In this document: in pieces, positions 1 through 64,000 of the stretch
Layout: every line of letters begins with the position of its first letter
How positions within the stretch are numbered: the first letter of the stretch is position 1
Assembly: GCA_041154365.1 (NCBI GenBank)
Contig: AP035449.1
Coordinates: forward strand, 2,724,510 to 2,788,509
Source of the DNA: Candidatus Neomarinimicrobiota bacterium
GTDB lineage: Bacteria > Fidelibacterota > Fidelibacteria > Fidelibacterales > Fidelibacteraceae
Direction: 5' to 3'
DNA: 64,000 bases
The notes under the pieces: generated by a model
What the model was told of the DNA's origin: nothing
Seen by the model: only the letters and a program-made list of their open reading frames with translations
The model's database searches: none
Program-made: the position numbers and the translations under genes

Positions 1-1
1 A

Positions 2-1183
2 CGTATCCCCCTCGGCTCCAAAACAAATCCTGACTGGCTTATCTATCTGGCGGATAATTTATCCACTTACCTGAAGATGAAAGCCTATGAAGACAGGGAA
101 TTCAGATACAGGTCCTATTTCAACAACATGAGTGATGCGTCCTTTGTCATTGACCGTACAACCCGGATCCTGGATGTCAACCAGGCGGCCTGTTCACTCT
201 TTAAATATCAACGGAATGAGATGATCGGTTTGAAAATCACCGATATTGTGACAGACGATGAAATCTCCAAAATCGACCTGCATATGCAGACGATTCTTAA
301 AAATCAGGTTGCCCGTTTTGAAAGCACCCATGTGACCAAAAACGGGCACCGGATTGCAACAGAGGTCCACGCCCGCCGGTTCTCAGAACGGAATCACGAA
401 TTGATCCATGTGGTAATTCGCAATATCAGCGAACGAAAAGAGCAGGAAGAGGCCCTGATGCAGTTTTATGAAACGACAAAAGCCATCGGGGATGTCGGTG
501 GTATGTTATTGTTGGGTTTCAACGAACAGGGAAATATTCGTTATGCCAATACCCGGGCAATGGAAATCTCCGGATATGATATATCCCATTTACGGGAACG
601 TTTTTTTTACAGCACCTTCATCTCTCCGGACCGGCAAAAAGATGCTCAGAATTTTCTTGAGTCTCTTGCTCTCAGGGAGCATAAACAGGGACAAAAGATA
701 TATCCTTTCAGAGCAAAAGACGGGGCGGAAAAAATGATCCTGTGGGATTTTTCCCATATCCGGAGAGAAAAGAAATACAATCTCTATTTTGCCATTGGCA
801 TTGATGTGACCAGTTACTACAAAGAATTTGACGATATCCGGCGGGAGCGTGATGATTATATGCGATGGATGGAAAAGAGTCCGCTTCCCTGTCTCGTGAC
901 CGATCACAAGGGGACTATTTTAAAAGTTAATGCATCCTTATCGGGATTGCTGGAAAAGCCTTATCACGAATTAAAATATCAATTCCTGGATGTGTGTATG
1001 GATGCTGATGCTTATCATGACCTCTATTCTCAAATCCCCGAGAGTTCAGGGCATACAATCCTTGGGCAAAAAGGTACACTGACAGGTGCCGGCCACCGGA
1101 AGATACCTGTAATCCTTTTTATGTCCGTTCCCGATTCCCACACCGTGCTTCTGTATGCAATTCCTGAAAACAATGTCACCTGA
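2..1183 (+). CDS. Multi-PAS sensor protein, 5' end outside window
   Basis: The reading frame is open from base 2, and 25 codons precede the first ATG at 77, so this is the 3' part of a longer gene. From that ATG three PAS folds can be seen: about residues 8-120 (DASFVID...VNQAACSLF, ending in the PAC-like NISERKEQEE), about 130-250 (second PAS with a GIDVTSYYKE exit) and about 270-365 (SPLPCLVTDHKGTI). PAS domains sense ligands, redox state or light in signalling proteins. The protein stops right after the third PAS, with no kinase, GGDEF, EAL or HTH output behind it, so any output or membrane-sensing domain must lie N-terminal, outside the window. It converges on the next gene with a 5-bp gap. 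The PAS assignment is firm; the signalling output is unknown. Confidence 0.82.
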   Translation, partial: RIPLGSKTNPDWLIYLADNLSTYLKMKAYEDREFRYRSYFNNMSDASFVIDRTTRILDVNQAACSLFKYQRNEMIGLKITDIVTDDEISKIDLHMQTILKNQVARFESTHVTKNGHRIATEVHARRFSERNHELIHVVIRNISERKEQEEALMQFYETTKAIGDVGGMLLLGFNEQGNIRYANTRAMEISGYDISHLRERFFYSTFISPDRQKDAQNFLESLALREHKQGQKIYPFRAKDGAEKMILWDFSHIRREKKYNLYFAIGIDVTSYYKEFDDIRRERDDYMRWMEKSPLPCLVTDHKGTILKVNASLSGLLEKPYHELKYQFLDVCMDADAYHDLYSQIPESSGHTILGQKGTLTGAGHRKIPVILFMSVPDSHTVLLYAIPENNVT

Positions 1184-1188
1184 AGGCC

Positions 1189-2505
1189 TTACTCTTCTCT
1201 CATCTTCCGAATGGAGGATGAAAACCATGGCAGATCATCCAGGGTAACCGGCTTATTTGATTTGTCCAGATCAATGACCATCCAGAACCCTTTTTGGATA
1301 TTCTCTTCTTTCAGGCAATCAATCAATTTTTGCTGATGGCTGAATGTCCGGGTCCCACTCTCGTCATCCCACAATTCCAAAGCTGTAAGGCAGCCCAGAG
1401 AAGGTGTGAAGGGATACCAATCTTTCCCGGTATAGAAGTCGGGGTTGATGGTGGTCCCATGGGCAATAATTTCGCTTCGGCCGGCTTTGCCGGCATAATA
1501 GCTGGTATACACAGGAAGATAATCCCGCCACCGGGGAGGCAACACAGCCATGTAATCGGCCCGGTCCCACAGGGTATCGGGAGTGTTGCCATGAAAAAAA
1601 TCAGCCGGTGATATTTCCCAGGGCATTTTCAAATCGACCACGGGTGTTGGACCGATAAAGACATTCTCAGACTGTGTGATTCCCTGCAGGGAATAGAGAC
1701 CTTCCGGTGTATTTCCGTGTGTCACATACCCGGGTAAGCCGGAATTTGACCGCCCCAGGTGCCATACGGACCAGAGGGTCTGGCCTTCTTCCTTTTTCAG
1801 GCTTCCATCGGCAAGGCGACAAATCGTGACTCCCGGATAATCCCGGTTTTGCCTGAAAAAGGTGTAAAAAACCGGATAACCCTTTAGAAAATCCGGGGAA
1901 AGCAATTGATCAACCGGAGGCAGCTCGGGCCTGAAGTGCAGTTCCGCCCTGAACATTCCCAGAATGGGATGATTCGGCAGATGGCTGAATTTTTCTATCA
2001 CGAGGTTTCTGATTTCCATCCCGGTCTGCAGATTAAACCGGGCACGATGCAGGTACAATGCTGCCATAACAAAGCGTTTGGGGTCCTTCTCCATCCGGAG
2101 AATGGACCGGACTTCCGGCACAAACTGCTCGGGATAAAGGCCGTAAGCCACTTCCAGCAACGACCGTTTCAGTTCATTATCCAGTGTTTCATAACGATCA
2201 AATGCTTTTTTAAGGGCTTTTTCCGCAACATCTGAGCGGTATTGGGCCAGCCCCATGGCCCAGCAGGCACCTTTCCATTCTTCCTCGTTGGAAGCCTCCG
2301 GGGCCTGTTGAATAACTGCCAGGATGGTTGAATCGATGAGGGTTTTCCGGAAGGTATCACGATGTTCCGCCAGGGTTCTTTCCGCATACGGCTCCCGGGG
2401 AATCAAGAAAAAAACTGCCAGAATTATAAGAAGAATAACGGCTCCGCCCATGATCAAAAGCAATCGACCTGGAGATTTAACAGAAACAAGAGGATTCTTT
2501 TTCAT
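1189..2505 (-). CDS. Membrane-anchored L,D-transpeptidase-like (YkuD-type) protein
   Basis: The 438-residue protein has one N-terminal membrane anchor (about residues 13-34) and a long helical region of about 200 residues. The C-terminal part carries YkuD-like features: THGNTPEGLYSL resembles the TPxG substrate-strand motif, and IIAHGTT followed about 17 residues later by SLGCLTA resembles the HGT...SxGC catalytic motif. YkuD enzymes form 3-3 cross-links in peptidoglycan or attach proteins to it, using the Cys. The usual SHGC(I/V)R is altered: His to Leu and Arg to Thr, so the call is moderate. It would act on the periplasmic side. The ATG overlaps the stop of the upstream aldo/keto reductase gene (ATGA), so the two are co-transcribed. 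It could instead be a murein-related hydrolase of unknown specificity. Confidence 0.5.
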   Translation of the reverse strand: MKKNPLVSVKSPGRLLLIMGGAVILLIILAVFFLIPREPYAERTLAEHRDTFRKTLIDSTILAVIQQAPEASNEEEWKGACWAMGLAQYRSDVAEKALKKAFDRYETLDNELKRSLLEVAYGLYPEQFVPEVRSILRMEKDPKRFVMAALYLHRARFNLQTGMEIRNLVIEKFSHLPNHPILGMFRAELHFRPELPPVDQLLSPDFLKGYPVFYTFFRQNRDYPGVTICRLADGSLKKEEGQTLWSVWHLGRSNSGLPGYVTHGNTPEGLYSLQGITQSENVFIGPTPVVDLKMPWEISPADFFHGNTPDTLWDRADYMAVLPPRWRDYLPVYTSYYAGKAGRSEIIAHGTTINPDFYTGKDWYPFTPSLGCLTALELWDDESGTRTFSHQQKLIDCLKEENIQKGFWMVIDLDKSNKPVTLDDLPWFSSSIRKMREE

Positions 2506-3500
2506 GCTTTGTCTTCCAGAATCTGATCGATTTTTTTCAGTTCTTCTTGCGAAAATTTCGTGTTTTTTGAAGCCTTAAGGGCATCATCAATATGTGAAAC
2601 TTTCCGGGCGCCGATGATAGCAGTGGTTACTTCCGGCCTGCGAAGGACCCAGGAAACCGCCATTTGAGCCATGGTCTGTCCACGGCTTTCGGCAATTTTG
2701 CTCAACGCCTGTACTTTATTCAGCATCTCTTTTGTGATATTTTCGGGTTTTAGAAATCCTTCCGGTCTGCCGGCCCGGGACTCTTCCGGGATACCGTTCA
2801 GATATTTCCCTGTTAACACACCCTGTTGAAGAGGAGAAAATACCGCGCATCCGATCCCTTTGGACCGGAGAACATCAAAGAGTCCCTTTTCGATATCGCG
2901 GTAGAGCATATTGTATTTTGGCTGGTGTATCCGGCAGGGTGTCCCCAAATTGGACAGTACTTCGGCGGCTTTCTGTGTTTCTTCGGGTGAATAGGAGGAT
3001 ATGCCGACATAGAGGGTTTTGCCGCTTCTGACAATCTGATCCAGCGCCATCATGGTTTCTTCCAGGGGTGTTTCAGGATCCGGCCGGTGGTGGTAGAAAA
3101 TATCCACGTATTCCAGGCCCATCCTTTTCAGACTTTGATCCAGACTGGCAATAAGATATTTCCGGCTTCCGCCATTGCCGTAAGGCCCCGGCCACATGAG
3201 ATAGCCCGCCTTAGAGGAGATCACCAGTTCATCCCGGCGACCCGCCAAATCTTCTTTGAGAATCCGGCCGAATGTTTTTTCGGCTGTTCCAAAGGCAGGA
3301 CCATAGTTGTTGGCCAGGTCAAAATGGGTAATGCCGTTGTCAAAAGCATGCAAAATCAGCTTCCGTGCATTTTCATGGACATCCACACTGCCGAAATTGT
3401 GCCAGAGTCCCAAAGAGATCTGTGGAAGTTTCAAGCCGCTTTTTCCGCAAAAGCGGTACTCCATTTTTTCATACCGCTCGTCGTAAGGCAGATAATTCAT
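2502..3500 (-). CDS. yghZ: Aldo/keto reductase, YghZ type
   Basis: This 332-residue protein matches the YghZ/Gpr branch of aldo/keto reductases (L-glyceraldehyde 3-phosphate reductase, methylglyoxal detoxification) almost motif for motif: YRFCGKSGLKLP, SLGLWHNFG, FDLANNYGP, MWPGPYGNGGSRKY, LKRMGLEYVDIFYHHR and YVGISSYSPE. The AKR catalytic residues are present: Asp61, Tyr66, Lys97 and the His pair at 137-138. The C-terminal RRPEVTTAIIGAR segment is the usual NADPH-binding region. It is a cytosolic TIM barrel. The start has a good ribosome binding site (AAGGAG, 7 bases before ATG). The gene is translationally coupled (ATGA) to the transpeptidase-like gene. Upstream lies a 347-bp repeat-rich gap. 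Confidence 0.92.
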   Translation of the reverse strand: MNYLPYDERYEKMEYRFCGKSGLKLPQISLGLWHNFGSVDVHENARKLILHAFDNGITHFDLANNYGPAFGTAEKTFGRILKEDLAGRRDELVISSKAGYLMWPGPYGNGGSRKYLIASLDQSLKRMGLEYVDIFYHHRPDPETPLEETMMALDQIVRSGKTLYVGISSYSPEETQKAAEVLSNLGTPCRIHQPKYNMLYRDIEKGLFDVLRSKGIGCAVFSPLQQGVLTGKYLNGIPEESRAGRPEGFLKPENITKEMLNKVQALSKIAESRGQTMAQMAVSWVLRRPEVTTAIIGARKVSHIDDALKASKNTKFSQEELKKIDQILEDKA

Positions 3501-3581
3501 AGCATGCTCCTTCTTTTGAGTTCATGGTGTTCAATTGCTGCTGCGCAGCGTTTTCAGAAGTTAGAAGTTGGTAGATGTAGG

Positions 3582-3599
3582 GACAGGCTGCGGCCTGTC
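3582..3599. repeat. REP-like small palindrome
   Basis: An inverted repeat with 7-bp arms, GACAGGC and GCCTGTC, around a TGCG loop, preceded by GTAGG. Its form is like small intergenic REP-type hairpins. No T-run follows in either direction, so it is unlikely to be a simple terminator. Confidence 0.5.
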
Positions 3600-3631
3600 T
3601 GAAGTTAGCGTCGCGTCGCTCCTGGGACTTC

Positions 3632-3684
3632 AGTCGAAAGTCGAAAGTCGAAAGTCGAAAGTCGACAGTCGGCAGTTGGCAGTC
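3632..3684. repeat. 7-bp tandem array (AGTCGAA)
   Basis: Four exact copies of AGTCGAA (3632-3659) are followed by decaying copies AGTCGAC, AGTCGGC and AGTTGGC and a partial AGTC. The drift runs in one direction, as expected for slippage-generated repeats. Confidence 0.85.
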
Positions 3685-3745
3685 TGTAGCGAAGACTGGG
3701 AACTTTTTCAGCTCCTCCGTCCATTGACGCATCCATCCAATCTCG

Positions 3746-3773
3746 TCACGCATCACGCGTTACGCGTTACTGC
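3746..3773. repeat. 7-bp tandem array (TCACGCG family)
   Basis: Four consecutive heptamers, TCACGCA, TCACGCG, TTACGCG and TTACTGC, each differing by one or two bases from the last. It has the same unit length as the array at 3632 but a different sequence. Confidence 0.6.
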
Positions 3774-3847
3774 CTTGCTCTTTTTTCACAGGGCAGGCAA
3801 TCAAATCAATCTCTCCAATTTCTTCCCATCACTCCCCCGTTCTATCG

Positions 3848-4807
3848 TCATGGCGTCACAACATGAACTGCTTTCCCGTTTAAATAGGCTTTTAAATTTT
3901 CAACTGCCGTTTTCAAAAGTCGTTCACGGGCAGAACGGGTAGCCCAGGCAATGTGTGGGGTGATGAAACAGTTGGGAATGCCGATCAAAGGATGGTCAGC
4001 CGCCGGAGGTTCCTGGTCCAGAACATCCAGGCCGGCCCCCCGAATTACCCCGTTTTTCAGGGCTTCTGCCAGATCCGGGCTTTTTATAAGTCCACCCCGG
4101 CTTGTATTGACCAGAAAGGCTGATTTCTTCATCTTTTTCAGGTGATGAATATCCACGATTTCGTGTGTTTCCGGTGTCAGTGGACAATGGAGGGTGAGGA
4201 TATCACTTGATTTGAAAAGGGTATTGATTGAAACGGCCTGCCATGATATCGGGACAGAGGAGAGAGATTGTGTATCGTGATAGATGATATTCATCCCGAA
4301 ACGATGACCGATTTCCGCCACAGCCTTGCCGATACGTCCAAGTCCCAGAATCCCCAGCGTCAGTCCCTCCAGTTCCGTCAGGGGGTGTTCCCAATAACAA
4401 TAATCCGGAGCTTTCGACCAGTTTCCTGATTGCACACTTTGGATGTGGTCGGCAAGACGATATACCAGATTAAGGATATGGGCAAAGGTCATTTGGGCGA
4501 CAGACCGGGTTCCGTACGTGGGAACGTTCGTTACTGTTATCCCCCTTTCCGCCGCCGCTTTCACATCAACGCTGTCGTACCCGGTGGCCAGTACTCCCAC
4601 ATATTTTAAAGCAGGCAGTTTTTCAAAAACGGACCGGCTCAACCGGGTTTTATTGGAGAGGATGACTTCTGCACCTTCTGCCCGTTTCACAATTTTCTCT
4701 TCCGGTGTCCGGTCATAAATGGTCACATCCCCCAAGGCCTGTAAATCCTTCCAGCTTAAATCCCCGGGATTGAGAGTATGTCCTTCCAAAACAACAATTT
4801 TCATCAT
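3848..4807 (-). CDS. D-isomer-specific 2-hydroxyacid dehydrogenase
   Basis: This 319-residue cytosolic enzyme belongs to the NAD-dependent D-2-hydroxyacid dehydrogenases, closest in feel to glycerate dehydrogenase/hydroxypyruvate reductase. The Rossmann motif GLGRIG is at about 155-160. The catalytic set is complete: Arg237 (NTSRGG), Glu266 (DQEPP) and His285 (ITPHIAWAT). The substrate loop VLATGYDSVD is also typical. The family reduces 2-oxoacids such as hydroxypyruvate or glyoxylate; the exact substrate cannot be read from sequence. Two adjacent ATG codons compete as start (4807 or 4804). It follows the FMN-binding lipoprotein gene after 3 bp, so the two and the lipase upstream form an operon. 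Confidence 0.88.
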   Translation of the reverse strand: MMKIVVLEGHTLNPGDLSWKDLQALGDVTIYDRTPEEKIVKRAEGAEVILSNKTRLSRSVFEKLPALKYVGVLATGYDSVDVKAAAERGITVTNVPTYGTRSVAQMTFAHILNLVYRLADHIQSVQSGNWSKAPDYCYWEHPLTELEGLTLGILGLGRIGKAVAEIGHRFGMNIIYHDTQSLSSVPISWQAVSINTLFKSSDILTLHCPLTPETHEIVDIHHLKKMKKSAFLVNTSRGGLIKSPDLAEALKNGVIRGAGLDVLDQEPPAADHPLIGIPNCFITPHIAWATRSARERLLKTAVENLKAYLNGKAVHVVTP

Positions 4808-4810
4808 CTG

Positions 4811-5197
4811 CTACTCCATCGCGGGCAACAATGCATTTTCAACGGCTTTGAGCAGGGCTTTACTTGTTGTCGTGGCACCGGTGACGGCTTCTACATTTGT
4901 TTTCTGTTCCTTTACAACTTTTTCAAGCACCCCTTCTGCTTTTTTTGCATAGTCCGAGGTTCTGTTTTGAAGCACGCGGATACCGGTAATCTGATGGTTT
5001 TCCACCAGGACTTCAACGGCATACTCAAAATTGCTATAGGTAAAACGTCCTTCATACCGGCCATCGGGAATCGCCTGCAGGGGAATGGGTTGAATCTCCA
5101 TCGTCCGGACTTCGGTTAGTTCCTTCCGGGCACAGGATGTCAAAAGCAAGAACAGAACCATCAGCCCACTGAAAAGATACATGCGAAAAAATTTCAT
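4811..5197 (-). CDS. FMN-binding domain lipoprotein
   Basis: This 128-residue protein has a lipoprotein signal (hydrophobic stretch ending LLLTSC, Cys at about 22) followed by a single FMN-binding domain of the RnfG/NqrC/PCP family. The motif VEAVTGATTTSKALL near the C-terminus is the flavinylation site, where the Thr in GATT takes FMN as a phosphoester through ApbE. It would carry an FMN on the periplasmic face and pass electrons there. No ApbE gene is in the window. The ATG overlaps the stop of the lipase gene by 4 bp. A redox partner is not evident from the neighbours, and the link to the downstream dehydrogenase is only positional. Confidence 0.82.
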   Translation of the reverse strand: MKFFRMYLFSGLMVLFLLLTSCARKELTEVRTMEIQPIPLQAIPDGRYEGRFTYSNFEYAVEVLVENHQITGIRVLQNRTSDYAKKAEGVLEKVVKEQKTNVEAVTGATTTSKALLKAVENALLPAME

Positions 5198-6000
5198 TTG
5201 CTCTCTCCTTGTTTTAATAATTCCGGAATATTTTCCAACCTTTTTCCCAGGTTGAATTCCTGATCCATAAGGGTTGAGTCAAAACGTCCGGTCCGGAAGA
5301 AGGCATCTGCCTGAACAAAGGTTTCTTTACTGAAAAGAAGGCCGGTATGGACCTGGGGGATAATCATAAAGTCGGCATACCCGGGCAATTGGGTTTCAAC
5401 GACCCGCACCTTGCCATCATCGTCCCCATCCAAAAGGAGACTGAATCCGATTTCATTCTTCATCCCGCCGGCAATGATGGCAAATTCACAGGAGGGGGGA
5501 GGCAGATGTTTATAGTGGGCATGTATATTGGATAATCGCAACTCCTGTCCGGGTATATCGGTCCACCAGCGGTAGAGGGGGATTTTACTCCACAGGTCGG
5601 CAGATTGTGCTCCCTGATTGGGCGGGGCGACCATCAGCCACCGGTAAATGGGGATTTCCGGATGGGCATGATGCATTTCCCGGGCCACCAGATTTCCCAT
5701 GCTATGGGTGATCAGTAAAATAGTATCCTGCTTTGTCTGGGCTTTAATCCATGTCGCCAGATCTTCTCCATGTTCACGGATTGTTTTTTCCGTGGAGGGG
5801 TAGAAAAAGTTGAGTGTTTCATATCCGGCCTGGTTCAGGCGCCATTCCAAAAGAGCGAAGACTTCCGGAAAACCCAGAATACCGTGGACCAGGATCACCG
5901 GGTAGCGGGTGGGGTCGGGATTGTTCCCCTGCAAAGGCATAATAATCCCCAGAAGGGTCAAAATCATGATCAGTAACTTTTTGCACCATTTTTTTTGCAT
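5194..6000 (-). CDS. Secreted alpha/beta-hydrolase (lipase/esterase-like)
   Basis: The 268-residue protein has a basic N-terminus and hydrophobic core (residues 8-25) typical of a signal peptide, then an alpha/beta-hydrolase fold. ILVHGILG at about 36-43 is the oxyanion-hole region and THSMG (98-102) the nucleophile elbow with Ser100. A catalytic His is likely in IPQVHTGLLF near the C-terminus, and an Asp in the acidic DGDDDGKV stretch. It resembles PGAP1-like or triacylglycerol-lipase-type enzymes. The substrate is unknown. It starts the small operon lipase - FMN lipoprotein - 2-hydroxyacid dehydrogenase. Confidence 0.78.
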   Translation of the reverse strand: MQKKWCKKLLIMILTLLGIIMPLQGNNPDPTRYPVILVHGILGFPEVFALLEWRLNQAGYETLNFFYPSTEKTIREHGEDLATWIKAQTKQDTILLITHSMGNLVAREMHHAHPEIPIYRWLMVAPPNQGAQSADLWSKIPLYRWWTDIPGQELRLSNIHAHYKHLPPPSCEFAIIAGGMKNEIGFSLLLDGDDDGKVRVVETQLPGYADFMIIPQVHTGLLFSKETFVQADAFFRTGRFDSTLMDQEFNLGKRLENIPELLKQGESK

Positions 6001-6079
6001 TGTGGCAATACCTTCAACACTTTTTAAACCTCGACCTTTATACTCTCAATAAGGCATCAGAAGTTTCCAATGATTTATT

Positions 6080-7171
6080 TTATACAGGCTTTTTTCTTTT
6101 ATTTATCAGGGCGGCAGATGTAAAAACATAGAGGGGATAAACAGGTGCCAGCAGGGGATACCAGAAGGCAAGATACTTAAAACCAAACCGCTTCCCGGCA
6201 AGCATGATTCCCGTCCATTCCAAAATTGTTTTAATCAAAAGAGAACCAGCCCATATCAAAGGGGGCAGGGTAAACATGGCAATTGGAACAGCGCCATAAT
6301 ACATCAGAATAAAGAGTCCAACTCCTTTATAGAAAGGTGCCAGGTGATAAATCTGGCCACTCTTTTTCAGTTGCTGTACAAGAAATTTCCGCGGCTTATT
6401 CTTAATTTTCGTTTCGACAAAACTTTCAGGATGAATCGCATGGCGGAAGGGCCGTTTTGTCTTAAGCCAAATATCCCGTGTCAGGAAAAAATCATCGCCT
6501 GTCGTGATTGAACCTGAACTTTCATAGCCATTCACCTCAAAAAAGAGACGGCGACGGAATGCCAGGTTTCGGGCTGATGAATAAGGGGGAATATTCCAAT
6601 AAGCACCTGCTGTCTGGACCGCAACCTTTGCAAGCTGATCAAATTCAAGGAATCGGTGCATAAGCCCGGAGCCTTTTTCTATCGACGGAAACCCCATAAC
6701 CATGCCCGTCTCTTCATCAAAACAATTTATCATCCGCCTTACCCACTGAGAACCCGGACGGCAATTGCTTTCCGTGAGCAGAATAATCTCTCCATTCGCC
6801 ACTCCAACGGCCTGTGTAATCGCATTTTTCCGTCCTGTTAACCCTTCTTCACGGTCATAAATAAGGACAGGACGTATCCGTTTATTTTTCGCAGTACTCT
6901 TTTGTATTTCAGATACAATTTCACGATCCGAACTTTCAGTCACCAATAATATTTCCAGAAGGGTTTCCGGATAATCTAAACGTATCAGGGCTTCTATCAA
7001 ACCAGGAAGGTTTTCTTTATCATGATCAATACAGACAATGACTGTTGCACTCAGCTCGCTTTTTCCCTGGCATATTTTTTCTTTTACCAGGGCCGCAATC
7101 ACCAAACAAATGAACACAAAATAGATACCTGACAAAACAATAAAGGACATCATCAGTGTTTCACCTGCCAT
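6080..7171 (-). CDS. Membrane glycosyltransferase, family 2
   Basis: This 363-residue protein has an N-terminal membrane segment (about 7-28), a GT-A domain (ATVIVCIDHDKENLPGLIEA, GLTGRKNAITQAV, TGDDFFLTRDIW) and hydrophobic segments near residues 285-310 and 335-355. The topology is like membrane GT2 enzymes that make surface polysaccharides or glycolipids. The metal-binding DxD position reads TESNCRPG instead of the usual TDADC, while the later GDD acceptor motif is intact. The gene overlaps the upstream Wzi-like barrel gene by 19 bp, which suggests a joint role in surface carbohydrate assembly. The sugar and acceptor are unknown. Confidence 0.8.
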   Translation of the reverse strand: MAGETLMMSFIVLSGIYFVFICLVIAALVKEKICQGKSELSATVIVCIDHDKENLPGLIEALIRLDYPETLLEILLVTESSDREIVSEIQKSTAKNKRIRPVLIYDREEGLTGRKNAITQAVGVANGEIILLTESNCRPGSQWVRRMINCFDEETGMVMGFPSIEKGSGLMHRFLEFDQLAKVAVQTAGAYWNIPPYSSARNLAFRRRLFFEVNGYESSGSITTGDDFFLTRDIWLKTKRPFRHAIHPESFVETKIKNKPRKFLVQQLKKSGQIYHLAPFYKGVGLFILMYYGAVPIAMFTLPPLIWAGSLLIKTILEWTGIMLAGKRFGFKYLAFWYPLLAPVYPLYVFTSAALINKRKKPV

Positions 7172-8838
7172 TCCAATCGCCCATAATGAGTCATATCACC
7201 TTCATTCCATTGCGGTTGCCATGAAATATTTAACCACATATTATTTAGCATTTGATACTGCCATTCAACATGAAGTGACATTATCTTTTCAACATCCCCC
7301 ATAAGATTTTCTGTTTTATAATCGTACCCTTTATTTCGCTGATAGTAGTTTTGGTTTGCATCACTACCGATAGGATAATAATCCGGGTGGCTTTCAGGAA
7401 GAAGCTCTTTCCCTTTCTTTACAGACTGGAAAGAAAATATAAAGGATTGGGCTGAAGTCAACCATCCTCGAACACCCAGGGTATACACCCGGGAATTTGG
7501 TCCTGCAAAAAACCCCAGACAATCCCCTTTATGAGTAAAGGTATTCACATCTTTGTAATGAGTATAGGTCCAGGGTCTGACCTGTGACCGCTCAAAGAAA
7601 AATTCTCCACCCGAAATGACGGGAAGAGAAATATTCAACCCGATTTGTGTCCCATGTTTATTGCCCCACCACTGTGTACCCAATTCCCTGAAATCCAGTT
7701 CATCCAGAAAGAAATTTCCGTGAATTTTTATTCCCCGGACAGGTTGCCACTGTGCTTCAAAACTCATAAGTACATTGTCTCGATCATCAAGGTTGTGTTC
7801 TGCAGACCAAATAAATGCAGCAGGAATAAAATAGGTCCATTCCATATTGCGTAACCCATATACGACAAATTCAGAAAAAGCAAAAGAGAGATTTTTCCGG
7901 GGATACATTTCAAGTCTGTGCCCGGCTATATATTTTTCGGGATAGATTCGTGAATGCCCATCCTCACTCAGGGTATACTTTGCATTAAGCAGGCTTCCGT
8001 GGAAAAATGTAAAACGGGATCGGTAAAAATATTTTTGCCACATCATGTAAGGAAAGGGAGCCGTTTCTCCGGATAAGGTCATAGAATTTTCACCATAGCC
8101 CCAACTCAGGAAATCATTACCCAGAGTAAAAAGACCCGCCTTCGTATTCAGTTGTATATAACCCATTGCATTATCAAAGGTAGCAAGAGAGAGTACTGAA
8201 TCCGTATGGGTATAATATCTTCGACTTTCGACCGGATCCTCCATAAATCCATCTTTGAAGGTTTGACCATAGGCCATGGCTTCACCAAAGACACTGACAT
8301 TGCCCATTTGCGCAAATCCCCTGAAACCTACATGACCTGAGAATCGAAACAACTCGTTTTTGTTCTCAAGGCGAAGCAGTCCATCGCCCTGGAGAAAGAG
8401 ATATTCATCCTCCGTTTCAAACAGAAACAGGTAATCCGGTTCACTGATAATGGAGCGTGAGACTTTTCGTTGAAGATCTTCCCGGATATGGAGAGGAAAC
8501 GCATGGACGCTGTCTTCTTCAGCCAGGCGTGGATGTTTCAGGTCTGATAACTCCGGGCGGTACCTGTTGACCAGCATCTGGAGGATCTCCCGTTCTGTCC
8601 CGCTAAGTCTGCCGGTTTTTTTCAAAAGTGTTTTAAGATGTTCCGCCACATCACTTTTTATCCAGGGCCGTGTCGCCGGAAGGGGGGAGTCCAGAAGTCC
8701 CCGCGTTTCCATGGCCAGCAGAAACGGATATTCAGGATTCTCTTCAGGGACATGCATCTGTGTACCCCACAGTGTTTGAACCCCCAGGCCGAAAATGATA
8801 AGAGAAAACCATAATCCAAGCCGGCAACATGTCGTCAT
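7153..8838 (-). CDS. Wzi-like capsule-assembly outer-membrane protein
   Basis: This 561-residue protein has a signal peptide (hydrophobic residues 8-24), then a helical N-terminal part with ETRGLLDSPLPATRPW, then a long alternating aromatic/polar pattern ending in a C-terminal beta-strand-like stretch (THYGRLEWQVKH). That pattern is typical of an outer-membrane beta-barrel, and the N-terminal motif resembles the 'capsule assembly protein Wzi' family. Wzi of E. coli is a surface lectin that anchors group 1 capsule. The call rests on layout and motifs rather than on a conserved active site. It sits between a GT-B enzyme (4-bp overlap) and a GT2 enzyme (19-bp overlap). Confidence 0.6.
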   Translation of the reverse strand: MTTCCRLGLWFSLIIFGLGVQTLWGTQMHVPEENPEYPFLLAMETRGLLDSPLPATRPWIKSDVAEHLKTLLKKTGRLSGTEREILQMLVNRYRPELSDLKHPRLAEEDSVHAFPLHIREDLQRKVSRSIISEPDYLFLFETEDEYLFLQGDGLLRLENKNELFRFSGHVGFRGFAQMGNVSVFGEAMAYGQTFKDGFMEDPVESRRYYTHTDSVLSLATFDNAMGYIQLNTKAGLFTLGNDFLSWGYGENSMTLSGETAPFPYMMWQKYFYRSRFTFFHGSLLNAKYTLSEDGHSRIYPEKYIAGHRLEMYPRKNLSFAFSEFVVYGLRNMEWTYFIPAAFIWSAEHNLDDRDNVLMSFEAQWQPVRGIKIHGNFFLDELDFRELGTQWWGNKHGTQIGLNISLPVISGGEFFFERSQVRPWTYTHYKDVNTFTHKGDCLGFFAGPNSRVYTLGVRGWLTSAQSFIFSFQSVKKGKELLPESHPDYYPIGSDANQNYYQRNKGYDYKTENLMGDVEKIMSLHVEWQYQMLNNMWLNISWQPQWNEGDMTHYGRLEWQVKH

Positions 8839-9932
8839 CTTTTCATCCTCTCTTTAGGCCACTCACGAATGGCTTCGTCCAGCCAGTCCGTTCGGTTGAA
8901 CCATTGGCTCAGATCCGGTGGATGATATGCCCTGGCTGCTTTCACATTGTTTACAAGGTCCAGCTCATCCTGCCTGACAGCATAAAACCAACCACGTTTA
9001 TGATACAGTTCCGCCTGATATTCCTGTTCACTTTGTCCGGGAGTGGGTACCATGACCGCCTTTTTCCCCAGCCGGACCAAATCCATGGTGGATGTATACC
9101 CGGACCGGCATATTACCATCCGGCTCCGGTTTATTAAAAGATTTATTTCGTCTCTCTCCGCCAGACCCAAAAGGGTTATATCTTCCACATTCGCCGGAAA
9201 ATGACCGTCAATTCCACGGACAAGGACTTTTTTCCCCGGCAATCGGGACATTTGCTCAAGAAGTGTGTTTTCCAGCAGGGTCCTCATTGGTTCGGGTCCG
9301 GATAATATGGCCAACAGATCAATGTCTTCATCGACCTTTTGGGGTATCAGGTCTGACCACAATCCCATAAACCGGACTTTGGGATGTGTGCTTAGGGGAT
9401 TGTCATGGGTAAGAGATCCGGACAGGTTTTTCTCAGGATGTGGGGAATCCAGGGCCCAGATCCCCGTAAATCCGTTAAAAACAATTCGGTTGAATATAAT
9501 ACTCAGGGGTTCAATATGGCGGATTGGCATATGAAAACGTAATTGATGGGTTATCAGGTAAGAAGGTATCCGCCGGTCCCAAACACCATACCGGTTATCG
9601 GAAATGATGCGATCAATTTTTAGGTGTTTCACCAGATTTTTGGTCAGACGGTGTTCCCGCTTCATACCTGCCAGCATTTTTACTGCCTGTATTCCCAGGG
9701 AAAGGGGCATCAGGATTTTATATTTTGTATAACGGATACGGGCATCTTTCAGGGGAATACAGAGATTCTGGGGAAAACGCCGTCTCAACAGAACCATGGC
9801 CTGGCCATCTGCGGCCAGAATGACCTCATGGTGCCGGTTAAGAAATTCAATCAGGGGAAAAGCGTGAATGGTGTGCCCGTATCCCCAGTTCAAAACGGCA
9901 TAGAGAATACGTTTCCCTTTCTCTTCCGTCAT
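8835..9932 (-). CDS. GT-B glycosyltransferase (family 28-like)
   Basis: This 365-residue soluble protein starts with YAVLNWGYGHTIHAFPLIEFL, the N-terminal Rossmann strand and GHxxxxxPL loop seen in MurG-like and other GT-B enzymes. The C-terminal half has CRSGYTSTMDLVRLGKKAVMVPTPGQSEQEYQAEL, the usual nucleotide-sugar binding motif of family 28. The expected function is transfer of a sugar from a nucleotide donor to a lipid or glycan. It is too divergent from MurG and from MGDG synthase to name. Coupled by a 4-bp overlap to the Wzi-like gene, and 3 bp downstream of glgB. Confidence 0.75.
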   Translation of the reverse strand: MTEEKGKRILYAVLNWGYGHTIHAFPLIEFLNRHHEVILAADGQAMVLLRRRFPQNLCIPLKDARIRYTKYKILMPLSLGIQAVKMLAGMKREHRLTKNLVKHLKIDRIISDNRYGVWDRRIPSYLITHQLRFHMPIRHIEPLSIIFNRIVFNGFTGIWALDSPHPEKNLSGSLTHDNPLSTHPKVRFMGLWSDLIPQKVDEDIDLLAILSGPEPMRTLLENTLLEQMSRLPGKKVLVRGIDGHFPANVEDITLLGLAERDEINLLINRSRMVICRSGYTSTMDLVRLGKKAVMVPTPGQSEQEYQAELYHKRGWFYAVRQDELDLVNNVKAARAYHPPDLSQWFNRTDWLDEAIREWPKERMKR

Positions 9933-9935
9933 CAG

Positions 9936-12122
9936 CTATTGTATCCGTTTAAAAATAACCATTCCCAGTGGGGGGAGACCGAAACGGATGGAGTGGGGGC
10001 GGCCATTCCAGGGGACTTCCTCACTCACGTGTTCACTGTTTCGGATCACACCGCTTCCGTAGTAAATCATGGCATCAGAATTAAAAATCTCCCGGTATTT
10101 TCCGGGATTGTGGACCCCTGTCCGGAATTCGAAATACGTTTCAGGCGTAAAATTACAGATAAAGAACAGGTCATTGGCCGGATCCTTCCCATGCCGTATA
10201 AATGAAATAACAGACTGTTCGGCATTGTTGGCGTCGATCCATTCAAAGCCATCGGGTCGGGTATCCCATTCCCAGAGAGCCGGTTCACTTAAATAGAGCT
10301 TATTCAAATGTTCCAGATACAGCCGGGCATTTTTATGGGGTTCCCATTGCAACAATCGCCAATCAAGCCCTTCTTGGTCGTTCCATTCGTGCCAGGGAGC
10401 CAGCTCCGATCCCATAAAGAGGAGTTTTTTCCCCGGATGACCCGTCATAAAACCCAGCAGTAATTTAAAATTGGCAAATTTCTGCCAGTCATCCCCCGGC
10501 ATTTTGCTTAGAAGTGCTTTTTTCCCGTGAACGACTTCATCATGGCTCAGAACGAGAATATACTTTTCCGAATAGGCATAGAGCATGGAAAAGGTGAGTT
10601 CATTGTGGTGGTATTTCCGGTAGATGGGATCTTTGGACATATAACTGAGGAAGTCATTCATCCATCCCATATTCCATTTATAGGTAAAACCAAGACCGTT
10701 TTCCTGCACGGGTTTTGTCACACCGCCCCAGGCTGTGGATTCTTCGGCGATAATCAGAGTGTCGGGGAAGTATTCATGGAGGACGGAATTTGTGTGTTTT
10801 AAAAATTCGATGGCTTCCAGGTTCTCGTTCCCGCCGTATTTATTGGGAATCCATTCCCCTTCTTTCCGGCTGTAGTCCAGATAGAGCATGCTGGCAACCG
10901 CATCGATCCGTAATCCATCAGCATGGAATTCCTTCAGCCAGTACACTGCATTGGCCAGCAGGAAATTTTTCACCTCATTCCGGCCGTAATTGAATATATA
11001 GGTCCCCCAGTCCGGATGCTCGCCCAGGCGCGAATCTTCATGTTCATACAGGGCGGTCCCGTCAAATCGTGCCAGGGCGAAATCATCTTTTGGAAAATGG
11101 GCCGGTACCCAGTCCAGAATAACTCCGATATGGTTTTGATGGCAGACATCAATGAAATATTTCAGATCATCGGGGGTTCCGAAGCGGCTGCTGGGTGCAT
11201 AATAGCCGGTGACCTGATATCCCCAGGATCCGTCAAAAGGGTGTTCCATGACCGGTAAGAATTCAATGTGTGTAAAGCCCATCTCTTTTACATGGGGCAC
11301 CAATTCATGGGCCAGTTCCCGGTATGTATACCAGCTGCCATCCTCCTTGATGCGCCAGGATCCGGGATGGACCTCGTAAATATTCAATGGCAAAGTACGG
11401 GTTTGTCTACCCATACGATCTTTCAGCCATGAATCATCTTTCCAGTCATGGGTGGATTGGAAAACGATGCAGGCATTTTCAGGTCTTTTCTGAAAATATT
11501 GGGCATAGGGATCGGCTTTCACGCGGAGTGTCCGGTTCGCCGTAAAAATCTCAAATTTATAGAGAACGCCGGCCCTGGCTTCCGGAATAAAAATTTCCCA
11601 CACGCCGGAATTTCCCATAGCCCTCATCTGATGATAACGGCCGTCCCAGCGGTTGAAATCTCCAACCACGCTTACACGTCGGGCTGTCGGAGCCCAAACG
11701 GCAAAGCGCACACCGGGAATCCCGTCGTGAACACAGGTGTGGGCGCCCAGTTTTTCATAGACAAAACGGTGGTCTCCCTTGTTAAACAGATACAGGTCGT
11801 CCTGGCTGATCGTGGGTGTAAACTGATACGGATCCACATAATCATAGCTGCTTCCATCCGGATATGTAGCATGAATCCGGTAATGGAAAAAATGCTTCAC
11901 CCGGATTTCCGTCTGCCAGAATCCCTCTACATCCATGGGAGAAAGAGGATAGGCGGTTTTTCTTCCATCCAGACGCTGAACGGACACTTCTGCTGCGTCC
12001 GGCACAAAGACACGGATTACTTTTTTAACCGGTGAAACGGCGTGGATCCCAAGAACGTTGTGAGGATCGTGAAAATCCCCTTTTAAAATATTGACCAGTT
12101 TTTGATTGAGTGTCTGTTTCAT
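9936..12122 (-). CDS. glgB: 1,4-alpha-glucan (glycogen) branching enzyme
   Basis: This 728-residue GH13 enzyme introduces alpha-1,6 branches in glycogen. It has an N-terminal N1/CBM48 region (residues 1-110), a second CBM48 (VRFAVWAPTARRVSVVGDFNRWDG, about 130-220) and the catalytic barrel. Visible catalytic residues are the nucleophile Asp at about 405 (DGLRIDAVASMLYLD), the acid/base Glu at about 459 (IIAEESTAWGG) and the transition-state Asp at about 526 (LSHDEVVHGK), close to E. coli numbering. The length is normal for a bacterial two-N-module GlgB. No glgA or glgC lies nearby; the downstream GT-B gene is not a glycogen synthase by its motifs. Confidence 0.96.
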   Translation of the reverse strand: MKQTLNQKLVNILKGDFHDPHNVLGIHAVSPVKKVIRVFVPDAAEVSVQRLDGRKTAYPLSPMDVEGFWQTEIRVKHFFHYRIHATYPDGSSYDYVDPYQFTPTISQDDLYLFNKGDHRFVYEKLGAHTCVHDGIPGVRFAVWAPTARRVSVVGDFNRWDGRYHQMRAMGNSGVWEIFIPEARAGVLYKFEIFTANRTLRVKADPYAQYFQKRPENACIVFQSTHDWKDDSWLKDRMGRQTRTLPLNIYEVHPGSWRIKEDGSWYTYRELAHELVPHVKEMGFTHIEFLPVMEHPFDGSWGYQVTGYYAPSSRFGTPDDLKYFIDVCHQNHIGVILDWVPAHFPKDDFALARFDGTALYEHEDSRLGEHPDWGTYIFNYGRNEVKNFLLANAVYWLKEFHADGLRIDAVASMLYLDYSRKEGEWIPNKYGGNENLEAIEFLKHTNSVLHEYFPDTLIIAEESTAWGGVTKPVQENGLGFTYKWNMGWMNDFLSYMSKDPIYRKYHHNELTFSMLYAYSEKYILVLSHDEVVHGKKALLSKMPGDDWQKFANFKLLLGFMTGHPGKKLLFMGSELAPWHEWNDQEGLDWRLLQWEPHKNARLYLEHLNKLYLSEPALWEWDTRPDGFEWIDANNAEQSVISFIRHGKDPANDLFFICNFTPETYFEFRTGVHNPGKYREIFNSDAMIYYGSGVIRNSEHVSEEVPWNGRPHSIRFGLPPLGMVIFKRIQ

Positions 12123-12137
12123 ATATCAGTACTCCCC

Positions 12138-12689
12138 TTAAATCCGGGTTTCAGAACGACGGTTTTCATAACTTAATAGAATGGCTGCTACAGATTTTGC
12201 ATCTGTTATCTCTCCCCTCATCACCATTTGGCGGGCTTCTTCGAAGGGTACATGAAAAATTTCAAGAAATTCATCGTCATCCCGTTTCACTTCCTGACGT
12301 GACAGGCCATGTCCTTCATAGAGATAGATGACTTCATCGGTATACCCGATTCCCGGATGTGTTTTCCCCAGGTACCGGAGTTCCCGACAGGTATAACCCG
12401 TTTCTTCCAGCAATTCCCTGCGGGCTGTTTCCTCCAGGGATTCTCCGGGATCAATTTTTCCGGCGGGACACTCGATAAAAACCTGATTGGCAGGATATCT
12501 GAACTGTCTTTCCAAAACAACATCCCCATCCTCCAAAAAGGGGAGAACAACCACAGCCCCGGGATGGCGGATATACTCCCGGATGCTGGTTTTGCCATTC
12601 GGAAGTCTCACCTCATCCCGGTGAACCTTTAACAGACACCCCTCATACACCAGCATTCCGGATATTTTTTCTTCTTTCAGTAACGTCAT
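12138..12689 (-). CDS. NUDIX hydrolase, ADP-ribose pyrophosphatase type
   Basis: This 183-residue protein carries a full Nudix box, GKIDPGESLEETARRELLEETGY, with the GX5EX7REUXEEXGU pattern. The surrounding sequence (REYIRHPGAVVVLPFL, ERQFRYPANQVFIECPAGKID, YLGKTHPGIGYTDEVIYLY) matches ADP-ribose pyrophosphatases, which cleave ADP-ribose to AMP and ribose 5-phosphate. The start at 12689 has a GAGG site 5 bases upstream and is preferred to an in-frame start 48 bp further upstream, which adds a hydrophobic stub with no ribosome binding site. It is cytosolic. It is followed by glgB after 15 bp. Confidence 0.85.
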   Translation of the reverse strand: MTLLKEEKISGMLVYEGCLLKVHRDEVRLPNGKTSIREYIRHPGAVVVLPFLEDGDVVLERQFRYPANQVFIECPAGKIDPGESLEETARRELLEETGYTCRELRYLGKTHPGIGYTDEVIYLYEGHGLSRQEVKRDDDEFLEIFHVPFEEARQMVMRGEITDAKSVAAILLSYENRRSETRI

Positions 12690-12868
12690 GAAAACCTCAT
12701 GCTTCAGACATAAAATGTAAAGAAACCCCTGTAACAAACAAAGGAGTTCTGTCCGGATCTATCATGTCAGGGTCCATGAATGGATCCTCACTATTTTAAG
12801 AAAAAAGATTTATAAAAGGGGAATCATATCATACCGGTTTTGTTGAGTATACACCTGTGAGGGGAAAA

Positions 12869-13546
12869 TCAGATAAAACGGGGTTGTATATGCTTATCCG
12901 CAAAACTTTTAATGGCATAGGCAAAGAAAATTCCTGACAGCACATCGATACTGTAATGACCTCTGGAGATAAAAAGGGACGCGATAATCACACAGAGGGA
13001 AAAGAGGATCAGCCCTTTGTAGACCCTGTCCCGGGTCATCAAAACATAGATAAAACTGATACCCGTATGCCCGGACGGATACACGCCCAGTTCAAATTTG
13101 GAAAATCCGTTGAAAAGCCCTTCCGTTCCGTCAAACATGGCCGGGTGTCCCAAAGGGGTCAGGATGATGAACATTCCCCTCACCAGATGAAACATCCCGC
13201 ATAAAAGCAAAACATAAGGTATTCGATGATATTGATTTTTATGCACTACATACGCGATAAAAATCAGAACGGAAACAATGCTGAAATAATCATACAAAAA
13301 ATCCACATCCCAATAGGGGATATTATCCAGGATAAGATCTGACAGGGCCGGCAGGGATCTTCCATGGCTGACATATTTCCTTAGATAGGTTTGTGAAAAG
13401 AAATTCAGGCGGATACCGGCTAAAAGGGTCAGGAGTCCGATATAAAAAGACTTTCTGACCACCAGGGAATGGAGCCCAATCACCATATTATCCCATGTTT
13501 TTTTAAGAGGACCCTTTTCTGATGTGTTATTTTCTGATTGCTTCAT
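12869..13546 (-). CDS. PAP2-type membrane phosphatase
   Basis: The 225-residue protein has about six membrane segments. Two of the PAP2 signature blocks are clear: YPSGHTGISF (the SGH motif) and ISRGHYSIDVLSG (the SRxHxxxD-like motif with catalytic His). The arrangement with a Tyr-Ser after the His resembles the sphingomyelin-synthase-like PAP2 branch, whose members transfer or remove phospho-head groups of lipids. It overlaps the upstream GT2 gene by 4 bp, so both may act on the same lipid-linked substrate. The substrate cannot be read from sequence. A 179-bp gap with no clear feature separates it from the NUDIX gene. Confidence 0.75.
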   Translation of the reverse strand: MKQSENNTSEKGPLKKTWDNMVIGLHSLVVRKSFYIGLLTLLAGIRLNFFSQTYLRKYVSHGRSLPALSDLILDNIPYWDVDFLYDYFSIVSVLIFIAYVVHKNQYHRIPYVLLLCGMFHLVRGMFIILTPLGHPAMFDGTEGLFNGFSKFELGVYPSGHTGISFIYVLMTRDRVYKGLILFSLCVIIASLFISRGHYSIDVLSGIFFAYAIKSFADKHIQPRFI

Positions 13547-14286
13547 TTTTCGTGCAACTCGTATGTATATGTGATTTTATTCCTGGGAATCTCTTTTCCG
13601 GTGATCATCCGGTACAGATGTGATTTAATATACTTCAACATGAGGGGTATCCCTCCTTCGGCTTTAGCCCGCCGGTCTGTTGTATAGAAAAAGGCTTTAA
13701 GAATAAGATATTTTAAGCCTTGGGTTTTTACTGCTTTTTTCACATAGTGGCAATCTTCGCAAATTCCCAGGGACTCGTCAAATCCACCGATTCGGTCATG
13801 GATATCCTTTGTAGAAAAAAGGCAGGCACCATAGGCAGAAAGATAGCGGGGATAGAGAAGTATCATAAAGAAATTCAAAAAATGAATGCCAAAACGGGAG
13901 AGGGGGTGATTTTCGGCGATACGTGCCCGGCCACTTGCCAGGTCTGCATGTTTTCTATCTATTTCTGCAAGGGATTTTTCCAGAAAATCAGGGGGTAATA
14001 TGGTATCGGAATCCAGGAAAAGCAGTCGGGGATAATTGGCAAGAGCTGCTCCTTTATTTCTGCCGGTGGCCGGGCCGGGGGTATCATCCAGCAGAAGATA
14101 CGAGAACTCCGGGAAGGCATGTTTATATTTCATGGCGTATTCTTTTGTTCTGTCCGAGCTGTGACTATCCACAATAATGATTTCAAAGGACTTAAAAGAT
14201 TGACGCGATAGAGAACGGAGTAATTTCGGCAGAAATTTTTCTTCATTATGGGCGACAATAATGATGCTGAGTTTATCCTCTTTCAT
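13543..14286 (-). CDS. Glycosyltransferase family 2
   Basis: This 247-residue GT-A enzyme has the N-terminal SIIIVAHNEEKFLPKLLRSL motif, IIIVDSHSSDRT for nucleotide binding and RLLFLDSDTILPPDF with the DxD metal site. FDESLGICEDCHYVKKA resembles the catalytic ED region. A hydrophobic stretch near residues 128-145 may touch the membrane. The enzyme is likely to glycosylate a lipid or start a glycan; the sugar is unknown. It is the first gene of a pair with the PAP2 phosphatase (ATGA overlap). Confidence 0.85.
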   Translation of the reverse strand: MKEDKLSIIIVAHNEEKFLPKLLRSLSRQSFKSFEIIIVDSHSSDRTKEYAMKYKHAFPEFSYLLLDDTPGPATGRNKGAALANYPRLLFLDSDTILPPDFLEKSLAEIDRKHADLASGRARIAENHPLSRFGIHFLNFFMILLYPRYLSAYGACLFSTKDIHDRIGGFDESLGICEDCHYVKKAVKTQGLKYLILKAFFYTTDRRAKAEGGIPLMLKYIKSHLYRMITGKEIPRNKITYTYELHEK

Positions 14287-14430
14287 CTTTCCGTTTCACT
14301 TGAATGATTAGTGGGTAGGTGTCCCCGACAAATTCTGGAAAAGATAAGAAGAGTTTATCCGACAAAAAAACAAAAAAGAGGGAAGAGAGAAATGAGAGGG
14401 GAAACCCTGTTATCATTCTCGCGCTCTTTT

Positions 14431-14919
14431 CTATAGAAACCGTTCATCATCCTTTGTACCGGATAGTTTGTACACATTCTTTTCCAGCCACCCGACGCGG
14501 ACATTTTCTTTATCATCAAACGGCGGTACATAGGGTTTAATATCCAGGAGAGGGGTTCCATCAACAATATCCACATCGCTTACATGCAAAATATTCTTCT
14601 CAATAGAGTTCAGTTTAAGGATGGAAATGCCAACGGGGTTGGGACGGGCAGGTGCACGGGTTGCAAACACACCGTGTTCTGCAGTATCCATAAATGGTTT
14701 TACCTTTAAGGAGTATGACTTTGATAAATGAAAATAGTACAATACTATAATGTGTGAAAATTCTTCCAAATCCTGAAGCCCTTCAGAAAATATAGGATTT
14801 AAAACGATTTTTCCCTCTACTCCTTTTGCGCCGGCAGGTTGGATGGGAGTTCCTTTGGGTTGTTTGTAAGGAGAGTGGATCGTTCCAATGGCTTGAAAAT
14901 GAATGGTTTTATCTTTCAT
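14431..14919 (-). CDS. trmO: tRNA (adenine(37)-N6)-methyltransferase TrmO
   Basis: This 162-residue protein belongs to the TrmO/TsaA (UPF0066) family, which adds a methyl group to N6 of t6A37 in tRNAs, using S-adenosylmethionine. Diagnostic motifs are AIGTIHSPYKQPKGTPIQP, FSHIIVLYYFHLS, GVFATRAPARPNPVGISILKL and VDIVDGTPLLDIKPYVP. It is a little short but within the range of the single-domain form. It stands alone, with 144 bp downstream (no recognisable feature) and a 419-bp AT-rich gap upstream. Confidence 0.9.
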   Translation of the reverse strand: MKDKTIHFQAIGTIHSPYKQPKGTPIQPAGAKGVEGKIVLNPIFSEGLQDLEEFSHIIVLYYFHLSKSYSLKVKPFMDTAEHGVFATRAPARPNPVGISILKLNSIEKNILHVSDVDIVDGTPLLDIKPYVPPFDDKENVRVGWLEKNVYKLSGTKDDERFL

Positions 14920-15338
14920 GAGTGCGTATCCGTCTTTTCATCTTTTACACATTAGGAAATTACAGGACAATTTAAAAGCTCTCTTTTTCCAAGAGTACTG
15001 GTAAACTGTGTTGATTTTTTAAAATCAATTTCTTTATAAGTTTTTTAAACTTTTTTGAAACAGGATTTTCATTCCCGGAATAAAACACACATATTATTAA
15101 ACATTTAATACGTTAACCCGTAATAATAATATTTATAGTTTATGTTTAATGTGCTTCCCCCCGCCCCGGGGGTAAAATACACCGGTTAGAGACATCTGTC
15201 AAGCTTATATTATTATAGTTATATTCTTATGTGCGGGATTTTGATGCGGTTTGTCGGGACAAACTCTTTATATATCAATAAGCGAATCAAACACTGATGT
15301 GGTTTGAAAATAATCTCTTTCACTTTTTCTATGGGAAT
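14920..15338. other. AT-rich intergenic region with palindromes
   Basis: No gene is supported in these 419 bp between trmO and dapF. Visible structure: a perfect 8-bp inverted repeat TTGATTTT/AAAATCAA (15011-15028); AAGTTT/AAACTT with a following T-run on the plus strand (15038-15056); a long-range 9-bp pair ATTAAACAT (15096-15104) with ATGTTTAAT (15142-15150) enclosing TACG/CGTA; a run CCCCCCGCCCCGGGGG (about 15155-15172); and GTTTGTC/GACAAAC (near 15250). None forms a clear terminator for dapF. Confidence 0.6.
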
Positions 15339-16301
15339 TCAGGGAAGACATTCGCTGCTGAGTTTCCCCTCACAGATTTTAACCACCGGTGCGGTCATGG
15401 TGAGTGATGAATCTTCATGGATTTGGATGTGTATCACTCCGCCGGGGACATGCACATTTACATCGTTGCCACAAAAACCAAGTCGATAGGCCACCGTAGC
15501 GGCGGCACAGCTGCTGCTCCCGGAGGCCATGGTATATCCGACTCCCCGCTCCCATATTTCTATGCGAATATTTCTCTCATCCAGGGGGGACATGAACTGA
15601 ACATTGGTTTTGTGTGGAAAAAGAGGATGGGGTTCAATCAGGGGGCCCCAGGTTTTCGCCAGGTCCGGTGATAATTCTTTTGGATTTTCAATGAACACAA
15701 CACAGTGTGGATTCCCTACCGTTACGGCAGAGATTCTGAACTGCCGGTTTTCAATCTCCAACACTTCATCCAACATTTCACGAGATTCGCCCCGGACCGG
15801 GATCACATCACTTCGCAGGCTGGCTTTTCCCATTTCCACGCGAATAAGTCCGTTCTCCCGTAAAACCTGTGCCGTCACAAGTCCACCTTTTGTCTCAATG
15901 GTGACGGGATCATGCTGTATATATTCCATATCGAAGAGATAACGGGTAAAAATACGGAGTCCGTTGCCGCTTTTTTCAAACTCGCTACCATCTGGATTAT
16001 ACATCCGCACCCGGAAATCGGCAGTATCAGAGGTGAGGGGACCGTGAAGCAATCCATCCGAGCCCACCCCGTAATGAGGATTGCACACACGCCGGACAAA
16101 CTCCGGGGAAAACTGTCCCTCCGGCAACTCTGGTCCCATCACGATGTAATCATTACCCAAACCGTGATACTTTTTGAATTGAGAGTTTAGAGTAGTTAGA
16201 GTAGAGAGTAAAGAGTTGGAGTTCTGAGTGGGGAGTTCTGGGTGCTGATTGGCGGAGATATTTTGAGAATCATTTTTATCAGATTTGCTACAATTATTCA
16301 T
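15339..16301 (-). CDS. dapF: DapF-family epimerase lacking both catalytic cysteines
   Basis: The fold motifs of diaminopimelate epimerase are all present: KYHGLGNDYIV, NPHYGVGSDGLL, YNPDGSEFEKSGNG, VTVGNPHCV, NVQFM and IWERGVGYTMASGSSSCAA. DapF interconverts LL- and meso-diaminopimelate for lysine and peptidoglycan using two Cys as acid/base. Here both positions are Ser: Ser111 (usual QCGNGAR) and Ser260 (usual ACGSGA). The His and Glu of the active site (GNPHC, WERG) remain. The first 41 residues, before the usual start, come largely from a 7-bp tandem repeat. The start at 16301 has an AGGA site 7-9 bases upstream; a longer frame to 16364 runs through a hairpin repeat and is less likely. It may be a divergent isomerase rather than a true DapF. 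Confidence 0.82.
   Translation of the reverse strand: MNNCSKSDKNDSQNISANQHPELPTQNSNSLLSTLTTLNSQFKKYHGLGNDYIVMGPELPEGQFSPEFVRRVCNPHYGVGSDGLLHGPLTSDTADFRVRMYNPDGSEFEKSGNGLRIFTRYLFDMEYIQHDPVTIETKGGLVTAQVLRENGLIRVEMGKASLRSDVIPVRGESREMLDEVLEIENRQFRISAVTVGNPHCVVFIENPKELSPDLAKTWGPLIEPHPLFPHKTNVQFMSPLDERNIRIEIWERGVGYTMASGSSSCAAATVAYRLGFCGNDVNVHVPGGVIHIQIHEDSSLTMTAPVVKICEGKLSSECLP
16182..16246. repeat. 7-bp tandem array inside dapF 5' coding region
   Basis: Nine near-heptameric units on the plus strand: AGAGTTT, AGAGTAG, TT+AGAGTAG, AGAGTAA, AGAGTTG, GAGTTCT, GAGTGGG, GAGTTCT, GGGTGCT. On the coding (minus) strand they give the Ser/Thr/Leu/Asn-rich stretch just before the conserved DapF start. Confidence 0.75.
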
Positions 16302-16324
16302 CGTTTTATCCTGTTCCATTCGTG

Positions 16325-16374
16325 TGGGCGGACACATGGGGTCGCCCTTACTCTGGGCGGACACATGGGTCCGC
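16325..16374. repeat. REP-like doublet (ACATGG-loop hairpins)
   Basis: A 16-bp direct repeat TGGGCGGACACATGGG occurs at 16325-16340 and 16354-16369. Each copy is half of a hairpin: GGGCG(G)AC...GTCGCCC around 16326-16347 and GCGGAC/GTCCGC at 16357-16362/16369-16374, both with ACATGG in the loop. It lies in the gap between the M28 peptidase gene's 3' end and dapF. Confidence 0.75.
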
Positions 16375-16376
16375 AG

Positions 16377-17687
16377 CTACTTTAAAACCATCATTTTTCT
16401 CGTCTGCACAACCGGTCCGGCAGTAAGGCGATAAAGATAGACACCTGAGGCCAGGTTTCCGGCATTAAAAGGAACTGTATATTTTCCGGGTTCGTGGTGT
16501 GAATGGATCAAACGGACTCTCTCACGTCCCTGGATATCGTAAACGGTAATCCGGACATTTCCCGCCGCAGGAACCGTATACTCAATAGTCGTGGTGGGAT
16601 TAAAGGGGTTGGGATAATTCTGTTCCAAAACATAATTTTCCGGGACACGGGCTCCTGGGATTGAAGTCACCCGTCCGGTCAGATCGGCCGCCAGTCCCAG
16701 GTTCATCTGGGTCACTTTTTTCACAAGCCCCAGATTCACGGACCCCAGTGTATCATAAGAGGTATGATAGAGATAATTGCGCGCATAATAGGTTGCAGTC
16801 GTCCATGGTGGCGCATTTTCAATCATGAGGATCGCCGGATACCCTTGTTCCCAAAAACGGTCATGATCGCTGTAAGTGGCATAGGGATAAGGCGGCTGAT
16901 TCATGATGAGTCCAATGTCATACAATTCATTAATATCCGCGGACCGGAGCCCAAGCCATTCGGAATTGTTGTTGGATACAATCGCTGTATAATCATATTT
17001 TGTATTATAACCAATCATATCGATGGATACGGCGCCGAGGATTGTGTGTTCTTTTTCCCTGGCTGTTGATGCAAAACGATAACTCCCCTGGTGCCCCGAT
17101 CCAAAGGTTGGGTTGGATTCTTCGGCGGCAAAGGCAACCAGGACAATGCCGTACTCTTCTGAAAAATGAAAGGCGGAATCGGAGAGAATCCGGGCGATTT
17201 CCAGAATAGCCGCCACGCCGGTTGCGTTATCATCGGCTCCGGGGGCTTTCAGTGTGTCCCAATGATTTTCCCATGCAGTGTTTCCCATCCGGCTGGCAGA
17301 CGCATCGTAGTGGGCTCCCAAAACAAAATACCTTTCCAGCTCACCTGTTCCCTTAATCCAGGCTTCCACATTCATCAACGGATAGGTATTATAAGGCTCC
17401 CTGGCATGTTCTACATAAAAGGTGTCCAGCACTACAGAATCAACCTGTGTTTCATTGATCAAATAATCTGCGATATATACCCGGGCACTGTCCTTTCCGG
17501 GCGTGAATGTCACACGGCTTTCATGGCCGCCGGCATATTCCAGGTTCCGGATGTGCTCCTCAATGTTCTCTATTGAAACCGAATCCATCATGGATTGTAT
17601 TTTCAAGAACAGGGAATCCTGGGCAAACCCTCGTGTTGTCAGGAGACATACACTTACAAAAAAACCGAACTGTTTAATCTTTTTCAA
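16377..17687 (-). CDS. Secreted M28 zinc aminopeptidase with T9SS sorting domain
   Basis: This 436-residue protein has a signal peptide (residues 1-22, ending FAQ), an M28 peptidase domain and a C-terminal sorting domain. Zinc ligands are seen in LGAHYDAS (His, Asp), APGADDNATG (bridging Asp), AEESNPTFGS (Glu pair), VSIDMIGYN (Asp) and YHTSYDTL (His). M28 enzymes remove N-terminal amino acids from peptides. The last 85 residues, with QNYPNPFNPTTTIEY, an Ig-like strand pattern and ending VVQTRKMMVLK, are a type A type IX secretion signal that guides export and surface attachment. The protein therefore works outside the cell, in peptide scavenging. No T9SS machinery is in the window. Confidence 0.92.
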   Translation of the reverse strand: MKKIKQFGFFVSVCLLTTRGFAQDSLFLKIQSMMDSVSIENIEEHIRNLEYAGGHESRVTFTPGKDSARVYIADYLINETQVDSVVLDTFYVEHAREPYNTYPLMNVEAWIKGTGELERYFVLGAHYDASASRMGNTAWENHWDTLKAPGADDNATGVAAILEIARILSDSAFHFSEEYGIVLVAFAAEESNPTFGSGHQGSYRFASTAREKEHTILGAVSIDMIGYNTKYDYTAIVSNNNSEWLGLRSADINELYDIGLIMNQPPYPYATYSDHDRFWEQGYPAILMIENAPPWTTATYYARNYLYHTSYDTLGSVNLGLVKKVTQMNLGLAADLTGRVTSIPGARVPENYVLEQNYPNPFNPTTTIEYTVPAAGNVRITVYDIQGRERVRLIHSHHEPGKYTVPFNAGNLASGVYLYRLTAGPVVQTRKMMVLK

Positions 17688-17758
17688 TGGAATGCATTCC
17701 TATGGAACAGAGACATGAATTGTATATGTCTTCTGCCGGGGGTTAATATTGTTTCTCC

Positions 17759-17814
17759 TTCACCCCTTCATACCCTCCTGTCTTCGTACCCTCGTCTCTT
17801 CATCCCCTCGTACC
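17759..17814. repeat. 8-bp tandem array at the glyS 3' end
   Basis: Seven octamers of a YTCNTMCC-like pattern: TTCACCCC, TTCATACC, CTCCTGTC, TTCGTACC, CTCGTCTC, TTCATCCC, CTCGTACC. It runs across the glyS stop codon (17800), so the last residues of GlyRS (VGTRG) come from the array. It fills much of the gap to the M28 gene. Confidence 0.6.
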
Positions 17815-19128
17815 CACTTTCTCTTCAAGTACTTGCTCCACCTGATCCAGAGAAACGCGGATTTGTTCCAGGGAATCACGATCCCGGAGTGTAACTGTGC
17901 GGTCTTCCAGGGTTTGGTGGTCAATGGTAATACAAAAGGGCGTTCCGGCTTCATCCTGTCGGCGGTACCGTTTTCCGATAGATCCCCCCGTATCATAGAA
18001 TGCGGCGAATTTAAACCGGAGGTCTTCATAGAGCTTCCGGGCAACTTCGGGCATCCCATCTTTGTTAAAGAGAGGAAAGATGGCAACTTTAAACGGCGCA
18101 ACGGATGGGTGGAGGCGCATTACCACACGGTCATTTTCTTCATCTTCCCAATAGGCATCTGCCAGGAGAGTCAAAACCGTACGATCCACTCCCGCAGATG
18201 TTTCAACCACGGCTGGAATGATTTTCTGTCCCCGGTTATCCTGATCTACATAATGGAGTTTTTTCCCGCTGAGGTTAATATGCTGGGTCAAATCATAAGT
18301 CCCGCGGTCGGCAATACCTTCCAGCTCGGAAAATCCATAGGGAAACTCATATTCCACATCATAACAGGCCGTGGAATAGTGGGCCAGTTCATCTTCGTCA
18401 TGGGCTCTCAGACGGAGTTTTTCCGGTGTAATTCCCAAAGACCTGAACCAATTCAGCCTTTCCTGTGCCCAGTATTCAAGCCACTGGGTATTTTCGCCGG
18501 GACGGATAAAGTATTCCATCTCCATCTGTTCAAATTCGCGCGTGCGAAAAATAAAATTCCCTGTTGTAATTTCATTCCGGAACGCTTTCCCGAGCTGGGC
18601 AATCCCAAAGGGGAGTTTTACCCGGTTGGATGACACCACATTGTCAAAATTCACAAAAATACCCTGGGCGGTTTCGGGTCTTAAATAAATTTCCTGTGCG
18701 CCTTCTTCCGTGGATCCCAGAAAGGTTTTAAACATCAGATTGAATTGCCGCGGTGCCCCCAATTCTCCCTGACATTCCGGACACTGTGTGCTTCCCTCGG
18801 GCAGATGGTCCTGGCGAAATCTTCGGCGACACTTCCGGCATTCCACCATGGGATCGTGAAAATTTTCCACATGTCCCGAAGCTTCCCAAACTTTGGGATG
18901 CATAAGAATCGCCGCATCCATGCCTACCACGTCTTCCCGGGCTGTGACGATATCCCTCCACCAGCGGTTTTTCACATTTCGTTTGAGTTCCACACCCAGG
19001 GGACCATAATCATACACCGCGTTGATCCCGCCGTAAATTTCACTACTTTGAAATAAAAATCCCCGGCGGCGGCTGAGGGCTACCAGTTTTTCCATCAAGG
19101 GATAGGACATGGGCTTTACAGACGTCAT
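17800..19128 (-). CDS. glyS: Glycine-tRNA ligase (homodimeric type)
   Basis: This 442-residue class II aminoacyl-tRNA synthetase attaches glycine to tRNA-Gly. It is the alpha2 form (one chain), not the alpha2-beta2 GlyQ/GlyS form. Motifs: SSEIYGGINAVYDYGPLGVELKRN, a zinc-binding-like insertion CRKCRRRFR...CPECQGELG, LRPETAQGIFVNF, FRNEITTGNFIFRTREFEQMEMEYF (motif 2) and TSAGVDRTVLTLL (motif 3). The start at 19128 overlaps the topA stop (ATGA) and gives the expected N-terminus; an in-frame extension upstream lies inside topA. The C-terminal tail is made by an octamer repeat. Confidence 0.95.
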   Translation of the reverse strand: MTSVKPMSYPLMEKLVALSRRRGFLFQSSEIYGGINAVYDYGPLGVELKRNVKNRWWRDIVTAREDVVGMDAAILMHPKVWEASGHVENFHDPMVECRKCRRRFRQDHLPEGSTQCPECQGELGAPRQFNLMFKTFLGSTEEGAQEIYLRPETAQGIFVNFDNVVSSNRVKLPFGIAQLGKAFRNEITTGNFIFRTREFEQMEMEYFIRPGENTQWLEYWAQERLNWFRSLGITPEKLRLRAHDEDELAHYSTACYDVEYEFPYGFSELEGIADRGTYDLTQHINLSGKKLHYVDQDNRGQKIIPAVVETSAGVDRTVLTLLADAYWEDEENDRVVMRLHPSVAPFKVAIFPLFNKDGMPEVARKLYEDLRFKFAAFYDTGGSIGKRYRRQDEAGTPFCITIDHQTLEDRTVTLRDRDSLEQIRVSLDQVEQVLEEKVGTRG

Positions 19129-21446
19129 GAATGTTTTTTTCCTTTCCGTTTTCCGGATTTCTTTGCGGCACCGGCTTTGATCAGTTCGTGACATTGTTCG
19201 AGTGTCAGGGTTGCCGGATCCGTATTTTTCGGAATCGTTGTATTTTTTTTCTTATAGGAAATATAGGGACCATACCGGCCATTCAGAATTTTTAATCCCG
19301 GTTCTTCCGGAAATTCTTTGATAAGTTTATTTTTATCTTTTTCCCGTTTCGTTTCGATAAGCTCAACAGCCCTGTCCAGAGAGACGGAAAGGGGATCGTC
19401 CTCTTTTCCCAAAGAATAGAAGGTGTTTTTATGTTTTACATAGGGACCATAACGGCCGATATTTGCCGTTACCGGTTCCCCTTCATATTCACCAACAGTC
19501 CTGGGCAGCCTGAAAAGCTCCAGGGCTTCCTCCAAAGTAATCGATTCCAGGCTTTGATGATCCCGCAAACCGGCAAAACGGGGTTTCAAATCTTCATCTG
19601 CTTTCCCAATTTGAGCCATAGGCCCGTAACGGCCAATTTTCACAAAGACATCCCGGCCGCTTTCCGGATCTTTTCCCAGATAGCGTTCTCCTTTGAATTT
19701 TTCCGATTCTTTCATGGTTTTTTCAACATTTGCATGAAAGGGACCGTAAAAATCCCGGATCATGTCTGCCCAGGCCACACGGCCTTCGGCTATCCGGTCA
19801 AATTCCACTTCCACATCTGCCGTAAACCCATAATCCAGGATATCATCAAAATGTTTCATCAGGAACTGATTCACGACCTGGCCCGTATCGGTAGGAAAGA
19901 GCTTTTTCTTTTCGGCACCCTGGATTTCACTGCCGTTTTTTTCCAAAACCTTCCCGTTTTTGAGGATGAATATTTTGTAGTCCCGTTTCTCTCCGGGCCG
20001 GCTTTCATTTACCACATATTTCCGTTTCTGAATCGTGGAAATGGTGGGAGCATAGGTTGATGGACGACCGATGCCCAATTCCTCAAGCTTGCGGACCAGG
20101 GCTGCTTCCGAATACCGGGGCGGGGCTTTGGTAAAGCGCTCCCGGCCTTCCATGGTCTGAAGGATGAGTGTATCCTGTACTGTGAGTCTGGGGAGACCCG
20201 TCGTTTCCTCATTCGATTCATCATCCCGGGATTCCTGATACACCCGGAGGAAACCGTCAAAAAGAATGACCTGTCCCTTTGCTGTCAGCGTTTCTGAACG
20301 TGTGGATATATCGATGGTTACCTGGGTGTTCTCCAGTTTGGCCGGGGACATCTGGCTGGCAATCATCCGTTTCCGGATTAAATCGTATAAGCGCTGCTGG
20401 TTCCTGTCGCCCTGAATGGTTTCCCGGTCCAGATACGAGGGGCGGATGGCTTCGTGAGCTTCCTGTGCGGATTTGCTTTTTGTTGTAAAATTTCTGGGTT
20501 TTGAATATTCTTTCCCATACTGGGCTGTAATCAGCTCTTTGGCTGCACCGATGGCCATGGACGACAGATTCACCGAATCGGTTCTCATGTAGGTGATATA
20601 ACCGGCTTCATATAATTGCTGGGCAACGGACATAGTCCGGGAGACGGAGAATCCCAGTTTGCGCCCGGCCTCCTGTTGAAGCGTAGACGTAGTAAAAGGA
20701 GGAGCGGGATTTTTTACGGCAGGCTTCCGAGAAATATCGCTGACTGTAAATTCAGCATCCAGGCAGTCTTCAAGAAATTTCTTTGCTTTTTCAGCCGCTG
20801 GGATTTTTTCCTGCAACTCGGCCGTAAAAACCTCATCTTCACGTTTTTCCGGATGGAATTCTCCTGTGATTTTAAAATAATTTTCAGGATTAAAATTCCG
20901 GATTTCATCTTCCCGCTCCACAATCAGGCGTACGGCCACACTCTGGACCCTGCCGGCAGAGAGAGCCGGTTTCACTTTTTTCCAAAGAACGGGGGATACT
21001 TCAAACCCGACCAGGCGGTCCAAAACGCGGCGTGCCTGCTGGGCATCCACCAGATTCCGGTCAATATGACGGGGATTCTCCAGTGCCGCTTCAATGGCGT
21101 GTTTCGTAATCTCATGAAACACAATCCTGTATGTTTTATCCGGATCCAGATCCAGAACGCGGCATAAATGCCAGGCGATGGCTTCACCCTCCCGGTCTTC
21201 ATCAGAGGCTAAAAAGATCTTGTCTGCCTGGCCGACCTTCTCTTTTAAAGTCTTGATAACTTTCTTCTTATCCGGAGGGATGATATATGAGGGTTCAAAA
21301 TTCCCCTCCACATTCACACCCATGCTTTTCGGCGGCAGATCCCGAACATGTCCCATGGATGCCACTACCTCGTAATCCTTACCCAGAAAGCGGCTGATGG
21401 TTTTTGCTTTGGACGGTGATTCAACAATGATCAGATTTTTACTCAC
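19125..21446 (-). CDS. topA: DNA topoisomerase I
   Basis: This 773-residue type IA topoisomerase relaxes negative supercoils. The TOPRIM domain is at residues 1-120 (LIIVESPSKAKTI, SDEDREGEAIAWHL), and the active-site Tyr lies in GYITYMRTDS at about 300. The C-terminus has three topoisomerase-type repeats without zinc cysteines (GRYGPMAQIG, GRYGPYVKHK, GRYGPYISYK), then a basic tail rich in Lys. It starts with GTG behind a GGAGG site. Its stop overlaps the glyS ATG. The zinc-free repeat form is common outside Proteobacteria. Confidence 0.96.
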   Translation of the reverse strand: MSKNLIIVESPSKAKTISRFLGKDYEVVASMGHVRDLPPKSMGVNVEGNFEPSYIIPPDKKKVIKTLKEKVGQADKIFLASDEDREGEAIAWHLCRVLDLDPDKTYRIVFHEITKHAIEAALENPRHIDRNLVDAQQARRVLDRLVGFEVSPVLWKKVKPALSAGRVQSVAVRLIVEREDEIRNFNPENYFKITGEFHPEKREDEVFTAELQEKIPAAEKAKKFLEDCLDAEFTVSDISRKPAVKNPAPPFTTSTLQQEAGRKLGFSVSRTMSVAQQLYEAGYITYMRTDSVNLSSMAIGAAKELITAQYGKEYSKPRNFTTKSKSAQEAHEAIRPSYLDRETIQGDRNQQRLYDLIRKRMIASQMSPAKLENTQVTIDISTRSETLTAKGQVILFDGFLRVYQESRDDESNEETTGLPRLTVQDTLILQTMEGRERFTKAPPRYSEAALVRKLEELGIGRPSTYAPTISTIQKRKYVVNESRPGEKRDYKIFILKNGKVLEKNGSEIQGAEKKKLFPTDTGQVVNQFLMKHFDDILDYGFTADVEVEFDRIAEGRVAWADMIRDFYGPFHANVEKTMKESEKFKGERYLGKDPESGRDVFVKIGRYGPMAQIGKADEDLKPRFAGLRDHQSLESITLEEALELFRLPRTVGEYEGEPVTANIGRYGPYVKHKNTFYSLGKEDDPLSVSLDRAVELIETKREKDKNKLIKEFPEEPGLKILNGRYGPYISYKKKNTTIPKNTDPATLTLEQCHELIKAGAAKKSGKRKGKKHS

Positions 21447-21511
21447 CCAAACCTCCGTTTTATGAGGGCAAATTTACAAAAGTGATTCTGAATCGCAAAT
21501 GTTCTCAGGCG

Positions 21512-22384
21512 TCAGGGGCGAAAAAAGCTTATAAATCGATCATCTTTTTGATAATCGCGATGAATTTCCAGGTCTCTATAGGCGTGAAAAATCTCCTGAA
21601 CAGCCTCGCGTTGGGAAGGTCCTCCAAATTCCAGAACAGCCATTCCTCCCGGCACCAGCCACTCCTGAAACCTCCGGGCAAAATGCCGGTAAAAGGCCAG
21701 GCCGTCCTGTAGATCCGTCAATGCAAGGGGCGGTTCATAATATCCCACATTTTTCGGAAGCTGTTCCATTTCGTGTCCGGCAATATAGGGGGGATTACTG
21801 ACAATGATATCATACGGCTCCGGCGCCTCCCAGTAAAAAATATCCTCCTGAATGATACCGATCCGGTTCATCAGATTATGAAAGCGGCAATTCTTTTTCA
21901 GGATATCCACTGCCTGAGGAGAGACTTCCAGCGCGTGAATACGGGCCAGGGGTAAATGTTTTGCCAAGGCAATGGCGATGGCACCTGTTCCACTTCCGAT
22001 ATCCAGAATGGAAAAGGGGTCGGTCCGCTTTCTGGCTACTGAAATGATATACTCTACCAGGCGCTCCGTCTCGGGACGGGGAATAAGGACATCCGGACTG
22101 ACTGTCAGTTGAAAACCATAGAAATCTGCCTGTCCCACCACTTGTTGTACCGGTTGATGAGCGGCACATTGAAGTAACAAGGGTTTATATCGATTCAATT
22201 CTTCCCGGCTCATGGGCCGGTCAAAGTTCAGATATAAATCCACCCGGGACATTTTTAACACATGGGTCAGCATCCATTCCACGGCAGTGCGTGAATCCTC
22301 AATGCCCTTTTCTTGAAGATACTCAACGGACCAGCGCAAGAGATCCACTAAACGCCAGACTTTTTCTTGTGCATGTTCTGTCAT
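21512..22384 (-). CDS. prmC: Release factor glutamine methyltransferase PrmC
   Basis: This 290-residue SAM-dependent enzyme methylates the Gln of the GGQ motif in release factors 1 and 2, which raises termination efficiency. The N-terminal helical recognition domain covers about 1-90. Motif I is LDIGSGTGAIAIALA, and the glutamine-binding NPPY motif is in IVSNPPYIAG. Placement directly after prfA (4-bp gap) is the classical arrangement and confirms the call. A 65-bp gap separates it from topA. Confidence 0.95.
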   Translation of the reverse strand: MTEHAQEKVWRLVDLLRWSVEYLQEKGIEDSRTAVEWMLTHVLKMSRVDLYLNFDRPMSREELNRYKPLLLQCAAHQPVQQVVGQADFYGFQLTVSPDVLIPRPETERLVEYIISVARKRTDPFSILDIGSGTGAIAIALAKHLPLARIHALEVSPQAVDILKKNCRFHNLMNRIGIIQEDIFYWEAPEPYDIIVSNPPYIAGHEMEQLPKNVGYYEPPLALTDLQDGLAFYRHFARRFQEWLVPGGMAVLEFGGPSQREAVQEIFHAYRDLEIHRDYQKDDRFISFFRP

Positions 22385-22388
22385 GGAA

Positions 22389-23450
22389 TCAGAGATTTTT
22401 AAGTTTTTCCATGTTATCTGCCAGAGTCAGTTCTTCAATGAGTTCATCCAGATCACCTTCCATCACCGCCGGAAGATTGTGAGCCGTATAGTTGATCCGG
22501 TGGTCTGTAATTCGCCCCTGGGGGAAATTGTAGGTGCGGATTTTCGCACTTCGGTCCCCGGTGGAAACCTGGGATTTCCGCTCTTCCGCGATAGATTTCT
22601 GCTGTGCTTCGGCCATTTCCGTATAGACCCGGCTATATAATATTTTCAGGGCTTTTTCTTTGTTTTTATGCTGCGAGCTTTCATCCTGGCAGGTGACCAC
22701 AATTCCTGTGGGGAAATGGGTAATGCGGATGGCTGAATCGGTTTTATTCACATGCTGTCCACCATGTCCTGAGGCCCGGTATGTATCAATACGGATATCT
22801 TTTTCATCGATTTCCACATCCACATCATCCATTTCAGGAAGGACCGCCACGGTGGCTGCAGAGGTATGAATCCTGCCGGAACTTTCCGTGACAGGTACCC
22901 GCTGTACCCGGTGAACACCGGATTCATATTTCAATTTACTGTAGACACTCTGCCCGGTAATCAACATGGATATTTCCTTCAGGCCGCCGATTCCCAGCTC
23001 TGAAGAGGCCAGCACCTCCACCTTCCATCCCTGCCTTTCGGCATAACGGGTATACATCCGGTACAGATCAGCAGCAAACAGCGCTGCTTCATCGCCACCG
23101 GTTCCGCTTCGGATCTCCAGAATGGTATTCCGGTCATCATTGGGGTCTTTAGGGATAAGCAGGAATTTCAGATGCTCTTCCATGGATTCTTTTTCTGCCA
23201 GCAGGTCATCCAGTTCTTCCCGGACAATCTGCTTCAATTCGGCGTCATTCCCCCGGAGGATTTGTTCATCTTCGTGAATATGATCTAAAAGTTTTTCGTA
23301 CTTTTCCGTCGCCTGAACGATGGGCTCTAAATTTTTCTGATCCCGTGTAAGCTGTTTATACCGTTCCTGATCCCGAAAAATATCCGGGTCTGCCAGCGTT
23401 TCCAGTATCTCATGATACCTGATTTTAATGTGTTCAAGTTTTTCTCTCAT
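22389..23450 (-). CDS. prfA: Peptide chain release factor 1
   Basis: This 353-residue cytosolic protein recognises UAA/UAG stop codons and triggers peptidyl-tRNA hydrolysis. Seen: the catalytic GGQ in [22 protein letters not shown], the RF1-typical [18 protein letters not shown] and [14 protein letters not shown], and the [14 protein letters not shown] segment. The length is normal. The start overlaps the stop of the DUF1385 gene by one base (TAATG). The order rpmE - DUF1385 - prfA - prmC is common in several phyla. Confidence 0.96.
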
Positions 23451-24439
23451 TAGTCAACTGCTTCGGCGATGTATTCTTTGCCGGTATAGGTATCCCAATC
23501 TTTGTCAAAGGCCGTTCTGAGGGCTGTTAAAGCACATTCAATCTGGCTGTCGTCCGGCTGGGATGTGGTAATGCGCTGGAGCCACAATCCCGGCTTGGTC
23601 ATCCAGCCGATCCAGGGGTTATTCATGTGCCGGCTTGTCCACTTCAGAACCTCATAACCCACGCCCATCACCAGGGGAATCAAAGGCAGATGGACCAGAA
23701 GGCGGGTTGTCAAAGACATGGGGCCCTGAAAAGCCATGATCACAGAATCAATCACGGCATACATAAGGATCGCATTAATCAGAGTCACAAACAGAAAGCT
23801 GGTGCCGCAGCGGGGATGAAAAGTAGAAAAGGGCCGGATATTTTCAAGGGTCATGTCCCGTCCGTGCTCAAAGGCAAATACGGTTTTATGTTCCGCACCG
23901 TGATATTCAAAGAGACGTTTGATGTCCTTCATGCGGCTGATTAAAAACAGATAGACCAGAAAAAAGAAAATGCGAAAGAGTCCTGCCACCAGATTGAACA
24001 GCCAGGCTGTTTTTTCAATGGCGAAAACCTTCGTGGTCAGCCACAGGGGAAGAATGGCAAAAAGGCCAAGGGCCAGGGCAAAGGAAAAAAGCATGGTAAG
24101 CGTATTGTAGATCTTTTCCCAAAAGGCACTTGTCTTTTTATCCGGTTCAGGCATGGCATGATCCGCGGAAAACTGGAGTGTTTCCATGCCGATTTTCATG
24201 GACTCAAAGAGGGATACAATCCCCCGGATAATAGGAAATCCAAGCCATTTGACCCGTTTGGCTGCAGAAATAAATGGTTTTCGTTCCGTGATAATCGACT
24301 GATCCGGAATCCGCACGGCCGTTGCATAGGCGCCGGGGACCCTCATCATGACACCCTCGATCACCGCCTGGCCTCCCACAAGAATGGAAGATTTCTGAAG
24401 TATCAGAATCAGGCTCCGGGTGAACCGCCGGTATTTCAT
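23450..24439 (-). CDS. DUF1385 membrane protein (YqhQ-like)
   Basis: This 329-residue protein starts with [20 protein letters not shown], the DUF1385 hallmark, followed by [21 protein letters not shown]. There are about four membrane segments (around 115-145, 150-180, 220-250, 255-280) and a central [15 protein letters not shown] and [11 protein letters not shown], conserved in the family. The function is not known; the His/Glu/Cys-rich conserved blocks suggest metal binding. The start at 24439 is preferred because the longer frame runs back over rpmE. It sits 7 bp after rpmE and 1 bp into prfA, in a conserved gene neighbourhood. Confidence 0.85.
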
Positions 24440-24446
24440 AGATGGG

Positions 24447-24656
24447 CTACTTTTTGGGATTGATATTGTATTTTCTGTTGTATTTCTCAATACGACCCGC
24501 CGTATCCAGCAATTTTTGCTTTCCTGTATAAAAGGGATGGCAGGCAGAACAGATTTCAATCCGCATATCTCCCACGGTGCTCCGGGTTTCTATAACATTT
24601 CCACAGGAGCAGGTAATCGTGCAGGGCTCATATTTGGGGTGAATTTTATCTCTCAT
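24447..24656 (-). CDS. rpmE: 50S ribosomal protein L31, zinc-binding type
   Basis: This 69-residue protein has the L31 pattern [35 protein letters not shown] and the basic C-terminus. Cys16, Cys18, Cys36 and Cys39 form the zinc site of the C+ type. L31 bridges the large and small subunits; C+ forms are often swapped for a Cys-free paralog under zinc shortage. The ATG follows AGAGGAT. A 372-bp gap upstream holds a terminator-like hairpin and a structured-looking stretch on the same strand. Confidence 0.96.
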
Positions 24657-24707
24657 GAGAATCCTCTTGTCTTTTCATTCAGCCCAGTATGTTACAAATG
24701 ACTACAG

Positions 24708-24728
24708 AAAAAAACAAATTATATTTGT
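24708..24728 (-). terminator. Terminator-like hairpin upstream of rpmE
   Basis: Read on the minus strand, ACAAAT ATA ATTTGT is followed at once by seven T. The stem is AT-only and weak, but the T-run makes it an intrinsic-terminator candidate. It follows a possible structured leader and precedes rpmE by about 50 bp. Confidence 0.4.
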
Positions 24729-24880
24729 CCACCAAACGACAGGGAAAAGGGTTCCCCCTTCGGCATGAGACTTCCCACTTACGGACCTTGCGCCAGAAAC
24801 AAAACCTTCAGTGACTGGCATAGCATCTTTTTTATAACAGTATCTTACCGGGATTATCATGGTTTTTGCATTCCACGGCA
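24729..24880 (-). ncRNA. Possible structured leader RNA (riboswitch-like), tentative
   Basis: Minus-strand sequence between the plus-strand operon promoter and the terminator-like hairpin has conserved-looking blocks in an order like a cobalamin riboswitch: TGATAATCCCGGTAAG, ACTGTTA, GCCAGTCACTG, GCAAGG and CCGTAAGTGGGAAGTC, then ATGCC. A GCCAG/CTGGC stem and a further AGGG/CCCT stem can be drawn. Several invariant B12-box positions do not match and one stem is missing, so this may be a decayed element, another RNA class, or chance. It would control rpmE, an odd target for cobalamin. Confidence 0.2.
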
Positions 24881-24889
24881 ACTTTTTTC

Positions 24890-24919
24890 TTGACATACAC
24901 TACGGGTATTTTCTTAAAT
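24890..24919 (+). promoter_or_regulatory. Candidate promoter for the ArsR/Mbx-type operon
   Basis: A perfect -35 TTGACA (24890-24895) is followed after 18 bases by TTAAAT (24914-24919), a 4/6 match to the -10. The predicted transcription start falls at the left arm of the inverted repeat at 24924-24943. Confidence 0.45.
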
Positions 24920-24923
24920 TAAC

Positions 24924-24943
24924 AATTGAACAAATGTTCAATT
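24924..24943. promoter_or_regulatory. ArsR/SmtB-type operator (perfect inverted repeat)
   Basis: AATTGAACA and TGTTCAATT are perfect 9-bp arms around AA. The TGAACA-AA-TGTTCA core is the form bound by ArsR/SmtB repressors. It overlaps the expected start of transcription, a position for repression, 86 bp before the arsR-like ATG. Confidence 0.7.
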
Positions 24944-25028
24944 AAAAAATAGCCGGAATCCCATCAGTACAATTCAGAAGGAGAAAGAGATCAAAGCCAC
25001 CGTTCTGGATAGACAATCCGCCCAAAGT

Positions 25029-25289
25029 ATGGCGGGGATCTTTAAAGCCCTGGGTGATCCCGGCCGTCTTCAGATTGTCCGGCTTCTTCGGACTGGCGAA
25101 TTGTGTGCAGGCGAAATCGCCCAAATCCTTCATACAGATCAATCCACATTGAGTCACCAGTTAAAGATTTTAAAATTTCACGGCATCGTTCTCTCCCGCA
25201 AAGACGGGAAATATCATCGTTATTCCCTGGACAATGCGTGTGTCCGGGAATTGCTGGATTTGATGGACCAACATCTTGTCAATTGTTAA
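25029..25289 (+). CDS. ArsR-family transcriptional regulator
   Basis: This 86-residue winged-helix protein has the family signature FKALGDPGRLQIVRLLRTGELCAGEIAQIL, then the recognition helix TDQSTLSHQLKILKFHGIV and the wing RKDGKYHRYSL. ArsR regulators repress until a metal, sulfide or redox signal binds. The alpha-3 metal motif ELCxC is reduced to a single Cys (ELCAG), so a classical arsenic site is absent; a second Cys is the last residue. The ATG at 25029 has no ribosome binding site. The frame is open upstream and reads as a normal ArsR N-terminus back to an ATC at 24990, which sits 6 bases behind AAGGAG. It heads the plus-strand operon and is the likely repressor of it. Confidence 0.85.
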   Translation: MAGIFKALGDPGRLQIVRLLRTGELCAGEIAQILHTDQSTLSHQLKILKFHGIVLSRKDGKYHRYSLDNACVRELLDLMDQHLVNC

Positions 25290-25301
25290 GATGAGGAATG
25301 C

Positions 25302-25793
25302 ATGAAACACGGTATACTATCTGGAGTGCTGCTATTTGGGGTCTGGCTTCTTTTAAATAATTCACTGTCCGGTGAAATCCTTCTTTCCGGATTGGTTCTC
25401 TCAATTTTCCTTGCGCTTTGGAGTTCAAAATTTTTTCCGGTTTTTAAGCATGTCTCTCTGTCTGCGAAGTCCTTTTGGGCTTTCCTGTGTTTTACCGGTG
25501 TTTTCCTGAAAGAGCTTTTTCGGGCCAATGTGGATGTAGCGGTCCGGGTCCTTTCCCCTTCTCTGCCCATCAAACCGGGAATTGTTGCCGTAAAAACCCG
25601 CCTAAAAGATCCGCTGGCCCGGTTGATGCTGGCAAATGCCATCACATTGACTCCCGGCACCTTTACGCTGGATATCCGGGACGACATCCTGTACATCCAT
25701 TGGATTGATGCAGGAAACGTCCACAATCATGCCGAAACGGATGCGATCGTAAAAAAATTTGAAAAACACCTGGAGGTTCTCTTTGGCCGATAA
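25302..25793 (+). CDS. mrpE: Mrp antiporter subunit E-like (MbxA)
   Basis: This 163-residue membrane protein matches MnhE/MrpE: two hydrophobic segments near the N-terminus (about 5-40), a third at 60-80 (SFWAFLCFTGVFLKELFRANVDVA), then a soluble domain with PGIVAVKTRLKDPLARLMLANAITLTPGTFTLD. In Mrp, Mbh and Mbx complexes this subunit is part of the Na+/H+ antiporter module. A GAGG site precedes the ATG. It is the first structural gene of the membrane complex, 12 bp after the regulator. Confidence 0.9.
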   Translation: MKHGILSGVLLFGVWLLLNNSLSGEILLSGLVLSIFLALWSSKFFPVFKHVSLSAKSFWAFLCFTGVFLKELFRANVDVAVRVLSPSLPIKPGIVAVKTRLKDPLARLMLANAITLTPGTFTLDIRDDILYIHWIDAGNVHNHAETDAIVKKFEKHLEVLFGR

Positions 25794-26043
25794 AATTCTT
25801 ATTGCCGCCGGAGTTCTGATACTCATCTCCCTAATTTTAACCCTGTATCGCTTTTTCAAGGGGCCGGGATTCGTGAACCGGGCCGTGGCAATTGATGTTC
25901 TGGGTATTATCGTCATCTCCCTTATCGGCCTGGCAGCCATTCTCTTTGAACAGGCCCTGTATCTGGATGTCGCCCTGGTTTACGGACTCCTTTCATTCTT
26001 GGGTATAATTGTCATCGGCCGATTTATTGAGAAAGGATTGTAA
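25783..26043 (+). CDS. mrpF: Mrp antiporter subunit F-like (MbxB)
   Basis: The 86-residue product has three membrane helices and the MrpF motif YRFFKGPGFVNRAVAIDVLG followed by AILFEQALYLDVALVYGLLSFLG. The start chosen is TTG at 25783, 6 bases behind TGGAGG; an in-frame TTG at 25759 has no such site. It overlaps the end of mrpE by 11 bp and joins mrpG through TAATG. It is part of the ion-translocating module. Confidence 0.88.
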   Translation: MADKILIAAGVLILISLILTLYRFFKGPGFVNRAVAIDVLGIIVISLIGLAAILFEQALYLDVALVYGLLSFLGIIVIGRFIEKGL

Positions 26044-26387
26044 TGCAGTATCTTGAAGTTATCGGTGCCATCTTTGTCCTTTTGGGCTCTTTTTTCCTGC
26101 TGACAGCTTCCATCGGCCTTTTGCGCATGCCGGATGTGTTTAATCGCATTCAGGCCGGAACCAAGGCCTCTACACTGGGAACCCTCCTCGTTTTATTGGG
26201 GATCGGCTTTACCCATCCCGGATGGTGGGGCCGTTTGCTGATTATCGCTGTTTTCATTCTCATCACCGTTCCCGTTTCCAACCATATCATCGCCCGGGCA
26301 GCCTATCATCATAGCCAGGAAAAAGGCCGTTTCTTCCGTGATGATCTGGGCTCGCCAGCCGAAAAAGCAAAGGAGGAAACACCATGA
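26043..26387 (+). CDS. mrpG: Mrp antiporter subunit G-like (MbxC)
   Basis: This 114-residue protein has three membrane segments and the MrpG/MnhG pattern FFLLTASIGLLRMPDVFNRIQAGTKASTLG, then a charged C-terminal tail. It belongs to the Na+/H+ antiporter module. It is coupled on both sides: one-base overlap with mrpF and ATGA overlap with the next gene. Confidence 0.9.
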   Translation: MQYLEVIGAIFVLLGSFFLLTASIGLLRMPDVFNRIQAGTKASTLGTLLVLLGIGFTHPGWWGRLLIIAVFILITVPVSNHIIARAAYHHSQEKGRFFRDDLGSPAEKAKEETP

Positions 26388-26632
26388 TCACGGCTTTCTC
26401 CCTGATTCTTTCCCTTATTATTCTCGCAGCAGCCCTGGCTGCTATACGCTTTAAATCTTTGCCGTCAGCCATTATTGCCACAGGTGCCGTGAGCCTTTTT
26501 TCAAGTGTTCTCTATATCCTTCTGGCGGCTCCTGATGTGGCTATGACGGAAGCGGCCATCAGCAGCGGTCTCATGACGGCCCTCTTTTTTATGGTTCTTG
26601 GCAAGACTCGCAAGGAGGATAAACATGGTTAG
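26384..26632 (+). CDS. MbhD/DUF4040-like antiporter subunit (MbxD)
   Basis: This 82-residue protein with three hydrophobic segments matches the DUF4040/MbhD family, which equals a C-terminal piece of MrpA. The signature AAPDVAMTEAAISSGLMTALFFMVLG is clear. In Mbh/Mbx-type complexes this piece is a separate gene, as here, rather than part of MrpA. It overlaps the next gene by 8 bp. Confidence 0.88.
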   Translation: MITAFSLILSLIILAAALAAIRFKSLPSAIIATGAVSLFSSVLYILLAAPDVAMTEAAISSGLMTALFFMVLGKTRKEDKHG

Positions 26633-27311
26633 AAAATTTCTCGTTTTCCTCCTCGTAGTTGCCCTGGGTTTTGTTTTCTTTACTCTTATAAGTGATTATA
26701 CCATGCCGGAAACTCTGGGAGCCACAGCCCGGTATTACGGTGAAAATGGACTTGCCGAAACCGGTGCCCTGAACCTGGTTACTGCGGTCCTGGTAACCTA
26801 CCGGGGGCTGGATACACTGGGTGAAGTCACCGTCCTGTTCCTTGTGGCATCTATCTTCGGCTTTTATCTGAAACAGGAAAATTCACGGCGTCCCTCACCT
26901 GCAAGTCCGCTCCTGTACACAGCCTCCGGAATGATTCTCCCCCTTATCCTCCTGACGGGCATCTATATTATTGTTAACGGTCACCTTTCTCCCGGCGGGG
27001 GCTTTCAGGGCGGGGCCTTTCTGGCATCGGCCTTTCTCCTGGCACTTCTGGCCGGAACAGGCCGTTCTGTATTCATTCGGTTTTTTTCTGTTATAGAATC
27101 TTCTTCCGGTTTTCTCTATGTCCTTTTAGGGCTCGCCGGTCTCTTTTTTGCCGGAGGATTTTTGGATTCACGGCTTCTCCCCGGCGGATTCCCGGGAAGG
27201 CTGATCTCCGCAGGAACCATCCCCCTGGTTTCTATCCTGATCGGCCTGAAGGTAGGCACCGAACTTTCCTCTATGCTGATTAAAATCACACACAGTGAAG
27301 GGGAGGCATAA
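26625..27311 (+). CDS. MbhE-MrpB fused antiporter subunit (MbxF-like)
   Basis: The 228-residue protein joins two family pieces. Residues 1-90 match MbhE/MrpA C-terminal (TGALNLVTAVLVTYRGLDTLGEVTVLFLVA). Residues 100-228 match MnhB/MrpB (LLTGIYIIVNGHLSPGGGFQGGAFLASAFLLAL). About six membrane helices are expected. The start at 26625 follows AAGGAGG directly and is preferred to an earlier in-frame start within mbxD. In archaeal Mbh these are two genes (mbhE, mbhF), so the joined form is notable but known in Mrp-related clusters. Confidence 0.85.
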   Translation: MVRKFLVFLLVVALGFVFFTLISDYTMPETLGATARYYGENGLAETGALNLVTAVLVTYRGLDTLGEVTVLFLVASIFGFYLKQENSRRPSPASPLLYTASGMILPLILLTGIYIIVNGHLSPGGGFQGGAFLASAFLLALLAGTGRSVFIRFFSVIESSSGFLYVLLGLAGLFFAGGFLDSRLLPGGFPGRLISAGTIPLVSILIGLKVGTELSSMLIKITHSEGEA

Positions 27312-27314
27312 AGA

Positions 27315-27665
27315 ATGACCATCACGCTCACAACCGGATCTCTTTTGATCCTTTTAGGACTTTACGCGTTGCTGACACAGGATAACCTGCTGCGCATCAT
27401 TATTGGTTTTTCCCTGGCCAATACAGGGGTTCACCTGATCATCGTTTCCCTTGGATATCTGAAAAACCGTACCGCTCCCATATTAAACGACGCCATGATT
27501 GCGGCCGGCCCCGAAACACAGATCGTGGATCCCCTGCCCCAGGCGCTGGTCCTTACCGCCATCGTCATCGGGTTTGCCATCACAGCTTTCCTCCTGGCGT
27601 TTGCTTTGCGCATCTACCACACATACGGAACCCTGTCACTCAGTAATCTGGTGGATAAATCATGA
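27315..27665 (+). CDS. mrpC: MrpC/NuoK-like subunit (MbxG)
   Basis: This 116-residue protein has three membrane helices of the MrpC/NuoK family: GLYALLTQDNLLRIIIGFSLANTGVHLIIVSLG, then a cytoplasmic loop, then DPLPQALVLTAIVIGFAITAFLLAFALRIY. The family keeps a Glu/Asp pair for proton transfer; the DPLPQALVLTAIVIG motif is intact. It overlaps the following antiporter gene by 4 bp. Confidence 0.92.
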   Translation: MTITLTTGSLLILLGLYALLTQDNLLRIIIGFSLANTGVHLIIVSLGYLKNRTAPILNDAMIAAGPETQIVDPLPQALVLTAIVIGFAITAFLLAFALRIYHTYGTLSLSNLVDKS

Positions 27666-30600
27666 CACAACCCATTCTTTATATTGCCTTGCCCCTCCTA
27701 GCCGCTTTTTTTGCCGGTTTAACCGGAAAACGGTATGGGAAAATTCCGGCGACGGTGATGATTCTTGCCCTTGCCGGAACGTTTCTGCTTTCGGCATACT
27801 ACGTGTCTGCCTTCCTGCTCGGTATAAGGCAGCCTTTTACGGCATCAACAGCAGGAAGCCTGCCCCCTTTTTCCATTGCTTTCCGGATGGATCTTCCCGA
27901 AGCCCTGACCCTGCTGATAATAAACTGCCTGGGGTTGTTGGGACTTTCCGCCATGAAAACGACCTTCCGTCAAAAGGGTACCCTGAGTGCCGTGACCTAT
28001 CTTCTCTATTTCATGGCCCTCAACGGAATCATTCTTACCCGGGACCTGTTCAACTATTTTGTGTTTATTGAAATCAGTTCCGTTGCCCTTGCCGGCATGG
28101 TTTTGTTTAAGGGATCCGGGCGCTGCCTGAGGGCCGGTTTTTCCTGGATGATGGCAACCGGTGTGATTTCCATCTTCCTTATTCTTTCGGCAATCCTGAT
28201 ATATATCCGCACCGGTGCTCTGGATGTTGACAGTATTCTGTATTCAGACCCCCTTGTTTTATTTTCCGGAAGCGCCGGTGCTTTTTTTCTTTTTCTGGCC
28301 CTTGTTTTTGAACTGAAACCATTTCCTGCCAATGGCTGGGCGTTAGATGTGTATGAAAATGCCTCACCGGCAGTCTCCGCCGTTTTCTCCGGCGCCGGAA
28401 TGACCGCCGGACTGTTTGCCCTGTACAAATTTCTCCCTGTGATTGGCGACAGGTGGCTTTTCCCCCTAACCATCATTGGTCTGATGACCTTTGTCTTTTC
28501 CAATGTCCTGGCACTAAAACAATCTGCCGTAAATCGGATGCTCGGGTATTCTTCCGTAGGGCAGGCCGGGCTGATTGCTTCCGTTTTCGGAATGGGTGTT
28601 TTGTCCCAACAGGAGATGTTTTTCATTGCCGCTTCCCTCATGGCTGTCCATGCGCTGGCCAAGGCCGGACTCTTCTGGCTGAGCCACCATACCGGCTTTA
28701 CATCGGTTCATGAATGGGCTGATATTCGACAAAAACCATTGTTTGTTTTTCTTCTGGGATTTTACGTCTTTGCCCTACTGGGATTACCCCCTTTTCCATC
28801 GTTTTTTGCCAAATGGTCCCTGATCACGGCACTGGCTTCCGGCCCCCAAGGGTGGATGATGGCTGCAATTCTCCTGGGCTCTCTCCTGGAGGCCGCCTGG
28901 ATGGTCCGATGGTTTGGATATGCGGTGAAGGGAGAAGGCCAAACCAAGGCAGAAATCCAAAAAATTCCTCCGGCTTATAGCATGATACCTGCTCTTCTTT
29001 TACTGGGATTGATCCCTCTTTTAAATATGTCCCGTTTTGCATTTCTCCTGACCCACAACCGGATTCCACTCCTTTTTATTGCCGGTTTTTTTCTGTTGGA
29101 TTTTATACCGGCACGTGTAAAAAACACGTTCATGATTGGCGGATTGGGGCTCTGTTTTTACTCTTTATATCCCACGTTAACTGAGTTCCGCCTGATTTTC
29201 GCCATCGTTTTTCTGGTCGGCGGAATGATTCTTCTTCTGGCAGGTTATCATCATAAAGGACGCCGAGCCGGTTTTTACCCTTCATCTGCCCTGATGTATT
29301 CAGGCCTTGCCGGCTTGTTGACGGCCGGGACAACCCTGGAATTTTTCTTCTGGTGGGAATTGATGACTCTGGGAAGCTACTTTCTGATTCTCCGGGGTAA
29401 AAAATCCCTTTCCCATGCCCTGTCTTACTTCCTTTTTTCCATGGGCGGAGCCTATGCCATGCTTTCAGGCTTCGGACTCCTGGCTGCAGCAAATCAAGGG
29501 TCACTTGCCCTGGAAACCCTTTCGTCCGGAGGCCCCTTTCAGTCTGTCATCTTTATCCTCCTTGCCCTTGGTTTTCTGACTAAAACCGCTGCCGTTCCCC
29601 TGCATATCTGGCTTCCGGGCGCCCACAGCGAGGCAGAAAGTGATGTGTCCCCTGTGGTGTCTGCCGTTCTTCTGAAAGCCGGTGTGTTTGGATTAATCCT
29701 CCTCATGTCCGGGATGGGCCCCCAATCTCTTGGAGGCGTGAATCTCTATGCTGCATTGGGGTGGCTGGGGGCCATAACAGCTCTGATCGGAAACCTGAGT
29801 GCCATTTTTGAAGAAGATGCGAAGCGGCTTCTGGCCTATTCAAGTGTGGGTCAACTGGGGTATGTGCTTTTTGCTTTGGCCATGATGAATCACCTGGGAT
29901 GGTTAACGGCCACGGTTTTCGCCCTGAACCATTTCCTTTTCAAAGCCCTGCTCTTTCTGGCTATCGGCGGTGTGGTAATGCGGGTCAAAACCCGGAACAT
30001 GTACGAAATGGGCGGACTCATTAAAAAAATGCCTGTAAGCTTCATCTCCGTGATGATCGGGATCATCGCCCTTTCCGGTGTTCCCCCTTTAACCGGCTTT
30101 GCCGGAAAATGGCTTAGTTACAATGCCACGGTTCTCAGTGGATGGTATCTTCAGGGGGTCATCATCAGCTTTGCCGGCCTGGTGGCATTCCTCTATTGTT
30201 TCCGCCTAATCTATGCCATCTTCCTGGGGCAGCTGAAAGATCATCACCGTCAGGTGAAAGAGGCACCTTTCTGGATGATGGTGCCCCAGATTATCCTCAT
30301 GGGTATCATCCTCTTTTTAAGTACGGTACCCAATGTTGCCCTGAAACCGGTGGGTGCTTTTCTTACGCGATATTTTCCTGAACATGCCCTCGTCTGGGAC
30401 GGCCCCCTGGCCCGAAGCCTCTATGGCTACTGGAATGGATATATGATCATGCTGGTGACCGGTGTCGTTTTTGCCGTGGTTTTTTTCTGGCTTTTCTTCA
30501 TTAACCGGAAAGCCGTGAAAATAAAGCAGTTCAACATTGTCTACGCCGCCGAACGGCCATCCCGCCCTGAACTGACTCACTTTGCCTACAACTTTTTTGC

Positions 30601-30793
30601 GCCTTACCGGAAAGCTCTGGGATTTCTGGTGGCACCTGTCGGCATGGATTTTTGGAATCGTCTGTCCGAAGGTACCCATGCCACGGCAGGTTTTATCGCC
30701 CGGCTTTTCAGCGGAAATGGCCAAAGTTATGTAATTCACCAGATCCTCTTTGCCGTTTTGGTCTTTTTTCTTGTCCTGGGAGGAATACAATGA
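27662..30793 (+). CDS. Fused double MrpD/NuoN-type antiporter subunit (MbxH-MbxH')
   Basis: At 1043 residues this is twice the usual length. It holds two proton_antiporter_M domains in tandem, about 1-470 and 490-930, then a C-terminal soluble/membrane tail. Copy 1 has the TM5 Glu at 137 (YFVFIEISS) and the TM7 Lys at 219 (FELKPFPANGWALDVYENASP), but its TM8 Lys position is Gly244 (SAVFSGAGM). Copy 2 is complete: Glu at about 565 (FFWWELMTLGS), Lys in TKTAAVPLHIWLPGAHSEA and Lys at about 671 (SAVLLKAGVFG), plus NHFLFKALLFLA. Archaeal Mbx has two separate genes (H and H') here. Fusion fixes a 1:1 ratio. Stop and next start overlap (ATGA). No frame break is seen between the copies. Confidence 0.9.
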   Translation: MTQPILYIALPLLAAFFAGLTGKRYGKIPATVMILALAGTFLLSAYYVSAFLLGIRQPFTASTAGSLPPFSIAFRMDLPEALTLLIINCLGLLGLSAMKTTFRQKGTLSAVTYLLYFMALNGIILTRDLFNYFVFIEISSVALAGMVLFKGSGRCLRAGFSWMMATGVISIFLILSAILIYIRTGALDVDSILYSDPLVLFSGSAGAFFLFLALVFELKPFPANGWALDVYENASPAVSAVFSGAGMTAGLFALYKFLPVIGDRWLFPLTIIGLMTFVFSNVLALKQSAVNRMLGYSSVGQAGLIASVFGMGVLSQQEMFFIAASLMAVHALAKAGLFWLSHHTGFTSVHEWADIRQKPLFVFLLGFYVFALLGLPPFPSFFAKWSLITALASGPQGWMMAAILLGSLLEAAWMVRWFGYAVKGEGQTKAEIQKIPPAYSMIPALLLLGLIPLLNMSRFAFLLTHNRIPLLFIAGFFLLDFIPARVKNTFMIGGLGLCFYSLYPTLTEFRLIFAIVFLVGGMILLLAGYHHKGRRAGFYPSSALMYSGLAGLLTAGTTLEFFFWWELMTLGSYFLILRGKKSLSHALSYFLFSMGGAYAMLSGFGLLAAANQGSLALETLSSGGPFQSVIFILLALGFLTKTAAVPLHIWLPGAHSEAESDVSPVVSAVLLKAGVFGLILLMSGMGPQSLGGVNLYAALGWLGAITALIGNLSAIFEEDAKRLLAYSSVGQLGYVLFALAMMNHLGWLTATVFALNHFLFKALLFLAIGGVVMRVKTRNMYEMGGLIKKMPVSFISVMIGIIALSGVPPLTGFAGKWLSYNATVLSGWYLQGVIISFAGLVAFLYCFRLIYAIFLGQLKDHHRQVKEAPFWMMVPQIILMGIILFLSTVPNVALKPVGAFLTRYFPEHALVWDGPLARSLYGYWNGYMIMLVTGVVFAVVFFWLFFINRKAVKIKQFNIVYAAERPSRPELTHFAYNFFAPYRKALGFLVAPVGMDFWNRLSEGTHATAGFIARLFSGNGQSYVIHQILFAVLVFFLVLGGIQ

Positions 30794-31695
30794 CATTTCA
30801 CTGGATGCAGATCGTATATGCCCTGGTTTCTCTATTCATCGTATTGAATGTGGGATTGGTGATTCAGGGTATCGTCCGCAAGATCGGAGCCCGTCTGGGA
30901 CGTCGCTACGGGATCCGCTGGTATCAGCCCTATCTGGATCTTTTCAAGAATTATGCCATGCGGTCCACCGTATCCCACGGAATCATGTTTTATCTGGGGC
31001 CGGTTTTCAGGCTTTCGGGAGGTATTGGACTCTTTCTCTTTATGCCCGTGATTTACGGATCTGCCTGGTTTCAGAATTTTTCAGGATCGGGTGATTTAAT
31101 CCTTTTGGCTTATTTCATTTTCTTTGGGACTCTTGGGATGGCCCTGGGAGCCGGAGAAGGCGGTCATCCCTATTCCGCCATCGGGATCACCCGGGGGCTT
31201 TCCCAAATGACAGCTGCTGAAGTCCCCCTTATTCTGGCGATTATCGCCATTGCCGTACAGTACCAGACCCTGTCGGTGACAGATATTGTGGCAGCACAGC
31301 AGGGTAGCATTCTGAACTGGACACTCTTTACCAATCCCCTGGCAACAGTTGCCGCCATGCTGGGATTTCTGGGTTCCATGATGCGTTCCCCCTTTGATGT
31401 GGTTCTGGCGCCCCAGGAAATCCCCATTGGTCCTCCGACAGAATTTCATTCCAATTTCCTGGCCGTCCTCCAGACAAACCGGGCAATCTTCCCGATGGCC
31501 AAAACCATCCTCTATGTGAATCTGTTTTTTGGCGGTGCCACAAACTGGCCGGTGCTTATTGTGAAAGTTTTTCTGCTCTATATGTGGCCTGTCTTTATCG
31601 GTGTGGCTTTCCCACGCTTTCGTGTGGATCAGTCCATACGTTGGTTTCTTCGGATTCCCGCCCTGATTGGAATTCTTGCAATCCTTTTTATATGA
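30790..31695 (+). CDS. NuoH/HyfC-type membrane subunit (MbxM)
   Basis: This 301-residue protein with eight or so membrane helices is the complex I NuoH-like anchor: RYGIRWYQPYLDLFKNYAMRS, GAGEGGHPYSAIGITRGLSQMTAAEVPLILAI, MRSPFDVVLAPQEIPIGPPTEFHS. In complex I this subunit forms the quinone tunnel and the E-channel; its charged loops (AEVP, EIPIGPPTEF) are kept. The ATG at 30790 overlaps the stop of the antiporter gene, so the longer frame is rejected. It connects the antiporter arm to the peripheral arm. Confidence 0.93.
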   Translation: MTFHWMQIVYALVSLFIVLNVGLVIQGIVRKIGARLGRRYGIRWYQPYLDLFKNYAMRSTVSHGIMFYLGPVFRLSGGIGLFLFMPVIYGSAWFQNFSGSGDLILLAYFIFFGTLGMALGAGEGGHPYSAIGITRGLSQMTAAEVPLILAIIAIAVQYQTLSVTDIVAAQQGSILNWTLFTNPLATVAAMLGFLGSMMRSPFDVVLAPQEIPIGPPTEFHSNFLAVLQTNRAIFPMAKTILYVNLFFGGATNWPVLIVKVFLLYMWPVFIGVAFPRFRVDQSIRWFLRIPALIGILAILFI

Positions 31696-31702
31696 GGCAA
31701 TT

Positions 31703-32344
31703 ATGTCCAATGATGACTTGAAAAAACGCCGTGTAAAAGGTCCTGACGGAATTGAATTTGAAGTGAATCCCATGGAGGATTACTTCTGCACGGAACGTCC
31801 CCATCCCGAATCACCGGCAAATCGTATCCTGGAAAAATTTTTCAACTGGGCCCGGTCTGAATCCGTGTGGATCCTGGGATATGGAACCGGTTGCGGCGCC
31901 ATTGAAATGCGTCCCCTCATGACACCCCGATTTGACGCATACCGTTTTGGCATCCAGTGGCGGCCGACACCCCGGCAATCCAATTTACTCATGGTCTCCG
32001 GATATCTCTCCGTCAAAACCCTCAAACGGGTGATTCGAAGTTATGAGCAAATGCAAAACCCGAAATTCGTGATGGCCCTGGGCAGCTGTACGATCAACGG
32101 CGGCATGTATTGGGACAGCTACAACACCATCAACCGTCTGGATCATTACCTGCCGGTGGATGTATACGTCGCCGGTTGTATGCCCCGACCCGAGTCTATT
32201 TTGGCCGGACTCGAGGAACTGAAAAAACGCATTCGCGCCGGAAAGGGGGAGGGTGCCAACACCTATATCGAAAATTTGGACTGGTATAAAGCCAATCAGA
32301 AAAAAATCATCAAAGACTGGGATATGCCGGACTATAACTGGTAG
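31703..32344 (+). CDS. NuoB/MbxJ-type iron-sulfur subunit
   Basis: This 213-residue protein matches the small subunit that holds the proximal [4Fe-4S] cluster: FDAYRFGIQWRPTPRQSNLLMVSGYLSVKTLKRV, ALGSCTINGGMYWDSYN, PVDVYVAGCMPRPESI. Cluster ligands seen are Cys64, Cys129 and Cys159. Complex I NuoB has a CC pair at the first position; here the motif is GTGCGAIE with one Cys, so the fourth ligand is unclear (Cys29, DYFCTE, is the only other candidate seen upstream). The start at 31703 has a GAGG site. It would pass electrons between the ferredoxin-like domain and the large subunit. Confidence 0.9.
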   Translation: MSNDDLKKRRVKGPDGIEFEVNPMEDYFCTERPHPESPANRILEKFFNWARSESVWILGYGTGCGAIEMRPLMTPRFDAYRFGIQWRPTPRQSNLLMVSGYLSVKTLKRVIRSYEQMQNPKFVMALGSCTINGGMYWDSYNTINRLDHYLPVDVYVAGCMPRPESILAGLEELKKRIRAGKGEGANTYIENLDWYKANQKKIIKDWDMPDYNW

Positions 32345-32352
32345 GAATATTC

Positions 32353-32889
32353 ATGGATTATGTCATTCACGAGCTGAAAACACACTTTTCAGGAAGGACT
32401 TTTGAAAAGAAGCGGGAAGATCTCCTGTTTACCACCCTGGAGACCGGAGTATTGGTTCACGCACTGAAACATCTGCGGGATGTGCTGGGCTTTCGTCATC
32501 TGGTGCTGATCACTGCCGTGGACTGGATTGAGGAAGATCAGTTTCAGCTCACCTATCTTCTGAGGAATCATACCCAAAAGACAGATGTGGGCCTCCGGGT
32601 CTTTATTCCACGGCAAAATCCCGTGATGGAATCGGTTCACACCTTATGGGAAACGGCGGCCACCTATCAGCGGGAATTACACGAAATGTTCGGAATCGAT
32701 TTTCCCGGGAGTCCCAGAGTAAACAAACCCTTTATCCTGGAAGGCTGGCAGGATATTCCTCCTTACCGGAGAGATTTTGACACAAAAAAATATTCGGAAG
32801 AGACCTATTTCCCCAGGCCGGGGCGGAAAACTCACGATCCTGAGACATATATGAAACAGAAACTCTATCCCGATGGAACGGAATCATGA
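32353..32889 (+). CDS. NuoC/MbxK-type 30-kDa subunit
   Basis: This 178-residue soluble protein has the NuoC signature: LITAVDWIEEDQFQLTYLLRNH, NPVMESVHTLWETAATYQRELHEMFGIDFPG and FILEGWQDIPPYRRDFD. It is a structural part of the peripheral arm and binds no cofactor. A Gly/Asp-rich C-terminal tail follows. It overlaps the next gene by 4 bp. Confidence 0.92.
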   Translation: MDYVIHELKTHFSGRTFEKKREDLLFTTLETGVLVHALKHLRDVLGFRHLVLITAVDWIEEDQFQLTYLLRNHTQKTDVGLRVFIPRQNPVMESVHTLWETAATYQRELHEMFGIDFPGSPRVNKPFILEGWQDIPPYRRDFDTKKYSEETYFPRPGRKTHDPETYMKQKLYPDGTES

Positions 32890-34064
32890 AATATTTTGAA
32901 GAAGACAGGAGCAAATTCCCCCCGAAAAATGCTGACGGTTCTTTTCAGATAGACCCGGAAAGTCACAAATTCACCCATATCTGGCAGGGCCCTCAACACC
33001 CTGGAATTACAGGAAATATGTCTCTTGAACTCATCATCCAGGGTGATGAGGTGATGCAGTGTGAAACCCACGTGGGTTACCTGCACCGGGGATTTGAAAA
33101 GCTGATGGAGCGGCGGAAATACATCCAGTGTTTTCCCCTGGTGTGCCGTATTTGCGTTCCCGAGCCCGATTTCAATGAATACTGTTTTGCCGCCGGCGTA
33201 GAAGAGCTGGCCGGTATTCATGTCCCGGAAAAAGCCCTCTGGATTCGCACCCTGGTTTTGGAAATGGCTCGACTGGCCAGTTATCTCATGTGGATGGGCG
33301 GCGCAGCGGGAAGTCTGGGACACGGCCTGCCGGGACAGTGGACCAATTACCTGCGGGATTATATTCTGGATCGGTTTGAAGAACTCACCGGCGGCCGAAT
33401 CTATCACATGTATATTTTGCCTGGCGGGGTTCGGAATGACCTGCCGGAGGGATTTAAACAGCGACTTTTGGATGTATTGGATGATATAGAACGGGTTATG
33501 AAAGATGTAAAAACCGTCATGTTCAACAATGCCGTTTTCAAAAAACGAACCCAGGGACTCGGCGTCATAGATCCCTCGTGGATCGAACCTTATGGCATTA
33601 CCGGTCCCAATGCCAGGGCAGCAGGAATCCCCCTGGATGTCCGGAAGGATTCCCCCTACCTGAAATATCCGGAGCTGGATTTTGAACCGGTCGTCGGGAT
33701 AGAATCCGATGCCTATACACGCCTGGATGTCCGGCGGCGGGATTTGCTTGTCACCGTGGATCTGATCCGCCAGATTCTGAATAAAATGCCGGAAAACGGA
33801 GAATATATGGCGCCTTTGCCCAATGTGCTGAACTGGGAAATCCCCCGGGGAGAAACCTATGTCCGGGCAGAATGTACCCGGGGTGAATACGGGTATTACA
33901 TGGTTTCTGACGGTTCCATGTATCCCCGGCGGGTCAATGTGCGGGGACCCTCGTACACCCATGCCGTGGCACTCATGGAAAAACTGGTCGTCGGCGTGAA
34001 TATTGCCGATGTGGCGGCCCTGATGACCTCTCTACATACCTATCCACCTGAAATTGAGCGGTAA
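32886..34064 (+). CDS. NuoD/MbxL-type large subunit without NiFe ligands
   Basis: The 392-residue protein is a homolog of complex I NuoD and the [NiFe]-hydrogenase large subunit: GPQHPGITGNMSLEL, VGYLHRGFEKLMERR, GVEELAGIHVPEKALWIRTLVLEMARLASYLMWMGG. In hydrogenases an N-terminal RxCGxC and a C-terminal DPCxxC bind nickel-iron. Here the N-terminal motif is VCRICVPEP (Cys87, Cys90), a CxxC shifted by three residues, and the C-terminal one is ADVAALMTSLH with no Cys. The complex I quinone motif HPSTHG reads HPGITG. So neither H2 nor a normal quinone site is expected, as in archaeal Mbx/Mbs, which act on polysulfide. The acceptor here is not known. Confidence 0.9.
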   Translation: MKYFEEDRSKFPPKNADGSFQIDPESHKFTHIWQGPQHPGITGNMSLELIIQGDEVMQCETHVGYLHRGFEKLMERRKYIQCFPLVCRICVPEPDFNEYCFAAGVEELAGIHVPEKALWIRTLVLEMARLASYLMWMGGAAGSLGHGLPGQWTNYLRDYILDRFEELTGGRIYHMYILPGGVRNDLPEGFKQRLLDVLDDIERVMKDVKTVMFNNAVFKKRTQGLGVIDPSWIEPYGITGPNARAAGIPLDVRKDSPYLKYPELDFEPVVGIESDAYTRLDVRRRDLLVTVDLIRQILNKMPENGEYMAPLPNVLNWEIPRGETYVRAECTRGEYGYYMVSDGSMYPRRVNVRGPSYTHAVALMEKLVVGVNIADVAALMTSLHTYPPEIER

Positions 34065-34066
34065 CC

Positions 34067-35857
34067 ATGAAAATCAGCGATATACTTCAGCCTTTAACGG
34101 CCTGGAAAAATCTGGTAAAAGACCCCATCACAATTAAGGTTCCCCTGAACCGGGATGGAGCTCCGCGCTACCGGGGCTTCCACAAAAATGATCTGGATAC
34201 CTGTATTGGATGCGGCACCTGTGAAGCCATTTGTCAGAATGCCGCCATCGACATGGTTCCGGTAGAGGGCGTTGAGACAAAAGACGGTGACAGCGGCCTG
34301 CGCCCGCGTATTGACTACGGACGCTGCTGCTGGTGTGGCCTCTGTGTTGATATCTGCACGACGGGATCGTTGACCATGTCCAATGCCTATCAATGGATTG
34401 ACAATGATCCGGAAGTTTTCCGGTTTATTCCCGGTGCAGAGGAAAAACCCTGGGATACGGCCGACAAGGGATACAAGCGGCCGGAAAACTATACCCTGAA
34501 CCCGTTGGACCGGGTCTCCATGGAAGAGCTCAACCCGGCAGACCGAATCCAGGGCTTTATGGAAATTGTAAAGGGATACAGCCATGAGCAGGCACTGCGG
34601 GAAGCTGACCGGTGTGTTTCCTGTGGGATCTGCGTTGCTACCTGCCCGGCACACATGGGTATTCCCGCTTATATTGAGGCAATTCGAAACGATGATTTGA
34701 ACCGGGCTATACGTATTCTCTATGAGACCAATCCGCTTCCGGAAGTCTGTGGCCGGGTGTGTACCCATAAATGCGAAACCGTCTGTTCCATTTCCCACCG
34801 GGGGGATCCTGTATCCATCCGGTGGTTGAAACGCTATATTGCCGATCAGATTCCTGAACATAAATATGCTTCCCTGCTGGATTCTCCACAGGAAGAGACC
34901 GGAAAAAAGATAGCCATTATCGGTGCCGGTCCGGCCGGTCTTTCTGCCGCTTACTATCTCCGCCTTCAGGGACATGCCGTTGTGATTTTTGAAGCTCAGC
35001 CCGAGGCCGGCGGGATGATGAGATATGGAATTCCTGAATATCGCCTTCCCTATGACCAGCTGGATAAAGACATTGAACACATAAAACACCTCGGCGTGAA
35101 AATCAGGACCGAAACACGTGTTGGGCGGGATATATCACTGAAATCCCTCCATGAAGAATTTGACATTGTCTATGCGGCAACAGGGCTTCATGAAGGCCGG
35201 AGCACCCGGGCTCAGGGAGCTGATCATCCCCAAGTATATCAGGCGGTGAATCTGCTCCGGGATTTTACCAAAGGACTAAAAATCCCGTATGAAGCGCCGG
35301 TGGTCGTCATCGGAGGCGGAAATGTCGCCATGGATATCGCCCGAACGCTTGCGCGCCTGCACATGCAAAAGATGGGCCGGGTGAACATCACCCTCACCTG
35401 CCTGGAAACAGAGGATATAATGCCGGCGGACCGGGAAGAAATCGTAGAAGCCCGGGAAGAAGGGATTCAAATCATTCCCGGCTACGGCCCCCTGGAAGTT
35501 GTCAGCGAAGGCGATACCCTGAAGGGCTTGAAAACCGTTCGGTGTGTTTCGGTTTTTGACGAACATGGCCGCTTCAATCCAAAATTTGACCCCTCAGATA
35601 CCCGATTTTTACCAGCATCCATTGTCGTTGAAGCCATCGGGCAGGGCATGGACCTCTCATACATACCCGAATCATTCAAAAAAGAGATAAAAACCGATGC
35701 ACGGGGACGGATTCAGGTGGATGCGTATTATCAAACATCCCTGCCCTGGTTTTTTGCAGGTGGTGACATCATAGAGGGGCCGGATGTGATTCACGCCATT
35801 GCCAACGGTCACACGGCGGCAAAACGTATAGACCATATTTTACGAGGTGAACTATGA
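34067..35857 (+). CDS. Ferredoxin-GltD/NfnL-type flavoprotein fusion (MbxN-like + NAD(P)H module)
   Basis: The 596-residue protein has two parts. Residues 1-120 are a NuoI/MbxN-like ferredoxin with two [4Fe-4S] motifs: Cys46-49-52 + Cys56 and Cys90-93-97 with Cys87. Residues 155-596 match the GltD / NfnL / glutamate synthase small chain family: a Cys-rich segment (Cys183, 186, 189, 193 and Cys228, 232, 236, 240), the FAD motif AIIGAGPAGLSAAYYL (about 283-298), GGMMRYGIPEYRLP, the NAD(P)-binding IGGGNVAMDIARTL and GGDIIEGPDVIHAIANG. No glutamate synthase large subunit is present. The fusion would let the membrane complex take electrons from, or give them to, NAD(P)H. It is soluble, on the cytoplasmic face. 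Coupled to the rubrerythrin-like gene (4 bp). Confidence 0.9.
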   Translation: MKISDILQPLTAWKNLVKDPITIKVPLNRDGAPRYRGFHKNDLDTCIGCGTCEAICQNAAIDMVPVEGVETKDGDSGLRPRIDYGRCCWCGLCVDICTTGSLTMSNAYQWIDNDPEVFRFIPGAEEKPWDTADKGYKRPENYTLNPLDRVSMEELNPADRIQGFMEIVKGYSHEQALREADRCVSCGICVATCPAHMGIPAYIEAIRNDDLNRAIRILYETNPLPEVCGRVCTHKCETVCSISHRGDPVSIRWLKRYIADQIPEHKYASLLDSPQEETGKKIAIIGAGPAGLSAAYYLRLQGHAVVIFEAQPEAGGMMRYGIPEYRLPYDQLDKDIEHIKHLGVKIRTETRVGRDISLKSLHEEFDIVYAATGLHEGRSTRAQGADHPQVYQAVNLLRDFTKGLKIPYEAPVVVIGGGNVAMDIARTLARLHMQKMGRVNITLTCLETEDIMPADREEIVEAREEGIQIIPGYGPLEVVSEGDTLKGLKTVRCVSVFDEHGRFNPKFDPSDTRFLPASIVVEAIGQGMDLSYIPESFKKEIKTDARGRIQVDAYYQTSLPWFFAGGDIIEGPDVIHAIANGHTAAKRIDHILRGEL

Positions 35858-36333
35858 CACATTTAACTGTACGGGATATTCTTGAACACGCGGAACGCAT
35901 TGAAACTGAAAGTCATGTGTTTTATGTCAGGGCTGCCGGTTTTCTCAATGATCCGGACGCGCGCCAACTGGCCATTGAGCTTTCAGAAGAAGAAACCAAA
36001 CACTTCAATCATCTGCGGGATTTATTAAACCAGACCCATTTGTCCTCCCACGAACTGGATAAAACACTGGGATCAGAGGTTAACCTCTCTGACCGGGTTG
36101 TTAAAACATCGGATATCAACGAAGAATCGGATGCAGATACGATTTTAAACGTTGCCCTGGAGCGTGAGAAACAAACCGAAGCCCTATATCGTTTATATCT
36201 TACTCTAACCGGCATCCCCGATCACCTTGTCCGGGTTTTTGAAGACCTTCGGCAACAGGAGGTCGGACATCAGAAGCGTATACTGAAAATGATCGAAAAA
36301 CGAAAAAGAAACACAAACGGGAAGGAATCATAA
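35854..36333 (+). CDS. Rubrerythrin-like ferritin-fold protein
   Basis: This 159-residue protein is a four-helix diiron candidate without a rubredoxin domain. Metal ligands are likely Glu in ERIETESH, EEETKHFNHL, ALEREKQTEALY and EDLRQQEVGHQKRI (E...ExxH twice). Such proteins reduce hydrogen peroxide or bind iron in anaerobes. The gap helix carries an acidic middle insertion (DINEESDAD). It is coupled to the flavoprotein gene (4-bp overlap) and to the peroxiredoxin gene (TAATG), so it is made with the membrane complex. It may guard its iron-sulfur clusters or take its electrons. Confidence 0.75.
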   Translation: MTHLTVRDILEHAERIETESHVFYVRAAGFLNDPDARQLAIELSEEETKHFNHLRDLLNQTHLSSHELDKTLGSEVNLSDRVVKTSDINEESDADTILNVALEREKQTEALYRLYLTLTGIPDHLVRVFEDLRQQEVGHQKRILKMIEKRKRNTNGKES

Positions 36334-36932
36334 TGACTGTTCTCGTATCCCGTGAAGCGCCTGATTTCACGGCACCGGCCGTCATGCCGGACAATACGAT
36401 CAATCCATCATTTCGTTTATCGGATTATAAAGGAAAACCGATCGTTCTTTTTTTCTGGCCCCTGGATTTCAGCTTTGTGTGTCCAACGGAAATCATTGCC
36501 CATGACCGGCGTCTGGATGCTTTCGACAAACGGGGTATCCGGGTGATTGGCGTGTCTGTAGACTCACAATATACCCATCTGGCCTGGAAGAATACTCCCC
36601 GGACAAAGGGGGGGATTGGGCCGGTACGTTTTCCCATTGTCGCAGATGTCAATCATGAAATCACCCAAAAATACGGCATTGAACATCCGGACGGTGTGGC
36701 ACTCAGGGCCTCTTTTCTCATCGACCCGGATGGGATTGTGCAATCACAAATCATCAATAACCTGAATCTTGGCCGGAATGTTGATGAAATCTTGCGCGTG
36801 GCCGACGCCCTGGCCTATACCCGGGAAACAGGCAGGGTGTGTCCTGCCGGCTGGGAATCGGGAAAATCTGCCCTGGAAGCCAGTGCCGAAGGCGTTGAAA
36901 GTTATCTCAGCGAATTTTCTGAAGATTTGTAA
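36333..36932 (+). CDS. Peroxiredoxin (2-Cys, AhpC/Prx1 type)
   Basis: This 199-residue protein has the peroxidatic Cys50 in DFSFVCPTE, the conserved Arg region, and a resolving Cys170 in GRVCPAGW, so it is a typical 2-Cys AhpC/Prx1 enzyme that reduces hydrogen and organic peroxides. The start ATG follows GGAAGGAATCATA. It is the last gene of the operon and converges with the next minus-strand gene, overlapping it by 31 bp at the 3' ends. No ahpF or thioredoxin gene lies nearby. Confidence 0.93.
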   Translation: MTVLVSREAPDFTAPAVMPDNTINPSFRLSDYKGKPIVLFFWPLDFSFVCPTEIIAHDRRLDAFDKRGIRVIGVSVDSQYTHLAWKNTPRTKGGIGPVRFPIVADVNHEITQKYGIEHPDGVALRASFLIDPDGIVQSQIINNLNLGRNVDEILRVADALAYTRETGRVCPAGWESGKSALEASAEGVESYLSEFSEDL

Positions 36933-38575
36933 TTTGGAATCCAGACAAAACTGTTATAAATAAAGGTTCCGTCATCCTTGAGAACAATGGCAAGGGGGAT
37001 TTTTATATCTTTGGAAAAGTGCCGGTAGGCGCCAGTCAATATATGAAAACGACCCAAAGGATTGCCACGGCCCTCTTCTATGTGTACGGATAATTTCCCC
37101 TGACGATATTGTGAAAACACAGCTTCCCCGACATCTGTCATAATATCATCCATTCGTTCAACAGTATGTGGCGTTTGCCGGTTATCCCACCATGCCGAGT
37201 AGGGATTTTTCATCATCATCAGGAGGTGTTTCAGAAAAAGGTCGGGATAATCACCGGGCCAGGAGGCAAAGGCAGGAAAGATAACCTGCACATCGTCCCG
37301 GTAAACCCGTTCCAGCAAAGTCCTGACAAAAGCCCCCCACAGGGCAGGATCATGGGTCCGGCACAAGCGGTTTAGGGCTTCATGATCCGGGTATTTCCGG
37401 CAAATCTCCGCAGCCAGCTCCTTTTCTGAAACGCCCCGGATCATGGAAGGCACTGAATCATATGCGGTAACTCCGGCAGATACGGCATACGAAAAATCTT
37501 TTAAAAAACGGATATCCAGACTATCCTGATTCATCAGGTGTGCGAACACATCTCCTCTTACATCAAAGAGCCGGGTGGGAATCTGCAGAGAAAAGTTAAG
37601 TAATGCGATCTGGAAGGTCGTGTCCGGACGGTTTGTACTACCCCGTTGTAAATCAGCTCCGGTGGGTATCACATGACATCTTGCCGGGCCGGCGTATCCT
37701 TTCTCTCCATAAAAAACAAGAGGCAGGCCCGTGTGTTGAAGAATCCGGGTCGTGGAAGAATCCCTGTGGACCACGATATCAATCCAGTCCTCGTTTTCTC
37801 CTCCGGAATAACCAAAAAGGGGAAATCCTGCCATACCCTGTTCCGGAAATACAGGCATGAGTCCCACTTTTTCACGAACATTCCGATCCAGTGTATAGAA
37901 GGCCATGAAATCCCGGATGTGCCCGGGTTCAAAACCGGGCAGGGATACATTTAAAATCGTTTCAAATTGTTTTTTAACCTGCCGCCCGTAGTAAATTTCA
38001 GCATACCGGATAAAGAACGGCAATGACCAGCTTTCACATTGAGCCCAACGCAGAAGGTGCCAGATGGCCAGGACATCTTCGGCCATCCAGGGAGTTGTAT
38101 CCACATGATACCAACGGCATCCCGACGGTGGCGGAAGTGAAGAAAATCGCTGATTGATTCCATTAACGAAGTGTTCAAGGTTATCCCGTGTTTCATCCGG
38201 GAGCCCGGACAGGGTTTTCGAGGCAAGGGTTTGAAAGGGCCAGGCCTTCAGGTAGGCATCGGCCGATCTGTATTCTTCTCCGAAATACCGGGAAAGCTCT
38301 CCCCGGGCACTTAGTCGCAAATACATCAACCGGTCGCCCACCGCCCACGCCTGGGCAAACCCAAGAGCCTGGAAAAAATCCTCCTCCTCTGAAAGGTGAA
38401 TGTGGAGTTTTGTCCCATCTTGGTCGGGGCGCACAAGAAAGGTTCCTTCCCGTTCCATGCGGATTTCGGGATAGGCGGCCATTTCCCCCTGGCGCAACCA
38501 GGATCGGAATATAAAGAAACCCGCACCCGCCAAAAACAAAACAAGGCAGGTCAGATACACGGCCTTACGCATCAT
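36902..38575 (-). CDS. Penicillin-acylase-like protein, probable non-catalytic form
   Basis: The 557-residue protein has an N-terminal membrane anchor (residues 5-27) and the N-terminal part of the penicillin acylase (Ntn hydrolase) fold: DFFQALGFAQAWAVGDRLMYLRLSARGELSRYFGEEY, then LLRWAQCESW and a late SAWWDNRQTP. Active members are cut at a Ser that becomes the catalytic N-terminal residue, with a SNNWVV-like motif; I see no such motif, and the length is about 200 residues short of normal. It may bind acylated molecules without hydrolysis, or be another function built on the fold. It is coupled by a 4-bp overlap to the DUF3108 gene. Confidence 0.5.
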   Translation of the reverse strand: MMRKAVYLTCLVLFLAGAGFFIFRSWLRQGEMAAYPEIRMEREGTFLVRPDQDGTKLHIHLSEEEDFFQALGFAQAWAVGDRLMYLRLSARGELSRYFGEEYRSADAYLKAWPFQTLASKTLSGLPDETRDNLEHFVNGINQRFSSLPPPSGCRWYHVDTTPWMAEDVLAIWHLLRWAQCESWSLPFFIRYAEIYYGRQVKKQFETILNVSLPGFEPGHIRDFMAFYTLDRNVREKVGLMPVFPEQGMAGFPLFGYSGGENEDWIDIVVHRDSSTTRILQHTGLPLVFYGEKGYAGPARCHVIPTGADLQRGSTNRPDTTFQIALLNFSLQIPTRLFDVRGDVFAHLMNQDSLDIRFLKDFSYAVSAGVTAYDSVPSMIRGVSEKELAAEICRKYPDHEALNRLCRTHDPALWGAFVRTLLERVYRDDVQVIFPAFASWPGDYPDLFLKHLLMMMKNPYSAWWDNRQTPHTVERMDDIMTDVGEAVFSQYRQGKLSVHIEEGRGNPLGRFHILTGAYRHFSKDIKIPLAIVLKDDGTFIYNSFVWIPNYKSSENSLR

Positions 38576-39261
38576 GAGTCCCCCAGGATACGTGCTGTGA
38601 GTGTATAGGGCGAAAGGGTGAAACGGGCGGCAACGATATGGCCGGAGGATATATCAACACGGATAAATCGTTGGGCTTCCGGATCCGCCAGGCGGGAGGT
38701 AAAAAGGTCTGTTGTGGCTAAAACAGAGGAACCTCCGTCCGGCAATAACAGAATTTCCCACTCCAGAATATTTGAGTTTTTCTCCCGTGGTATCATCAGG
38801 GCTGAATAATAAGCCCCTTCAATCTCAAGAGGAATACTGAATTCCCGGGGTGTGTTAACACGTGTCAGGGCCAGAAGCAAAGATAACATCGTATGCCGGC
38901 CTGTTTCTGAAATTCTTTCATCTCCCGTGGAATAGATCGTTTTTTCGGGCTTGTATTGGGTGTGGAAAGATTGTTGAAAATTTTTCTGGGAAATTTTTTT
39001 TTCATAGGAGACAATCCGGCTCATGGACGTGTCCATTGTCACCCGATAGCGGTTATTCACCTTATAAATAGCGGAAAAAAAGGGGTTGGTCCGGGCGGTA
39101 TACTCATAGGTAACAAGTGTTGGATTATCATCGGGAATTTGTTGAATGTGAACACGCACAACAGGAATTCCGAGAAAAGTGACCTCATAATCCTGACCCC
39201 ACAGGGTTATGGGTATGCATAGCAGGAAAAAGGCGGTTATCGGAAAAAATCGTTTTATCAT
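38572..39261 (-). CDS. DUF3108-like secreted protein
   Basis: This 229-residue protein has a signal peptide (ITAFFLLCIPITLWG) and a beta-rich body (YEVTFLGIPVVRVHIQ, ARTNPFFSAIYKVNNRYRVTMD, SYEKKISQKNFQQSFHTQY, TPREFSIPLEIEGAYYSALM). The FFSAIYKVxxRY motif is typical of DUF3108, a periplasmic beta-barrel-like domain of unknown function. The start at 39261 gives the best signal peptide. It shares an operon with the penicillin-acylase-like gene. Confidence 0.6.
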   Translation of the reverse strand: MIKRFFPITAFFLLCIPITLWGQDYEVTFLGIPVVRVHIQQIPDDNPTLVTYEYTARTNPFFSAIYKVNNRYRVTMDTSMSRIVSYEKKISQKNFQQSFHTQYKPEKTIYSTGDERISETGRHTMLSLLLALTRVNTPREFSIPLEIEGAYYSALMIPREKNSNILEWEILLLPDGGSSVLATTDLFTSRLADPEAQRFIRVDISSGHIVAARFTLSPYTLTARILGDS

Positions 39262-39308
39262 CACAGCGCAAATATACACAAGAGAAACGAAAATCATCGG
39301 ACCGAATT

Positions 39309-40154
39309 TTATTCTTTTTTAATGTCCTGGGGCGGTGGGGGAGCCGGAAAGCGGAAATGGGGCTTCAACAAGTAGATCCCCAACCACAGCAGCAAACCGG
39401 CGACCAGCACCCACGCATTCCTCACGCGCCCTTCCGCTACATACCAAAGGGGTTCACTGTCCAGATTCAGAAGAATCATAGAAAACAAATTATACGCTCC
39501 GTGGCAAAAAACTGCCGGCCATACCGACCGGAGGCCGGACGCAAGGGTTCCGAGAACAATCCCCAGGATAAAAATTTGAACAAAGTACCAGGGCAATGCA
39601 TGCACCAGGGCAAAGAAGAGAGATGAGATGACGATAGCAGATTTGGTGTTTCGAAATGCTTTTTCCATGGACCCAAGGAGCATCCCCCTGAAAATTACCT
39701 CTTCTGCAAAGGCAGCCACCCCGGATACGGCGATAATCATCAGAACAGCCTCGCCGATACCGGACCACTTCATCCCTTCCAGAAGGGAAAAATATTCAGG
39801 TGGTATTTCCAGCCACCGCAAAAGCAGCCGGTCCACCGCATCCGCCAGGATCAGAAGGCCAGCCATAAAAGAGATCACCCCTGGCCAGGAGCCCTTATCA
39901 GGAGCTGAAAGATTAAAAAGGTGGATGAGAGAGTACTCTCCCTTTTTCCTCCCCACATACCACAAAACCGGTGCAAGGAAAATCAGCTCCAGAATTATCA
40001 TACCCAAAACCGTCCGGTAGTAGGAATCCGGGATAAAAGAGGATGTGAGTAGGGGTGATAACACCAAAGACAAGCCCCAGCCCGCCAGCAGAAGGGCTAA
40101 AGATGTTCTTAAAGGGAGTCCCCCGTCGTGTGTATTGAAATCCTGATGTGTCAT
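39309..40154 (-). CDS. CPBP-family intramembrane glutamic protease
   Basis: This 281-residue protein with about eight membrane helices has the three CPBP (Abi/CAAX-like) motifs: FAEEVIFRGMLLG (EExxxR), SSLFFALVHALPW (FxxxH) and AVFCHGAYNLFS (HxxxN). Bacterial members often cleave membrane-bound peptides or anchor bacteriocin immunity. The substrate is unknown. It is followed by the eIF2B-like gene and precedes the DUF3108 operon with short gaps. Confidence 0.88.
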   Translation of the reverse strand: MTHQDFNTHDGGLPLRTSLALLLAGWGLSLVLSPLLTSSFIPDSYYRTVLGMIILELIFLAPVLWYVGRKKGEYSLIHLFNLSAPDKGSWPGVISFMAGLLILADAVDRLLLRWLEIPPEYFSLLEGMKWSGIGEAVLMIIAVSGVAAFAEEVIFRGMLLGSMEKAFRNTKSAIVISSLFFALVHALPWYFVQIFILGIVLGTLASGLRSVWPAVFCHGAYNLFSMILLNLDSEPLWYVAEGRVRNAWVLVAGLLLWLGIYLLKPHFRFPAPPPPQDIKKE

Positions 40155-40163
40155 ATTACCTGA

Positions 40164-40997
40164 TTAGAAGCGGTTTAAATCACCGTTAATGATAATTCCT
40201 CCGGGCTTGGTAAAGGCAACCGATTCAAAATAGGGGTTAAACACCGTAATATTGGGGATACTTTCCGCCAAAATCAGAGAGGCGGGATGATTATCCTTGC
40301 TCCAGTCCTCCGGGGGGCCGGGCATTTCTTTGCTTGAATCGGTAAGGACATAGAGGGGAATTTTTTTCTCCCGGCAAAGGCGGGACACCAGGCCCGTCCC
40401 GATTTTATTCACAAATCCGTCTTTCCAGTACCAGTCCGTGCCTACCATGGCCAGATCACAGGTTTCTATGGCTTTTTCCATGGCAGAATCGGTATACAGC
40501 ATCACTTCGATTTCGTAACGTGCCAAAAACTTTGCCAGATTCACGGCCTCATTGACCGGGCGGCATTCTGTAGTGTGAACCGTAAAGGTGATATCATTTT
40601 GCATCGCCCGAACCAGTGATTTTCGAACAATAGAACTGTGGCTGAATGAGAAGACCCGGGCGCCGTCTTTAATCAGGGATGAGGCGGTTTCCACGGTTTT
40701 ATCAATTTTATCATTCAGCGCTTCGCGGAATATCTCAATGATTTCAGGAACCGTTTGTTCACCATTCTGAAACGTATCCATGATTACCTTGTACAGGTTG
40801 GGAAAAATAGCCATGAGGGGATGGGCCTCTGTGACTTTTTCATAAAAGAACTGGATTTTTTTTCTTTGTTCTTCACGTGTAAAATCGCTGTTTTCCGTAA
40901 AATACCGGGTCAGAATATTTAAAAATTTCAGCAAGAGTGTTGTGGCCCCCGCTTCCTGTTCAAGCAGGAGGGTTTCAAATTCAGGATAATACTTCAT
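40164..40997 (-). CDS. eIF2B-alpha/R15P-isomerase family protein
   Basis: The 277-residue protein has a helical N-terminal half and a C-terminal Rossmann-like half with ARVFSFSHSSIVRKSLVRAMQ, VHTTECRPVNEAVNLAKFL, VMLYTDSAMEKAIETCDLAMVGTDWYWKDGFVNKIGTG and YVLTDSSKEM. That is the eIF2B alpha/beta/delta, ribose-1,5-bisphosphate isomerase and MtnA superfamily. In bacteria it probably isomerises a sugar phosphate; no RuBisCO lies nearby. The start at 40997 with a GAGGAG site overlaps the next gene's end by 17 bp and replaces the longer frame. Confidence 0.7.
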   Translation of the reverse strand: MKYYPEFETLLLEQEAGATTLLLKFLNILTRYFTENSDFTREEQRKKIQFFYEKVTEAHPLMAIFPNLYKVIMDTFQNGEQTVPEIIEIFREALNDKIDKTVETASSLIKDGARVFSFSHSSIVRKSLVRAMQNDITFTVHTTECRPVNEAVNLAKFLARYEIEVMLYTDSAMEKAIETCDLAMVGTDWYWKDGFVNKIGTGLVSRLCREKKIPLYVLTDSSKEMPGPPEDWSKDNHPASLILAESIPNITVFNPYFESVAFTKPGGIIINGDLNRF

Positions 40998-41685
40998 CAG
41001 GACTCTCCTCACGGGGAAGGTGAACAATCCCCGATTTTTTTTCATTGATGAGCTTCCACTGGAAATCAAAAAGCTTGCGCATCATTTTTATGGATGTATC
41101 CAGATTGTACAAATTTTTTCTGGCTTTGTCGAAGTCTTTATTTCGCCGGTGCATATCCGCCATCAGATAATGGGACATGGATACATCTTTTGTATTCATG
41201 TCTGTTTCCAGCAAAGACCGTTCAAAATATTCAATCGCTTTTTTCCTGTTTTCGACCGCCTGAATATCATCCCCCTCATCGTCGAAGAGCCAGGCAATGC
41301 GCATGAAACAGTCACCGATAAGGTAGGAGCGGGCGCCATCCACCGCCAGAATGCCCTGGTAGGCCCTGAAGAGCTCCAGCGTCGTTGGATTGTTGTCCGA
41401 AAATTGGTCCAGATAGGCCGGGCTTTCAACATAAACCGATACTTCCTGAAGGTTTTTGGGCGGTGAGGCAAAGTCATGACTCACGTAATAACACACCGGA
41501 CACTGGATCAGCCAGTCGTCCAACAGATCATCCTGGAGTGTGTGGATTCTAAAATCGGTGTCTATGGCTTCAATTTCGAAAAGCATGTCTTTCGGATTGT
41601 TGGGGATATTGGTACCACAGACCGGGCAGGCGACGGCCCGTTGTCCGTTATCGATATCTTCTGGAACGTAATTGTCATGATTCAT
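40981..41685 (-). CDS. DUF2225 zinc-ribbon protein
   Basis: The 234-residue cytosolic protein has two CPVC zinc knuckles (VACPVCGTNIP near 20 and IQCPVCYYVSHD near 65), then a TPR-like helical region (SYLIGDCFMRIAWLFDDEGDD, KKAIEYFERSLLE, SHYLMADMHRRNKDFDKAR). That layout is DUF2225. The function is unknown. The start at 41685 lies inside the NUDIX gene by 11 bp and has a GGAG site. It shares an operon with the eIF2B-like and NUDIX genes. Confidence 0.8.
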   Translation of the reverse strand: MNHDNYVPEDIDNGQRAVACPVCGTNIPNNPKDMLFEIEAIDTDFRIHTLQDDLLDDWLIQCPVCYYVSHDFASPPKNLQEVSVYVESPAYLDQFSDNNPTTLELFRAYQGILAVDGARSYLIGDCFMRIAWLFDDEGDDIQAVENRKKAIEYFERSLLETDMNTKDVSMSHYLMADMHRRNKDFDKARKNLYNLDTSIKMMRKLFDFQWKLINEKKSGIVHLPREESPDEVLS

Positions 41686-42145
41686 TGAGTTGGATCTCCA
41701 GCCATTTTTTTGCTTCAAAGCCTTTCTGCATCATCCGGGCAATGGCCCTGAGGGCCCGTTTGTGATTTTCCCAGGACACTTGTTCAACAGCATCTTCCAG
41801 AGAAAGCCAATCATAACTTTCGTGTTCCTGGCCTATCTTCACCAGTTCCTTTTCCACTTCAGCGGCAAAAACGGGAACAAGGTTCATGCGGTCTTCTGCT
41901 GCTTCGTAAAAAGAGCTGGTAAAATCGGCAACCCAGAATCGGACGGGACTCAACCCGGTTTCTTCGGACATTTCGCGCAACGCTGTTTCCCACGCCATTT
42001 CTCCAGGGAGGATTTTTCCATGAACACAGTGGTAAATGCCAGCGTAAATACGCTCCGATGCCCGTTTCATAATCAAAAAACGGAGTCCGTCGGGTGTTCG
42101 CCTGAAAATCCAGCAATCAATAACCCGTGTAATAATGCGTGTCAT
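41675..42145 (-). CDS. NUDIX hydrolase
   Basis: This 156-residue protein has a full Nudix box, GKILPGEMAWETALREMSEETGL, and the flanks MTRIITRVIDCWIFRRTPDGLRFLIMKRA and YDWLSLEDAVEQVSWENHKRAL. It resembles the dihydroneopterin-triphosphate/NudB-like and other nucleotide-triphosphate pyrophosphatases, but the substrate cannot be assigned. It follows ssb after 11 bp. Confidence 0.8.
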   Translation of the reverse strand: MTRIITRVIDCWIFRRTPDGLRFLIMKRASERIYAGIYHCVHGKILPGEMAWETALREMSEETGLSPVRFWVADFTSSFYEAAEDRMNLVPVFAAEVEKELVKIGQEHESYDWLSLEDAVEQVSWENHKRALRAIARMMQKGFEAKKWLEIQLNES

Positions 42146-42156
42146 ATTCTTTTAAT

Positions 42157-42627
42157 TCAGAAGGGAAGGTCGTCGTCCTGTGGCAGATTTTCCGATGTTC
42201 CGGTATTGGAAGATGTATTCTCGTTTTCGTCATATTGAATCGAAACATCTGAGGCAGATCCACTATCATCCTCATCTTGTCCGGCGCCCCGGCGATCCAG
42301 AAGAATCAGGATATCTACAAGAATTTCCGTTGTGTACCGGTCGTTTCCGTCCTTATCCTGCCATTTCCGGGTTCGGATCCGTCCTTCCACATAAACTTTC
42401 CGCCCTTTGGTCACATATTGGTTGATATAATCTGCCGTTTTTCCGAAGGCCACACAACGATGCCATTCGGTTATTTCTTTGATTTCGCCGCTTGAGCTAT
42501 CCCGGTAAGACTCCGTTGTCGCCACGGAGATGTTTGATATGGCCCGTCCATCTGGCAAAGCCCTCCGCTCCGGATCCCGTCCGAGGTTACCAATAATGAT
42601 CACTTTGTTCATGGAATTTTTATGCAT
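42157..42627 (-). CDS. ssb: Single-stranded DNA-binding protein
   Basis: This 156-residue protein has the OB-fold SSB sequence MNKVIIIGNLGRDPERRALPDG, TEWHRCVAFGKTADYINQYVTKG and KVYVEGRIRTRKWQDKDG, then a flexible acidic linker and the conserved C-terminal tip DDDLPF that binds replication partners. Two starts are possible; the first (42627) has a GGGAGG site 7 bases upstream, so it is chosen, though a second ATG at 42612 begins directly at the conserved core. It overlaps the unknown gene by 8 bp. Confidence 0.95.
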   Translation of the reverse strand: MHKNSMNKVIIIGNLGRDPERRALPDGRAISNISVATTESYRDSSSGEIKEITEWHRCVAFGKTADYINQYVTKGRKVYVEGRIRTRKWQDKDGNDRYTTEILVDILILLDRRGAGQDEDDSGSASDVSIQYDENENTSSNTGTSENLPQDDDLPF

Positions 42628-43129
42628 CTGTTTCCTCCCGTTTTTTTTGACGCTCTTTGTTCAATATCCGTAATTCCTGTACAATCAATGCTTCTACCTG
42701 GTCGCGGTCGCGGTAAAGCAGTCCCAAAATTTTTTTCTTCTGGTGGGATCCGAGAATGGCATTCCAGACAAGTGGATCGCAGCGAACGATGTTTGGTTTA
42801 TCAATATCGCCGGCGGTTACAATCATGGATGGAAGTTTTTGGCTGACCGGTGAATTGAAAACAAAACTCATGTCCGGAAATCGCGGTCCCAGATCGTCTC
42901 GATTTTTTCCCACCAGGGGATTATAACCACTGGCGTTGATGTAATCCTTTACATAGACCAGCTCCTCCGGCAAATCCCGAACAAAGGCCGTAAAAATCAA
43001 CAATTCGTAAGGTCGAAACAGGTCCGGGTTTGCATCGCGGGACAAGGTCATCACATCCGCGACCTTTTCATTGGGAAAAAGGGTTTGACGGGTCATGTCC
43101 ACAATGAGAATCTTTTTGTTTTGAGTCAT
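42620..43129 (-). CDS. Conserved-looking protein of unknown function
   Basis: This 169-residue protein begins KKILIVDMTRQTLFPNEKVADVMT, a Rossmann-like strand start, and contains ASGYNPLVGKNRDDLGPRFPDMSFVF and a Lys/Arg-rich C-terminal helix. I do not recognise the family. It is soluble, has no signal peptide, and is coupled on both sides: a 4-bp overlap with the PLP protein gene and an 8-bp overlap with ssb. It may be a nucleotide-binding or purine-related protein. Confidence 0.7.
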   Translation of the reverse strand: MTQNKKILIVDMTRQTLFPNEKVADVMTLSRDANPDLFRPYELLIFTAFVRDLPEELVYVKDYINASGYNPLVGKNRDDLGPRFPDMSFVFNSPVSQKLPSMIVTAGDIDKPNIVRCDPLVWNAILGSHQKKKILGLLYRDRDQVEALIVQELRILNKERQKKREETDA

Positions 43130-43809
43130 TGGTTCTCCGGTCTTGGTCCGAAAAGTCCCTGCCCGATCCTCAACATGGTGGCTCCTTCTTCCAGGGCAAT
43201 ACGGTAATCACCGGACATCCCCATGGAATACTCCCTGAAAGAAAAGGTATCTGTTTCGAGGGGCCGGAGCGTATCTCCGATTTCCCGGAGGAGGCGAAAG
43301 GCTTTACGGATTCTGTTTTCATCTTCTGTCAGCGGCCCCATGGTCATGAGTCCGCGGATATGCAGCCCCGGGGTCTCTTTTTGCAGGGTTTTGACAAAGT
43401 CCGATACCCGGTCGGGTCGAAGGCCGCTTTTGGTTTCTTCGCCACTTGTGTTCACCTGAATACAGATATTTACGGAGGATTCCTTCTCGTAAATTTTCCG
43501 GGCAATTTTTATGTGATCCAGGCTGTGAAGCCAGTGAAAATAGTCCACCAGTTTCTGAACTTTGTTTGATTGTAATACCCCGATAAAGTGCCGGATTACG
43601 CCAGGTAGTGGATCTTTTTCAAATTTTTCCAGGGCTTCCTGCATCCGGCTTTCTCCCAGATTGTCTATTCCCAGATCTGCAGCCTGTTGCAGAACCGAGA
43701 TGGGAAAACGCTTTGTAACGGCCACCAGTGTTACCTTGTCAGGATGGGGAGACAGGCGGCGGATATCCGTTTTGATGCGGTTCAGATTTTCCTCAAGATT
43801 TGGGATCAT
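43126..43809 (-). CDS. YggS/PLPBP pyridoxal-phosphate homeostasis protein
   Basis: This 227-residue protein is the single-domain alanine-racemase-like Ygg[28 protein letters not shown] (PLP-binding Lys), [66 protein letters not shown] and [33 protein letters not shown]. It carries PLP and helps keep vitamin B6 in balance. It overlaps gyrA by 4 bp. Confidence 0.92.
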
Positions 43810-46262
43810 TCCTCGATGCTTTCAACCTCTTCGGCTTCTTCATCTTCTTTCAGATACGCAACGGAACTGATTTTATCGTCCGGCTTCAGATTGATCAGTC
43901 TGACCCCTTGTGTGTTACGGGAATAGACACTGATATCCCGGACATGCATCCGGATCAGGAGTCCCTGAACGGTAATAAGCATCAGATCGTCAGTATCCAC
44001 GACTTCTTTCAGGGCAACCATTTTCCCGATTTTGGAAAGCGTTTTCAGTGTAATTACACCCTTGCCTCCCCGGTTGGTCACCCGGTAGTCAACAATCTCA
44101 GACCGTTTTCCAAAACCCCGTTCGCTGACCGCCAGAACACTGGCGCCTTCACGCTTAACCACAACCATATCCACCACGCGGTCTTGTTTATTGGCAAGTG
44201 TTACACCCCGCACCCCGGAAGCATTCCGACCCATGTCGCGGATATGTTTTTCATTGAAGCGAATGGCCTTTCCTTCCAGCGTACCCAGAATAATATCCTG
44301 CTCGCCATTGGTAATATCCACGCCAACCAGGTCGTCATCTTCCCGAAGTTTAATCGCCAGAATACCTGTCCGCCGGGGGTGGCTGAATGCCGAAAGGGCT
44401 GTTTTCTTAATCACACCCTTCCGGGTTGCCATAATCACAAACCGGTCTTCGGAAAATTCGCGGACATTGAGAAAGGCCCTGACATTTTCGCCTTTTTCAC
44501 ACTCCAGAAGATTCACGATTGCCCGTCCCCGGGATGCCCTTCCGGCTTGTGGAATCTGGTGTACCTTCAGCCAGTACACCCTCCCAAGGCTGGTAAAGAA
44601 CATCATGTATTCGTGGGTGGACGCAATGAAGAGATTTTCCACAAAATCTTCATCCCGGGTGCCGGCTCCCCGTTTCCCCACGCCCCCACGATTCTGGGAG
44701 CGGTAGGCTGACACGGGCGAACGCTTGATGAACCCGTTATGTGTAATCGTAATAACCATTTCTTCGTCGGCAATCATATCTTCGATGGTAAAATCATCAC
44801 TGTCGGCAATCATCTCTGTCCGCCGGGGATCGCCATACCGGGACTTAATGTCCTCTATTTCTTCCTTGATGATTTCCATCCGCTTGGATTTGTTCTCCAG
44901 GATAAAATTCAGCTTTTCAATCAGCTTCAGTTTTTCCAGATATTCCTGAACAATTTTATCCCTTTCCAGTCCCGTCAGTTTCTGGAGTCGCATATCCAGA
45001 ATCGCCTGGGCCTGCTTTTCACTGAAACTGAAGCGGGCGATCAGATTTTCCCGGGCTTCATTCACACTGGATGCAGCGCGGATAATTTTTATCACCTCGT
45101 CAATATTGTCCAGGGCGATTTTGAGCCCTTCCAGGATATGAGCTGCTTCTTCAGCCTTGTTCAGATCGTAGCGGGTCCGCTTGACCACGACATCATGGCG
45201 GAATTCGATGAAATGAGCAAGTATCTGCTTCAGGTTCAGAACTTTTGGGATACCGTTTACCAGTGCCAGAAGAATGATCCCAAAGGTGGTTTGAAGTTGG
45301 GTGTGTTTGTAGAGGTTGTTCAGAACCACTTCAGGAATGGCGTCACGCTTCAGCTCAATGACAATGCGGATACCGTCCTTGTCGGACTCGTCCCGCAGAT
45401 CGCTGATACCATCAATTACCTTATCCCGAACCAGGTCAGCAATTTTTTCCATGACATTGCTTTTGTTAACCTGATATGGGATTTCGGTAATCACAATCTG
45501 TTCTCTTCCACCCCGGATCTGTTCCGTAGAGGCACGGGCCCGGATTTGCACCTTGCCCCGTCCGGTTAAATAGGCGGATTTTAATCCGGCAGAACCGAAC
45601 ACAAGGCCTCCGGTTGGGAAATCCGGTCCCTTGATAAATCTCATCAAATCCTGAATTTCCAGATCGGGATTATCCACCAGGGCCGTAAGGGCATTGCAGA
45701 TTTCTGCCATATTATGGGGTGGTATATTGGTGGCCATACCCACGGCAATACCTGACGCACCGTTTACCAGGAGGTTGGGGATTTGGGTCGGCAGAACAAT
45801 GGGCTCCTGAAGGGTTTCATCAAAATTGGGGCGGAAATCCACCGTTTCTTTATCAATATCCACCAGCAATTCGCCGGCCAGGCGGGTCATTCGCGCTTCG
45901 GTATACCGCATGGCGGCGGCGTTGTCACCATCCACAGAGCCAAAATTTCCCTGGCCGTCCACCAGGGTATAGCGCATGGCAAAACTCTGGGCAAGGCGGA
46001 CCATGGCGTCGTAAACAGAAGAATCACCATGGGGGTGATATTTACCCATGACTTCACCGACGATACGGGCCGATTTTTTGTAGGAGCGATTATATTGGAC
46101 GCCCAGCTCATTCATTCCAAACAGAATCCGCCGGTGAACCGGTTTCAGGCCGTCGCGGACATCCGGCAGGGCCCGGGATACAATCACGGACATGGAATAA
46201 TCGATATAGGACTCTTTAAGTTCATCCTCAATATTTACGGGTATAATGCGTTGATTGGTCAA
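43806..46262 (-). CDS. gyrA: DNA gyrase subunit A
   Basis: This 818-residue protein is the breakage-reunion subunit of gyrase. The catalytic Tyr is in [15 protein letters not shown]. The quinolone region reads [19 protein letters not shown] with the wild-type Ser and Asp. The C-terminal beta-pinwheel has a GyrA-box-like [12 protein letters not shown], confirming gyrase rather than topoisomerase IV, and the protein ends with an acidic tail. It follows gyrB after 25 bp. Confidence 0.95.
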
Positions 46263-46287
46263 TGTTTCTCCTATCCTTGTTTCTTGG

Positions 46288-48237
<1,950 letters not shown>

Positions 48238-48260
48238 TTATTCAAAACTTCTTACCGGTG

Positions 48261-48536
48261 CTATATGAACCTGATTTTTTTTACAACCGTTTCTCCCATG
48301 AGGGTTCTGTATTTTTCCACCAGTTCTCCGGACATCATCATCAATTCGTTTCGCCATACGTGGTCCCGAACCCGGACATAAAGAACACCGGAAACAATTT
48401 TTTCAGGCTCGGTGACAGCCGCTATTTTCTCTCCGACAACATCCCGCCACTTGTGAAAGGCCTGGTGTTCAATCAGCGCCCGGGGACCGGTCAGTCTGGT
48501 CAAAAGAGCATTCAATGGACCTTCAATACTTTTCAT
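48261..48536 (-). CDS. dciA: DciA/DUF721 helicase-loader protein
   Basis: This 91-residue protein has the DUF721 pattern: EHQAFHKWRDVVGEKIAAVTEPEKIVSGVLYVRVRDHVWRNELMMM...LVEKYRTLMGETVVKKIRFI. DciA loads or recruits the replicative helicase DnaB in bacteria without DnaC. Its place between recF and gyrB is the classic location. It is short but complete. Confidence 0.88.
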   Translation of the reverse strand: MKSIEGPLNALLTRLTGPRALIEHQAFHKWRDVVGEKIAAVTEPEKIVSGVLYVRVRDHVWRNELMMMSGELVEKYRTLMGETVVKKIRFI

Positions 48537-48605
48537 CTGCTAAATTTATTAAATAACCCACTAAATATGAAGAAGTAATTGTTCAAATTTAACTATCTGA
48601 GGGCC

Positions 48606-49700
48606 CTATATATCGATGATATTAAACGATCCCGGGGTTGGTGATATCCCTTGTCGCCTTAAATCACTTAGATCTGTAGACGTGACAATTATTTGTTTTA
48701 GTTCCCGAATATGATGCAACAAGTTTCGGGTATGGTCAATATCCAGTTCTGAAAAGAGATCATCAAACAAATAGAGGGGTTCAACGCCTCCTTGTTGCAG
48801 GATATATTTTCCTTCTGCCAGCTTCAGACAAACCAGCCAAAACTTTTTTTCTCCCTGGGATGCTCCGGTTTTTAAAGCCTGGCTGGACCGTTTGAATTCA
48901 ATGCGATCATAACCGGCCCCCCTTAAAGATCGTTTCAAAAGAATTTCATTTTGGATATTCCCCCTGGATTCAGATAAAAATGTCTCGATATACGAATTGT
49001 TTTTTTCTGAAAGGCTTAAGGAGGATTTGTATTCAATGGATACAGGGATATCCCGTTCATCAATAGCCAGAAAAAAAGCATGTAAAAAATCGTTCAAAAT
49101 GGAAAAATTTTCCTTTCGAAAAGCATAGAGTTTCAATGACAGGGGTGCCAGTTGTTCATCATAGGTTTCAAGCTGGGTGTCGTATGTAAAAGATTTCCTG
49201 TCATTTTTAAGTTTCAGATATGCATTGCGTTGTTTCAGCAGTTTTGAATAGTGAATGAGATTCGCCAAATACTCATGGGAAACCTGCGAAAAAAGCCGGT
49301 CAAAATACTGGCGTTTTAATTGGGGAGCACCACTTGTCAGCACCGAATCTTCAGGAGACAAAACCACCACCGGTAATTTTCCAATCCAGTCACTGTACCG
49401 TTCAACAGAAACATTGTTTAAAAGTAATTTTTTCCCCAGGTTCCGGACCAACGTAAATTTGACGGTTCCCAAATTCTCCCATTTACTTTTTATCAGTGCG
49501 TGGTCGTGGTCCCGCATAATCGCTTCGATGTCCCGAGACGTCCGATAGGAACGGGTTAAACAACAGAAAAAGATGGCTTCAAGAACAGATGATTTCCCAG
49601 ATCCGTTCGGACCAAAGAGAATATTCAAACCAGGGGAAAAGTGAAAGGTCTGTTTCTGAAAACATCGAAAATGTCTGAGAGTTAAAGTCTGTAGCATCAT
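48606..49700 (-). CDS. recF: DNA repair protein RecF
   Basis: The 364-residue ABC-type ATPase binds gapped DNA and helps load RecA. Walker A GPNGSGKSSVLEAIF is near the N-terminus; YLFDDLFSELD is Walker B with the D-loop, and TGASQGEKKFWLVCLKLAE is the signature region. The start at 49700 (ATG ATG) is chosen because the longer frame begins inside the dnaN terminator hairpin. Confidence 0.93.
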   Translation of the reverse strand: MMLQTLTLRHFRCFQKQTFHFSPGLNILFGPNGSGKSSVLEAIFFCCLTRSYRTSRDIEAIMRDHDHALIKSKWENLGTVKFTLVRNLGKKLLLNNVSVERYSDWIGKLPVVVLSPEDSVLTSGAPQLKRQYFDRLFSQVSHEYLANLIHYSKLLKQRNAYLKLKNDRKSFTYDTQLETYDEQLAPLSLKLYAFRKENFSILNDFLHAFFLAIDERDIPVSIEYKSSLSLSEKNNSYIETFLSESRGNIQNEILLKRSLRGAGYDRIEFKRSSQALKTGASQGEKKFWLVCLKLAEGKYILQQGGVEPLYLFDDLFSELDIDHTRNLLHHIRELKQIIVTSTDLSDLRRQGISPTPGSFNIIDI

Positions 49701-49713
49701 CAGGTGAATATAC

Positions 49714-49739
49714 AAAAAAGGGCGGATCGTACCGCCCTT
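49714..49739 (-). terminator. Intrinsic terminator after dnaN
   Basis: On the minus strand AAGGGCGG pairs with CCGCCCTT around a 6-base loop, and the run TTTTTT follows. It ends dnaN transcription just before recF, so recF needs read-through or its own promoter. Confidence 0.85.
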
Positions 49740-49750
49740 CTTCTGTTTTA

Positions 49751-50860
49751 TTAAAGCCGGATGGGCATCAGTAAAATCAGCAAGTTTTCATTTTCCACCT
49801 GTTCCTCAGGGTAAAAAAGTCCTGCCGATAACGGCGTGTTGAGAAATATTTTTGCCTTTTCTCCGTCAATGTGCCGGATGGCTTCCTTCAGATATTCGGC
49901 GTTATACCCGATAGTTAAGGGTTCTCCTTCATAGCTGAGGGATAATTCTTCCTTTGCCGTGGAAGCTGTTTCCACATCTTCTGTAGATATTACAACCTTG
50001 TTTTCGTTGAATGTCAGGGCAATCTGATGTGTGTTTTTATTGGAAAAGATGGCTATCCGTTTGATTGCCGATAGAAATGCATCAATATCCACCAGGACTT
50101 TGTTGGGATTTTTTACGGGAATCACACTTTCATAGTCCGGAAAACGTTCTTCGATAATACGTGTATAAATCACACTTTCTTCCGTTTCCAGCATTACATG
50201 ATTTTTCCCCACTTTAAAACGAACTTCTTCAATATTTTTAATATTGGCCATACACACATTGAGAAATTTGACAGGAATAATCACATCCCGTTCCAGGGTG
50301 TTATTTTCAAAATTTTCATAGGTTAGCTGAACCAGTTTGTGACCGTCTGTAGCAACGCCCCGCAGGGAATTTTCACGGAATTGAAAAAGGACACCATTCA
50401 ATGCAGCTTTCATTTCATCATGACTTACGGAAAAAATTGTCTTTTCAATCATCCGTTGGAGTTTTTCCGGCGAGAAGAGAATGGTGGTACTGTCATCTAT
50501 CAGGGGGACTCCCGGAAATTCAGCAGAAGACCGTCCCGTTATGCGGTATTCTCCACCCTGGGGTGTTTTTATCTCAATGCTTTCATTTTTTACACGGATG
50601 GTCAACTCGGTTTCAGGAAGTTCAGAAGTAATATCCAGAATCATGCGTCCTGGAATGGCTATGGATCCGTTTTCTTCCACATCCGCCTTGCAAAATGTTT
50701 CCATGGTAATTTCAAGATCTGTCGATCTGAAACGGAGTTCTCCGTCCTCTGCCGTGACAAGAATACAGCTTAATATGGGCAGTGTGGAACGAACCGGTGT
50801 AACTTTTGAGACTTTCTGAAGAGACTGGTAAAGATCATTTTTCGAAACGGTGAATTTCAT
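49751..50860 (-). CDS. dnaN: DNA polymerase III beta sliding clamp
   Basis: This 369-residue protein has the three clamp domains: MKFTVSKNDLYQSLQKVSKVTPVRSTLPILSCILV, RSTDLEITME, EFPGVPLIDDS, NGVLFQF, RGVATDGHKLVQL, and the C-terminal NLLILLMPIRL of the clamp family. It encircles DNA and holds the polymerase. It is preceded by a promoter-like pair and DnaA boxes, and followed by a terminator. Confidence 0.95.
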   Translation of the reverse strand: MKFTVSKNDLYQSLQKVSKVTPVRSTLPILSCILVTAEDGELRFRSTDLEITMETFCKADVEENGSIAIPGRMILDITSELPETELTIRVKNESIEIKTPQGGEYRITGRSSAEFPGVPLIDDSTTILFSPEKLQRMIEKTIFSVSHDEMKAALNGVLFQFRENSLRGVATDGHKLVQLTYENFENNTLERDVIIPVKFLNVCMANIKNIEEVRFKVGKNHVMLETEESVIYTRIIEERFPDYESVIPVKNPNKVLVDIDAFLSAIKRIAIFSNKNTHQIALTFNENKVVISTEDVETASTAKEELSLSYEGEPLTIGYNAEYLKEAIRHIDGEKAKIFLNTPLSAGLFYPEEQVENENLLILLMPIRL

Positions 50861-50894
50861 TGTATTAATCCCTTATTATTTTTAAAAATTACTA

Positions 50895-50922
50895 ATAATA
50901 ATATACGGGTGGAAAGTGTGAA
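50895..50922 (-). promoter_or_regulatory. Candidate dnaN promoter
   Basis: Minus strand: TTCACA (50917-50922, 5/6 to the -35) and TATTAT (50895-50900, 5/6 to the -10) with a 16-base spacer. It is 34 bp before the dnaN ATG and lies beside DnaA boxes. Confidence 0.45.
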
Positions 50923-50970
50923 TATCACATGTAAAGTGAAAAAAAATAAGCTTTTTGAGCGCCTGAAAAT

Positions 50971-51082
50971 TGTGGATAACTTTTTGGTTCATGTGAACAA
51001 TTCTTTTGTTTTCTGCGGTTTGTTTATGTGTGGCCAAGTTATTCATTCACATTCACAAGTTATACATGGACACTGTGGATAA
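50971..51082. promoter_or_regulatory. DnaA-box cluster upstream of dnaN
   Basis: Two perfect boxes TGTGGATAA (50971-50979 and 51074-51082; TTATCCACA on the other strand) bracket weaker matches TGTGGCCAA (51029-51037) and TTATACATG (about 51060). All lie in the 222-bp gap between dnaN and the next chaperone gene, whose stop begins at 51083. Confidence 0.6.
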
Positions 51083-52369
51083 CTATCGTTTGATCTCAAC
51101 ATAGAATTTTTCATACAGGGAATCCAACCAGCGATTCCAGGCTTCTTGTTTTTTCTGAGCAGCGGCCATGTTTTCAATAACGTTATAGTGAGTTTCCAGT
51201 GTGATTTCTTCTGAAGGTTTCCGGCCATTCAGTTTCAGAATATGAAAGCCAAAAGAGGTTTGAAAAGGTTCGGAAATTTTTCCCTCTTCCAGGGTATCCA
51301 CAACTGATTTGAATTCTTCAATCTGCAGAGTATTCACTGGAAATTCACCCAGATGCCCCTTGTTGGTAACCACATCAGGATCTTCGCTGTAGCGGAGGGC
51401 AAAATCTTCAAAATCCCCTCCCGCAAGGATAGAATCACGTATTGTGGATAACATGTGGATAGTCCGGGCGTTATCTGCTTCATCCTTTTTGATTTCAAAA
51501 AGAATATGGGCGGGGTTGATGAATTCTCCTCTGCGTTCAACAAGCTTAATCAGGTGTAGACCGAACTGTGTTTCCACGATGTCAGATACTTCACCTTCTT
51601 CCAGAGAAAATGCGGTTTTTTCGAAATCTGGAACAAATGTTCCCTTAGGTGAAAATCCCAATTCACCGCCGTTTTCCGCCGAGGGGCGATCTGCGGAAAA
51701 TTCGCGGGCTGCCGCGGCAAAAGAAATTTCACCGGACACAATCCGCTCCCTTAACGCTTTCAATTCTTCCCGCTTCTGGGACTTTTTGTTTTCAGAGGGT
51801 TTTGGGATGATCAGGATATGGCTGATTTCTACACGTTCCGGAATCTCTGGTATGGAATCCTGGTTTTCCTGGTAAAAAGAGATGACTTCAGGGCGGCTGA
51901 CGCTTATGTTTCCAAACCGTTCATTTTGGATTTGCTGTACGATTAAAGAGCTCTTAACCCGGTCATATAAAAATTCACGGATTTTTCGCATCGGCTGATT
52001 AAAGGCCTGTTCAATTTGTTCTTCAGATCCAAACACATCCATATACTGCTGAAGCTGCTGGTCGAGAGATGTTTGTATATCCCGTTCCCGGACGACAATG
52101 GAATCTTCCTCGGCCTGCAGCAGGATAATTTCCATATTGATTAATTCACGAAGGGCCTCATTTTGCATGGACATAAAATCGTTTTCTGTCATGGAAGACG
52201 GGTTTATACCAGACGAGCGCAACATTTCGACAGTCAGTTGCTGAACATCGGAGTACAAAATGATTTCCTGTCCCACAATTGCCGCAATACCGTCTACCAG
52301 CTGCTGAGCCCGGAGGGGCAAGAGAGCGATGAGAATGAGAATGACACCTTTACTGAAGCACTTCAACAT
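51083..52369 (-). CDS. SurA-like periplasmic peptidyl-prolyl isomerase
   Basis: This 428-residue protein has a signal peptide (ILILIALLPLRA), a SurA N-terminal chaperone domain (VDGIAAIVGQEIILYSDVQQ) and two PpiC parvulin domains: EISHILIIPKPSEN...GELGFSPKGTFVPDFEKTAFSLEEGEVSDIVETQFGLHLIKL and NPAHILFEIK...GHLGEFPVNT...FGFHILKL. It helps fold outer-membrane proteins. The start at 52369 gives the best signal peptide. It is the last of three related genes in a row and overlaps the previous one. Confidence 0.88.
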   Translation of the reverse strand: MLKCFSKGVILILIALLPLRAQQLVDGIAAIVGQEIILYSDVQQLTVEMLRSSGINPSSMTENDFMSMQNEALRELINMEIILLQAEEDSIVVRERDIQTSLDQQLQQYMDVFGSEEQIEQAFNQPMRKIREFLYDRVKSSLIVQQIQNERFGNISVSRPEVISFYQENQDSIPEIPERVEISHILIIPKPSENKKSQKREELKALRERIVSGEISFAAAAREFSADRPSAENGGELGFSPKGTFVPDFEKTAFSLEEGEVSDIVETQFGLHLIKLVERRGEFINPAHILFEIKKDEADNARTIHMLSTIRDSILAGGDFEDFALRYSEDPDVVTNKGHLGEFPVNTLQIEEFKSVVDTLEEGKISEPFQTSFGFHILKLNGRKPSEEITLETHYNVIENMAAAQKKQEAWNRWLDSLYEKFYVEIKR

Positions 52370-53171
52370 GTGATTTTTTCCTGAGTTTATGAATGAGGGC
52401 ATTGTATGCCTGGTTGTATTTCATGATGCCGATTTCCTGACGGATATCCTCACGCACCTCCGAGATGGGAAGATAGGAATCCGGCGGAAAGGTTTCAACG
52501 ATTTCAAAGAGAAAGAACGCGTCTTTATGGAAAAAAGGTTCCGATATTTTCGGTGGTTGGCCTGAAAAGAAAAGATTTCTGATATACGGGGTAACTGTAT
52601 TTTCTTTGACAAACCGGGTGATGGTCAAATGATTTTGTTTTAACTCCTGAACGGCGCCGGGATTGTTCCGGAGAAAGGTACGGTACGCATTTTGAGCGGC
52701 ATCCTCCGTTTCAAATGTATATACATTCACTTTGTGTGTCAATTCGGCGACACGGAACTGTTCACGGTTTTGAAAATAGTATTCATTAATTTCTTCATCA
52801 TCTGCACTTAGCTGGTTGCCCAATTCCAGTTGCAGGTATAAGTTTGCAATCAACTGTTTCTGATATTGGAGCAATTGGTTTTTTACTTCGGGGTTTTTAT
52901 CCAGCTTTCGTTTCATCCCTTCCTGGTATAAGAGTTCTGTAGTAACCCAGCTTTCTATAAGTTTCTTTTTTTCCGTTTCCATAGAGGATTCGGTCCCGGT
53001 CATGGTCGGTATCAGGTTCAGGTTTTCCTCTGTCAGATAGGAATTATTAACCCGGGCAAGAATGTGGGACGGTTCCTTTTCAGAGCAGGAGAAAATCAGC
53101 AAACCGGAAAAGAGGACCCAGAACAGTCTATTTTTTATACAGTGGATTGATTTGTACATCATATTTTTCAT
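52350..53171 (-). CDS. SurA-N-type lipoprotein, degenerate PPIase
   Basis: The 273-residue protein has a lipoprotein signal (LLIFSC, Cys near 29), then a SurA-like chaperone domain (ILARVNNSYLTEENLNLI, IESWVTTELLYQEGMKRKLDKNPEVKNQLL, ADDEEINEYYFQNREQFR). The parvulin region is reduced: the usual HILI and GGELGW motifs are missing. It is likely a chaperone without isomerase activity. The start may be a few codons downstream, because the first codons overlap the preceding gene by 44 bp. Confidence 0.7.
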   Translation of the reverse strand: MKNMMYKSIHCIKNRLFWVLFSGLLIFSCSEKEPSHILARVNNSYLTEENLNLIPTMTGTESSMETEKKKLIESWVTTELLYQEGMKRKLDKNPEVKNQLLQYQKQLIANLYLQLELGNQLSADDEEINEYYFQNREQFRVAELTHKVNVYTFETEDAAQNAYRTFLRNNPGAVQELKQNHLTITRFVKENTVTPYIRNLFFSGQPPKISEPFFHKDAFFLFEIVETFPPDSYLPISEVREDIRQEIGIMKYNQAYNALIHKLRKKSHVEVLQ

Positions 53172-54810
53172 AGAGTGTTTGAAACGCGTTTTCTTTTGCC
53201 TCTGCCCGTTTTTCCCTGATGTAGTCCTGAACCACTTTCTTTTTTACCGAGTCATAAGCCATGGGGGCTTCGGGATAAAACTCAATCACCTGAATGATGG
53301 AAAACCGGCCATCCTTCAGGGGGATAGGTTCTGAGAGGTTGCCCGGTTTCATTTCAAAAGCCCGTTTTCCCATTTGGCCATATTGCCCTTTGTGAAAAGG
53401 ATCCAGCAAACCACGATTCCGTTTTCCGGCAGGACGCTCGGTATATTTTTCTGCAAGGTCGGCAAAAACGGCACCTTCCATCAGTTTTTTGTGGATTTCC
53501 CGGGCAAGCAAACTGTCAGAAACCAGAATTTCCTGTACGTGAACCTGTTTGGGCATCATATAGTTGGATTTATTTCGGACGTAATACCGGGCAAGATCTT
53601 CTTCTGTTGGTTCAAGACCTTCATAAATAACAACACCAGAATAGTAGGCGTGTGCTGTCCGGAGTATATAGCGGTTGATTTTCCGTTGAAATTCTTCTCC
53701 TTTCACCTCTCCCAGGCGGGATCCGGTGCGAACGAGCAAATCAAGAATGTGATTGTCCCGCACAAAATCCGTCAGGTCTTCTGCTGATTTGAAACGGGGA
53801 AATTTTTCATGGTCAAGAAAAAAGGCCATATAATCCACAACCCAGTCTTTGTCGATTTTGACACCGGAATATTCGGCCAGTAAAAAGGTGTCCGGCATTT
53901 CAAGGAGTGTTTCAAAGACATTTCTTTTTTGAGACACCAGAGAGTCAAAGGCGGCGTAAAAGGATTCAATGCCCTTGGGATACAGGGTGAGAGGGTTTTT
54001 CTGGGTGAGGGAATCAATATATTCCCGCTGGCGCTCAAGAAAGCGTTCCGGCCACAGTTTTCGGGCCAGGATTTTCAGTCGGGGCATCTCTTCTTCCCGG
54101 GATTTTACGGCCAGGGATCGCTCCTGTTTTGGATAGACAATATGATATCCATAAGATGTTTTGAATGGTGGGCTGATCTGACCGGTTTTCGTGGCAAAAA
54201 GGGCACTGTCAAAGACGGCGATCATCTGGCCGGCCTTAACCCATCCAAGGTTTCCCCCTTTGTTTCGGGTAACCGGATCTTCGGAATATTCAGCCGCCAA
54301 AGATTCAAAGTTTTCAGGTTTGGCCCGCCGACGGATCTGGTTGATGAGTACAAAGGCTTCTTTATCTGTTCTTTCAACATCCGGGTTTCGGGGGTTCTTA
54401 TACGTGATCAGGATGTGGTGGGTTAATTTTTGTGATTTTATACGGTTATAGAGCTCATCATAGGTTTCATCACCGATCAGATGTTTGAAGACCTCGTGAT
54501 CATACAACGCCTGGGCGTATTCCCGTGCTTTTTTAACCTGAATTTTATATTTAAACGAATAATCGTCATTGCGTCCGGTTTCCTTTAGATACCGCAATGC
54601 CAGGATCATGTTGATATAATCATCGACCCGTTCTTTGACAACATTCGCCGAGATACCCTTCAGATAGTCGGCGGAATAATGTTCAGACAAATCTTCCAGG
54701 GTGTATTTTTCACCATCCACATAGGCGATGGTTTGGTCATCAAATTTCTTGTCACAGGATGTTACAATCAAGATCAGTGTGAGTAAAATCAGAAATAAGC
54801 GAACTTTCAT
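53128..54810 (-). CDS. PpiC-type peptidyl-prolyl isomerase lipoprotein
   Basis: This 560-residue protein has a lipoprotein signal (LILIVTSC) and two parvulin-like domains. Domain 1 is LTHHILITYKNPRNPD...GGNLGWVKAGQMIAVFDSALFATKTGQISPPFKTSYGYHIV. Domain 2 is VHVQEILVSDSLLAREIHKKLMEG...NRGLLDPFHKGQYGQMGKRAFEMKPGNLSEPI. It is membrane-anchored in the periplasm and is the first of three such genes after mfd. Confidence 0.85.
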   Translation of the reverse strand: MKVRLFLILLTLILIVTSCDKKFDDQTIAYVDGEKYTLEDLSEHYSADYLKGISANVVKERVDDYINMILALRYLKETGRNDDYSFKYKIQVKKAREYAQALYDHEVFKHLIGDETYDELYNRIKSQKLTHHILITYKNPRNPDVERTDKEAFVLINQIRRRAKPENFESLAAEYSEDPVTRNKGGNLGWVKAGQMIAVFDSALFATKTGQISPPFKTSYGYHIVYPKQERSLAVKSREEEMPRLKILARKLWPERFLERQREYIDSLTQKNPLTLYPKGIESFYAAFDSLVSQKRNVFETLLEMPDTFLLAEYSGVKIDKDWVVDYMAFFLDHEKFPRFKSAEDLTDFVRDNHILDLLVRTGSRLGEVKGEEFQRKINRYILRTAHAYYSGVVIYEGLEPTEEDLARYYVRNKSNYMMPKQVHVQEILVSDSLLAREIHKKLMEGAVFADLAEKYTERPAGKRNRGLLDPFHKGQYGQMGKRAFEMKPGNLSEPIPLKDGRFSIIQVIEFYPEAPMAYDSVKKKVVQDYIREKRAEAKENAFQTLYEKYDVQINPLYKK

Positions 54811-54825
54811 TGAATCTCCCGTCTT

Positions 54826-57800
54826 TTAAAACTCAAATTTATTTTTATTCGTTACCGATTCCAACAGCATTTTCAGGACCTCTGTTTCTTTCCCTTTATC
54901 CAAATGAATGCGGATCGAAAAGTTCCCCTTTGTATGGAAGGAATGTGGAATTTCCAGCTCTTTGAGAACAGGAATCATGGAAAGGGCAATTTTTTGAAGG
55001 ATATCGTGTGGAATATGGGGATTGAAAACAAGGCTTGTATATTGAGTAAGCTGGGTGATCGATTCTATTCCAAGTCTTCTGGCCAGGAGATACAGTTGTC
55101 TGAGCCGAAGGAGATTCAGGGCTTCCGGCGAAGGCGGTCCGAAGCGGTCCCTTAATTCTTTGTAAAGGGTTTGTACATCTTCTTCCTTTTCGGCAGCTGC
55201 AATGGATTGATACAATTCCAGGCGGATTGTCCCTGATGGAATATAGGATGGCGGCAGAAAAGCCCGCAGGGAGAGAGAAATATCGGGCTGGGTCTGCAAG
55301 GGGGATTTTCGGTGGGTCCGCAATTCAATTTCATCCGTCAGAAGTTTTAAAAAGTAACGATATCCCACCTGGTCAATATGGCCGCTTTGCTCCGTTCCAA
55401 AGAGATTTCCGGCACCCCGTAGTTCCAGATCCCGCATGGCAATATGATATCCGGACCCCAAATCGGTATAGAATTCCAACGCCTTTAAACGCTGCATAGC
55501 GTCCGGATTGATGTGCCGGTGCCGGGGGATTACCAGGTAAGCGTATGCTTTTCGAAAAGAACGCCCGACCCGCCCGCGAATTTGATACAATTGGGATAAT
55601 CCGAATCGGTGCGCATTCATGACAATCAGGGTGTTGGCATTGGGGATGTCGATACCCGACTCGATGATCGTTGTGCTTACGAGAACATCATATTGATGGT
55701 GAAAGAAGTCAATCAGTTGGTTCTCAAGGATTTTGCCCGTGAGTTGTCCGTGGGCAAAACGGATTCTTGCTTCGGGGACCAGCATCTCTAGATTGTGTGT
55801 CAGGGGCTCCAATTCGCGGATATTATTTTCTACCACAAGAACCTGTCCACCCCTTTTCAATTCGTCCCGGAGAACCTGGCGGATAAGATCAGAGTCCCAG
55901 TGAATCACTTTTGTATAAATTGGAATCCTCTCTTTGGGCGGGGTATCGATGCGAAGTATGTCCCGGATTCCCGAGTGGGACAACTGAAGCGTCCGGGGAA
56001 TAGGAGTTGCGCTGAGGGTCAGCACATCCACGTTGGACCGTATCGACTGAATTTTCTCTTTATGGCGGACACCGAAACGGTGTTCTTCGTCGATGATAAG
56101 AAGCCCTAAGTTTTTAAAAAACAACTTATTAGACAGTATTCGATGTGTCCCGATCAGAATATCTGTTTTCCCCTGAACGACAGATTCACGCAGGGTTTTA
56201 AATTCCCGATCTGTGCGGAAGCGGTTCAGGATATTTACGGATACTCCCAAAGGAGAAAGGCGTTCCCGGAAAGTTTCGTAATGTTGAATGGACAAAATGG
56301 TTGTAGGCACAAGGACGGCAACCTGATAGCCGGAAAGAACGGCCCTGAAGGCTGCCCGGATAGCGACCTCCGTTTTTCCGAAGCCCACATCACCGCAGAT
56401 CAGGCGATCCATAATCAGGGGTTTGGCCATATCCTCTTTGACTGTTTTGATGGCCACGCCCTGGTCCCGCGTTTCCGGCCAGGGGAAGGAGAGGGCCAGT
56501 TCTTTTTCAGACACAGGTTCTCCGTCCATGGCAAGTCCTTTTCGGGAGGCCCTTTTCCGGTACAGCTTAAGCAATTCATCTGTTACATAAGCGGCACTTT
56601 TTTTTGCCCGTTGTTTTTTAGGTTCCCATGTTTTTCGTTTCAGAGAATCGGGTTGGGGCGGATGGGCATGACCTTCGGAGAAACGATAGATTTTATCGAT
56701 GTGTCTGACGGGCAGGTAAACACGGTCTTCCTGGTCGTATTCAAGAATCAGCTGTTCATCTCCGTCTGAAAAGCGAGTGCCCAGATAAATGCCGATGCCG
56801 TAATCTACGTGGACAACAGCTTCTCCGTATTTCAAAATATCCCGGCGGGGAACCCGTTCTACATCGGGTATAAAGGGGGCATCGGGGTTGAAAAGGTGCT
56901 CTTTCTGAAAAAAGTAAGTGTCATTTAAAAAAGCTGCCTGGAGATCTTTCAGGAGAAACGCCTCAGGAAGGCTTCCCTGAATAAAATGTACATTTTCACA
57001 GGCATGGAACAACTTTTCCAGCCGATCTTTCAGTAGGGAACTTTGCCAGAAAAGGACCACCGTATTCAGGTCCCGGACAAAGCGAACAATATGTGCATCT
57101 CTTGAAGTCCCTGCCTGAAAAGGCGGAAGAGGTAAAGCCTTAAAGGAGTCTTCATCAGAAACAGGCGAAAAGGTAATGGACAAAAGGGCCTTGTTGATGG
57201 GAACGGAACGGCCCGAAAGATTGATAAGGACTGTCGTTTCCGGTAATTGATCGATAAAGGGTGAACGGGGAGAAAAAGATCCGGAAGAAGGAAAAAGCCG
57301 GAGATGTTTTTCCGTGTTGACCGAGAGCTGGGAATCGGGATTGAAAGAGCGAATGGATTCAAGGGTGTCTCCAAAAAACTCCAGTCGTTGGGGAAGGGGA
57401 GAGCCAAAGGGATACACATCGACAATCCCGCCACGAATGCAGAATTCTCCCGGATGTTCCACCAGCTCTGTTCGCTCATATCCCAAATCTGAAAGGCGTT
57501 GTGTAAGCCATTCAAAAGAAAGGGCCTGACCCTCGGAAAGGGAAAAGCCGGAAACGGAAGGGGCTGCAGGATTTTGTACCGGGTGAGAAAGAAGATCCGG
57601 AGAAGCGATTACACAGGAGAGGTTGTTTCGGGTGAGACGTGAGGCATAGCGGGCAAAATGATTCTCAAAGCGGGCATGGTTATAAAGTTCTGTGCCAAAA
57701 TCATAAAACGGGAGCCAAACAACCGTGTCATCAGGAAAAAAGGATACACAGGCTTCCAGCATTTTTTCCGATTCCCGTTCGGACTCGAGGAGAAGGACGG

Positions 57801-57954
57801 GGAAAAGGCCATCTTCTGACAACGATCTTGAAAGAAAGGCGACAAAAGAAAGAACCTGGGCTTCAGCCCAAATGTGTTTATCCCTCATTAAGCGGTGGAA
57901 TAAAGCGGTATAAGCCGGCGTATTCCGGAATGTTTGAATCAGAGTCATGTCCAT
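54826..57954 (-). CDS. mfd: Transcription-repair coupling factor Mfd
   Basis: This 1042-residue protein releases RNA polymerase stalled at lesions and recruits UvrA. It has a UvrB-like N-terminal module (GFSLSEGQALSFEWL, VEHPGEFCIRGGIVDVYPFGS), an RNA-polymerase-binding CarD-like module (RDILKYGEAVVHVDYGIGIYLG), and the RecG-like motor: GDVGFGKTEVAIRAAFRA, LIIDEEHRFGV and STTIIESGIDIPNANTLIV, then the C-terminal TRCF domain. It is about 100 residues shorter than E. coli Mfd. Its ATG directly follows a parS site. Confidence 0.95.
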   Translation of the reverse strand: MDMTLIQTFRNTPAYTALFHRLMRDKHIWAEAQVLSFVAFLSRSLSEDGLFPVLLLESERESEKMLEACVSFFPDDTVVWLPFYDFGTELYNHARFENHFARYASRLTRNNLSCVIASPDLLSHPVQNPAAPSVSGFSLSEGQALSFEWLTQRLSDLGYERTELVEHPGEFCIRGGIVDVYPFGSPLPQRLEFFGDTLESIRSFNPDSQLSVNTEKHLRLFPSSGSFSPRSPFIDQLPETTVLINLSGRSVPINKALLSITFSPVSDEDSFKALPLPPFQAGTSRDAHIVRFVRDLNTVVLFWQSSLLKDRLEKLFHACENVHFIQGSLPEAFLLKDLQAAFLNDTYFFQKEHLFNPDAPFIPDVERVPRRDILKYGEAVVHVDYGIGIYLGTRFSDGDEQLILEYDQEDRVYLPVRHIDKIYRFSEGHAHPPQPDSLKRKTWEPKKQRAKKSAAYVTDELLKLYRKRASRKGLAMDGEPVSEKELALSFPWPETRDQGVAIKTVKEDMAKPLIMDRLICGDVGFGKTEVAIRAAFRAVLSGYQVAVLVPTTILSIQHYETFRERLSPLGVSVNILNRFRTDREFKTLRESVVQGKTDILIGTHRILSNKLFFKNLGLLIIDEEHRFGVRHKEKIQSIRSNVDVLTLSATPIPRTLQLSHSGIRDILRIDTPPKERIPIYTKVIHWDSDLIRQVLRDELKRGGQVLVVENNIRELEPLTHNLEMLVPEARIRFAHGQLTGKILENQLIDFFHHQYDVLVSTTIIESGIDIPNANTLIVMNAHRFGLSQLYQIRGRVGRSFRKAYAYLVIPRHRHINPDAMQRLKALEFYTDLGSGYHIAMRDLELRGAGNLFGTEQSGHIDQVGYRYFLKLLTDEIELRTHRKSPLQTQPDISLSLRAFLPPSYIPSGTIRLELYQSIAAAEKEEDVQTLYKELRDRFGPPSPEALNLLRLRQLYLLARRLGIESITQLTQYTSLVFNPHIPHDILQKIALSMIPVLKELEIPHSFHTKGNFSIRIHLDKGKETEVLKMLLESVTNKNKFEF

Positions 57955-57970
57955 GGTTTCACGTGAAACA
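57955..57970. promoter_or_regulatory. parS (ParB-binding) site in the mnmG-mfd gap
   Basis: GGTTTCACGTGAAACA matches the parS consensus TGTTTCACGTGAAACA at 15 of 16 positions with the perfect palindrome GTTTCACGTGAAAC. It fills the entire 16-bp gap between the mnmG stop and the mfd start. Confidence 0.88.
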
Positions 57971-59821
57971 TCAGGTTAAATAAATCAGAAGGATTTGGAT
58001 ATCAGAGGGCGAAACCCCCCGGATCCGGCCTGCCTGTCCCAGGGTTTCGGGACGAAAGCGTTTTAGTTTTTCCCGCCCCTCATTGGAAAGGGACTTCACC
58101 ATGTCGTAATTAAAGTGTTCGGGAATCTGTTTTTCTTCAAGAAGTTTCATTTTTTCCACCATTTGTTCCTGTCTGTGGATATAACCCTCATAAAGTGTTT
58201 CAATAAAAGCCTGATCCAGGCTGTGGAACTGAACTTCCGGAAAAATCTCCCGGTGTACGGCTGGAAGGCATTCCCGGAGGAGGATGTGTTTTTTGATGAG
58301 CCGGTCATAGCGCTCGGTCCGGGTGTGAGACAGGCCCAGGGGGGAGTCTTTTGGACAAGATGTGGTTTTAAAGAGATGTTTGATGCGAGTTTTCTCGTGC
58401 ACGGAACGTCTAAAGCGTTCGATCAAGCGTGGCGTTTGTATTCCAATTTTTTCAGCCGCCGGGTACAAGCGATGATCGGCGTTATCCGCCCGGAGGATAA
58501 GACGGTATTCGGCGAGACTGGTAAACATACGGTAGGGCTCGTCGGTTTCTTTAGTAATCAGATCGTCGATGAGTACCCCGATGTAGGCGTCTGAACGGGA
58601 AAAAATCACGGGATCCAGTCCATCCAGCAACCGGCAGGCATTCACGGCCGCCATAAAGCCCTGTACCGCTGCCTCCTCGTATCCACTTGTGCCGTTAATC
58701 TGTCCTGCGAAAAAAAGGCCGGAAACATCCTTCGTTTCCAAAGAATGACGGAGTTGATAAGAGGGGAAGTAGTCGTATTCAATGGCATAGCCGGGTTTGA
58801 TAAACTCAGCCTTTTCCAGTCCGGGAACCGTTCTCAGGGCTTTAAACTGGATATCAATAGGGAGGGATGAGCTGAATCCGTTGATATACCACTGTTCCGA
58901 ACCCTCCCACTCCGGTTCAAGAAAAAGTTGGTGAGCGGTTTTTTCATGAAATCGGACAATTTTATCTTCAATCGACGGACAGTAACGCGGACCCGTTCCC
59001 CGGATATCTCCGGCATAAAGGGGAGAGCGGTGAAGGGCAGACCGCAGGATATCGTGGGTTTGTTCCTGTGTGTGAGTCAGGTAACAAGGAATATCTTTGG
59101 GATAAAAAGAAGTTGTTGAATAAGAGAAAGGTTCCGGATCCGGGTCGCCGTGCTGGGGTGACATCCGCGAAAAATCAATGGATCGATGTGTTACCCGGCA
59201 GGGGGTGCCGGTTTTTAGGCGCTTGACAACAAATCCCTCTGCTTTCAGCTGGTCGCTAAGGCCTGTAGAAGGAAGTTCCCCGTAGCGCCCGGAAGCAATT
59301 TGTACCGGACCGATGTGAATCAGACCATTTAAGAATGTGCCGTTTGTAAGAATAACAGATTTTCCGTGGATCTTGCGACCGTCTTTCAGGAAAACACCAC
59401 GGACTGATGCGTGTGAAAATATCAGGCGGGAACCTTCACCCTCGATGATGTGAAGGTTGTCCGTCTTTAAAAGGGTTTGTTGCATATAATCCGCATATCG
59501 CCGTTTGTCTGCCTGGGCCCGGGGAGACCAAACGGCTCTTCCCTTGGATCGGTTCAGCATTTTGAATTGGATACCGGTCTGGTCAATAGCGCGACCCATT
59601 TCACCACCCAAAGCATCCAGTTCCCGCACCAGGTGTCCCTTTGCCAGTCCACCGATGGAGGGATTGCAACTCATGCGGGCAATACTTTTTAATGATAGTG
59701 TGACGAGGGCGGTCTTTTTCCGAAGCCTGGCGGCTGCAAGGGCAGCTTCTACGCCGGCATGACCGCCACCAACAACGATAACATCAAATTCCTCTAAAGT
59801 GCGTTTCACGTGAAACATCAT
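57971..59821 (-). CDS. mnmG: tRNA uridine-34 modification enzyme MnmG
   Basis: This 616-residue FAD enzyme, with MnmE, makes the 5-carboxymethylaminomethyl group on wobble uridine of tRNAs. Seen: DVIVVGGGHAGVEAALAAARL (FAD), MSCNPSIGGLAKGHLVRELDALGG, LTNGTFLNGLIHIG, TGTPCRVTHRSID, GYAIEYDYFPSYQLRHSLE, FFAGQINGTSGYEEAAVQG and the C-terminal PETLGQAGRIRGVSPSDIQILLIYL. Codons 3-7 (FHVKR) are part of a parS site. It starts at the end of mnmE. Confidence 0.96.
   Translation of the reverse strand: MMFHVKRTLEEFDVIVVGGGHAGVEAALAAARLRKKTALVTLSLKSIARMSCNPSIGGLAKGHLVRELDALGGEMGRAIDQTGIQFKMLNRSKGRAVWSPRAQADKRRYADYMQQTLLKTDNLHIIEGEGSRLIFSHASVRGVFLKDGRKIHGKSVILTNGTFLNGLIHIGPVQIASGRYGELPSTGLSDQLKAEGFVVKRLKTGTPCRVTHRSIDFSRMSPQHGDPDPEPFSYSTTSFYPKDIPCYLTHTQEQTHDILRSALHRSPLYAGDIRGTGPRYCPSIEDKIVRFHEKTAHQLFLEPEWEGSEQWYINGFSSSLPIDIQFKALRTVPGLEKAEFIKPGYAIEYDYFPSYQLRHSLETKDVSGLFFAGQINGTSGYEEAAVQGFMAAVNACRLLDGLDPVIFSRSDAYIGVLIDDLITKETDEPYRMFTSLAEYRLILRADNADHRLYPAAEKIGIQTPRLIERFRRSVHEKTRIKHLFKTTSCPKDSPLGLSHTRTERYDRLIKKHILLRECLPAVHREIFPEVQFHSLDQAFIETLYEGYIHRQEQMVEKMKLLEEKQIPEHFNYDMVKSLSNEGREKLKRFRPETLGQAGRIRGVSPSDIQILLIYLT
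59802..59817. promoter_or_regulatory. parS (ParB-binding) site inside mnmG start
   Basis: CGTTTCACGTGAAACA, 15 of 16 with the perfect palindromic core, lies over codons 3-7 of mnmG. Sites like this near the origin are loaded by ParB for chromosome segregation. It is 1.8 kb from the other copy. Confidence 0.88.
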
Positions 59822-61189
59822 CTATTTTCCAATGCAAAAACGATTGAAAATGTGATTCAACACCTCCGGCGAGGTTGTCTTACCGGTTATGTCATCCAGG
59901 GCTCCCATGGCCTCCCGGATATCCAGGGCGATAAATTCGGGGGACATGCCCTCATCCAGCGCTTGTCGGGCGCTTAAAAGTGCTTTCTTCGCCGCGTTGA
60001 GATGATTCTGATGACGAAGATGGGATATCATCACGGATTCGGTGTTCAGGACGTAGTGGTTTTGTAACAGATCCAGAATCCGGTCCATAAGCGCCGAGAT
60101 ATGGATGTCTTTTGTGGCACTGACGGCAAAAACCGGCCGGTCAGGCTTTGTATAAGACAGGGCGGTACGGACATCCTCTTCAGGCAGCCGGTCGATTTTA
60201 TTCAGGACGATAAGTCCGGGAATCTCCTGGCCTTCAAGGAAAGCGGAAAGGGCCGGTACTTCGTTCGGGAATTCAGTGATCATCAGCATCAGGTCGGCAT
60301 CTTTCATCAGCTTCTTGGTTTTTTCCAATCCGGCCAACTCGATGAAATCCCGGGTATCCCGTAAACCGGCGGTATCATAAAGACGCAGGAGATACCCCGA
60401 ATGGTTTATCCGTTCCTCAATATAATCCCGGGTTGTTCCGGGGATATCTGAGGTTATCACTCGTTCTTCTTTGAGAATGGCGTTTAAAAGACTTGATTTG
60501 CCAGCATTTGGTTTTCCCACAATGGGAATCCGGGCCCCGTCATGTAAAATACGGCCTGTCTGATAACTGGCCATCAAATCGCTGATGTGTGTTAATCCCC
60601 GTTCAATCCGGTCCCGAATGTCTTCCGGGTCGATGGTTTCAATATCCTGGTCGCTGAAATCCAGTCCGATTTCCAGTAAAGAGGCGGCATCCAAAAGCAG
60701 ATGACGGATTTCCTCCAGCTCACGGGCCAAACGGCCCTGGAGAAGAACACGTGCCGATTTTAAACTCTTTTCTGTTTCTGCGTGAATCATATCGGCCACG
60801 GCCTCTGCCTGTGTAAGATCCATTTTCCCGTTAATGAAAGCACGTCGTGTGAATTCTCCCGGCAGGGCCGGCCGGGCACCGCGGGCATAAAGAACCTCCA
60901 GTATAAGAGCAGGAATAATCCGCCCGCCATGACAGGAAATTTCCAGAAGATCTTCACCGGTATATGAGCGGGGGGACTTGAAAAAGGTAACAATGACGTC
61001 ATCTATAAAATGTCCGTCTTCCGGATTGAAAAATGGTGTGAAGGTTGCCTGCAAAGCTTTCGGGGGTATCCGTGATACACAAGGTTTTATGATATGCAAA
61101 GCATCCGGTCCGGAAACACGGACAACGGCAATGCCACCGACACCTTCCGGTGTGGAAAGTGCAGCAATTGTCCCTTCATATCCTGCCAT
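59822..61189 (-). CDS. mnmE: tRNA modification GTPase MnmE
   Basis: This 455-residue protein has the N-terminal tetrahydrofolate-binding domain (TIAALSTPEGVGGIAVVRVSGPDAL), the helical domain, an inserted G domain (IPIVGKPNAGKSSLLNAIL, DIPGTTRDYIEE, LYDTAGLRDTRD, VLNKIDRLP) and the C-terminal catalytic CIGK. With MnmG it modifies wobble uridines. It lies in the usual yidC-mnmE-mnmG order, with 4 bp to the yidC stop and ending directly beside the mnmG start. Confidence 0.96.
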   Translation of the reverse strand: MAGYEGTIAALSTPEGVGGIAVVRVSGPDALHIIKPCVSRIPPKALQATFTPFFNPEDGHFIDDVIVTFFKSPRSYTGEDLLEISCHGGRIIPALILEVLYARGARPALPGEFTRRAFINGKMDLTQAEAVADMIHAETEKSLKSARVLLQGRLARELEEIRHLLLDAASLLEIGLDFSDQDIETIDPEDIRDRIERGLTHISDLMASYQTGRILHDGARIPIVGKPNAGKSSLLNAILKEERVITSDIPGTTRDYIEERINHSGYLLRLYDTAGLRDTRDFIELAGLEKTKKLMKDADLMLMITEFPNEVPALSAFLEGQEIPGLIVLNKIDRLPEEDVRTALSYTKPDRPVFAVSATKDIHISALMDRILDLLQNHYVLNTESVMISHLRHQNHLNAAKKALLSARQALDEGMSPEFIALDIREAMGALDDITGKTTSPEVLNHIFNRFCIGK

Positions 61190-61193
61190 GATA

Positions 61194-62951
61194 CTACTTC
61201 TTTTTTGCCTTTTTCTGCCTGGCGTCCATTTTCTCCCGCTGTTCCGCCAGTTTTGCGTGGACGGATGGATTGATAAAAAGCTTCTGCTGGAGAATGGTCA
61301 GTAAGTTAAAAACAGTATAATACAAGTTCAGACCGGAAGGAAAATTGTTAAAGATCAATAAAAAGAAGACAGGCATAAACCACATCATGATTTTTTGCTG
61401 CTGGTTGGCCTGGCTGGCTCCGGTCATTTTTTGCTGAAGTATCATGGTCAGGGCCATAATAATGGGCAAAACCGCTACCCCATCCCCATAGAGAGGAATG
61501 GAAAAGGGCAGATTGAAGATCACATCAGGAGTACTTAAATCTTTGATCCACCAGACAAAAGAGGCGCCCCGAAGCTCAATGGTTGTGCGAAAAACAATAA
61601 ACAGGGCGTAAAGTAAGGGCATCTGAAAAAGCATGGGCAGACACCCGCCCAGAGGATTCACACCATATTCCTTGTACATCTTCATGGTTTCCTGGTTCAG
61701 GGCCTGGGGATTGTTGGCGTGCTTTTCCTTCAATTCTGCCAGCAGGGGCTGAAGTTCCTGCATCCGCTTCATGGATTCGTAACTTTTGTGCGTCAACGGA
61801 TAGAGAATGATTTTCACCAGGAAAGAAAAGATCAAAAGGACGACTCCATAATTTGGAATAAAGCCCCGCATGAACCGAAGGAGTTTCAGAATTCCCACTG
61901 AGATCGGCTTGATGAGTTTCCAGCCCCAGTTCATCACATGTTCATGGCCATAACCCAGCGAAGTCAGGTAGCTTTCATCGAGAGGGGCGATCACCACCTT
62001 ATATTGGTCTTCGTGTATATCCCTGGCGGGCAGACGCATAAATAGGCGGGCATTGAAAAAGCGCTCTGTCTTGCTCCGGGCTCCATAGATTTCTGTCCGG
62101 ATGCCGGGCCGGGACTCTGCCACAACAGATGCCAGAAAGTATTTGGATCTCAGGGCAACCCACCGGGCATCCCCGTCTGTTCTGATGTTTTGTTCCTTTT
62201 CCTTTAACTGAAGATGGGTGAGCTCTTCTCCCACTTTGCTGTAGACGTATGAATAGTTTAAATCATCATCCACACTTTTCTCGGTAATGGCAAAACCATC
62301 ATACCAGTTTAGGGTATATATCATATTGGGGGCAAGACCGGCATAATTCTTTAATACAAGATCAAGGTCAAAAGCATATCCTTCAGGAGAAAATGTAAAC
62401 GTGCGGGTAATTTCCTGATTTTCTTCCGTTTTCAGGGTAAAAGAAAGGGTCCGCGGGCTGTTGATATAAAGGGTGTCCAGGTTCGAATGCTGTTCAAAGA
62501 CCTTTGATTGAAAGGGAATCTCATTAAACGACAGGGTTTCAGTATCTGAGATGGGAAATTCCATTCCCAGATTTCCGGCGGCGCCGGGTTTTAACAGGTG
62601 AACCCGATTGCCCCGGAAGGTCTTGTATTCTTTAAAACGAAACTGGGTGACAGTTCCGCCTCCCCGGTTTGAAAGGGTTAAAAAATAGGTATCTGTGGAT
62701 ATAACCAGCTCTTTTTCCTCGGCGCTCATTTCATCGGGAACATGATGAACCGGAACATCCTCAGGTTTTGAAATGCTTTGGGTTGGTGGAAATTCAGTTT
62801 CGGTAACTTCTGCCGGACCCTGAACCTTTTCCCGCTGATAACCCTCGGAGACCGGTTCTCGTTCTCCAACAAATTGTTTTTGATAAAAGGGCATGAAAAT
62901 CATAATTAAAGCAATGAGAATAAATGCGATAACCGTATTTCTATCAAACAC
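61194..62951 (-). CDS. yidC: Membrane protein insertase YidC
   Basis: The 585-residue protein is the Gram-negative-type YidC: an N-terminal helix ([22 protein letters not shown]), a large periplasmic beta domain (residues 60-340) and the C-terminal insertase with [49 protein letters not shown] and [21 protein letters not shown]. The start is GTG at 62951, 7 bases after AAAGGAG and 8 bp inside the yidD end; it gives the typical short N-terminus. A longer frame to 63053 is rejected. The C-terminal tail is Lys-rich. Confidence 0.95.
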
Positions 62952-63174
62952 TGTTTTTCTCCTTTTCCGGTACCGGATCATATCCCCCGGGGTGAAAGGG
63001 ATGACATTTAAAAATTCTGAACAAGGCCATTTTACCCCCCTTAATAAATCCATGCCGCTCTATGGCCGTATACGCATAGGATGAGCAGGTGGGAGAAAAG
63101 CGACAGGAAGGTGCAAAATAAGGGGAGATAAAATGTTGGTAAAAACGAATACTTTTCAGTATCAGATATTTCAT
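62944..63174 (-). CDS. yidD: Membrane protein insertion efficiency factor YidD
   Basis: This 76-residue protein has the YidD core: [60 protein letters not shown] with the conserved Cys residues. It sits at the membrane and supports YidC. It overlaps rnpA by 4 bp and yidC by 8 bp. Confidence 0.95.
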
Positions 63175-63506
63175 TTGATCTGAACAACCATTTTTTTCAG
63201 ATACTTTTCAATCTGTGGAGTTGCCCCCTTTTCAGGAACTGTCGAGGCAATGAAACCATAATCGAAACCCACGGGTATGGAATCCTGGTTTAAGCGGACG
63301 GCTTCTTTCAATACACGGCGGGATCTGTTTCGCCGGACGGCCCCCCGGATTGTTTTCCGGGTTGCGAAAAGATAGCGGTTTTCCCCCGCATTGGGGGAAT
63401 AAACCATGTGAAAAAAGGGACAGCTTTTCCATCGACCCTTTTCAAAAAGCTCCTGTATGGCCGCACGGTCTCTTAAAATGGCTTTTTTTTTCAGGGAATG
63501 GCTCAC
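63171..63506 (-). CDS. rnpA: Ribonuclease P protein component
   Basis: The 111-residue basic protein binds RNase P RNA and helps process tRNA 5' ends. Seen: [52 protein letters not shown] (the RNR basic motif, here RRNRSRR) and [11 protein letters not shown]. The start is GTG at 63506, overlapping the rpmH stop by GTGA. Confidence 0.94.
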
Positions 63507-63643
63507 GAAGAGACCGACAGACGCTTCCGCCCCTTGGCCCGGCGCCGCGAAAGGACAGTCCTTCCACCTCGTGTTTCCATGCGTGAGCGAAAGCCATGTT
63601 TATTTTTGCGCCGCCTGTTGCTGGGTTGAAATGTTCTTTTCAA
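63503..63643 (-). CDS. rpmH: 50S ribosomal protein L34
   Basis: This short gene (46 residues) starts with TTG at 63643 behind AAGGAG (63651-63656). The product [20 protein letters not shown]...[23 protein letters not shown] is a full L34. It heads the rpmH-rnpA-yidD-yidC operon, the usual neighbour of oriC. Its stop and the rnpA GTG overlap. Confidence 0.97.
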
Positions 63644-64000
63644 GGGAAATCTCCTTTATTTTCCATTTTTTTGATTTACAGCCTGGTAATATCCAAAAAA
63701 TGTCCGTCATTATCAAATATTTATGATTAAAAATAGCAAGCGCGATTTATAATGATTTTACAATTTTCTTAAAAAGTGTCTTGACATTGCCACCTCAATT
63801 TGCAAACTTCACTTCGCGCAGATTGGAATGAATGTGGACAACATGTGGATATCTGAAGCACGCTTGAACTCCATCTTATAGGCGCGTGAGGAGATTAAAT
63901 TCAGAACAGGTTGATTATAAGGATGTTATGGAATTTTCACCCGTCTTCTTCTTCTGTAAAAAGGGTGTGGATAACTTAAATACGATGCACATATTATACA
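63644..64000. other. Probable oriC-side intergenic region with DnaA boxes
   Basis: No gene is visible in the last 357 bp. Right of the AT-rich stretch (about 63660-63780) lie TGTGGACAA (63833-63841), TGTGGATAT (63844-63852) and a perfect TGTGGATAA (63966-63974); the window ends in TTATACA, which could begin another box. With rpmH to the left this is the normal setting of oriC/dnaA. The rpmH ribosome binding site is at 63651-63656. A plus-strand TTGACA (63781-63786) has no good -10. Confidence 0.5.

Follow-up and report, generated by a model that had tools for sequence, protein, structure and literature searches.

Which kind of membrane complex is encoded by twelve genes found at positions 25302-35857 of a 64,000-nucleotide stretch of DNA (the window) from a Candidatus Neomarinimicrobiota bacterium, and what could it do with the two fused proteins that it carries? 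A preliminary description had proposed an Mbx-type ion-pumping complex with two gene fusions. We recovered the whole twelve-gene set, all on the forward strand and almost end to end, with Pfam and PDB matches. The locus and its neighbours read as follows.

25029..25289, +, ArsR-family regulator (Pfam HTH_5), which stops 12 bases upstream of the first pump gene
25302..25793, +, MrpE-like subunit (MbsA; PF01899, 3.1e-40)
25759..26043, +, MrpF-like subunit (MbsB; PF04066, 1.1e-14)
26043..26387, +, MrpG-like subunit (MbsC; PF03334, 5.1e-26)
26384..26632, +, MbhD-like subunit (MbsD; PF13244, 8.1e-19)
26625..27311, +, fused MbhE+MrpB subunit (MbsE; PF20501 and PF04039; 6U8Y chain E matched over almost the full length, 2.8e-42)
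27315..27665, +, MrpC/NuoK-like subunit (MbsG; PF00420, 1.7e-23)
27662..30793, +, H-H' fusion of 1043 aa (PDB matches 6U8Y X and H)
30790..31695, +, NuoH-like membrane anchor (MbsM; PF00146, 1.1e-41)
31703..32344, +, NuoB-like subunit with a predicted three-Cys proximal cluster (MbsJ; best match 6U8Y_J)
32353..32889, +, NuoC-like subunit (MbsK; PF00329, 1e-27)
32886..34064, +, NuoD-like subunit without NiFe or quinone site (MbsL; 6U8Y_L match, motif and tree)
34067..35857, +, NuoI/MbsN-GltD fusion of 596 aa (NCBIfam PRK13984 match over 3-594)
35854..36333, +, ferritin-like (rubrerythrin family) diiron protein (PF02915, 6.4e-9)
36333..36932, +, AhpC-type peroxiredoxin (PF00578, 9.2e-37)

The E+B gene probably starts at the ATG at 26625, and the M gene starts at the ATG at 30790. 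Pfam domains follow one another as MrpE, MrpF, MrpG, MbhD, MbhE+MnhB, NuoK/MrpC-like, a double Proton_antipo_M in the 1043-aa protein, NuoH, NuoB, NuoC, NuoD, and finally 4Fe-4S, Fer4_20, and Pyr_redox_2 in the 596-aa protein. The comparison with PDB chains covered five proteins (L, J, H-H', N-GltD, and E+B), and the other seven were assigned by Pfam alone. Judged from these sequences, the locus is the complete gene set of an Mrp-linked, complex-I-like membrane ion pump of the MBS/MBX type. In its predicted architecture, the membrane arm is of the Mrp type, carries both pump units on a single chain, and joins a NuoH/B/C/D-like connecting part. The best PDB matches of L, J, E+B, and the H-H' chain are all to the membrane-bound sulfane reductase (MBS, earlier called MBX) of Pyrococcus furiosus (6U8Y). 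The two systems share the subunit set, the paired H and H' units, and the E+B fusion; the latter, already present in the archaeal complex (chain E of 6U8Y), is nothing special.

J scores 215 bits against 6U8Y_J, versus at most 139 against complex I-type chains and 98 against MBH. It retains the MbsJ residues C28, C93, and C123 and has a Gly at the position of C25, and the tandem CC of NuoB reads CG. Across relatives, the C25 position lacks a Cys in all 71 sequences, while the three ligand Cys are kept in 71/71, 73/73, and 74/74. For MBS, it was reported that J C28, C93, and C123 are the cluster ligands and that activity survives mutation of J C25 or of L C85/C385 (PMC7684303). The proximal [4Fe-4S] cluster of J is thus predicted to be held by three Cys only, as is the open catalytic cluster of MBS. 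The window differs from the P. furiosus complex in lacking the equivalents of MbsJ C25 and MbsL C385.

L matches 6U8Y_L with 334 bits, versus 217 for Nqo4 and 144 for MbhL, and shares an identical RICVPEPD motif with MbsL. The quinone head-group positions are changed (Nqo4 H38 to T42, Nqo4 Y87 to V91), and a Cys occupies one of the four NiFe positions (C90, not a conserved residue in A1). RICVPEPD and YPPEIER stand where MbhL has MCGICS and DPCLSCTDR, so that, as in MBS, neither a complete NiFe site nor a quinone site is seen in the chamber adjoining the J cluster. PF00374 had no match anywhere in the window's genome in a profile search, and this genome has a single 49-kDa-type locus. In a tree of L (63 rows, rooted at the midpoint only), the window, 28 bacterial relatives, and MbsL form a clade with 100/100 support, apart from both the complex-I side (99/97) and the hydrogenase side (100/100). 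MbsL is nested within this clade on a long branch (92/53).

The tree and the PDB comparisons indicate that the complex is neither complex I nor a hydrogenase, which bears out the preliminary assignment; a grouping with either of these was the outcome that the preliminary description had named as refuting it. True complex I was rejected on the PDB matches, on T42 and V91 in place of H38 and Y87, and on the position of L outside the complex I clade. A group 4 [NiFe] hydrogenase (MBH/Ech) was rejected on the incomplete NiFe Cys, the missing PF00374 match, and the L tree. The homologous core is shared with respiratory complex I, but besides the separate clade and the absent quinone-site residues and CC tandem, NuoEFG were not found by Pfam in the operon, where GltD would take their role.

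Where P. furiosus has H and H' as separate chains, the window has one protein, as initially described: residues 5-313 match 6U8Y chain H and residues 464-1038 match chain X (H'). The chain comprises two antiporter-type pump units, H at about 1-450 and H' at about 459-1043. The pump residues E137, K219, H330, and K384 of the first and E566, K641, K672, and H757 of the second are kept in 32/32 rows, and K256 in 31 of the 32. The AlphaFold2 model (pLDDT 80.6, pTM 0.83) has 6U8Y_X as its best fold match.

The second fusion joins N to a GltD/NfnL flavoprotein. Residues 5-133 of the 596-aa protein match MbsN (208 aa, a separate chain in P. furiosus), with 86 bits versus at most 44 for the NuoI chains of complex I, and residues 148-593 match NfnL. 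The protein is predicted to hold two [4Fe-4S] clusters in the N part and, in the C-terminal 450 residues shared with NfnL/GltD, two more [4Fe-4S] clusters with FAD and NAD(P)-binding domains. The AlphaFold2 model (pLDDT 88.8, pTM 0.85) is closest in fold to 5JCA_L. All 16 Cys of the four clusters are kept in 43/43 rows and the FAD and dinucleotide motifs are conserved, which makes direct electron exchange with NAD(P)H by the predicted protein plausible. Unlike NfnL/GltD, it is fused to N, has an extra Cys228 and no NfnS partner in the operon, and carries Glu447 (42/43 and 73/73 rows, in overlapping sets) at a place occupied by Tyr-Arg-Arg in five solved NfnL-type proteins. This conserved Glu in place of the Arg pair suggests a preference for NADH over NADPH.

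The preliminary description had also supposed that the locus may be a variant rather than new, and this holds: NCBIfam has a model for the N-GltD fusion, PRK13984, which the window protein matches over nearly its full length with 886 bits, below the curated cut-off of 946. The genome of Thermotoga maritima, which has a bacterial MBX, encodes such a fusion above this cut-off, presumably within the mbx operon (TM1205-TM1217). The MBX of this species has been described as having 13 subunits (PMC9431562). A literature search, with subscription papers mostly outside its reach, found no paper naming the N-GltD or the H-H' fusion. In Thermosphaera aggregans, an archaeon likened here by description, the operon has MBX genes with a separate SudA/GltD-like gene, through which a link of MBX to NADPH dehydrogenase was proposed in 2010 (PMC3035292).

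The pair of fusions does not set this bacterium apart. We retained 80 loci, out of at least 586 stretches matched in genome contigs, from at least five phyla; the spread of the fused version is a lower bound, and the sample leans towards the window's close relatives. Among the 80 loci listed, N-GltD is fused in 79 (whole in 69) and H-H' is a single chain in all 53 that have the whole gene. Both fusions are typical of a large bacterial clade, many hosts of which are sulfur oxidisers. The matches include records of the strains Prolixibacter bellariivorans, Thiohalocapsa marina, Magnetovibrio blakemorei, and Rhodobium orientis, and the source of the window is itself probably an organism in culture. 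Fifteen of the 80 loci lack H-H', and in one of these, L068, a contig end does not explain the absence: J-K-L-N-GltD are present, and M and H-H' are missing from the 5.6 kb upstream of L. In L079, from one MAG, the N-GltD gene is split over two overlapping frames.

The dsrA gene was found in 34 of the 36 Pseudomonadota hosts searched and nifH in 17, so nitrogen fixation was rejected as the main link. At the family level, dsrA occurs in 6/6 genomes with the operon versus 36/193 controls (p 6.6e-5), and in the genus of the Rhodoferax MAG in 5/7 versus 22/82 (p 0.025); most positives in these tests are the genomes behind the idea, and the new ones alone give p values of 0.037 and 0.19. None of 10 non-Pseudomonadota hosts, among them the window's near relative (the window genome lay outside the search), had dsrA over the cut-off. 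The link is weaker within the genus and not universal. The symbiont of Riftia, Endoriftia, likened here by description, is a sulfur oxidiser with rDSR genes and a putative Mrp-Mbx; the authors of that study group MBX with complexes whose function or direction is not known (PMC11636981). In T. maritima, mbxA was reported to go up after addition of S0 or thiosulfate (PMC9431562). A six-gene Hyf/Mbx-like cluster, also present in non-sulfidic Comamonadaceae, was argued in a 2013 paper not to be a sulfur reductase (PMC4053972).

The reading we favour, to which we give about an even chance, is that of an MBS-type pump that links NAD(H) and/or ferredoxin to a sulfur-sulfur compound by electron exchange, in a reaction that may be reversible. 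NADH and/or ferredoxin would exchange electrons at the N-GltD protein, and these would travel between it and the open J cluster, which may reduce an S-S bond (polysulfide, persulfide, or another disulfide) or, running the other way, form it; at the same time, H+ or Na+ would be translocated by H/H' and the Mrp part. The potentials of NADH and polysulfide are close, and hence little energy would be available for two pump units unless ferredoxin adds to it, a more oxidising acceptor is used, or the reaction is reversed. For anaerobic heterotrophs like the window organism, the complex may be a means of discarding electrons while conserving energy. In sulfur oxidisers with reverse Dsr, it could work in the opposite direction, the ion-motive force driving electrons from sulfide-level sulfur to NAD+.

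More tentatively, and with the chances rather against it, the family may consist of widespread bacterial NADH-linked sulfur complexes in which GltD was recruited independently of NuoEFG as the NADH end, the three-Cys cluster handles S-S bonds at the other end, and sulfur oxidisers with reverse Dsr use ion-motive force to pass electrons from sulfide-level sulfur to NAD+ without quinones. Complex I, MBH, and MBS are interpreted as stages in the passage from a ferredoxin-driven to an NADH-driven pump. If the proposal is true, an MBS-type pump with NADH-type input from an unrelated flavoprotein would be a second independent route to an NADH-driven pump, and its frequent occurrence alongside reverse dissimilatory sulfite reductase suggests a possible answer to NADH supply or stored-sulfur handling in some sulfur oxidisers.

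A rather unlikely alternative, though the strongest competitor, is an energy-coupled ferredoxin:NAD(P)+ oxidoreductase, with both reactions at N-GltD and the membrane arm coupling them to ion flow as in Rnf, possibly backwards to supply carbon or nitrogen fixation with low-potential ferredoxin. The two MbsN clusters accept ferredoxin electrons in MBS (PMC7684303), MBX was termed a ferredoxin:NADP+ reductase in older papers (PMC3035292), and the Riftia symbiont Mrp-Mbx has expression neighbours in common with the rTCA cycle, which needs ferredoxin, and not with the Calvin cycle (PMC11636981). The NfnL-like domain fused to N, with the ferredoxin/NADP enzyme NfnI as best fold match, points the same way. 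However, both electron sites would precede the J-L chamber that drives pumping in the superfamily, leaving a conserved open cluster idle; Rnf (and Nqr) are already in the window genome for related reactions, and nifH is found in less than half of the Pseudomonadota hosts searched.

Less probable still is a bifurcating or confurcating complex in which NADH and reduced ferredoxin react jointly at the GltD-type FAD, with one branch to the membrane pump. It would relieve the small NADH-polysulfide energy gap, and the subunits most similar to the GltD part come from bifurcating enzymes (NfnL, NfnABC, and Stn). In Nfn/Stn bifurcating enzymes, the cluster near the FAD has a non-Cys ligand. N-GltD has instead a Cys at position 228 in 43/43 rows, where five solved Nfn/Stn relatives have Ile, Ile, Leu, Thr, and Thr; its eight cluster Cys in the GltD part, which we take to resemble plain GltD, also count against bifurcation, as does the failure to find an NfnS-like partner among the operon proteins by Pfam. 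We hold a complex-I-like NADH:quinone reductase, with GltD substituting for NuoEFG, to be improbable: its core architecture is the same and sulfur-oxidising and phototrophic hosts contain quinones, but the head-group residues are lost, CC reads CG, and L is placed apart from the complex I clade. Assembly artefacts and read-through of pseudogenes, to which L079 and L068 might point, are rejected with near certainty, as earlier doubts about the fusions are answered by their recurrence in independent genomes and many assemblies, with open frames and conserved motifs.

For the surroundings of the operon, neighbour clusters c1-c3 were dropped as they resemble antisense frames from GC-rich genomes, and the Pfam search covered, among the remaining clusters, members of c0, c4, c5, c8, c9, and c10 only. 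Among the loci fetched, an ArsR gene directly before the operon is confined to the window and to its nearest relative (L015 and L026, on the same contig); a conserved upstream regulator was rejected on this ground, and the gene is probably a local feature. A relative of the AhpC-type peroxiredoxin lies close to the operon in only 2 of the 80 loci listed, and its membership of the gene set is uncertain. By contrast with P. furiosus MBS, the gene set extends past N-GltD into the ferritin-like gene at 35854-36333, relatives of which are found in 44 of the 80 loci listed, in 41 after N-GltD. Its diiron ligands E17, E47, H50, E105, E136, and H139 are kept in 43-45 of 45 rows, and we speculate that this partner may shield the open cluster from peroxide or oxygen.

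The window is the terminal part of a 2,788,509-base genome in a single contig, and its G+C content ranges from 43.5 to 50.0% by 8-kb block. The available text of PMC11652737 describes Fidelibacter multiformis IA91 as an obligate anaerobe growing on muropeptides, with 2.79 Mbp and 45.6% G+C. Three features of the window are considered here, with subunits lettered after the MBS of P. furiosus (PDB 6U8Y).

25302-35857, + strand: twelve genes in the order MrpE, MrpF, MrpG, MbhD, MbhE+MrpB, MrpC/NuoK, H-H', NuoH, NuoB, NuoC, NuoD, NuoI-GltD (Pfam)
25029-25289: ArsR-family regulator, directly 5' of the operon
35854-36333: ferritin-like protein

All twelve frames are open, with almost no gaps between genes, and together with the Pfam matches they confirm the gene order proposed in the preliminary description. 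The start of the NuoH gene is corrected to 30790, and that of the fused MbhE+MrpB gene (E+B) is probably at 26625. Among the loci fetched, an ArsR-family gene recurs directly ahead of the operon in the window's nearest relative alone; in P. furiosus, the sulfur regulator that controls mbs (SurR) is ArsR-like as well. The 49-kDa-type family (PF00346) has a single locus in the whole window genome and PF00374 has no match in it, so these models detect no ordinary complex I and no NiFe hydrogenase.

We compared five proteins with the PDB; the other seven subunits were assigned by Pfam alone, and the Mbs letters of the small subunits are by analogy. The NuoD-like L matches MBS with 334 bits, against 217 for Thermus Nqo4 and 144 for MbhL, and the NuoB-like J matches MBS with 215 bits, against at most 139 for complex I-type chains and 98 for MBH. 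E+B matches chain E of MBS (148 bits; runner-up 55). The 1043-aa H-H' protein, with two pump units in one chain, matches 6U8Y_X (H') with 199 bits, 6CFW_H with 154 and 6U8Y_H with 147. Its H' half is clearly MBS-like in sequence; over the H half (5-313) 6U8Y_H is best placed, the bit scores covering both halves together. In the 596-aa N-GltD fusion, the N part matches MbsN with 86 bits over 5-133, against at most 44 for the NuoI chains of complex I, and the best PDB matches of the GltD part are Nfn/Stn proteins. In a maximum likelihood tree of 63 L-type proteins (midpoint root, for drawing only), the window's L, 28 other bacterial L from N-GltD operons and MbsL form one clade (100/100), apart from both the complex-I side (20 rows, 99/97) and the hydrogenase side (13 rows, 100/100). 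Inside this clade MbsL has a long branch (92/53), and the tree program issued a warning about long branches that meet. The Mbx/MBS type claimed earlier is thus borne out by the PDB comparisons and by the position of L.

A scan of named genomes with the L alignment as query gave at least 586 stretches and at least 575 relatives, of which the best 80 loci were kept. Their record titles name Pseudomonadota, Bacteroidota, Spirochaetota, Neomarinimicrobiota and Cloacimonadota, as well as unclassified bacteria and one Deltaproteobacterium. Both fusions recur in these best 80: 69 have a whole, fused N-GltD and 10 a fused one cut at a contig end, and H-H' is a single chain in all 53 loci with a whole gene and cut by a contig end in 12 more. 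The remaining N-GltD (L079, 4680-6547) is split between two overlapping frames; a sequencing frameshift in this single MAG is the probable cause. Fifteen loci have no H-H' match; in 14 the stretch starts inside or after the operon. The fifteenth (L068) has J-K-L-N-GltD, and both M (NuoH-like) and H-H' are missing from the 5.6 kb that precede L; the MAG contig may be chimeric or rearranged, or the operon may be split. Within the window's phylum, N-GltD was found in 14 of 245 genomes at E <= 1e-150, a threshold that misses truncated copies such as that of genome G013; among 14 control genomes, N-GltD passed the curated cut-off only in T. maritima. Three loci (L023, L019 and L149) have a fused N-GltD with separate H and H', and lie outside the H-H'-fused group in the tree. 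Since these loci branch outside and MbsN is unfused, the N-GltD fusion seems to predate the H-H' fusion.

According to the accessible part of PMC7684303, the proximal cluster of MBS is held by MbsJ C28, C93 and C123 only. The same work proposes that polysulfide is cleaved at this open three-Cys cluster, and finds that activity survives mutation of MbsJ C25 or MbsL C85/C385. The window's J has the three ligand cysteines, and Gly at C25. Among the 74 J matches in the best 80 of at least 575 relatives, none of the 71 covering the motif has Cys at C25, and the ligands are always kept (C28 71/71, C93 73/73, C123 74/74). The window's L shares the motif RICVPEPD with MbsL and has T42 and V91 at the quinone residues H38 and Y87 of Nqo4; Cys occupies only the first of the four NiFe cysteine positions (C90), which varies among relatives. 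The charged pump residues of both H-H' halves are kept in 32/32 rows, except K256 (31/32), and position 816 is Lys or Arg.

Residues 148-593 of N-GltD match NfnL, and the best fold match of an AlphaFold2 model of the protein (pLDDT 88.8, pTM 0.85) is P. furiosus NfnL, whose structure was determined with NADP(H). Each of the 43 rows keeps all 16 cluster cysteines. Where the second strand of the dinucleotide domain ends, five solved relatives have Tyr-Arg-Arg and the N-GltD family has Leu/Met-Glu. This Glu447 occurs in 42/43 rows and in 73/73 matches in the best 80 of at least 575 relatives (the sets overlap); the lone exception, L023, has Tyr-Arg-Arg. An acidic residue at this place in a Rossmann fold usually means NADH, not NADPH, so Glu447 points to a preference for NADH. 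The rule is unproven for N-GltD, since two of the five relatives with Tyr-Arg-Arg come from complexes solved with NAD, which is probably bound there at another site. Cys228 is invariant in the family, the solved relatives having Ile, Leu or Thr; presumably this brings the domain slightly nearer to plain GltD than to bifurcating NfnL.

We favour an MBS-type pump, possibly reversible, that would carry electrons between an S-S compound at one end and, at the other, NAD(H) and/or ferredoxin. The main difficulty is that the potentials of NADH and polysulfide are close, so that two pump units could scarcely run forwards on NADH by itself. This would be overcome if ferredoxin fed in too, if the disulfide were more oxidising, or if the complex ran in reverse. 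The chief alternative, an energy-coupled ferredoxin:NAD(P)+ enzyme, is supported by the Riftia symbiont, where a putative Mrp-Mbx is co-expressed with the rTCA cycle (PMC11636981, available portion). However, the window genome already encodes pumps that catalyse related reactions.

Contig positions 1777000-1790000 and 2519000-2532000 (L160, L161): Rnf and Na+-Nqr loci

Rnf C, D and A and Nqr A and F were confirmed there. With these present, a further ferredoxin:NAD+ pump would in part duplicate an existing function, and this speaks for a different substrate of the complex.

A link to sulfur metabolism was sought with dsrA in 46 host genomes of the best 80 of at least 575 relatives, picked for long contigs and not including the window genome. 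The gene is present in 34 of 36 Pseudomonadota hosts (32 over the cut-off and two strong fragments below), the exceptions being MAGs of Rhodobacteraceae (L101) and Rhodoferax ferrireducens (L104). L033, titled "bacterium", has no dsrA and falls among the Pseudomonadota in the tree; counting it gives a more cautious 34/37. None of the 10 non-Pseudomonadota hosts passed the cut-off, with weak partial matches in L044 and L026, and no association was seen among them. For comparison, nifH passed its cut-off in 17 of the same 46 hosts, all Pseudomonadota. In control groups, with N-GltD marking the operon and a one-sided Fisher test, dsrA occurs in 6/6 marker holders against 36/193 others in the family to which a Dechloromonas MAG belongs (199 genomes; p 6.6e-5). 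Four of those six had prompted the hypothesis; restricted to the other two, the test gives p 0.037. Within the genus of a Rhodoferax MAG (89 genomes) it occurs in 5/7 against 22/82 (p 0.025), or in 2/3 of the new genomes only (p 0.19). Conversely, the marker occurs in only 6/42 and 5/27 of the dsrA holders in the two groups. The sample does show an association, which is partly taxonomic.

Bacterial MBX is already known, as is the N-GltD fusion (database model PRK13984), which agrees with the earlier suggestion that the system may be a variant. An NADPH-linked MBX has been proposed (PMC3035292) and Mrp-Mbx is known in the sulfur-oxidising Riftia symbiont (PMC11636981), as far as the accessible portions of both papers go. 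In the literature searched, available in part, we did not meet the H-H' fusion, the distribution of the doubly fused form, the three-Cys signature outside archaea, the NADH-type site of N-GltD, the ferritin-like companion or the dsrA association.

Ferritin-like relatives occur in 44 of the best 80 of at least 575 relatives, many of these loci being truncated: 3' of N-GltD in 41 (36 by distances, five by coordinates), often overlapping its end, and ahead of the first pump gene in three. Each of the six diiron ligands is retained in 43 to 45 of 45, and the coupling to N-GltD spans phyla. Eight Bacteroidota loci (L028, L029, L031, L038, L040, L047, L061 and L093) have a DHO_dh-like gene after N-GltD instead; in L030 and five of the eight, a CRP-type regulator lies 5' of the operon on the opposite strand, in most cases with clustered N-terminal cysteines (both labels from Pfam, on one member per cluster).

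Other L-type loci were also found. Very divergent L-like proteins of 356-375 aa (L142 8256-9326, L153 2971-4098) lie in fetched stretches devoid of Mrp genes. Seven Neomarinimicrobiota loci (L136, L137, L138, L139, L141, L146 and L151) hold a different Mrp-linked operon. Its J carries the motif SPCNNC, its H-type chains and its N-like protein of 200 aa are each separate, and its L falls on the hydrogenase side of the tree. L019 and L149 are second MBX-type operons in which N-GltD is fused, H and H' are separate chains, and the J motif is CTGCG, which has both cysteines as in archaeal MBS; their genomes (G050 and G225) additionally hold an N-GltD of the window type.
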